A DNA stretch of 33,019 bases, from assembly GCA_007134485.1 (NCBI GenBank), contig SLKT01000015.1:1-33019 (forward strand). The letters run 5' to 3'. Shown here in pieces: positions 1 to 33,019 of the stretch. Each line of letters starts with the position of its first letter. Position 1 is the stretch's first letter. Both the position numbers and the translations under genes were made by a program. Under the pieces are notes generated by a model. That model did no database searches. It was given only the letters and a program-made list of their open reading frames with translations, and had not been told where the DNA came from. The stretch comes from Wenzhouxiangella sp. (lineage in GTDB: Bacteria; Pseudomonadota; Gammaproteobacteria; Xanthomonadales; Wenzhouxiangellaceae).

Positions 1-1125
1 GGTGACGAGGTCTGCTTCGAGATCGGGTTTGTCAGCACTGGCACGGGCACGCTGGAAAACTGCCAGGGCTCCGACACACTGCTGGGTCCGCTGGGTGCAT
101 TCACAGCTGGTCAGAACCGCGAGTTCTGTTACACCACCTCGGCTGAAGATCCCAACCCGCTGGAAAACACCGCTACCATCACCTGTGATGTGGCCGGCTT
201 CGACAACCAGGCCAGTGATTGGGACAGCCATGAAGTGGAGCTGATCAGCCCGGCCGTGACCCTAGAGAAGGCCTGCCGTCCGGATCCGATCCCTGTGGGT
301 GGCGAGATCTTCTGGGACTTCGAAGTGACCAATACCGGCAATTCAGGCCTGACCTGTCTGCTCAATGACGCCGATGCCGGCATCATTGACCTTGGCTTTG
401 CCCTGGCTGCCGGTGAAAGCTTCGACTACACCGCCTCGCGTGCAGTCACTGAAGCCGACATTCCGCAGATCAGCAACTACGCAGAGGTCCAGTGTGATGT
501 CGATGGCTTCGACAACCAGGTCAGCGATGATGACTGGGCCACCTGTGAAGTGGCGCCGATGACCGAAGAGGTCTGCCGGACTCCGGGCTTCTGGGGTACC
601 CATGCCGGTACCGAGAACCGTCGTGCGACCAACCTGACTCAACTGGTCATCGACGCAGCCGGAGGTTCCATCGAAGTCTGTGGCAAGTCGCTCGACAACA
701 CCCTGGTCGGCAACACCGAGTCCGCGCTGGAAGCCATGTGCGTCAGCGTCCAGGGTGAACAGCAACGGCAACTGGCCCGGCAACTGACCGCCATGGCGCT
801 GAACTGCGTGATCAGCGGTGGTGGAACCGACTGCACCGGCACCGGTGTCGAAGGTCTGTTCGCCGACGCCAATGCCGCCTGTGCCGCCAATGAAGAATAT
901 CTGTCCGACTTTATCGGCCGGGTGGATTGCTTCAACAACGGTGGTTACTGGAACGAGGACGAAGGATCCTGCTATATCGATCCTGAAGATCCCAACAACT
1001 GCCAGAACCGTGATCTGGACTACTCGACCGAAATCTTCGACGGCGTTGAACCGCTGCCGGGACCGGCCGGAAGTCCGCGGGCCTGCAATACCGCAACTCG
1101 CAACGATGTCTACATCGTTCCCTGA
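1..1125 (+). CDS. Secreted repeat protein with DUF11-like domains and a CRTPGFWGTHAG C-terminal region (5' partial)
   Basis: The frame is open from base 1, so the start lies outside the window; the stop is TGA at 1123-1125. About 374 codons are visible. Two tandem Ig-like units of the DUF11/conserved-repeat type can be seen. Each ends in a matching block: CDVAGFDNQASD at about residues 62-73 and CDVDGFDNQVSD at about residues 163-174. After them comes a Cys-containing C-terminal region that begins CRTPGFWGTHAG and ends in VYIVP. Units of this kind usually occur in exported or surface proteins. The paired cysteines (CFEIG, CYTT, CDV, CEV, CVS, CVI, CYID) suggest disulfides formed outside the cytoplasm. 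No enzymatic motif was recognised. A tandem hairpin region follows directly. The repeat family is fairly clear, but the function is unknown. Confidence 0.8.
   Translation, partial: GDEVCFEIGFVSTGTGTLENCQGSDTLLGPLGAFTAGQNREFCYTTSAEDPNPLENTATITCDVAGFDNQASDWDSHEVELISPAVTLEKACRPDPIPVGGEIFWDFEVTNTGNSGLTCLLNDADAGIIDLGFALAAGESFDYTASRAVTEADIPQISNYAEVQCDVDGFDNQVSDDDWATCEVAPMTEEVCRTPGFWGTHAGTENRRATNLTQLVIDAAGGSIEVCGKSLDNTLVGNTESALEAMCVSVQGEQQRQLARQLTAMALNCVISGGGTDCTGTGVEGLFADANAACAANEEYLSDFIGRVDCFNNGGYWNEDEGSCYIDPEDPNNCQNRDLDYSTEIFDGVEPLPGPAGSPRACNTATRNDVYIVP
1102..1119. promoter_or_regulatory. Perfect 8-bp dyad at the 3' end of the first gene
   Basis: AACGATGT-CT-ACATCGTT is a perfect 8+8 inverted repeat with a 2-nt centre, lying in the last coding codons before the stop at 1125. 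A 2-nt loop is too tight for a good RNA hairpin, so a protein-binding dyad is as likely as an RNA role. It is the first of three inverted repeats between here and 1206, just upstream of the next gene. The function is inferred only from symmetry. Confidence 0.3.
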
Positions 1126-1134
1126 TGCGGTGCA

Positions 1135-1171
1135 CCGGTGCGGCCATTCCCGGCCGCACCGGGATGTTTTT
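1135..1171 (+). terminator. Rho-independent terminator after the repeat protein gene
   Basis: A perfect 11-bp stem (CCGGTGCGGCC at 1135-1145 and GGCCGCACCGG at 1152-1162) has a 6-nt loop. GATG and then five T (1167-1171) follow. It starts 10 nt after the stop codon at 1125. This is a strong intrinsic terminator shape, although the four non-T bases between stem and T run weaken it slightly. Confidence 0.75.
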
Positions 1172-1182
1172 CAACCAACCAG

Positions 1183-1213
1183 CCGGGGCGTCATTGGACG
1201 CCCCGGTTCTTCT
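1183..1213 (+). terminator. Second GC-rich hairpin just before the next gene (terminator or attenuator)
   Basis: A perfect 10-bp stem (CCGGGGCGTC at 1183-1192 and GACGCCCCGG at 1197-1206) has the loop ATTG and is followed by the T-rich TTCTTCT. It lies only 26 nt before the ATG at 1232. Unless transcription starts inside the 25 bases after it, it is in the leader of the beta-helix gene. It could be a back-up terminator for the upstream gene or an attenuator for the downstream one. Confidence 0.5.
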
Positions 1214-1231
1214 ATGCAAAAAGGCGCGACC

Positions 1232-2494
1232 ATGCACATGCCCCCAATGAAGGTTCAATTGTTTTTCCTGGCGCTGTCGGCCATCACGGTCTGTAGTACG
1301 CTTCATGCTGATGACCTGGTGGTCGATACACTGGACGATGCCGGTCCCGGATCACTGCGAGCAGCCATCGAGTCTGCCAATAGCGAACCGGGCGCCCAGG
1401 TCATCGTGTTCGACCCCTCCGTTCACGGCGGCGCCATCGTTTTGCAATCCAGCCTGCCGGAGATCACCGACGATATCGAGATCATCGGACCGGGCGCGGA
1501 ACTGCTCAGCATTGATGGCAACAACAGCCATCAGATCATCTCGATCTCCGCCGGAGTGACCGCTATCCTTTCCGGCCTGACGCTCACCCAGGGAAGCGAT
1601 CAACTCGGTGGTGGCGCGATCGTGAATGAAGGAGAACTGACGCTCTCCGCAGCCACACTGATTGGCAACAAGGCTGAGTTCGGGGGTGGTGGCGCCATCG
1701 ACAATGTGTTCGGCACGCTCACGCTGATCAATTCAGTTCTTGCCGATAACGAAGCCAACTTCGGTGGGGCATTATCGAATTTCGAAGGCTCCGTGTTGAT
1801 CATCAATTCAACGCTGACCGGAAACTCGGCACTTCAAGGCGGCGCCATCGACAACACGGGTCTGCTGGTGATCGAAGCCAGCACCCTTCACGCCAACCAG
1901 GCCGAGATCGGGGGCGGCATCGAAAATGCCGGATCGGTGGACATCATCAATTCCACACTGTCCGGAAACCAGGCGCTGGAAGACGGGGGTGCAATTGACA
2001 ACTTCGGCGGCATTCTGCACCTGCTGTTTGTCACTTTCGCCGCCAATGAAGCCGGTCTTGACGGTCAGGCGATCTGGACCGGACCTGATATTGATGACGA
2101 CGAAGTGATGGCCAGGAATGTCATCATTGCCGGTGATGGCGAAAACGATTGTTACATCGACGAACCTGATTCATGGACCACAGGCGGGCACAACCTGGCC
2201 ATTGACCCCGGCTGTACCGGCTTTCAGGTGATCGATATCGAAGACCTGCAACTTGGACCCCTGGCCGATAACGGCGGCCCCACGCTCACCCACGCTTTTG
2301 GTCCCAACAGCCTGGCACTTGACACAGCAAACGACTGCACCGGCTTTGATGGTCTGACCAACGTAGGCCAGGATCAACGCGGCACACCCAGGCCCCAGGG
2401 AGATCACTGCGATATCGGCGCTTACGAGCGTATCTTCGAGGATGAAAAGGAAGATGTCATCTTTGCCGATCGCTTTCGGAGACTCAGTCCCTGA
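1232..2494 (+). CDS. Secreted right-handed beta-helix (choice-of-anchor Q type) protein
   Basis: The protein has 420 residues. ATG 1232 is preferred because AAAGG (1220-1224) sits 7 nt upstream; ATGs at 1214, 1238 and 1247 are alternatives. The N-terminus is a signal peptide (basic, then VQLFFLALSAITVCSTLHA). A cap of the type LDDAGPGSLRAAIESAN follows, with repeated beta-helix rungs rich in GGAI/N and NSTLxGN (for example GGAIDN, INSTLTGNSA, INSTLSGNQA). The late segment, with LGPLADNGGPTLTHA and DQRGTPRP, is typical of choice-of-anchor Q proteins. It ends in VIFADRFRRLSP, which resembles the IFxDxFE-type tails of secreted gammaproteobacterial proteins and may be a sorting tail (inference). 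The gene is convergent with the sigma-54 activator gene, and their ends overlap by 11 nt. A paralogous family member lies at 3469-4809. The fold is fairly sure; the ligand is unknown. Confidence 0.88.
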   Translation: MHMPPMKVQLFFLALSAITVCSTLHADDLVVDTLDDAGPGSLRAAIESANSEPGAQVIVFDPSVHGGAIVLQSSLPEITDDIEIIGPGAELLSIDGNNSHQIISISAGVTAILSGLTLTQGSDQLGGGAIVNEGELTLSAATLIGNKAEFGGGGAIDNVFGTLTLINSVLADNEANFGGALSNFEGSVLIINSTLTGNSALQGGAIDNTGLLVIEASTLHANQAEIGGGIENAGSVDIINSTLSGNQALEDGGAIDNFGGILHLLFVTFAANEAGLDGQAIWTGPDIDDDEVMARNVIIAGDGENDCYIDEPDSWTTGGHNLAIDPGCTGFQVIDIEDLQLGPLADNGGPTLTHAFGPNSLALDTANDCTGFDGLTNVGQDQRGTPRPQGDHCDIGAYERIFEDEKEDVIFADRFRRLSP

Positions 2495-3494
2495 CCGGTA
2501 GATGGTCCAGATGGTGATCCTTGATCAGGCGATAGAGCTGGGCGCGGGAGACTTCCAGTTGCGTGGCGGCCAGGTTGACATTGCCACCGGCCGCTTGCAG
2601 TGCGCGTTCAATGGCCTTGCGTTCGGCGCTCTTGCGACACAAGCGCAAAGACTGTACCGGATCAGGTTCGGGCGCCGATGTACATGTTTCTCCCTGCATG
2701 GAAAAACCAAGGTCGGAACCCGATATGGACCGGCCATTGCCCATCACCAGGGCCTGCAGAACGCGGTTTTTCAGCTCGCGAACATTGCCCGGCCAGGCAT
2801 GCTGATTGAGCGCCGAAACCGCGCTGTCATCAAGCGAGCGTGCATCGACCTCGTACTGGCCTGCAAACCGTGAAATGAAGCATCGGGCCAGAGCGACAAC
2901 ATCTTCACCGCGCTCACGCAATGCCGGGGTGTGAATCCGCAGGGCACTGAGCCGGTAGTAAAGATCATTTCGAAAGAGGCCGAACCGGCACGCGCTTTCC
3001 AGATCGGCATGGGTTGCAGCCACGATCCGAACATCAGCACGAATGGGTTTACAACTCCCCAGGCGCTCGAAACTGCCCTCCTCCAGGAACCTCAGCAGCG
3101 TGACCTGGTTATCCAACGGCAAATCGCCGATTTCATCCAGCAGCAAGGTTCCACCCTCGGCTGATTCGATGCGACCGATGTTGCGTCGATCGGCGCCGGT
3201 AAAAGCACCGCGTTCATAGCCAAACACTTCGGATTGAAACAGCGAATCGGGCAAGGCGGCGCAATTGACCGCAATGAAGGGCCCGGCAGAACGCCGCGAA
3301 TAATGATGCAACAGATTGGCGACCAGTTCCTTGCCGGTGCCGGTTTCGCCGGTGATCAACACCGGCGCATCAATCGAAGCCACCCGCTCTATGACTTTGC
3401 GCAACTTCACGATGGCCGGACTGGTGCCGATCAATTCAGGGCATGTCCGTCCCATGATGGTTAGCGTTTCAGTCACGGCAGCTCGCCTTCTCAC
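2484..3494 (-). CDS. Orphan sigma-54-dependent activator (AAA+ plus Fis-type HTH, no receiver domain)
   Basis: The protein has 336 residues from GTG 3494, chosen because AGGAGG (3506-3501) is 6 nt upstream. The start lies 26 nt inside the end of the preceding beta-helix gene, which implies translational coupling. It has Walker A GETGTGKE, an intact GAFTGA loop for contacting sigma-54, Walker B GGTLLLDEIGDL, the AWPGNVRELKN segment and a C-terminal Fis-type helix-turn-helix (AATQLEVSRAQLYRLIK). Only about 25 residues precede the AAA+ domain, so there is no receiver, PAS or GAF sensor, as in PspF. It should remodel sigma-54 RNA polymerase at promoters that it binds, and its activity is probably set by abundance or by a partner protein. 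It is the last gene of the operon with the carboxypeptidase-regulatory-like and beta-helix genes. Targets are not evident from the sequence. Confidence 0.9.
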   Translation of the reverse strand: MRRRAAVTETLTIMGRTCPELIGTSPAIVKLRKVIERVASIDAPVLITGETGTGKELVANLLHHYSRRSAGPFIAVNCAALPDSLFQSEVFGYERGAFTGADRRNIGRIESAEGGTLLLDEIGDLPLDNQVTLLRFLEEGSFERLGSCKPIRADVRIVAATHADLESACRFGLFRNDLYYRLSALRIHTPALRERGEDVVALARCFISRFAGQYEVDARSLDDSAVSALNQHAWPGNVRELKNRVLQALVMGNGRSISGSDLGFSMQGETCTSAPEPDPVQSLRLCRKSAERKAIERALQAAGGNVNLAATQLEVSRAQLYRLIKDHHLDHLPVRD

Positions 3495-4809
3495 TGGACT
3501 CCTCCTGCACAATCGTCAGGTGAACTCCACCGCGCGCCTGCCAGGCGACATCACAGGGCAGTTGTATCTCGACCGAGACAAGGTCGAGTCCGTCCAGCAC
3601 AAGATCCACATCAGCAAGTCCCAGATCACTGTCCAGATGCAGGAGGGTTGGCTGGCCAAAAACTTCGGCATGAAAGTGAACCGGGACCGGATGACGTGCG
3701 ACCGCGGCCAGCTCGATGGCCGCGCGCAGTGGACAATCGTTCAGAGCTTGCCCGGTGCAGACCCGCAAGCCGTTGTCGGTCAGTGAGTTGACTTCGAAGC
3801 GAGTCGGCAGCGGTCCCTGTCGTTCGAATGCGCCAAGATCGGCATAGCCTCCGGCAAAACGCGGGTCACCATTGCCGCGCTGGTCCCACACCAGCACCTT
3901 GCCATCGGCATCCAGTGAAGCCGAGCCATCCGCCAGATTAACGGCCGGACTGAGACCACTCAGCGGCAAGGTGGGCGTCGGCCCGTTGTAATGGCCCAGC
4001 GCCTCGAAACGCGGATCGGCATCCAGCAACGGACGACCACATCCCCATTCGCTGCCCTGAATCAGGTTGCTGACGTTGTCGGCCGGCGACAGATCGACAT
4101 GCACACACTGGATGGGCTGGCTGCCGGCGATGATGGAATTGGCCAGATACAACTCCCCCATGCTGTAAAGACCGGCACCCAGGCCGGCCAGATTGTCGGC
4201 CATTGTCACATGAATCAATCGCATACTGCCCCCCTGCCCGGCCAAGGCGCCCCCCTCCAGGGCCGTATTGCCCAACAGAGTGGAATTGACCACAATCAGT
4301 TCGCCGCCGACATTGAAAATAGCGCCGCCCTGGACGGTGGCCTGATTTCTCATCAGGGTCACACTGTCCACGACCAGGCGTCCGCGATTGAAGATGGCAC
4401 CGCCGTAATCAGAAAGCCCTCCAGTCAGGGTAACGCCACTCAGGATCAGCTCACCCCCCGGTGCGATCTCGAAAATGCGCTCGCCATTGCCGTCCAGAGT
4501 CATCCCGTAGGCCTGCCAAAGCAACCCACGGACAAAGCCGTTAATCATCACTCGTGAACGGATTTCAGGCAGCGGGCTATCGAGCCGGATCGTCACCGGC
4601 TCGGAAAATGGACTCCCGCGGTCACCGAGATGAATTCGCCAGACATGCTCTGGATGGTCCGCGGCAATTTCCAGTGCCCTGCGAAGACTACCCTCGCCAC
4701 TGTCGGTCGCTGAAGTCACAACCAGCTCCGAGGTGCGCGCATTGGCATCCAGTCCCGGCCCACCGATTGATATCACCACAATGATGATTGTCCAAAACAT
4801 GATTTTCAT
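3469..4809 (-). CDS. Secreted beta-helix (choice-of-anchor Q) protein with an aborted second repeat domain
   Basis: The protein has 446 residues from ATG 4809, where GGGAGA lies about 8 nt upstream; a TTG 30 nt further up is less likely. The signal peptide is MKIMFWTIIIVVISIG and continues to about ANA. A cap (SATDSGEGSLRRALEIA) precedes parallel beta-helix rungs (LSGVTLTGG, YGGAIFNRG, QGGAIFNVG, VNSTLLGNTALEGGA), then the choice-of-anchor Q segment ending DLGAFERQ. From about residue 345 a second cap of CSLREA type begins (VNSLTDNGL...CPLRAAIELA). The protein stops roughly 100 residues later with no further rungs. The stop lies within the N-terminal codons of the sigma-54 activator gene (26-nt overlap). 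It is 44 nt downstream of the carboxypeptidase-regulatory-like gene in the same operon. It belongs to the same family as the product of 1232-2494. Confidence 0.87.
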   Translation of the reverse strand: MKIMFWTIIIVVISIGGPGLDANARTSELVVTSATDSGEGSLRRALEIAADHPEHVWRIHLGDRGSPFSEPVTIRLDSPLPEIRSRVMINGFVRGLLWQAYGMTLDGNGERIFEIAPGGELILSGVTLTGGLSDYGGAIFNRGRLVVDSVTLMRNQATVQGGAIFNVGGELIVVNSTLLGNTALEGGALAGQGGSMRLIHVTMADNLAGLGAGLYSMGELYLANSIIAGSQPIQCVHVDLSPADNVSNLIQGSEWGCGRPLLDADPRFEALGHYNGPTPTLPLSGLSPAVNLADGSASLDADGKVLVWDQRGNGDPRFAGGYADLGAFERQGPLPTRFEVNSLTDNGLRVCTGQALNDCPLRAAIELAAVARHPVPVHFHAEVFGQPTLLHLDSDLGLADVDLVLDGLDLVSVEIQLPCDVAWQARGGVHLTIVQEESSEKASCRD

Positions 4810-4853
4810 GGCCCGAATCTCCCAGTCGCCCGACAACAAGCAAAAATGACCAT

Positions 4854-6599
4854 TCAGGGCTCCAGCCTCGCCAGGGTGATCACCAGGTCCTGACCATGGC
4901 CACTGCCCAGGGTATGGAGCAACCTTGCGCTGGCATGTCCCTCGGCACGCACCGTCAGCGTGTACCCGGGCGCTGCCAGATTGGAAAAGGCGAAATATCC
5001 ATCGATATCCGTGCGTGTCTCGCGCTGGGACTGACTGAACACATCACCGAACTGCATGCCCCACTGTGCAGTCACCCGCGCTCCAGGCACGGGCTGACCT
5101 CCGGAACTCAGAACCTGACCGAACAGCCAATGCTCTCCCCAGTCCAGAACCACATCCACATATTGGTTGGCGCCGGGCTGCAGAACCAGGCCGCGCGCTT
5201 CCAGGCGCGGCAGGGAGGTGGTCATGAACAGCAGATCACCCGCTTCGATTTCACGGATACTGAATCCCCCGTAGGCATCGCTGATCAGTTGCAGCGGGAA
5301 GTGATCTGAAGCTCCAGTACTCTTGACCCGAACCGAAAATCCCGGCAAGACACGGCCCTCGGGATTGACCAGGGTGCCGTTGAGTTCGCCGGAGGAGCGC
5401 CGGCGCAATCGCAGGTCCAGAACCTCATCGTTCCTTCCGATCGAAACCCATCGCGGTTCCAGTGGCGCGTAGTCACGATTGCCGTCGACGCCAATCTGGT
5501 AGGAACCATTGCTCTCGACCCTCTCGAACGCGTAGACACCAAGGTCGTCGGTCAGCGTCCGTCGAAAGCTGCCCGGGCGTGAGGCATTCAGCCAGACTGT
5601 CACCCCGGAGACCACCTCATTGAACGGCCCACTGACCAGACCTTCGACCCGGACAGTCGAAGTCCTGGACTTCAAGGTCACATCCAGTTGCATTGAGGAC
5701 GATGGGCCCTGGGTCTGAGTGCCGGAAAGTTGCGCACGGTGCTCACGAAATTGCGGATGGCTGAATGTCAGCACCGGCGCCTGACTGGCCTGACGACGTT
5801 CGACCACGGCCCGGTAACTGCCATCCTCGGCCGAACGAGTTTCCTCTCCCCCACCCAAGGCGCGAATGCGAGCGTCGGGAATCGCCTGTCCCGATTCATC
5901 GGTCACCCGTCCGGCGACGACGATCTCGCCCTTGCCTTGCAGGTGCAGCTCCAGGCTGCCGATGCCGGTCCGAACTCGCTGACTCAGCGAGTGATGACGC
6001 TCGCCACCAAACGCGCGCACTTCGTACTCACCAGGGACGAGCCGGTCGAATCGAAACATGCCGAGGCGGTCACTGCGGGCCGAGCGACCCGGCATCGATT
6101 CCGTTCGAGCGTCAATCCCGATCAGCGAGACTTCGATCCCCGGCAAGACATCCCCGGCCTGATCGAAAACGGTGCCGGCAACGGATTCGATGGATGGATC
6201 TTCGTCGGCTTCGGCCTCGCCACTTCGAGCCGCAAGTGTTCCGGGACTGTCCGGTCGTGCCCGTTCGCGTTCCGAGGGTGTTCGTCCCGGACGTGCTGGC
6301 GAAGAATGACTTGAAGATGAGTGAGGGTCTGACGAATCGGCTGCTGAACGGGACGGTCGGGATGATGACTCCGACGACTCCTCACGGGCATCCGGCAGTT
6401 CGTGCTCCACCAACTCTTCGAAATTCAGGGGTTCAGGAGTTTCCGAGTGTGGCTGAACGCCAATGCCCACGCGTTCCGGTGCGCACATCAGGACAAGAAA
6501 CAGCGCAACAATCGAAGTCAGGACGAGCGCGGACACTCGAACCCATCCGCAAGCCACACACTGGCCGGTGAGCCTGCCAACACACATCACGCCAACCAC
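4854..6599 (-). CDS. Membrane-anchored protein with about five carboxypeptidase-regulatory-like (Ig-like) repeats
   Basis: The protein has 581 residues from GTG 6599, which has GGAGG 9 nt upstream. GTG 6635 is possible but lies in a small hairpin (CCACAG/CTGTGG, 6632-6647). A single transmembrane helix (VSALVLTSIVALFLVLMC) is near residue 30. A long Ser/Pro/Arg/Glu-rich spacer follows to about residue 140. Then come about five CarboxypepD_reg-like units with the pattern GxVxDxxGxxLPGxxV...D..G.F.F..L.PG.Y (for example VAGTVFDQAGDVLPGIEVSL and GQVLSSGGQPVPGARVTA). The likely topology is a short N-terminal tail inside and repeats in the periplasm. No peptidase domain is present. It is the first gene of the leftward operon with the beta-helix and sigma-54 activator genes, behind the CRP-like promoter at 6717-6746. 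A scaffold or binding role is inferred. Confidence 0.82.
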   Translation of the reverse strand: MVGVMCVGRLTGQCVACGWVRVSALVLTSIVALFLVLMCAPERVGIGVQPHSETPEPLNFEELVEHELPDAREESSESSSRPSRSAADSSDPHSSSSHSSPARPGRTPSERERARPDSPGTLAARSGEAEADEDPSIESVAGTVFDQAGDVLPGIEVSLIGIDARTESMPGRSARSDRLGMFRFDRLVPGEYEVRAFGGERHHSLSQRVRTGIGSLELHLQGKGEIVVAGRVTDESGQAIPDARIRALGGGEETRSAEDGSYRAVVERRQASQAPVLTFSHPQFREHRAQLSGTQTQGPSSSMQLDVTLKSRTSTVRVEGLVSGPFNEVVSGVTVWLNASRPGSFRRTLTDDLGVYAFERVESNGSYQIGVDGNRDYAPLEPRWVSIGRNDEVLDLRLRRRSSGELNGTLVNPEGRVLPGFSVRVKSTGASDHFPLQLISDAYGGFSIREIEAGDLLFMTTSLPRLEARGLVLQPGANQYVDVVLDWGEHWLFGQVLSSGGQPVPGARVTAQWGMQFGDVFSQSQRETRTDIDGYFAFSNLAAPGYTLTVRAEGHASARLLHTLGSGHGQDLVITLARLEP

Positions 6600-6716
6600 T
6601 GACACAAGCCTCCAGATCAAGGCACTGCAGTCCACAGCTCACTGTGGCAGCCCCAAAGCCCACCTCGGGTGCCCAAGCGCTGGCCTGCCCCGCACTTTCA
6701 GCACGGGACAGGAGTG

Positions 6717-6746
6717 ATCATAGTGTGATCTTCATCACACTGTCAA
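6717..6746 (-). promoter_or_regulatory. Sigma-70 promoter of the leftward carboxypeptidase-regulatory/beta-helix/activator operon
   Basis: On the minus strand there is a perfect -35 TTGACA (6746-6741), an 18-bp spacer and a -10 TATGAT (6722-6717, 5 of 6). Transcription should start near 6710, giving a leader of about 110 nt to GTG 6599. The upstream neighbour usp ends at 6771, so the promoter lies in the short gap between two same-strand genes. No T-run terminator for usp is visible in the gap. Confidence 0.75.
6722..6741. promoter_or_regulatory. CRP/Vfr/Clp-family operator inside the promoter spacer
   Basis: AGTGTGATCTTCATCACACT contains TGTGA-N6-TCACA and matches the textbook CRP half-sites TGTGAT/ATCACA on both sides. 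It is centred about 21 bp upstream of the predicted start site and fills the 18-bp spacer between -35 and -10. A bound dimer would therefore be expected to block RNA polymerase rather than activate it. The regulator is not encoded in the window; CRP-family identity is inferred from the half-sites. Confidence 0.7.
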
Positions 6747-6770
6747 TTAATTTTTTCTAATGTTGCGTGG

Positions 6771-7211
6771 TCAGGTAATGACGGTTACCGGGCTCTTGGC
6801 ATGGCGGATGACCTTGTCGCTGACGCTGCCGAGCATCAGGGACTTCATGGCCGACAGACCACGGCGACCGAGGACCACCAGCGTGGTCGGATCATCCTCG
6901 GTGTAGCGGATGATTTCCTCTGCCGGATCACCAATGGAGGTTTCCTGCTCGAGCTTGTCGATCAGATCCGAGCCGAGTCCCTCGCGGGTCTGGTCGAAGG
7001 CGCGCTGGGCCGAGGCCTGGGCGGCCTGGTCGATATCGGCACGCGACATGCCGGCCATGCCGATGACTTCGACCGATGCGGCCGGAAAAACGTAGAACAG
7101 GCGCACGCCAATGTCCATCGCCTGGGCCATTTCCATGGCAAAGCGCGCGGCGCGAATCGAGTTCTTGGATCCGTCGACGGGGACCAGGATTTCCTTGATA
7201 TGTTCTGTCAT
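6771..7211 (-). CDS. Universal stress protein, UspA family (ATP-binding type)
   Basis: The protein has 146 residues. ATG 7211 is chosen because GAGGAG lies 8 nt upstream and ILVPVDGS then falls at the normal position near the N-terminus. The C-terminal half has the ATP-binding signature G-2X-G-9X-G-S: GRRGLSAMKSLMLGS, followed by VIRHAKSPVTVIT. This identifies an ATP-binding universal stress protein rather than the non-binding UspA type. Such proteins are small cytoplasmic dimers induced by growth arrest or stress. It lies 115 bp downstream of ligA and is probably transcribed separately, although I found no convincing promoter hexamers in that gap. Its 3' end is followed by the promoter of the next leftward operon. 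Confidence 0.93.
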   Translation of the reverse strand: MTEHIKEILVPVDGSKNSIRAARFAMEMAQAMDIGVRLFYVFPAASVEVIGMAGMSRADIDQAAQASAQRAFDQTREGLGSDLIDKLEQETSIGDPAEEIIRYTEDDPTTLVVLGRRGLSAMKSLMLGSVSDKVIRHAKSPVTVIT

Positions 7212-7326
7212 GGTCTTGACTCCTCTGATTGTCAGGGCCATTCAGGCCGGTTTCTTATGCTTTGTACATTCTAATTGTAAGCCCAAGTCGGATTCGGGAT
7301 TTGATCTGGACCAAGTCAGGTTGCCG

Positions 7327-10093
<2,767 letters not shown>

Positions 10094-10097
10094 AGCG

Positions 10098-13000
10098 TCA
10101 AGCCTCGGCCAGCGCGAGCGCCTTGTCAAGGTCTACCGAGACCATCCGCGATACTCCCGGCTCGCGCATGGTCACCCCCAGCATCTGGTGCGTGACCTCC
10201 ATGGTGACCTTGTTATGCGTCACCAGCAGAAACTGCACGTGCTCGGACATCTCGCGCACCATCTCGGAAAATCGCCCGACATTGGCATCATCCAGCGGCG
10301 CATCCACCTCGTCGAGCAGGCAGAATGGCGCCGGGTTCAGGTTGAAGATCGAGAATACGAAAGCGACCGCGGTCAAGGCTTTTTCACCACCCGACATCAG
10401 GTGAATTCGGGCGATTCGCTTGCCCGGCGGGCGCGCCATGATCGCCACGCCCGATGACAGCCAGTCCTCACCCGACATCTCCAGATAGGCATGACCGCCG
10501 CCGAACAGTCGCGGAAACAGGATTTCCAGGTTGGTGTTGACCTTTTCGAAAGTTTCTCGAAAGCGCGTGCGGGATTCGCGATCGATCCGCTCGATGGCCT
10601 TTTCAAGCGTCTGCAAGGCCTCCTCCAGGTCACTGTGCTGACGATCGAGGTATTCCTTGCGCTCGGCCTCGCTTTCGGCCTCTTCAATGGCGGCCAGGTT
10701 GACCGGCTCCAGACGCCGGATCTTTTCTTCTAGCGCTTCAAGTTCCTGCTGATACTTCTGCGCCTCGGCGCCATCGGGCAATGTCTCGAGCAGCGCTTCC
10801 AGGTTGCCGTCCAGTTCCTCGATGCGGCCCGCCAGCGAGTCGGCCTTCAACTGGGTCTCCTTGAGCTGCAATTGACGTTCCGACTGCTCGTTGCGCGCCT
10901 CGTCAGCCTGCGAGACCGCACCCTGGCGGGCCTTTTCCTGCTCACGCCACTTTGCTTCCAGGCTTTCCAGGTGGTTGCGGGCATCACGCAGACGGGACTC
11001 GATTTCGAGTCGCTTGTCGAGCAGCTCGTCGCGCTCCTGTTGCTGCTTGCGAACCGGCTCATCACCCTGGGCCAGCGCCTCGCTCAGCTCCAGGTAGCGT
11101 TTCTGCAACTGGCCGACCTGGTTGTCCATGCGTTCGATCGACTGGCGCAGCGATTCCAGTCCGGCGCGACTGGACTCCAGCTTCAGCGACAGTGACTCGC
11201 GCCGCTCGCGAATCTCTCGCTGACGAGCGCGCTGCGTCTCGCGCACGTCATCCAGGCGCTGCTTTTCCTTGCGCAGGGGTTCGCGTTCCTTTTCAGCCCG
11301 TTGCATGGCGTCCAGGGCTTTCTGCATGCCGGCCCGCGCTTCGCTGACCGCCTGAGCGTCTTCTTCCTGGCGCTGTTTCAGACTGGCCATTTCCTCGGCC
11401 GCTTCCTTTTTCTGCCGCTCCAGCGCTTCCAGGCGACCGTTGATGGCGCTGAGCTGGCCCTGGTGGCGGGCGCGCTCGCGCTGGACTTCGTCGACCTGCT
11501 CGCCGGCCCGCTGCAATCGGCCCTCCTGTTGCTCAAGGGATTCCCGGGCCGTTTTCAGTTTGCCCTCAATGGCTTCGATATCCTGATCATCGTTCTGGAT
11601 CAGCTCACCCAGTTCACGAATTTCCTGCTCTCTTTGCAATAAGCCCTCGGACTGGTCATCGGCCGTCGGCTGACGCAACCAGCCCGCGCCCAGCCACAGG
11701 CCATCGGGTGTAATCACCGACTCCCCGGGCTCCAGCCCGGCCAGCATGGATTTCGCCTCGGTCACGTTTTCAGCCCGCCTGACACGGGCCAGAATGGACG
11801 TCAACGCGCCGGCCTGCCTGACCAGTTCGGCCAGTGTGCCGGACGATGGGGCAAGGTCGCGACCATCGGCCAGCATCAGCCCGGCCCGGGGCAGGTGCTC
11901 ATCGAGCAATCCGTCAATGCGCTCGACCCGGACCGCGGTCAACCAGTCGGCAAGCACGGTTTCGACCGCCACCGTCCAGGCCTTGTCGCTGACCTCAATG
12001 TGCTCCAGGATGCGCGCTTCGGGATCCAAGCCCTTGTCGCTCAGCCATTGATCGGCCTGCTCACCACCGGATTCATCGCGGTTGAGAATACGCAGGGACT
12101 CCTGCCGCCCATGGCGTTCATGGCGCCTGGCGCGTGCTGTTTCCAAATCATTGCGCAAGCTCTCGATTCGCTCACGCAGTGCTGCAATCTCCTCGCGCAA
12201 TGTTTCGGCCTGTTGCCGAGCCTGCTCCAGTTGCCGATCACACTCGGACATCGAACGTTGCGCTTGATTTTTCTCATCGAGCAGCTTGTCGCTGGCTTGT
12301 TCACCTGCCTGACCTTGCAGGATTTCCAATCGCTCGGCGGCACGGTTCATGCGGTCATCGAGATGCTCGATGCGCTGTTTGAGCAGATCCGACTGGTTGC
12401 CGGCCTGGGCGGCATGGCCCTGGTGTTCCTGCCACTTCTGCTGCCACTGATGCAGTTCGGCCTCGACGGTCTCCAGGGCCTCGCTGGCCTCCTGTTCTTC
12501 CTTGCGCGCCTGGTCCAACTGCGGGCTGAGCTCGGCCACCAGCTCCGATGTTTCCTTGACCTGGGCCTTGTCGAGCACCAGGTGCTGCTGTAATTCGTTG
12601 AGCTGGGCCTCGGTTTCGTTGTACTCGGCCTCGCGCCGCTTCCTGATCTCGCGCTGATGCTCGATAGCCTGCTCCAGGCGTGCGATCTCGCCGGCCACCT
12701 CGTAGAGTTCGGCCTGGACCTTCGAAACCCGTTCGGAGGCCTTGTGCTGGTTCTGGCGCAGGGTTTCCAGTTCCTTTTCAGCGTTGCGCTGCCGGGCCAG
12801 CGCTTCCTGGAGTTGATTCTCCACCGTTCTGAGTGATTGCTCTTCATCTTCGGCGCGCTGCCTGAGTTCTCGCCAGCGCAAGGCCAGCAAGCGTGCCTCG
12901 TCCTCACGATACCGGGCCTTGAGTTTGCGGTAGCGCTCAGCGGCACGTGCCTGGCGTCTGAGCTTGTCAAGCTGCTTGCTCACTTCTTCGCGCAAGTCAC

Positions 13001-13583
13001 TGAGACGCTCGAGGTTCTCGCGAGTATGGCGAATGCGGTTTTCAGTCTCGCGGCGGCGCTCCTTGTAGCGCGAAATACCGGCGGCTTCTTCAAGAAACGC
13101 TCGCAATTCCTCGGGACGGGCCTCGACGATCTGCGAGATCATGCCTTGTTCGATGATGGCGTAACTTCGCGGGCCAAGGCCGGTGCCCAGAAACAGGTCG
13201 GTAATGTCCTTGCGCCGGCAACGCGTGCCATTGAGAAAGTAGACCGACTGACCATCGCGGCTGACCTGGCGCTTGACCGAGATCTCGCTGTAACTGGCGT
13301 ACTCGCCTCCTGCCCGGCCATCGGAGTTATCGAACATCAGCTCCACGGTTGCCGTGGCCACCGGCTTGCGCGCGCTGGAACCGGAAAAGATCACATCACT
13401 CATCGACTCACCGCGCAACTGCCGGGCCGAGCTTTCACCCATCACCCAACGCACCGCGTCGATAATGTTGGACTTGCCGCAACCATTGGGACCCACGATG
13501 CCCATGAGATTGGACGGAAACCGAACAGTGGTCGGTTCGACAAACGATTTGAAGCCGGACAGTTTGATTGCGGTCAGTCGCAT
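10098..13583 (-). CDS. smc: Chromosome partition protein Smc
   Basis: Smc is the ATPase of the Smc-ScpAB condensin, which compacts and segregates the chromosome. The protein has 1161 residues from ATG 13583, where the canonical MRLTAIKLSGFKSF begins; the upstream codons are read-through. Walker A is GPNGCGKSN (residues 31-39). Two long coiled coils rich in Glu, Gln, Arg and Leu flank a hinge (around the segments VAVETVLADWLTAVRVE and AGLMLADGRDLAP). The C-terminal head has the ABC signature LMSGGEKALTAVA and Walker B FCLLDEVDAPLDDANV. Length is normal for the family. It is the first gene of smc-zipA-ligA and divergent from queF across 55 bp. Its partners scpA and scpB lie about 2 kb away. Confidence 0.98.
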   Translation of the reverse strand: MRLTAIKLSGFKSFVEPTTVRFPSNLMGIVGPNGCGKSNIIDAVRWVMGESSARQLRGESMSDVIFSGSSARKPVATATVELMFDNSDGRAGGEYASYSEISVKRQVSRDGQSVYFLNGTRCRRKDITDLFLGTGLGPRSYAIIEQGMISQIVEARPEELRAFLEEAAGISRYKERRRETENRIRHTRENLERLSDLREEVSKQLDKLRRQARAAERYRKLKARYREDEARLLALRWRELRQRAEDEEQSLRTVENQLQEALARQRNAEKELETLRQNQHKASERVSKVQAELYEVAGEIARLEQAIEHQREIRKRREAEYNETEAQLNELQQHLVLDKAQVKETSELVAELSPQLDQARKEEQEASEALETVEAELHQWQQKWQEHQGHAAQAGNQSDLLKQRIEHLDDRMNRAAERLEILQGQAGEQASDKLLDEKNQAQRSMSECDRQLEQARQQAETLREEIAALRERIESLRNDLETARARRHERHGRQESLRILNRDESGGEQADQWLSDKGLDPEARILEHIEVSDKAWTVAVETVLADWLTAVRVERIDGLLDEHLPRAGLMLADGRDLAPSSGTLAELVRQAGALTSILARVRRAENVTEAKSMLAGLEPGESVITPDGLWLGAGWLRQPTADDQSEGLLQREQEIRELGELIQNDDQDIEAIEGKLKTARESLEQQEGRLQRAGEQVDEVQRERARHQGQLSAINGRLEALERQKKEAAEEMASLKQRQEEDAQAVSEARAGMQKALDAMQRAEKEREPLRKEKQRLDDVRETQRARQREIRERRESLSLKLESSRAGLESLRQSIERMDNQVGQLQKRYLELSEALAQGDEPVRKQQQERDELLDKRLEIESRLRDARNHLESLEAKWREQEKARQGAVSQADEARNEQSERQLQLKETQLKADSLAGRIEELDGNLEALLETLPDGAEAQKYQQELEALEEKIRRLEPVNLAAIEEAESEAERKEYLDRQHSDLEEALQTLEKAIERIDRESRTRFRETFEKVNTNLEILFPRLFGGGHAYLEMSGEDWLSSGVAIMARPPGKRIARIHLMSGGEKALTAVAFVFSIFNLNPAPFCLLDEVDAPLDDANVGRFSEMVREMSEHVQFLLVTHNKVTMEVTHQMLGVTMREPGVSRMVSVDLDKALALAEA

Positions 13584-13638
13584 GGACGTCTTTTGAATTA
13601 GTCTATTGTTTTGCCAACGAGCCAAAGGTGACCCGAAC

Positions 13639-14028
13639 ATGCCCAGCCAACCCAGCCGGGAACTGGAAACTTTCCCCAACCCGCAACCGGCGCGGGATTA
13701 TACCATCCGGATTCGCGTACCCGAATTTACCTGCCTGTGCCCCAAGACCGGTCAGCCGGACTTCGCCGAATTGCTGATCGAGTATGTTCCCGACCAACTC
13801 TGCGTGGAACTGAAGGCCCTGAAAATGTATGTCTGGAGCTTTCGAGATCAGGGCGCCTTTCACGAGGCAATCACCAACCAGATCCTGGCCGACCTGGTGG
13901 CGGCCACTCAGCCGCGCTTCATGCGCTTGAGCGCGGATTTCAATGTCCGCGGCGGCATCTACACCACCGTGGTCGCCGAACATCATGCCGAGGGCTGGCA
14001 AGCGCCAACACCGGTCACACTGCCCTGA
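13639..14028 (+). CDS. queF: NADPH-dependent 7-cyano-7-deazaguanine reductase QueF (short, type I)
   Basis: QueF reduces preQ0 to preQ1 in queuosine biosynthesis. The protein has 129 residues from ATG 13639, with AAAGGTG about 9 nt upstream; a TTG 33 nt earlier is open but lacks a ribosome site. The active-site Cys is in [10 protein letters not shown] (Cys34), with the catalytic Asp seven residues later (Asp41), as in Bacillus QueF. The NADPH-binding motif ELKALKMY and FHEAITNQI follow. The short single-domain form differs from the fused E. coli type. The stop codon directly abuts that of the convergent parvulin-like gene (14028/14029), leaving no intergenic base. folE2, for the first step of the same pathway, is also in the window. 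Confidence 0.96.
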
Positions 14029-14862
14029 TCACTCGGTTTCGGGCTGGGCTTCTTCAAGCGGCAGCATGGGCGTGATCTCTGCGGCATCGTAGAGATCCTC
14101 GACCAGGGCTTCGAGACGTTGGCGGACCAGGTGACGACTGATTCCTTCGCGTACATCGGCCAGCGCCGGCACTTCGATCGGCCGGGTATCGACCACCCGC
14201 AACACCCGCCAGCCCTGCGGCGTCTCCAGCGGCAATCCGACCACTTCGCCGATTTCGGTCTCGTCAAGCAACGCGGCAATGTCATCGGGCAACTGGCTGC
14301 GATCCACCCATAGCGGCTCATCGACACCCAGCCCGGTTGCCTGTGCGCTGGCCAGCAACTCTTCGAAGGTCGCCTCGCCGTCTTCCAGGCGGGCAATCTG
14401 GCGCAGCGCTTCGGTCTGGTCGCCGTAGAGAATGGCCTCGATTCGGAACTGCTCTCCGCCGGCCCGGTCCACCTGGTCCTGGTAAACGGCCTGGATGTCA
14501 TCCTCGGTCACCGGGTAATCATGGTAGATCTGGTCAAAATATCGAAGCTGCAGGGTTTCCAGGTCGCGAATCATGCGCCGCGCCCGGACCTGTGGTTCAC
14601 GATCCAGGCCGTCTTCGCGCGCCGCATTGGCCACCGCTTGCAGCCGAATCAGCTCTTCGAGAATTTCGCGCATGCCGTCATGATCATCCTCGGAGACGTT
14701 GCGCTGCGACATCATGTATTCCAGCATGGGAAGGGTCACCGGCTGACCATCGACCTTGACCAGAATGGTGTCGTCCTCATCGACCAGTTGATTGTCCGGC
14801 TGCTGATCCTGACAGGCAACAAGCGCAATCGAAACAGTAAAAATCAATAATTTAAGCTTCAT
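14029..14862 (-). CDS. Parvulin-like (SurA/PpiC-related) peptidyl-prolyl isomerase lipoprotein
   Basis: The protein has 277 residues from ATG 14862. The signal peptide ends in a lipobox, ALVAC, with Cys17 as the lipidation site. A SurA-N-like helical segment follows (VDGQPVTLPMLEYMM, EELIRLQAVANAAREDGLD), then a PpiC-like domain (about residues 125-235) with EDGEATFEELLASA and GEVVGLPLETPQGWRVLRV. The usual parvulin start with a His (xxHILV) is FRIEAILY here, and the GGDLGWF motif is replaced by VDEPLWVDRSQLP. Catalysis may therefore be weak or lost, leaving a chaperone role in outer-membrane or secreted protein folding. It overlaps bolA by 11 nt (ATGAAGCTTAA holds both start and stop) and is third in the yciI-bolA operon. 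Confidence 0.85.
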   Translation of the reverse strand: MKLKLLIFTVSIALVACQDQQPDNQLVDEDDTILVKVDGQPVTLPMLEYMMSQRNVSEDDHDGMREILEELIRLQAVANAAREDGLDREPQVRARRMIRDLETLQLRYFDQIYHDYPVTEDDIQAVYQDQVDRAGGEQFRIEAILYGDQTEALRQIARLEDGEATFEELLASAQATGLGVDEPLWVDRSQLPDDIAALLDETEIGEVVGLPLETPQGWRVLRVVDTRPIEVPALADVREGISRHLVRQRLEALVEDLYDAAEITPMLPLEEAQPETE

Positions 14863-15124
14863 TTTCAGAAAATGCCTCAATTGTGAGTGCATGAATGTCG
14901 GTGTTCATCAGCTCACCCATGGCCGCATACACGCGTCGATGGCGAGCCAGTCTGGGCAACCCGTGAAACAGTGCACTGACGATGCGCACACGAAAGTGGC
15001 CCCGACCGTCCCGCGCGCCCGGGTGACCGACATGCAAGTAGGACTCGTCGATGACCTCCAGGCTTTGCGGGTCCAGTGCCTGTTCGAGCCTCTGGCGAAT
15101 CATTCGTACCCGTTCTTCGGTCAT
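14852..15124 (-). CDS. BolA family protein
   Basis: The protein has 90 residues from ATG 15124, which shares ATGA with the stop of the upstream yciI gene. BolA-type features include the start MTEERVRMIRQRLEQAL, the central SYLHVGHPGARDGRGHFRVRIVS, and the RHRRVYAAMGELM helix with IHALTIEAF at the end. BolA proteins are small KH-like proteins that act with monothiol glutaredoxins in iron-sulfur handling and, in E. coli, affect cell shape under stress. The yciI-bolA pairing next to a SurA-like gene is typical of several gammaproteobacteria. The family is sure. Whether it is orthologous to E. coli bolA or to another family branch cannot be settled here. Confidence 0.93.
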   Translation of the reverse strand: MTEERVRMIRQRLEQALDPQSLEVIDESYLHVGHPGARDGRGHFRVRIVSALFHGLPRLARHRRVYAAMGELMNTDIHALTIEAFSENEA

Positions 15125-15420
15125 GGCAGCACCATCTTGAACGGCTTGACCTCGGCGCCGGTCCACGCGCCCGACTGGATATAGGGGTCGGCATCGGCCC
15201 ACGCCCGGGCTGCGGCCAGATCATCGAACTCGGCCACCACCAGCGAACCTTCGAAACCTGCCGGGCCAGGATCCTCGGCATCGATACCGGGCAAAGGCCC
15301 CGCTACAATCAGTCGGCCCTCGTCGGCCAGCGCCCGCAGCCGGGCCAGGTGCGGCTCACGCGCAGTAGCTCGCCGCTCGAGGCTGTCTTCGGCATCGCGG
15401 CCAAGGATCATGTAGAGCAT
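15121..15420 (-). CDS. YciI family protein
   Basis: The protein has 99 residues from ATG 15420 (MLYMILGRDAEDSLERR, the normal YciI start), with GGGA about 6 nt upstream; ATG 15426 adds two residues. The dimeric ferredoxin-like YciI fold is shown by REPHLARLRALADEGRLIVAGPLPG, with the conserved His, and by ARAWADADPYIQSGAW, with the conserved Asp before PY, then PFKMVL. The family's biochemical role is not established in most bacteria. It heads the leftward operon yciI-bolA-parvulin-like lipoprotein and overlaps bolA by 4 nt. A promoter with a 17-bp spacer is visible at 15448-15476. Confidence 0.92.
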   Translation of the reverse strand: MLYMILGRDAEDSLERRATAREPHLARLRALADEGRLIVAGPLPGIDAEDPGPAGFEGSLVVAEFDDLAAARAWADADPYIQSGAWTGAEVKPFKMVLP

Positions 15421-15447
15421 GGACATCCCGTTCAAACCCAAAACGCC

Positions 15448-15476
15448 ATTGTAAGGTTTTCCACGGCTTCGGTCAT
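15448..15476 (-). promoter_or_regulatory. Probable sigma-70 promoter for yciI-bolA-lipoprotein
   Basis: On the minus strand there is -35 ATGACC (15476-15471, 4 of 6), a 17-bp spacer and -10 TACAAT (15453-15448, 5 of 6). Transcription would start near 15441, about 20 nt before the yciI ATG. The divergent scpA starts at 15524. I saw no equally good promoter for scpA in the same gap. Confidence 0.45.
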
Positions 15477-15523
15477 CCGATCATCGGGCAAAGCCGTCGT
15501 CAAACCGGGTACACTTGCGGCCC

Positions 15524-16336
15524 ATGAACGAGGTCACCGACATTCGCATCACGCAGGCGGAAATGCCGTTTGCCGTGGTCCAGGGACAGCCGGTCCTGAA
15601 GCTGCCGGATGATCTGTATATCCCCCCGGACGCCCTGGAGATCTTTCTCGAGGCATTCGAGGGACCACTGGATCTGTTGTTGTACCTGATCCGCCGTCAG
15701 AATCTCGACATTCTCGACATTCCGATCGCCGAGATCACTCGCCAGTACACCAGCTATATCGAGATGATGCAGGGCATGCGCATCGAACTGGCCGCCGAAT
15801 ACCTGGTGATGGCCGCAATCCTTGCCGAGATCAAATCGCGCATGCTGCTGCCTCGCCCGGAACCGGAAGAGGACGAAGAAGAGGATCCACGCGCGGAATT
15901 GATTCGACGGCTGCAGGAATACGAACGATTCAAGCAGGCTGCCGAGGATCTCGATGAACTGCCGCGCCTGGAGCGCGATATCGCGGTGGCCTCGGCCGCT
16001 GTGGAGGACAAGGGTGAGGTCAAGCTGCCACCCGAGGTGGATCTCAAGGAAATCCTTCTGGCCTTGCGCGACGTAATGGCCCGGGCGGAGATCTTCGCTC
16101 ATCATCACGTTCAGGCCGAGCCACTATCGGTTCGCGAACGCATGGCGCGCATCACCGACCTGGTGTCTCGCAACCAGTATGTTCAGTTCAATGAATGTTT
16201 TGATCTGGAAGAGGGGCGCATCGGCGCTGTCGTGACCTTTCTGGCCCTGCTCGAGCTGCTGCGCGAGCATCTGGTCGATCTGGTCCAGCAGGAATTGTTT
16301 GGCAGCATTTACGTGCGCAGCCCGGCACAGACCTGA
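15524..16336 (+). CDS. scpA: Segregation and condensation protein A (ScpA, kleisin)
   Basis: ScpA is the kleisin that bridges the Smc heads and binds ScpB. The protein has 270 residues from ATG 15524; a TTG nine bases earlier is open but unlikely. The kleisin N-terminal motif is FEGPLDLLLYLIRRQNLDILDIPIAEITRQY. The helix LAAEYLVMAAILAEIKSRMLLPRPE then precedes an acidic EEDEEEDPRAEL loop. The C-terminal winged-helix segment (FLALLELLREHLVDLVQQELFGSIYV) contacts the Smc head. Length is normal. It is 50 nt upstream of scpB and divergent from yciI. The ribosome site is weak by eye. Confidence 0.96.
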   Translation: MNEVTDIRITQAEMPFAVVQGQPVLKLPDDLYIPPDALEIFLEAFEGPLDLLLYLIRRQNLDILDIPIAEITRQYTSYIEMMQGMRIELAAEYLVMAAILAEIKSRMLLPRPEPEEDEEEDPRAELIRRLQEYERFKQAAEDLDELPRLERDIAVASAAVEDKGEVKLPPEVDLKEILLALRDVMARAEIFAHHHVQAEPLSVRERMARITDLVSRNQYVQFNECFDLEEGRIGAVVTFLALLELLREHLVDLVQQELFGSIYVRSPAQT

Positions 16337-16386
16337 CGAGTGGTCGACCGGATGGCGCCACCACGATTTCGAAAGATTGATAATTG

Positions 16387-17094
16387 ATGGATATCGAGTA
16401 CCTGAAGAAAGTTGTCGAGGCCGCCTTGCTGGCGGCGCCGGCGCCACTGAGCCTGAATCAGCTCAACGCGTTGTTTGCAGATGACGAAAAACCGGGACAT
16501 GGCCTGATCAAGGAAGCACTGGCCGCACTGGATGCCGACCTGGAGCACCGGGCCGTGGAGTTGACCGAGGTCGGCAGCGGTTACCGATTGCAGATTCGCA
16601 CCACGTTGATGCCGGTGATATCGCAACTGTGGACCGAGAAACCGCCACGCTATTCGCGCGCCCTGCTCGAGACCCTGGCCATCATTGCCTACCGCCAACC
16701 GATCACCCGTGGCGAAATCGAGCAGATTCGCGGCGTGTCGCTGAGCGCCAATATCCTGCGCACACTCCAGGAGCGCGACTGGATCAAGGTGGTCGGTCAC
16801 CGTGATGTACCCGGTCGCCCCGAACTGCTGGGCACCACCAAGGCGTTTCTGGATTACTTCAATCTAAAATCACTGGATCAATTGCCCACCCTGGCCGAAA
16901 TCAAGGATATTGACAACCTGGAGCCTGAACTTGAGCTGACCCACCCCAATCCCGACCGGGATTCGGCGACCACGGAGGACACCGATGAAACGCAGCAAGA
17001 AGAAGGCGCCGGCGAAGAAACGCCCTCAGAAGAGCACGACATCGAAGCCCCGGAAGACCAGAAAGCACAAACCGCCGAAAAACCAGCCGACTGA
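16387..17094 (+). CDS. scpB: Segregation and condensation protein B (ScpB) with an acidic tail
   Basis: ScpB is the winged-helix dimer that completes the Smc-ScpAB condensin. The protein has 235 residues from ATG 16387; a TTG immediately before is also open. The paired winged helices are seen in YLKKVVEAALLAAPAPLSL and RYSRALLETLAIIAYRQPITRGEIEQIRGV, followed by GRPELLGTTKAFLDYFNL. After about residue 178 the protein becomes a low-complexity acidic tail rich in Glu, Asp, Thr and Pro. That tail is encoded by DNA which also encodes the basic N-terminus of RluB in another frame. The 110-nt overlap (16985-17094) is unusually long for bacterial neighbours. Confidence 0.96.
   Translation: MDIEYLKKVVEAALLAAPAPLSLNQLNALFADDEKPGHGLIKEALAALDADLEHRAVELTEVGSGYRLQIRTTLMPVISQLWTEKPPRYSRALLETLAIIAYRQPITRGEIEQIRGVSLSANILRTLQERDWIKVVGHRDVPGRPELLGTTKAFLDYFNLKSLDQLPTLAEIKDIDNLEPELELTHPNPDRDSATTEDTDETQQEEGAGEETPSEEHDIEAPEDQKAQTAEKPAD
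16974..16978 (+). promoter_or_regulatory. Shine-Dalgarno GGAGG of rluB inside scpB
   Basis: GGAGG stands 6 nt before ATG 16985. No in-frame ATG, GTG or TTG follows before the S4 domain begins near 17113, so this site fixes the rluB start inside scpB and makes the 110-nt overlap real rather than an over-extended call. Confidence 0.8.
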
Positions 17095-17893
17095 TCCCGG
17101 CCCGGCCGGCAGCGGGCGTCTGCAGAAAGTCCTGGCCCAGGCCGGTCACGGTTCGCGTCGCGGACTGGAAAAGCGCATCGAGGCCGGTGAGATCATGGTC
17201 AACGGTAGCATCGCCAGGCTGGGCGCGACGGTTTCGGTCGGTGACCTGATCGAATTCGATTCGCGTTCCTTTCGTGTGGTTTCCGATCAACCCGAACATC
17301 GCACGCTGATTTACCACAAGCCCGAAGGCGAAGTGACCACGCGCAATGACCCCGAAGGTCGCAAGACCGTGTTTGATCGCCTGCCGCGACTGAAAAACGA
17401 GCGCTGGATCGCCATCGGCCGCTTGGACCTCAATACCGCCGGGCTGTTGCTGCTGACCACTGACGGCGAACTGGCCAACCGCATGATGCATCCTTCCGGA
17501 AATGTTGACCGGGAATACCTGTGCAGGATCCGTGGGGCGGTCAGCGAAGAGCAGATTCAGCAATTGCTCAAGGGCGTGAAGCTCGAGGATGGCGTGGCGC
17601 GCTTTTCGGACCTGGTGCCCGGCGAGATAACCGCCGGGCATGCCTGGTATACCGTGACCATCATGGAAGGTCGTAACCGCGAAGTGCGCCGTTTATGGGA
17701 AGCCGTGGGCGCCCAGGTCGCCCGCCTCAAGCGCGTGCGATTCGGACCGGTATTCCTGCCGGCGCGGGTCCGCAGCGGCCGGTACGAAGAACTCAGCCCG
17801 GCCGATCATCGCATCCTGCGCGAGGATGTTGGCCTGCCCACCCAGGCCCGCGAACTCAAACTGGACCGTATCCAGAAAATCAAGAACAATTGA
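16985..17893 (+). CDS. rluB: 23S rRNA pseudouridine synthase RluB family
   Basis: RluB-family enzymes convert a uridine of 23S rRNA (position 2605 in E. coli) to pseudouridine. The protein has 302 residues. The first 36 residues are a basic Lys/Arg/Pro-rich tail. An S4 RNA-binding domain follows (GRLQKVLAQAGHGSRRGLEKRIEAG). The catalytic domain has GRLDLNTAGLLLLTTDG with Asp148 as nucleophile, and MEGRNREVRRLWEAVG. The ATG has a perfect GGAGG. The scpA-scpB-rluB order is common in gammaproteobacteria and favours RluB over RluE, RluF or RsuA, although the exact target base is inferred. Confidence 0.93.
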   Translation: MKRSKKKAPAKKRPQKSTTSKPRKTRKHKPPKNQPTDPGPAGSGRLQKVLAQAGHGSRRGLEKRIEAGEIMVNGSIARLGATVSVGDLIEFDSRSFRVVSDQPEHRTLIYHKPEGEVTTRNDPEGRKTVFDRLPRLKNERWIAIGRLDLNTAGLLLLTTDGELANRMMHPSGNVDREYLCRIRGAVSEEQIQQLLKGVKLEDGVARFSDLVPGEITAGHAWYTVTIMEGRNREVRRLWEAVGAQVARLKRVRFGPVFLPARVRSGRYEELSPADHRILREDVGLPTQARELKLDRIQKIKNN

Positions 17894-17942
17894 CCACTGA
17901 AAACACCATGCATGTGCCTGCAAGCCGCGCGGCTGCCGACGC

Positions 17943-17955
17943 GAGGAAGAGGGAG
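17943..17955 (+). promoter_or_regulatory. Strong ribosome site that sets the start of the GGDEF/EAL gene
   Basis: GAGGAAGAGGGAG lies 7 nt before ATG 17963. The frame is also open from ATG 17912, but that ATG has no comparable site, so 17963 is the preferred start. Confidence 0.65.
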
Positions 17956-17962
17956 TACACAA

Positions 17963-20900
17963 ATGGCCTGTTGTGGCGATGATCCAGGGCTTGCAGATGG
18001 ATGCCGGATACCGGATAGAGCTGGTCTGTTCACCCTATCGAGCCTGGTGACAACGACGCCGGCGTGGTCTGCGGAGTCCGCGACCTCGGCCTCGGTCATT
18101 CATACCCCGCTCGTTGTCGCCGTCCTGGGGCTGCTGGCCCTGATCTTGCTCTGCGCGGCACTTCTTCTGTGGCGTTTGCTCTCTCGTGCACGGCGACAAA
18201 CCCAACGCATTCAGGAGCGGCTCGCGCAGTACAAAAACATGGCCGGCAATCTTCCGATCGGCTTGCACGAGGTGGTCGATGACATTGATGCCGGCCCCAT
18301 GTTTGTTTATATCAACGACCGTGCGCTGGAGTTGATGGGCGTCTCGCGCCTCGAGGCCGAGAATGATCTCTACACCGCGTTCTCCAACGTGCACCCGGAC
18401 GATCGCGAGCGGGTCATGCAGACGCATGAATCGGCGCGCAAGAAAAATATCCCCTTGATGATCGAGGCGCGCTTCATCGTCGAGGGTCGTCAGCGCTGGC
18501 TCAGGATCGAGTCCTGGCCGCGCGAAGTCAACGGTCATCTATCGTGGCCTGGTTGCACCACTGACGTGACGGATCGACGCGAGGCCGAACTACAGTTCCG
18601 CGTACTGTTCGAACAAAGCCCGTTGGCAATCATCTTGCACGATCCGGAAACCGGGGCATTGCTCGACGCCAATCGCGCGGCCTGGGAGTCGTATGGATTG
18701 AACTCCTTCGAAGAATTGCGCCAGCGGAACATGTGGTCGGATCCACCTTATTCCGAAACCGATGCGCTCGCCTTGATTCGTCAGGCCGCCGAAGGGCGTG
18801 CCCAGCGCTTCGAGTGGTGCAGCGTGGATGTCCATGGACAGCCATTCTGGGAACTGGTCAGCCTGATGCCGGTGACCATCGACGGACGCCTGAGAGTATT
18901 TTCTTCAGCGGTGGATATTTCCGAGCTGCGCGCCTCTCAACAGAGACTGGCCGAACGCGAGAGCCTGTTGAGCGCCATGTCCGAGCTTGCCACCGTGGGC
19001 GGCTGGTCAGTGGATTTGCAAAGCGGAGAGCTGACATGGACCAAGCAAACGTATCGACTGCACGAGGTGCCGGTGGATACCAATCTGTCGGTGACCGATG
19101 CGCTGGCGTTTTATCCACCTGAAGACCGATCATTGCTTGAGCGGGCCCTCGCGCGTGCCCGGACGCAGGGCGAGCCTTGGGATCTGACCCTTTCGATAAC
19201 GACCGCCAACGGTCAGCAACGCCTGACCCGTTCGATTTGCCGACCGGTCAAACAGGATGGAAAGGCAGTCCAGCTGGTCGGTGCTGTCCAGGACGTCACC
19301 GATTTGGTAGAGGCGGAACGTCGCTTCCGCGCCATCTTCGAACAATCACCGGTCATGACCCTGATCCACGATGCCGAAACCGGCGAAATACTTGACGCCA
19401 ACCAGCAGGCCTGGTTGGGCTGGGGGTATGCGTCGATGGAAGACCTTCAGGCAGCCAAGCCACACACTCTGATAGGGCCTGAATACGGTGAAGAGCAGGC
19501 GCTGGAGAGAGTACGCCAGGCGGCCCAGCGCAGCCGTGACCGTTTCGAGTGGTGTTCACGGCACGCCGATGGTCACGTCATGTGGCATGACGTAACGCTG
19601 ACGGCAATTCAACTCAGCGGACGTGCCTGCGTGCTGGCTGTGTGCCTGGATATCACCGAACGCCGCGCCTCGGAAGAGCGCCTGCGCGAGAGCGAGGCAC
19701 GGTTCCGCCGCATTCTGCAAGACGTGGACGGAGTGTCGGTGCAAGGATACGACGCTAATGGCCAGGTTCGCTACTGGAATCGTGCATCGGAAGAATTGTA
19801 TGGCTATTCAGCGGCCGAAGCCATTGGCAGCAACTTGCTCGACCTGATCATCCCTCCGGAAATGCGTGACGACATGCGCGAGAACCTTGAGCGCATGCTC
19901 GAAGGCAAGGGCATCGAAAACGGCGAACTGGAGTTGATGCGCAAGGACGGCAGTCGGGTTCCGGTCTACTCCAGTCATACCGTGCTGCGCCGGCCTGATG
20001 GCGAGCCCGAGTTGTTTTGTGTTGATATCGACTTGAGCGAGCGCAAGGCGCACGAGGACGCGCTGGTTCGCATGGCCAACTATGACGCCCTGACCGGCCT
20101 GCCGAATCGGCGGTTGATGGGGGTACTGCTGGAACAGATGATGATTCGGGTTCGGCGCTCGCAAAGTTCGTTTGCATTGTGCTATCTCGATCTCGATGAC
20201 TTCAAGCCCATCAATGACGCCGTGGGCCATGAGGTCGGCGACAGCGTGCTGATCGAGGTTGCACGGCGTCTGCGCCGGTTGGTTCGTGGTAGTGACCTGG
20301 TCGCTCGTCTCGGTGGCGATGAATTCGTGTTGGCGCTGGACAGCATCGGCGATGGCCCGGCGCTTGAGAAAAGGCTTCGCTTCATCCTTGACGGTATCTC
20401 ACGTCCGATCGAACTGGATGGACGCCGCTTTCAGGTGCGCGGGAGCCTTGGCGTCACCCTTTACCCGCAAGACGACGCCGATCCGGACACCCTGCTTCGC
20501 CACGCTGATCAGGCCATGTATCGGGCCAAGGCTTCGGGGCGCAATCAGTTCAGCCTGTTTGACACGGAAATCGAGGCACGGGTCAGTGAGCAGCGGGAGC
20601 GATTGCGCGAAATTGAAAAAGGCCTGGACCAGGGTCAGTTCCGGCTGTATTTCCAGCCCAAGATCAGGATGGCCAGCGGCCAGGTGGAGGGCTTCGAAGG
20701 CCTGGTGCGATGGCAGCACCCCGAGTCCGGTGTGCTGGAGCCGGGCCGTTTTTTGCCGGTGCTGGATCGCACCGAGCTGGAATCGCGATTCGGCGACCAT
20801 GTGATCGAACAAGCCCTGCAGCAGCTTCAGCAGTGGCTGCAGGACGGTCTGGATCTGAGCTTGAGCGTCAACATCTCCGGCCCCCATCTCTTGAGCGAGG

Positions 20901-21361
20901 ACTTTGTCGACAGGCTGCAGGGCTTGCTCCGTCGATATCCGGACGTGCCGCCCGCGCGCCTGGAACTGGAGATCGTCGAAAATGCCGCGGTCACCGATCT
21001 GGAGCGAGCCGTTGCCGTCTTGCTGGCGGTCCGCAAACTGGGACTTCAGATCTCACTGGACGATTTTGGCACCGGCTATTCCTCGCTCAGCCACCTGCGC
21101 AGCCTGCCGGTCGATGAAGTCAAGATCGACCAGAGCTTTGTACGCGATATGCTGACCGACCTCAATGACTACAATATCGTGCGCAGCGTGATCGGACTGG
21201 CCGACGCCTTCGGCATGCGGGTGGTGGCAGAAGGCGTGGAAACACCAGAACATGCCGATGCGCTGCGAAACCTGGGCTGCGAGATCATGCAGGGCTACAC
21301 CTTCGCCCGCCCGATGCCGGCCGAAGAGGTCGTGGACTGGCTGTCCGATCAGTCCACGTAG
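17963..21361 (+). CDS. Membrane GGDEF/EAL cyclic-di-GMP protein with five PAS domains
   Basis: The protein has 1132 residues and is predicted to make and/or break cyclic di-GMP. A transmembrane helix lies at about 49-72 (LVVAVLGLLALILLCAALLLW). Five PAS domains follow at about 95-208, 212-322, 335-447, 455-566 and 580-693. PAS2 and PAS4 share FEQSP, HDxETGxxLDAN, RQAA and RFEWCS, so they look like an internal duplication. The GGDEF domain is intact at 784-788 with a product-inhibition I-site RGSD at 775-778. In the EAL domain the signature is EGL (912-914), but ExLxR, SVNIS, ELEIVEN, DDFGTGYSSL, KIDQSF and VAEGVET remain, so phosphodiesterase activity is plausible. The input signals are unknown. 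It ends 15 nt from the convergent response-regulator gene. Confidence 0.95.
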   Translation: MACCGDDPGLADGCRIPDRAGLFTLSSLVTTTPAWSAESATSASVIHTPLVVAVLGLLALILLCAALLLWRLLSRARRQTQRIQERLAQYKNMAGNLPIGLHEVVDDIDAGPMFVYINDRALELMGVSRLEAENDLYTAFSNVHPDDRERVMQTHESARKKNIPLMIEARFIVEGRQRWLRIESWPREVNGHLSWPGCTTDVTDRREAELQFRVLFEQSPLAIILHDPETGALLDANRAAWESYGLNSFEELRQRNMWSDPPYSETDALALIRQAAEGRAQRFEWCSVDVHGQPFWELVSLMPVTIDGRLRVFSSAVDISELRASQQRLAERESLLSAMSELATVGGWSVDLQSGELTWTKQTYRLHEVPVDTNLSVTDALAFYPPEDRSLLERALARARTQGEPWDLTLSITTANGQQRLTRSICRPVKQDGKAVQLVGAVQDVTDLVEAERRFRAIFEQSPVMTLIHDAETGEILDANQQAWLGWGYASMEDLQAAKPHTLIGPEYGEEQALERVRQAAQRSRDRFEWCSRHADGHVMWHDVTLTAIQLSGRACVLAVCLDITERRASEERLRESEARFRRILQDVDGVSVQGYDANGQVRYWNRASEELYGYSAAEAIGSNLLDLIIPPEMRDDMRENLERMLEGKGIENGELELMRKDGSRVPVYSSHTVLRRPDGEPELFCVDIDLSERKAHEDALVRMANYDALTGLPNRRLMGVLLEQMMIRVRRSQSSFALCYLDLDDFKPINDAVGHEVGDSVLIEVARRLRRLVRGSDLVARLGGDEFVLALDSIGDGPALEKRLRFILDGISRPIELDGRRFQVRGSLGVTLYPQDDADPDTLLRHADQAMYRAKASGRNQFSLFDTEIEARVSEQRERLREIEKGLDQGQFRLYFQPKIRMASGQVEGFEGLVRWQHPESGVLEPGRFLPVLDRTELESRFGDHVIEQALQQLQQWLQDGLDLSLSVNISGPHLLSEDFVDRLQGLLRRYPDVPPARLELEIVENAAVTDLERAVAVLLAVRKLGLQISLDDFGTGYSSLSHLRSLPVDEVKIDQSFVRDMLTDLNDYNIVRSVIGLADAFGMRVVAEGVETPEHADALRNLGCEIMQGYTFARPMPAEEVVDWLSDQST

Positions 21362-21376
21362 GTGCAGGGTTATTCA

Positions 21377-22759
21377 CTAAGTTTCTTCAAGCCAGCGATA
21401 CAATGTGCGCCGGCCGACGCCGAGCAGGGCGGCGGCACGGCGCTTGTTGCCGTTGACCCGTTCAAGGACGTAGTTGACATAGCGACGCCTGAGCTCATCG
21501 AGGCTGGGCAGCATGTCCCCTTCAAGCAACTCGGCGGGAAAGGCCGCAGCTTGCGCTCCGGGCGCGGCCTGGCTGGCGGGAGCCTTGCGTATCCGTTCCG
21601 GCAGGTGTTCCGGTCCGATTTCCTCGCTCTCGCAAAAGGTGACCGCCCGCTCCATGGCATTTTTCAATTCACGGACATTGCCCGGCCAGGGATAGGCATG
21701 CATGGCCGCCTGGGCCTTCTCCGAGAGCCGCCTGGCCGGACGATCCCGCGCGGCGGCAAAACGAGCCAGGAAACTCATTGACAACAGGTCCAGATCCTCG
21801 CGCCTTTCCCGCAGGGGCGGCACTTCGAGCTGGAACGCCTCGAGGCGATAGTACAGATCCTCGCGAAATTCCCCGGCGCTCACTTTTTCGGTCAGATTGA
21901 TATTGGTGGCCGCAATCAGACGGACATCGACAACATGCTCTCGGTCAGCACCGACCGGGCGAATTCGACCGTCCTGCAAGGCGCGCAGCAACTTGGCTTG
22001 TAGCGGAGCCGGCATCTCGCCAATCTCATCGAGAAACAGGGTGCCGCCATCGGCCTCGCGAAACAGTCCGGCGCGCTCACGTTCTGCCCCGGAAAAAGCG
22101 CCCTCGGCGTGGCCGAAAAATTCACTCTCCAGCAACTCGGCCGGCACACCTGCACAGTTGACGGCCAGGAATGGTTTCTCGGCTCGCGGACTTTCGGCGT
22201 GAATAGCGCGTGCCACCAGGTCCTTGCCGGTCCCCGACTCGCCGCTGACCAGCACCGGGCCATCAGCGCGCGCGATCTGGGTGATGCGATCGAACAACAC
22301 GCGCATGGGCCGACTGCTGCCCTCGATATCATGAAATGCATCGCGCTTGAGCACCTTTCGGAAGCGTTGCACCTCGTCCTGGAGCTTGCGATTGGCCAGC
22401 AGTCGCTCGACACTCAAGGTGAAATGATCCATGTCCAGCGGCTTGGTCAGGAAATTATCAGCTCCGGCCTTGAGTGCGGCAACGGCCTTGTCGACGGTAC
22501 CAAAGGCGCTGATCATCAAGACCGCCGGGGCGGCATGTCGAGCGCGCACCTGTTCAAGCAACTGCAATCCGTCGACCCCGGGCAGTTGCAGGTCGCTGAC
22601 CACGACATCCGGTTCGAACTCGTCCATTGCCTTAATGGCCACCTCGGCACTGGAATGAGATTCAACCCGATGGCCCTCCGACTCCAGCTCTTCGACCAGC
22701 AGCTCTGCCAGGCTGTGGTCATCCTCGACCACCATGATCTTGTGTTTGACTTCACTCAT
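21377..22759 (-). CDS. NtrC-family sigma-54-dependent response regulator
   Basis: The protein has 460 residues from ATG 22759, which overlaps the kinase stop by 8 nt. The receiver domain carries the acidic pair Glu12/Asp13-Asp14, the phospho-acceptor Asp56 (VVSDLQLPG), Ser84 and Lys106 (TKPLD). The AAA+ domain has Walker A GESGTGKD, the sigma-54 contact loop as GAFSGA (a Thr-to-Ser variant), Walker B GGTLFLDEIGEM and YPWPGNVRELKN. It ends with a Fis-type helix-turn-helix (RAAALLGVGRRTLYRWLEE). It is cotranscribed with the kinase and divergent from the DUF4168 gene, whose sigma-54 promoter is the obvious target. The inverted repeat at 24202-24223 is a candidate binding site. The signal and the exact family name are not identifiable from sequence. 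Confidence 0.96.
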   Translation of the reverse strand: MSEVKHKIMVVEDDHSLAELLVEELESEGHRVESHSSAEVAIKAMDEFEPDVVVSDLQLPGVDGLQLLEQVRARHAAPAVLMISAFGTVDKAVAALKAGADNFLTKPLDMDHFTLSVERLLANRKLQDEVQRFRKVLKRDAFHDIEGSSRPMRVLFDRITQIARADGPVLVSGESGTGKDLVARAIHAESPRAEKPFLAVNCAGVPAELLESEFFGHAEGAFSGAERERAGLFREADGGTLFLDEIGEMPAPLQAKLLRALQDGRIRPVGADREHVVDVRLIAATNINLTEKVSAGEFREDLYYRLEAFQLEVPPLRERREDLDLLSMSFLARFAAARDRPARRLSEKAQAAMHAYPWPGNVRELKNAMERAVTFCESEEIGPEHLPERIRKAPASQAAPGAQAAAFPAELLEGDMLPSLDELRRRYVNYVLERVNGNKRRAAALLGVGRRTLYRWLEET

Positions 22760-24188
22760 GTTCAAGCACCAGGTCGAAACAGCCCCCGCCCAACTTGCCG
22801 CTGCGACTGACCCGGATCTCCGCTCCGTGCTCGTCAGCTACAGTGCGAACAATCGCCAACCCAAGCCCGGTACCCTGGCCATCTTCCCGGGAGCTGTGAA
22901 AAGGCTCAAAGATATGCTCATGCTGTTCATCCGGGACACCCGGACCATCGTCTTCTATGCGAATCACGACTTGGTCACATTCGGAAAATGCTGAAACCCT
23001 GACAGTCGTCTCGGCGGCCTGGATGGCGTTGCGTACCAAGTTGAGCACTGCATGTTCCAGGCGCACTTCGAATCCGGAAGCATGCAGGTTGTCATCGACC
23101 GGAATCAGGTCGAGTTTGATTCCGCGCGCCTCGGTCTGGGGAGACGTGGAGCTGGCGACCTGCTGCAGCAAGCGGCTGATCGAAACCTCGGAACGCTCGC
23201 GTTGATCGCTGCGCACAAACTCCATCAACTGGCGGATCAACTGCCGGGTTCGCAATACCTGACGACGCATGCGCTCCAGTCTTCGCCGACTGTCGTCATC
23301 GATGCCATTTCGCTGCAGCAGACGCCGTGCATCACCATCAATCACACTCAGAGGCGCGCCCAGTTCGTGGGCCACTCCGGAGGAGAATCGACCCAACGCC
23401 GCCAGACTCTCCTGCTCACGCAAACGTTCAGTCATCCTGATGTGCTCATGATGCTTTTCATCAAGCTCGTCACGCATGCTCTGGATGGCATCAAGCATGC
23501 GGTTCAGACCACGACCCAGGGCCGCCAATTCGTTGGGACCACTAACCTGGGCCCGGTGTGCCTGCTCACCGGATTCAACCCGGCCCATGCTGTCAAGCAA
23601 TCGATCCACGTGGCGAACCACCGCAAAACGATGACCAACCAGCAAGACCACGAACATCAGCAGCATTACCGCTGCAAATGCCCACCAACCGCGATCACGA
23701 ATCTCGCGCAGGCGCTGGGCAATCTCGCTTTCCTGACGAACGACCTGCAGCAACCCTTCGATCCGACCGGTTGGCGCGGTCAATGGCACGAAATACGAAA
23801 AGACTTCCTCACCGGCCAGTTCTGCATAACGCCCCAATTCCTCGCCCAGGGCCACCACTTCGGCGGCCTCGGCCTGCTCCTGCCAGCCGGGACGCGCCTC
23901 GCCCGCGGTGGCGACCCGGCGACCGCTGGCATCGTAGACATAAGCCCCATAGACACGCCCGATATCGAAAACCGCATCAAGAGATTCCTCGATGCGATCC
24001 ATGTCACGATCCAGCAAGGCCTGCTGCACGGGCACCCGCATCGCTCTGGCTACCAGCTCGATTTCCTTTTCCAGTCGATGCTCGACCAGATTTTCAACCG
24101 TATGGAAACTCACCCAGACCAGCAGGCTGGCCAGCAGGGTCAACGGCAGAAAGATTTGCAGAATCAATTGAATTCTAAGACTGTGCAT
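22752..24188 (-). CDS. Membrane sensor histidine kinase of the sigma-54 two-component system
   Basis: The protein has 478 residues from ATG 24188. TM1 is at about 9-28 and TM2 at about 168-187. Between them is a periplasmic sensor of about 140 residues (VARAMRVPVQQALLDRDMDRIEESLDAV...). A HAMP-like segment and a short coiled coil follow. The H-box is FSSGVAHELGAPLSVI with phospho-acceptor His274. The N-box is NLVRNAIQA, G1 is DDGPGVP, the F-box is IFEPFHSS and G2 is GTGLGLAIV. The layout resembles NtrB/ZraS-type kinases that feed sigma-54 regulators. No ribosome site is evident. The candidate promoter would put the transcript start at or next to the ATG, so leaderless translation is possible. 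Confidence 0.96.
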   Translation of the reverse strand: MHSLRIQLILQIFLPLTLLASLLVWVSFHTVENLVEHRLEKEIELVARAMRVPVQQALLDRDMDRIEESLDAVFDIGRVYGAYVYDASGRRVATAGEARPGWQEQAEAAEVVALGEELGRYAELAGEEVFSYFVPLTAPTGRIEGLLQVVRQESEIAQRLREIRDRGWWAFAAVMLLMFVVLLVGHRFAVVRHVDRLLDSMGRVESGEQAHRAQVSGPNELAALGRGLNRMLDAIQSMRDELDEKHHEHIRMTERLREQESLAALGRFSSGVAHELGAPLSVIDGDARRLLQRNGIDDDSRRRLERMRRQVLRTRQLIRQLMEFVRSDQRERSEVSISRLLQQVASSTSPQTEARGIKLDLIPVDDNLHASGFEVRLEHAVLNLVRNAIQAAETTVRVSAFSECDQVVIRIEDDGPGVPDEQHEHIFEPFHSSREDGQGTGLGLAIVRTVADEHGAEIRVSRSGKLGGGCFDLVLEHE

Positions 24189-24195
24189 GAGCCCT

Positions 24196-24224
24196 ATTCT
24201 ATGTCACATGCGCCATCCTGACAC
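24196..24224 (-). promoter_or_regulatory. Candidate promoter of the kinase-regulator operon, overlapped by the inverted repeat
   Basis: On the minus strand there is -35 GTGTCA (24224-24219, 4 of 6), a 17-bp spacer and -10 TAGAAT (24201-24196, 5 of 6). The predicted start is near 24189, next to ATG 24188. The inverted repeat 24202-24223 covers the spacer and most of the -35, so its ligand would be expected to repress this promoter. The match is only moderate. Confidence 0.4.
24202..24223. promoter_or_regulatory. Inverted repeat TGTCA-N12-TGACA, candidate enhancer (UAS) for the response regulator
   Basis: Two perfect 5-bp inverted half-sites are centred near 24212, about 103 bp upstream of the predicted sigma-54 start of the DUF4168 gene. 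That is the usual distance for NtrC-type upstream activator sites. It also overlaps the candidate kinase promoter. The half-sites are short, so the site is inferred from symmetry and position. Confidence 0.45.
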
Positions 24225-24257
24225 ACAATTCGTTCAAATCTCGCGAAGCACACGACT

Positions 24258-24270
24258 CAACTTATTGATT
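24258..24270 (-). promoter_or_regulatory. IHF binding site (perfect consensus)
   Basis: The minus strand reads AATCAATAAGTTG, a full match to the IHF consensus WATCAANNNNTTR. It lies between the candidate enhancer (24202-24223) and the sigma-54 promoter (24289-24305), centred about 52 bp upstream of the predicted start. IHF commonly bends DNA in this position at sigma-54 promoters. With even base use such a match is expected about once per 65 kb per strand, though the AT-rich gap raises that chance. Confidence 0.65.
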
Positions 24271-24288
24271 TTATTGGTTGTCGCCGCT

Positions 24289-24305
24289 TTGGCACGAAAC
24301 ATGCA
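24289..24305 (+). promoter_or_regulatory. Sigma-54 (RpoN) promoter of the DUF4168 gene
   Basis: TTGGCACGAAACATGCA matches the RpoN consensus TTGGCACG-N4-TTGCA with one mismatch, and keeps the invariant GG (24291-24292) and GC (24303-24304) separated by 10 nt. The predicted start is near 24316, giving a leader of about 38 nt to ATG 24354. It is divergent from a kinase-regulator pair whose regulator belongs to the sigma-54 activator family. Confidence 0.85.
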
Positions 24306-24353
24306 TTTATGTCTCTGCAAGTTTTACAATCATCACTCCAAGGAGGAGTACTC

Positions 24354-24728
24354 ATGAAAATTCGCAATATCTTCGCACTGATCGTATTTTCGTCTGCCCT
24401 GGTCTTCGGTGGCCAAGCCATGGCACAGGACTACCAGATGGAACAGCAGGAACCGCCGCAAACCGATGTCTCTGAGCAAGAGCTGCAGCAGTTCGCCGAA
24501 GCTCAGACTCAGATTTCGGAGATCCAGCAGGACTTCGCCGGCCGTCTGCAGGACGTGGAAGACCCGGAAAAGGCCCACGAACTTCAGGTCCAGGCCAACG
24601 AAGAAATGACCGAGGCGGTTGAAAGCGCTGGTCTGGATGTAGACTCGTTCAACGATATCGCCATGGCGATTCAGAACGATCCGGAATTGCAGCAGCGTTT
24701 GACCACCATGCTGCAAGACGGTCAGTAA
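24354..24728 (+). CDS. Small secreted DUF4168 family protein
   Basis: The protein has 124 residues from ATG 24354, with AAGGAGGAG (24340-24348) as a near-ideal ribosome site. The signal peptide is MKIRNIFALIVFSSALVFGG and ends QAMA, giving a mature protein of about 100 residues in the periplasm or outside. The mature part is Gln/Glu/Asp-rich and looks helical (ELQQFAEAQTQISEIQQDF, DVDSFNDIAMAIQNDPELQQRL), matching the DUF4168 pattern. It has no Cys and a single His after the signal peptide, so it is unlike the metal-binding ZraP. It is preceded by the sigma-54 promoter with IHF and enhancer sites, followed by a strong terminator, and is thus a single-gene unit probably controlled by the divergent kinase-regulator pair. 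The biochemical role is unknown. Confidence 0.9.
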   Translation: MKIRNIFALIVFSSALVFGGQAMAQDYQMEQQEPPQTDVSEQELQQFAEAQTQISEIQQDFAGRLQDVEDPEKAHELQVQANEEMTEAVESAGLDVDSFNDIAMAIQNDPELQQRLTTMLQDGQ

Positions 24729-24791
24729 AAGCATCTGACCTGGCCCGAGTCGCCTGCCCCGGCGGCTTCGGAGCCAACCCAAACCGGATGG

Positions 24792-24820
24792 CCGGGCCCG
24801 CTTGCGGGCCCGGTTTTTTT
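24792..24820 (+). terminator. Rho-independent terminator of the DUF4168 gene
   Basis: A perfect 10-bp stem (CCGGGCCCGC at 24792-24801 and GCGGGCCCGG at 24804-24813) has a TT loop and is followed by seven T (24814-24820). It is 64 nt after the stop at 24728 and 9 nt before the end of the convergent deaminase gene. The minus-strand side lacks a T run after the stem, so it mainly serves the plus strand. Confidence 0.92.
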
Positions 24821-24828
24821 ATTGCTGA

Positions 24829-25404
24829 TCAGGGACTGTAAATGGTCCGGCCATTGCGGGCGTATTGATTGAGCACCCGGGCGGCCTGCTCGCGTTGCAC
24901 GCTCCTAGTGACTGCGATCCCGCGGGCCGCCAGGCATTCGACCCAGCCCTCGGGGCGATCGCCTTCGTCGAACCCTGCAGCTTCGGCATCGGTCTTGGTT
25001 GCCCCGCACAGCACCGAGCGCACACCCGACCAGGGAATGGCGCCCAGGCACATGGCGCACGGCTCACACGAGGTGACCAGTTCCAATTCGCCTCGCCCTG
25101 CCCCGTCCAGATTCCAGGAGGCCAGCGCCTGCTGGGCCAGGCTCAGCGCCATGATTTCGGCATGGGCCGAAGAACAATTGGCCGGCTCGACCCGGTTGAC
25201 ACCCACGGCAATGACTTTCCCGGCCTCACGCTCGACCACCAGCGCCCCGAAAGGCCCGCCACTGTCATGAATCACGTTCTGGCGCGACAGGCTGATGGCC
25301 ACGGCCATGCGATCTTCGGGAGATTCCAGCATCTTGGGCAATTGCTCACAAAACAAACCGATCCAGGCCGGCAAATCCAGTCGCAGCGATTGCGGCAGCT
25401 TCAT
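24829..25404 (-). CDS. Nucleoside/guanine deaminase-like protein (cytidine deaminase superfamily)
   Basis: The protein has 191 residues from ATG 25404, which shares ATGA with the rlmB stop. The zinc-binding and catalytic motifs are SSAHAEIMAL (the Glu is the proton shuttle) and CEPCAMCLGAIPWSGV, which is a Cys-Glu-Pro-Cys-x-x-Cys arrangement. The sequence resembles GuaD-type guanine deaminases (CGATKTDAEAAGFDEG) as much as the tRNA adenosine deaminase TadA, so I call only the superfamily. It has about 35 residues before the core, longer than Bacillus GuaD. It is the third gene of the rnr-rlmB-deaminase operon and ends 9 nt from the convergent terminator. Confidence 0.88.
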   Translation of the reverse strand: MKLPQSLRLDLPAWIGLFCEQLPKMLESPEDRMAVAISLSRQNVIHDSGGPFGALVVEREAGKVIAVGVNRVEPANCSSAHAEIMALSLAQQALASWNLDGAGRGELELVTSCEPCAMCLGAIPWSGVRSVLCGATKTDAEAAGFDEGDRPEGWVECLAARGIAVTRSVQREQAARVLNQYARNGRTIYSP

Positions 25405-26141
25405 GATGTTGCCCGTACCCGTATGGCCTCGAACAGCGCCACGCCGGCCGCGACCGAAACATTGAGACTTTCCATGCTCCCGGGCATGGGAATATGAATC
25501 AAGCCGTCGCAACGCTTGCGGGTCAATCGGCGCAATCCCTTTTCCTCACCACCCATGACCAGCGCCAGCGAACCGCTCAGATCAACTTCGAACAGGCTGT
25601 CGCTGTGGGTTTCGGCGGCCAGCCCCAGTCGCCAGACACCCTGCTCGCCCAGCATGGTCAGTGTGCGAGCCAGGTTGGTGACCACGGCCAGCGGAATCAA
25701 TTCCGCGGCACCAGCCGCCGCGCGCCGGGCCACGGGCGTAAGGGGCGCGGCCCGATCCCGCGGGATGACCACGGCCGTGGCACCGGCTGCTGCAGCAGAG
25801 CGCAAACAAGCCCCAAGGTTGTGCGGATCCTGAACACCGTCGAGCACCAGCAACAGTGGCGCATTCTCGCAGGCATCCAGCAGGTCTTTCAGTCCATGAT
25901 CGTCAATCGGTTCACGTGGCTGGAACTCGGCAATCACGCCCTGGTGGCGTACGCCCTTGGCCATTCGCTCGAGACTGCGCTCATCGGCCTTTTGAATACT
26001 GATGGCGTGCGCCTGGAGATCTGTGACCAGTGCGTCCAGGCGTTGCCCACCCGGCTTGACCCAAACTCGCACAATGCGTTCCGGGGCATGTTCAACCAAT
26101 CCGGAAACCGCATTGATGCCCATCGCCAGCTCACGCTTCAT
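25401..26141 (-). CDS. rlmB: 23S rRNA (guanosine-2'-O)-methyltransferase RlmB
   Basis: RlmB adds a 2'-O-methyl group to G2251 (E. coli numbering) of 23S rRNA using S-adenosylmethionine. The protein has 246 residues from ATG 26141, overlapping the rnr stop by 11 nt; GGGG lies 6 nt upstream. The N-terminal substrate-binding domain (GINAVSGLVEH...VWVKPGG) is followed by the three SPOUT-fold motifs: DGVQDPHNLGACLRSAAAAG, LALVMGGEEKGLRR and IPMPGSMESLNVSVAAG. The length matches E. coli RlmB (243 residues). Position directly after rnr is typical and supports RlmB over the related TrmH. Confidence 0.95.
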   Translation of the reverse strand: MKRELAMGINAVSGLVEHAPERIVRVWVKPGGQRLDALVTDLQAHAISIQKADERSLERMAKGVRHQGVIAEFQPREPIDDHGLKDLLDACENAPLLLVLDGVQDPHNLGACLRSAAAAGATAVVIPRDRAAPLTPVARRAAAGAAELIPLAVVTNLARTLTMLGEQGVWRLGLAAETHSDSLFEVDLSGSLALVMGGEEKGLRRLTRKRCDGLIHIPMPGSMESLNVSVAAGVALFEAIRVRATS

Positions 26142-28269
26142 CGCCATCCCCGCTCAAACGCAGGTCGATCTTGCGCTCCTCGATATTGACCGAGGCGACG
26201 CGCACCTCGACCCGGTCGGCCAGGCGAAACTGCTTGCCGCGACGCTTGCCGGTCAGGCTGTGGCTGACCGGATCAAAGTGGTAATAGTCATTCGGCATGG
26301 CGGTGACATGCACCAGCCCGCTGATGCCGAAGCGGGTCATTTCGACAAACAGACCGAAACTGGTCACCCCGGTGACGATGCCATCGAACTGGTCGCCGAT
26401 ATGACGTTGCATGAACTGGCACTTGAGGCGCTCATCGACATCGCGACTGGCCTCCTCGGCTCGGCGTGATGTCCACGAGCAATGTCGACCCAACTCGACC
26501 ATATGCGAATCCGAATACGCAAAGTTCTTGGCTTTGCGCTTGCGGACCTGGTGCTTGATGGCCCGGTGCAACAGCAGATCGGGATAACGTCGAATGGGTG
26601 AGGTGAAATGCGCATAGTCGGACAAGGCCAGTCCGAAATGGCCCTTGTTTTCGGGCTGGTAGACCGCCAGTGCCATACTGCGCAGCAACACGGCGTTGAC
26701 AAGATGTTCGTTCTCCCGACCGGCCACCTGGCTTTGCAGGGAGGCAAACTGGGCCGGTTCCGGGGTTTCCTTCCAGCTCACCTTCAAACCTTGAGCACGA
26801 ACAAAGGCCTCCAGGCCCTCGAGCTTGTCGGTCGGCGGCGGCTCGTGAACCCGGTATAGCATGGGCAGCCCGCTCTTGCCGACAAAGCGCGCCGCCTCGA
26901 CATTGGCCAGGATCATGCATTCCTCGATCAGGCGATGGGCATCATGGCGGGTGCGCAGACGAATATCGGCGACCCGGCCGTCGGTATCGAACTGAAACTG
27001 CGCTTCCTGGGAATCAAAATCCAGCGCCCCCCGCCGGGCACGACGCCTGGCAAGGACCCTGTAGACATCGAACAAGGCATCGAGATTGTCCAGCACGCCT
27101 GTAAAGCGCTCCCGCAGCCGAGGGTCGCCGTCGATCATCATGCGCTTGACCTGGTCGTAGGTCAGACGCGCATGCGAGCGCATCAGCGCCTCGCGAAAGC
27201 GGCTGGATTTAACCTTGCCCTTCTCATCCAGACGCATGTCGCAGACCATGCAAAGTCGATCCTCATCCGGTCGCAGCGAGCACAGGCCATTCGACAACGT
27301 CTCGGGCAACATGGGAATGACCCGATCGGGAAAGTACACCGAGGTACCGCGCTTGCGTGCCTCTGTATCCAGTACATCCTGATGACGAACGTACTCGGCC
27401 ACATCGGCGATGGCTACCACCACCCGGAAACCGTTGTCGGTGCGCTCGGCAAACACCGCGTCATCGAAATCTCGCGCATCGGCCCCATCGATGGTGATCA
27501 GCGGCAGTTCGCGCAGATCCATGCGTTCGGCGGCAATCGAGGCATCGACCGAATCGCCAAACGCCTCCGCGGCCGATTGCACCTCGTCGGGAAACTCGTG
27601 CGGCAAGGCATGGGAAAAGATTGCGATGTCGGTGGCAATGCCCGGCTCATCGGCCTGGCCCAGGACAGCCTCGATGCGTCCCACCGGGTCGCGCTCCAGG
27701 GTCGGCGGGCTTTCAATTCGAGCCACGACAATCTGGCCCGGCGTGGCCTTGCCGATACCCTCCAGCGGGATCAGCACATCGTGGATCAGGCGCGGATCGT
27801 CGGGCACGACCAGGGCCACCCCGCTTTCGATCAGCAAGCGCCCGACGATCTGCTGATGAACTCGTTCCACCACTTCGACGATGCCGCCTTCCTTGCGACC
27901 GCGCCGGTCGATCCCGGTCACCGCCGCCAAGACCGCGTCACCGTCATAGACGAGACGCATCTGGCGTGGCGACAGGTACAGATCATCACCCCCTTCATCC
28001 GGAATCACGAATCCGAATCCATCGGCATGGGCACTGATGCGGCCACGAATCAGGTCCATGTCTTCGGCCAGGCCATAGGCCGCGCGGCGGTTGCGCACGA
28101 CTTCGCCGGAAGCCATCAATTGCTCGAGGACCGGCTTGACCATCCGGTCGGATTCGGCATGATCGAGCCCGAACTGTTCGGACATGCGCCGCCGGGTCAC
28201 TGGTCGGCCGGCTTCACGAAGCAATGCCTTGATTCGATCAGGGGTGACGGAACGAGAGCTCTTGGACAT
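26131..28269 (-). CDS. rnr: Ribonuclease R
   Basis: RNase R is a 3'-to-5' exoribonuclease that degrades structured RNA. The protein has 712 residues from ATG 28269. An N-terminal helix-turn-helix (ALLREAGRPVTRRRMSEQFG) is followed by cold-shock domains (GRISAHADGFGFVIPDEGG). The RNB domain carries the catalytic Asp cluster ITIDGADARDFDDAVF and FTSPIRRYPDLLLHR. A C-terminal S1 domain follows (FDGIVTGVTSFGLFVEM...GLVHV). It ends soon after S1 in RLSGDGDEA and lacks the long Lys-rich tail of E. coli RNase R (813 residues). It leads the rnr-rlmB-deaminase operon and is divergent from mltD. A -10-like TACAAT is present at 28322-28317 on the minus strand, but I found no matching -35. Confidence 0.97.
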   Translation of the reverse strand: MSKSSRSVTPDRIKALLREAGRPVTRRRMSEQFGLDHAESDRMVKPVLEQLMASGEVVRNRRAAYGLAEDMDLIRGRISAHADGFGFVIPDEGGDDLYLSPRQMRLVYDGDAVLAAVTGIDRRGRKEGGIVEVVERVHQQIVGRLLIESGVALVVPDDPRLIHDVLIPLEGIGKATPGQIVVARIESPPTLERDPVGRIEAVLGQADEPGIATDIAIFSHALPHEFPDEVQSAAEAFGDSVDASIAAERMDLRELPLITIDGADARDFDDAVFAERTDNGFRVVVAIADVAEYVRHQDVLDTEARKRGTSVYFPDRVIPMLPETLSNGLCSLRPDEDRLCMVCDMRLDEKGKVKSSRFREALMRSHARLTYDQVKRMMIDGDPRLRERFTGVLDNLDALFDVYRVLARRRARRGALDFDSQEAQFQFDTDGRVADIRLRTRHDAHRLIEECMILANVEAARFVGKSGLPMLYRVHEPPPTDKLEGLEAFVRAQGLKVSWKETPEPAQFASLQSQVAGRENEHLVNAVLLRSMALAVYQPENKGHFGLALSDYAHFTSPIRRYPDLLLHRAIKHQVRKRKAKNFAYSDSHMVELGRHCSWTSRRAEEASRDVDERLKCQFMQRHIGDQFDGIVTGVTSFGLFVEMTRFGISGLVHVTAMPNDYYHFDPVSHSLTGKRRGKQFRLADRVEVRVASVNIEERKIDLRLSGDGDEA

Positions 28270-28357
28270 AAGGGTTGTTATTCTTGCAACTTGTCAATTG
28301 TGCATTTCGATCAGGCATTGTATCCCGCCACGAGCGTCAATCGAATATCCAACATGC

Positions 28358-28385
28358 TTGACCTGATTGAATTTGGCCGGATAAT
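28358..28385 (+). promoter_or_regulatory. Sigma-70 promoter for mltD and the envelope operon
   Basis: There is -35 TTGACC (28358-28363, 5 of 6), a 16-bp spacer and -10 GATAAT (28380-28385, 5 of 6). Transcription should start near 28392, just upstream of the mltD start codons at 28409 and 28424. Confidence 0.6.
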
Positions 28386-28408
28386 GGTGGGCTGGTTTGA
28401 TTGACGGT

Positions 28409-30052
28409 ATGGACCGATCACCCATGCATTCCGGCTTCAGCATTCTTCCCAGCAAATCGGGCAATAGCCTGCTTGCGCTTCTGATCCTGCTCCTTGGCGG
28501 TTGCGCAATCATGGAGACCGGAGTTGAACCGCCACCGCCGGAGCCCGATCCATTGCCGCCGTATTACCTGCGGGCCCAGCTCGACGATCCCTTCGAAATG
28601 ATTGATCAGGCCATTGGACGCGTTGGAGCATCGGCTCCCGCCCGGGTCAAGGTCCTGGAAATGGAAGAGGAAGAGGCCGATTTGTGGACGCGGCTAGCGG
28701 ATCGCTTCGAGTTTTCCGAGTGTCCCGATGACAGCCGCGCCGATCGCTGGGCGCGCTGGTACGGGGAGCGCGATGAGTACATGGAGCGGGTCATGAGCCG
28801 TGCCAAGCCCTGGCTTTACGACATCGCTAACGAGATCGAAGCCCGTGATCTGCCCGGCGAATTCGCGCTGTTGCCGATCGTGGAGAGCGCCTTCGACCCG
28901 TTCGCCTACTCGCATGGCCGTGCCTCCGGCGCGTGGCAGTTTTTGAGCGCCACTGCCCGGGAGCATGGCATCGAGATCAACGAATTCTACGACGGCCGGC
29001 GCGATGTTTATGCCGCTACACGTGGCGCACTGGACTACATTCAATACCTCGGAGGACGATTCGACAACGATTGGAATCTGGCCCTGGCCGCTTACAATGC
29101 CGGTCAGGGACGCGTCCGGCGCGCCATCAATCGCAATCGAAATCGGTCCACGGCCTGGCATGAGCTCAGCCTGCCGCGCGAGACCCGCGCCTATATTCCC
29201 AAGATGAATGGACTGGGCTGCCTGTTTCGTGAACCGGAGCGCTACGGATTCGAGCGACCCGAATGGCCCAACCAGCCGACCGTCGAGCGAATCGCGCTGG
29301 ATGGTCCGACCGACATCGTTCGCCTGTCCGTCTATGCCGGGCTGGACCTGGCCGAGCTGATTGCGCTCAATGCCGGATTGAATCGGCATCTGACCTCGCC
29401 GACCGGACCTCATCACCTGATCGTGCCCGTCGATTACACCGAGCAAGTGCTCGATGCCCTGCCAAAGGTCAATGGTGATGATGCGATTGTCTGGCGAGAG
29501 ATTCGCGTTCAACGTGGCGACACGCTGTCCGGGCTGGCCCAGCGTCACGACACCAGCGTGCGCGCCCTGCGCGAGGCCAACGATCTCAACAGCGACTTGC
29601 TGCGCATTGGTCAAAACCTGCGCTTGCCCGGAAATGGCGTCATTCCGGAGCAGTCACCCTATGCCGATCGATACCAGGAGCTGGCCAATCTTCAGGAGCG
29701 GCTATTGCCCACCCGACGCTTCCAGCATCAGGTCCGACCGGGAGAAAGCCTGTGGGTGATCGCGCGTCGCTACCGGGTCAGCGTGGCCGACATCCAGCGC
29801 TGGAACGGCATGGGTCAGAGCAATCTCATTCGACCCGGTCAACGTCTGTTGATCCACATGGACCAGCCGGCTGGCCGTTCTCGGCAGGTCGCCACCACCA
29901 GCTACACGGTCCGAAGCGGCGATTCCCTGTGGACGATCGCACGTCGCCACCAGGTTCGCCTGGCCGACCTGATGCGCTGGAACGGGCTGGACGAGAGCAG
30001 CATCTTGCGTCCGGGGCAGGAACTGACCATACGACGAGGCGATGATGCGTAG
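28409..30052 (+). CDS. mltD: Membrane-bound lytic murein transglycosylase D (MltD), lipoprotein with three LysM repeats
   Basis: MltD cleaves peptidoglycan glycan strands to 1,6-anhydro ends at the inner face of the outer membrane. The protein has 547 residues from ATG 28409; ATG 28424 is a plausible alternative giving a shorter signal peptide, and neither has a strong ribosome site. The lipobox is LGGC (Cys32). The SLT domain has the catalytic Glu159 in LLPIVESAFDP, then ASGAWQFLSATAREHG and LALAAYNAGQGRV. Three LysM domains follow (VQRGDTLSGLAQRH, VRPGESLWVIARRY, VRSGDSLWTIARRH) to bind peptidoglycan. It is the first gene of an envelope operon and its stop overlaps the start of the M23 peptidase gene. 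Confidence 0.96.
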   Translation: MDRSPMHSGFSILPSKSGNSLLALLILLLGGCAIMETGVEPPPPEPDPLPPYYLRAQLDDPFEMIDQAIGRVGASAPARVKVLEMEEEEADLWTRLADRFEFSECPDDSRADRWARWYGERDEYMERVMSRAKPWLYDIANEIEARDLPGEFALLPIVESAFDPFAYSHGRASGAWQFLSATAREHGIEINEFYDGRRDVYAATRGALDYIQYLGGRFDNDWNLALAAYNAGQGRVRRAINRNRNRSTAWHELSLPRETRAYIPKMNGLGCLFREPERYGFERPEWPNQPTVERIALDGPTDIVRLSVYAGLDLAELIALNAGLNRHLTSPTGPHHLIVPVDYTEQVLDALPKVNGDDAIVWREIRVQRGDTLSGLAQRHDTSVRALREANDLNSDLLRIGQNLRLPGNGVIPEQSPYADRYQELANLQERLLPTRRFQHQVRPGESLWVIARRYRVSVADIQRWNGMGQSNLIRPGQRLLIHMDQPAGRSRQVATTSYTVRSGDSLWTIARRHQVRLADLMRWNGLDESSILRPGQELTIRRGDDA

Positions 30053-30860
30053 CCTCATGATCATCTGGCTGCTCATGGGCCTGTGGCTGATTCCGGCCCA
30101 GGCCGATGTTGAACTTGAAGGCAAGATTGTCCAGGGTGGCCTGGTGTTCGGCTCCGCGCCGCCCGGCAGTCGTGCAATGCTCGATGACAAGGAGCTGATG
30201 GTGTCGGACGGCGGGGATTTCGTCCTTGGGTTCGGGCGAGACGAAAAGGCGACGCGAACGCTCCTGGTCAAGCTTCCGGATGGAAAAACCTGGAAAAAGG
30301 CGCTGACCCCGGAATCGCGCGAATTCGACATTCAGCACATCGACGGGCTGCCCCCGGAGCAGGTCACTCCGCCACCAGAAGTGCTCGAACGAATTCGCGA
30401 GGAGGCCCGCCTGACCCGTTCGGCTCGCGAACGACGTGACTCACGCACCGACTGGCTGGATGGCTGGATCTGGCCGGCCACGGGCCCCATCACCGGCGTC
30501 TATGGTTCGCAGCGCATCCTCAATGGTGAGCCCAGAAACCCGCACTGGGGCCTGGATATCGCCGCACCGACCGGCACGCCAGTCAAGGCGCCAGCCGGCG
30601 GCATTGTCTCCCTGACTCACCCGGACATGTATTTCTCCGGCGGCACGATCTTCATCGACCATGGTCATGGGCTGGTGTCGGCATTTCTGCATTTGAGCGA
30701 GATTCTGGTCGAGGATGAACAACACGTCGAACAAGGTGAAATCATCGGCAAGGTCGGCGCAACCGGGCGGGCAACCGGTCCGCACCTGGACTGGCGCATC
30801 AACATTGGTGACACCCGCGTCGACCCCTACTTGCTGTTGCCACCGGATGACGATTCATGA
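30045..30860 (+). CDS. M23 family (LytM-type) periplasmic peptidase with an HLD instead of HLH motif
   Basis: The protein has 271 residues from ATG 30045, with GAGG 5 nt upstream; ATG 30042 is also possible. It overlaps the mltD end by 8 nt. The signal peptide is MRSLMIIWLLMGLWLIPAQA. An N-terminal beta domain and a charged linker (about 20-135) precede the M23 domain. That domain has HWGLDIAAPTGTPVKAP (zinc ligands His167 and Asp171), IDHGHGLVSAFLHLS, and GRATGPHLDWRI, where the usual HxH motif reads His247-Leu-Asp249. Asp could replace the third zinc ligand or activity could be lost. It probably cuts peptide cross-links, or acts as an amidase activator, alongside MltD. The stop shares ATGA with the next gene. 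Confidence 0.93.
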   Translation: MRSLMIIWLLMGLWLIPAQADVELEGKIVQGGLVFGSAPPGSRAMLDDKELMVSDGGDFVLGFGRDEKATRTLLVKLPDGKTWKKALTPESREFDIQHIDGLPPEQVTPPPEVLERIREEARLTRSARERRDSRTDWLDGWIWPATGPITGVYGSQRILNGEPRNPHWGLDIAAPTGTPVKAPAGGIVSLTHPDMYFSGGTIFIDHGHGLVSAFLHLSEILVEDEQHVEQGEIIGKVGATGRATGPHLDWRINIGDTRVDPYLLLPPDDDS

Positions 30861-31723
30861 CCAGAGCGCCGGTCCTGCTCATGGCCGTGTTGCTGTCAGC
30901 CTGTGCCACCGTTCCCGAGGATCGCAACGCCGCGCCATTGCTCGACCCGACCCTGGTGGAAATGACCGCACGTCTTCCAGGTGATTACACCACGGTCCTG
31001 ACACGCTCCGAGCGCCTCGATGGCCAACACCCGTTGCTGATGAACATCGAACCACAACCCGGCTCCGGCCCCGACAGGCTGGAATTTCTCATGACCCAGC
31101 TCGATCACGGGGGCTCCCCACGCATGTTCGTACTGGCCATCGAAGCCACCGCTGACCAACAAAGTCCTGAAGGGTACTTCGCCCCACTGGATTCAGCCGG
31201 CCAGGTTCACCGCCAGTGCGAGCTGCAGTTCAGCCTGCAACGCGAAGGCTTCAGCGCCAGCACCAATCCGGATACCTGTCGCTTCGGAGAGGGCAATCAA
31301 TCGACCGGACTGCTCAAGGAAATTGCCTTTGACGGCAACCACCTGGTCATTGGCGACCGCCTGGTAAACCTGTCCACCGGCGAGCCGCTGGCCGATGACC
31401 AGATCCATGCATTTTCGCCGGTTCGTGCATTCAGCGGCTGGGCTGGACGGCGCGAGGGTGACGGATGGCACCGTTCCACTCCATTCGAACTGCACAGTGG
31501 TGACGATCAGATCGACCTGGTCGATGCTGCGGGAATGTCGCTGGGCATGTCTGTGAACCTGCACCTGCACGATCCCGGCCGGGACCAGGACCCGATTCTG
31601 CGAATGACCGTTTCCGATTCCGACAGTGGCGAAGTCATTGCCCAGGGCTGGGCGGATCCGGACGCTGAATCACTCGGGATCGCGCTACCGGACATCCAGA
31701 TTGGACTGCAGCGCCTGGAATAA
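30857..31723 (+). CDS. Lipoprotein of unknown function, possibly CpeT-like
   Basis: The protein has 288 residues from ATG 30857, sharing ATGA with the M23 peptidase stop. The signal peptide ends in the lipobox LLSAC (Cys16). The first half has a beta-rich pattern: LPGDYTTVLTRSERLDGQHPLLMNIEPQP, then RMFVLAIE, CELQFSL, DTCRF and HLVIGDRLVNLSTGEPL. This is loosely like the CpcT/CpeT barrel family, but I cannot confirm it by eye. The second half holds a Trp-containing block (FSGWAGRREGDGWHRSTPFEL) and beta-rich DSDSGEVIAQGW. It has no recognised catalytic motif. Position as the third gene behind MltD and an M23 peptidase suggests a role at the outer membrane or cell wall (inference). Confidence 0.85.
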   Translation: MTRAPVLLMAVLLSACATVPEDRNAAPLLDPTLVEMTARLPGDYTTVLTRSERLDGQHPLLMNIEPQPGSGPDRLEFLMTQLDHGGSPRMFVLAIEATADQQSPEGYFAPLDSAGQVHRQCELQFSLQREGFSASTNPDTCRFGEGNQSTGLLKEIAFDGNHLVIGDRLVNLSTGEPLADDQIHAFSPVRAFSGWAGRREGDGWHRSTPFELHSGDDQIDLVDAAGMSLGMSVNLHLHDPGRDQDPILRMTVSDSDSGEVIAQGWADPDAESLGIALPDIQIGLQRLE

Positions 31724-31773
31724 ACCCGCCTTATTGCCCCACTTTTCCATAGCGTGGCTCTGCAGGCGAATTA

Positions 31774-32766
31774 TTATTCGACCCAGCCCGAGGGATGCCC
31801 GTCTATGGGCTGGTAACCGTCTTCCACGCCCTTGGTAATGATGGCGACCGCATTGTGTGGGTGCAGGCTTTCGAAATGGCTACATCGGGCCCAGAAATCG
31901 ACGATATGGTCCTGCTCCTGCAAGGCTGTCTGCAATCGTCGGGCGGCATCCTCGCAAAACATCAGGTTCTGGCCATTGAGTAATGCAAAGGCCTGCTCGT
32001 CCTCGCGTTTGACCGCTGCCTGCACGGGGGTCTTGAGCGTATTCTCGACCAGATCGATCATCTCGACAAACGGCAGCGCCTCGAACCTCCTGGGCGCCAA
32101 TTGCAGCCGGATATCAGCAGCGCTGCGCTGGCTGTGGGGCGTGGCCAGAATGCCCTGCTCTGTGCCCAGCCATTCGATCACGGTTCGAGCATCAACTGCA
32201 TCCCGTCCGGCAAAGTCCTTCTTGAACTGATCCTGGATCAACTGCCGAGCCAGTGCCGCTGAACACGGACAGGTGCTCGAATAAACCACCTGGAAACCCA
32301 TTTCCAGGGCAAACTCCCTGCCCTGAAGTGTGGCGATCAGGCTGAATGGATAGCGCTTCCAGCCGCTGTTGTCGCTCTTCAACGATTGGCGCCGAACCAT
32401 GTAGTCGAAATCCAGCCGGATCATGGCGCGCGTGCTGAGATCTTCATGTGATTCCAGGAAATCTCTCAGCAGGTGACGCAATGCCATCGGCGTCACGCTG
32501 TGTTCAGCCAGGGTGCGGTCAAGATGCAAGTACAGTCGCGACATGTGAATGCCGCGCTTTTCCGGTTCGGCCAGATCGACGAATGCGCTGATATGAGCAG
32601 TGGTCTGAACCTGGCGGCCATCGGAGCCGTCGAGCAGCACAGGCATCTCGATATGGTTCATCCCGACCCAGTCCAGCTTGCCGGCCACCTGGGTTTCGGC
32701 ATGACTTGCCACATCGGGCATGTTGACGATCTTTCCGGGTTTTTTCATTGCGTACACATACTCCAT
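31774..32766 (-). CDS. folE2: GTP cyclohydrolase FolE2 (type IB)
   Basis: The enzyme converts GTP to 7,8-dihydroneopterin triphosphate, the precursor of folate and of the queuosine base. The protein has 330 residues from ATG 32766; ATG 32748 (MKKPGKIVNMPDV) is possible and neither has a strong ribosome site. Type IB features include VGMNHIEMPV, RGIHMSRLYLHL, the metal-site Cys in SSTCPCSAAL (Cys166/Cys168), HSQRSAADIRL and HPHNAVAIITKG near the end. FolE2 can work with metals other than zinc and is often zinc-starvation induced. I see no clear Zur box upstream, only the short inverted repeat at 32785-32802. It is convergent with the lipoprotein gene across 50 bp. Confidence 0.95.
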   Translation of the reverse strand: MEYVYAMKKPGKIVNMPDVASHAETQVAGKLDWVGMNHIEMPVLLDGSDGRQVQTTAHISAFVDLAEPEKRGIHMSRLYLHLDRTLAEHSVTPMALRHLLRDFLESHEDLSTRAMIRLDFDYMVRRQSLKSDNSGWKRYPFSLIATLQGREFALEMGFQVVYSSTCPCSAALARQLIQDQFKKDFAGRDAVDARTVIEWLGTEQGILATPHSQRSAADIRLQLAPRRFEALPFVEMIDLVENTLKTPVQAAVKREDEQAFALLNGQNLMFCEDAARRLQTALQEQDHIVDFWARCSHFESLHPHNAVAIITKGVEDGYQPIDGHPSGWVE

Positions 32767-32784
32767 CGTGACATTGGCTGCAGG

Positions 32785-32802
32785 GCTGATTCCCTCATCA
32801 GC
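32785..32802. promoter_or_regulatory. Short inverted repeat upstream of folE2
   Basis: GCTGAT-TCCCTC-ATCAGC gives 6-bp perfect arms about 19-36 bp before the folE2 ATG at 32766. It could be a leader hairpin or an operator. It does not match the usual Zur box (GTTATA-N-TATAAC type). Confidence 0.3.
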
Positions 32803-32898
32803 AGATCGTAATTAAACGCAATCGAGGATAAAGGAACTGTGAGCAATCCAACGCTGCCACGGCCGGCCGGGCATCATCTCCGGCGGGCAATTGAAAAA

Positions 32899-32975
32899 TG
32901 GTCGGAGCGAGAGGATTCGAACCTCCGACCCCCACAACCCCATTGTGGTGCGCTACCAGGCTGCGCTACGCTCCG
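32899..32975 (-). tRNA. tRNA-Pro (anticodon GGG)
   Basis: The 77-nt cloverleaf reads on the minus strand. The acceptor stem is CGGAGCG/CGCTCCG. The D arm is GCGCAGCCTGGTAGCGC. The anticodon stem is CCACA/TGTGG around the loop ATGGGGT, with anticodon GGG. The T arm is GGAGG-TTCGAAT-CCTCT. The discriminator A and an encoded CCA end complete it. It closely follows the E. coli proL pattern and reads CCC/CCU. A short T run directly follows the CCA. The promoter would lie at or beyond the window edge. Confidence 0.97.
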
Positions 32976-33019
32976 ACCGAAAAAACTTGATATTGGGGTA
33001 AACCGTTATTTTACCGCGA

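Follow-up and report, generated by a model that had tools for sequence, protein, structure and literature searches.

PrsK-PrsR of the PEP-CTERM systems is an NtrC-family kinase and regulator pair that controls exported proteins. In the ZraP-ZraSR system (HydHG) of E. coli and Salmonella, a sigma-54 regulator switches on a divergently encoded small exported protein, and zraSR has a sigma-54 promoter of its own (excerpts of PMC4987338). For QseE-QseG-QseF (GlrK-GlrR), it has been described that the periplasmic partner protein QseG can control the kinase (excerpts of PMC6075780), and the site of the QseEGF-type regulator has been given as TGTC-N10-GACA (excerpts of PMC4987338). The locus analyzed here, from Wenzhouxiangella, recalls each of these systems in part, and it appears to be best explained, with a probability of about 0.8 in our estimate, as a dedicated sigma-54 module in which an NtrC-type two-component system has a DUF4168 gene as its main target.

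The DUF4168 locus and its control region

The window, i.e., the whole stretch of DNA that was analyzed, is contig C62 of 33,019 bases within a 3.35 Mb genome. The DUF4168 gene (24354-24728, plus strand) encodes 124 residues that match PF13767 at E 2.7e-18 (67.2 bits against a gathering cut-off of 25.8), beginning with what appears by eye to be a signal peptide and continuing into a four-helix mature part. Behind the gene lies a terminator-like hairpin with a T run (24790-24820, plus strand; an 11-pair stem at 24790-24815 with the T run behind it), which suggests a single-gene transcript. On the minus strand, the genes for a sensor histidine kinase of 478 residues (22752-24188; periplasmic Cache/PAS-like sensor, HAMP, HisKA and HATPase_c) and for a response regulator (21377-22765; receiver, sigma-54 AAA+ and Fis-type HTH) overlap at their ends, and the regulator matches PF00072, PF00158, PF25601 and PF02954, all above cut-off, which places it in the NtrC family. 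Gene order and Pfam domains thus agree with an earlier description of the locus from its letters alone (hereafter the sequence-only reading) as a small secreted DUF4168 protein divergent from a kinase and a sigma-54 activator, with the export signal judged by eye. A PAS-GGDEF-EAL protein of 1149 residues is encoded at 17912-21361 of the window, convergent with the regulator gene.

The start codons of the kinase (24188, minus strand) and DUF4168 (24354, plus strand) genes enclose the three motifs that the sequence-only reading had reported, each of which was recovered where it had been placed. TGTCA (24202-24206) and TGACA (24219-24223) are separated by a 12-base gap, and the enhancer, the predicted upstream activating site of the regulator, spans 24203-24225 on the plus strand with the conserved core CACATGCGCCATNNTGACACA at 24205-24225. 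The predicted IHF site AATCAATAAGTTG (24258-24270, minus strand) is an exact match to WATCAA-N4-TTR and so bears out the perfect consensus claimed for it. In the predicted sigma-54 -24/-12 promoter TGGCACGAAACATGCA (24290-24305, plus strand), ten bases stand between GG (24291-24292) and GC (24303-24304), which is the GG-N10-GC spacing that had been asserted, and the transcript of DUF4168 is predicted to start near 24316. The window contains one TGTCA/TGACA palindrome (0.05 expected) and three matches to the IHF consensus (0.39 expected); the loose pattern TGGC-N8-TGCW occurs eight times (4.0 expected), so the sigma-54 motif is by itself unremarkable there. The strict pattern TGGCACG-N4-TTGCW is matched nowhere in the window, since the site has ATGCA as its -12 box.

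The factors that such a promoter calls for are encoded as well. An RpoN gene was found in the same genome and in 39 of the 43 genomes of the family Wenzhouxiangellaceae, including all 25 with a completeness of 90% or more and a contamination of 5% or less; the search gave no match in G019 and G023, two assemblies that carry the module and are 73% and 65% complete. G014, G020 and G037 have two RpoN matches each and the other matching family genomes one. Genes for both IHF alpha and IHF beta are present in the genome of the window, above their curated cut-offs.

The Pfam matches of the kinase sensor are weak: 25 of 26 relatives match CHASE8 and 23 match sCache_3_2, and for the window every such match falls below cut-off. 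A structural model of the sensor is of moderate quality (mean pLDDT 70) and resembles the WalK, LapD-type and CitA sensors (Foldseek E 6e-6 to 8e-4). The sensor thus seems to consist of one periplasmic domain of the Cache/PAS-like kind. The AlphaFold2 model of DUF4168 has four helices with a confident core (pLDDT at least 90 for 83 of 124 residues). Against PDB structures its best match reached only E 1.2, and a search by sequence returned only two designed or chimeric proteins (E 0.31 and 0.6); these results give no ground for claiming a chaperone-like fold. At E 0.001 the only other Pfam match of DUF4168 is a marginal one to NOG1_N.

Specificity of the enhancer and reach of the regulator

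Among 29 sites from the family, the enhancer is conserved as GNCACATGCGCCATTATGACACA or, taken as a block, as G-N-CACATGCGCCATTATGACACA with the G two bases ahead. The TGTCA-N12-TGACA element of the sequence-only reading survives in part: its right arm TGACA is strongly conserved, the right part TGACACA and the middle being nearly invariant, whereas the left TGTCA arm is for the most part unconserved, with T at the third base in only 5 of the 29 sites, and the conserved form is CACATGCGCCATTATGACACA. What remains of the symmetry is a 22-base inverted repeat, an imperfect one, which would fit a Fis-type dimer.

Within the family, this sequence is found mainly beside DUF4168 genes. The genome of the window has a single copy at up to three mismatches, and the 43 family genomes have 37 (against two matches for the reversed pattern as a control), of which 32 lie before DUF4168. 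One adjoins the kinase in G022, where the contig stops 10 bases past the enhancer (L040), and the other four all carry three mismatches and are all in genomes without DUF4168; three of these four (L176-L178) showed no match to kinase, regulator or DUF4168. At up to two mismatches, all of the 31 family sites adjoin DUF4168, with the single exception of the one beside the kinase at a contig end; weaker sites could escape the patterns used. Kinase and DUF4168 also occur together across the 43 genomes (both in 28, kinase alone in one, DUF4168 alone in one, neither in 13), with a Fisher p of 5e-9 that overstates the association because the genomes are related. The kinase-only genome is G022, in which the contig end cuts the locus; in G007 the DUF4168 gene is diverged, and both the kinase and the promoter are missing. 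Three DUF4168 copies that lie away from a kinase (L003, L063 and L070, the last two taken as G024:C184 and G030:C101) have an enhancer, an IHF site and -24/-12 sites of their own, as does the tandem second copy at L014; this would be expected of a regulator that acts on DUF4168 genes irrespective of their position. By these patterns, DUF4168 appears to be the main target class in the family and probably its only one.

NtrC-type regulators often control several targets, and this one could be a broader envelope-stress or metabolic regulator for which DUF4168 is merely the most conserved target while others have degenerate sites. We consider this unlikely, and it is compatible with the dedicated module. 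In its favor is a class-wide search for the enhancer pattern, with 11 matches (control 1) that comprise the site of the window, three linked DUF4168 loci, one place some 540 bases ahead of a DUF4168 gene that is unlinked, and six places not beside DUF4168; six sites off DUF4168 and one in the control indicate that the pattern at one mismatch is unspecific across the class. Among these six is a site in G568 that follows, at a distance of 1.2 kb, a kinase-regulator pair of more remote relationship (33% and 48% identical). The 12 kb fetched there contain no DUF4168, from which it follows that a relative of the pair can exist without a neighboring DUF4168 gene. Several findings oppose the broader role: the best sigma-54 match within 400 bases past that G568 site falls short of a good one (17.5 of 23.5), the genome of the window has a single site, the 31 family sites are restricted as described, and kinase and DUF4168 co-occur. 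Within L241 (G568:C1:285000-297000) the distant pair is at 1387-4288 and the enhancer-like site at 5516. The enhancer-like site about 540 bases before DUF4168, in G421:C1, is too far away for the usual geometry.

The module is wider than the window and recurs across the family and beyond. At the level of the order, DUF4168 is nearly confined to the family (31 of 299 genomes, of which 29 belong to the family), and in the class it is found in 35 of 369 genomes. Of 54 class places outside the window, 52 were fetched with up to 12 kb around each, and the remaining two (G583:C1:352057 and G457:C3:123100) are inside other fetched stretches. The regulator (51-58% identical) adjoins DUF4168 at 11 of the 52 places, in 11 further genomes, and the kinase (36-42% identical) is present at 10 of these linked places, seven of which have kinase, regulator and DUF4168 co-directional and three divergent, the eleventh having a divergent regulator alone; L085, from the Ectothiorhodospiraceae, has the entire divergent layout. 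A sigma-54 site was found at nine of 11 linked versus eight of 41 unlinked places (Fisher p 2.5e-4), the rate in shuffled sequences being 14 of 2600. An enhancer matrix derived solely from the family outscored every one of 40 shuffles at seven of 11 linked versus three of 41 unlinked places. At L121 the enhancer is equaled by one of 40 shuffles, at L120 it was not detected, and at L122 and L131 neither sigma-54 site nor enhancer was detected.

With no linked kinase-regulator system at 41 of the 52 class places, a tie to sigma-54 is not a property of DUF4168 in general; a good sigma-54 site is nonetheless present at several of these unlinked places, some of which are perhaps served in trans. 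The fetched stretches of L086 (Salinicola) and L087 (Vreelandella) contain no kinase or regulator match and no good sigma-54 site. The DUF4168 genes of L146, L150 and L154 have a common TGGCAYGATCGATGC site, and at L150 and L154 this gene is preceded by a co-directional gene for another kinase (about 30% identical). A phylum-wide sample of 398 genomes added 26 DUF4168 loci, five of them (L216, L218 and L228-L230, all from the same class) with a divergent kinase; the flanks of 1.5 kb in this sample would let co-directional cases escape. The best sigma-54-like site at these five has GC in L216 and L218, whereas GC is replaced by GA at L228 and L229 and by GG at L230, in promoters that otherwise share the layout.

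Register of the three sites in family promoters

The geometry of the control region was compared in 34 of the 36 DUF4168 places in the family (a contig-end fragment, G028:C126, and G013:C173 were omitted), and 31 upstream regions, which three further loci bring to the 34, served for dinucleotide shuffle tests. The three sites recur in a fixed register across the 34 promoters. GG-N10-GC, on whose conservation the sequence-only reading had staked its promoter, is kept in 31 of them, and the enhancer, at up to four mismatches, in 33, in all of which its distance to the -24 box is 83-86 nt. In 30 of the 34 promoters, an IHF site with no more than one mismatch places the outer edge of WATCAR 19-20 nt before the -24 box, with 20 sites oriented as in the window and 10 opposite; no IHF site at that edge was found in L007, L013, L022 and L029. 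The center of the DNA bend would lie near this outer edge of WATCAR, and the keeping of the edge while the orientation flips suggests selection for a bend at that point. L035 (G013:C205) has a perfect enhancer and IHF site, yet GG replaces GC at -12, and a relocated second copy in the same genome, L013, keeps an enhancer with three mismatches and has GA in place of GC at -12, which makes it a decayed set. With an IHF site that flips about a fixed edge and an enhancer held at about 85 nt upstream of the -24 box, these promoters offer a natural test bed for sigma-54 geometry.

The shuffles give a measure of how far these recurrences exceed expectation. TGGC-N8-TGCW was present in 26 of the 31 upstream regions versus 0.2 expected, the exact IHF consensus in 19 versus 0.59, IHF at up to one mismatch in 28 versus 8.1, and the enhancer at up to four mismatches in 30 versus 0.02.

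The same enhancer block might be kept chiefly as the promoter of an autoregulated kinase operon, with control of DUF4168 being secondary. On the minus strand the block reads TGTCATAATG, which resembles an extended -10 element, an extended -10-like TGNYANRRT is found on the kinase strand at 24 of 26 divergent loci, and a weak sigma-70-like pair overlaps the block in the window. The window itself, however, reads TGTCAGGAT, a poor -10, and the block is kept both by DUF4168 copies without a kinase (L003, the second copy of L014, L063 and L070) and where kinase, regulator and DUF4168 are co-directional (L123, L125, L126 and L133); its fixed spacing to the -24 box likewise suits the DUF4168 side. 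We therefore regard a primary role in kinase expression as improbable. The block may serve both roles, e.g., in self-repression of the kinase operon: in the window 14 bases lie between the end of the enhancer and the start codon of the kinase, so that binding there could, speculatively, repress the operon. A sigma-54 promoter (TGGC-N8-TGCW) directed towards the kinase was found at none of 26 loci (L014 and kinase-less loci left out), and the system thus seems not to amplify itself through RpoN. Chance resemblance of the motifs within an intergenic gap, in whose favor the commonness of the loose sigma-54 pattern in the window might be cited, is contradicted by the family conservation and the shuffle tests and has a negligible probability, the case being made by conservation.

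A putative sigma-54 module and its described counterparts

The dedicated module with DUF4168 as its main target can be pictured as follows. An envelope signal would activate the inner-membrane kinase via its Cache/PAS-like periplasmic sensor, and the kinase would phosphorylate the NtrC-type regulator, which is predicted to bind GNCACATGCGCCATTATGACACA about 85 nt upstream of the -24/-12 promoter. IHF, bound between enhancer and promoter, would bend the DNA such that the regulator could touch and remodel the RpoN polymerase, which would then make a short single-gene transcript for the exported DUF4168 protein. That the regulator drives DUF4168 through RpoN had been proposed in the sequence-only reading, and the proposal gains support, at the level of comparative genomics, from the fixed geometry in 33 promoters, co-occurrence, the restriction of the enhancer, the relocated copies and the RpoN and IHF genes encoded in the genome. 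The module seems real and conserved, and apparently it is without a name: a literature search that covered few subscription papers found no paper naming DUF4168 or PF13767 and none on sigma-54 in Wenzhouxiangella.

ZraP has been reported to feed back on ZraSR, and by analogy the DUF4168 protein might be a periplasmic envelope accessory protein that perhaps feeds back on the kinase, a suggestion we make more guardedly than that of its transcription by RpoN. It is possible, with the odds in our judgment somewhat against it, that the DUF4168 proteins discussed here constitute a new periplasmic accessory class that both answers to and feeds back on a dedicated Cache-sensor/sigma-54 system, as a three-part envelope-sensing module distributed over many gammaproteobacterial families and with an origin independent of ZraPSR and QseEGF. 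Conserved control DNA provides a handle on the role of the DUF4168 family: with a single conserved target class in the Wenzhouxiangellaceae, a recognizable DNA code and a one-gene transcript, the function of these proteins becomes tractable via the signal of the kinase.

The likeness to PrsK-PrsR consists of an NtrC-family pair and an exported protein target. Membership was rejected on the NCBIfam models (regulator 363 versus a cut-off of 503, kinase 81 versus 300), and no PEP-CTERM sorting signal was seen by eye in DUF4168. With ZraPSR, as far as the excerpts describe it, the locus has in common the divergent arrangement of a small exported protein and a kinase plus sigma-54 response regulator, along with the logic by which the regulator would switch on that protein; the sensor here is Cache/PAS-like. 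It is not a member of that system, because kinase, regulator and target each differ: the regulator scores 352 against the ZraR model (cut-off 760), the kinase scores 125 against ZraS (cut-off 479) over the kinase core only, and the DUF4168 target is unrelated, having no Pfam match to another exported-chaperone family at E 0.001 and neither His nor Cys among its invariant or nearly invariant residues. Unlike zraSR as portrayed in the excerpts, the present kinase has no sigma-54 promoter directed towards it (0/26 loci). QseEGF (GlrK-GlrR), in the parts of the accounts cited above, has in common with this locus a sigma-54 regulator, sites of the TGTC/GACA type and a partner of the kinase in the periplasm, as the DUF4168 protein may be here. 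Assignment to GlrR was rejected (regulator 341 versus an NCBIfam cut-off of 763), and the present TGTC and GACA arms are 14 bases apart, with strong conservation in the right arm only. Whereas the targets of QseEGF are a small RNA or rpoE, the predicted target of the present system is the exported protein itself.
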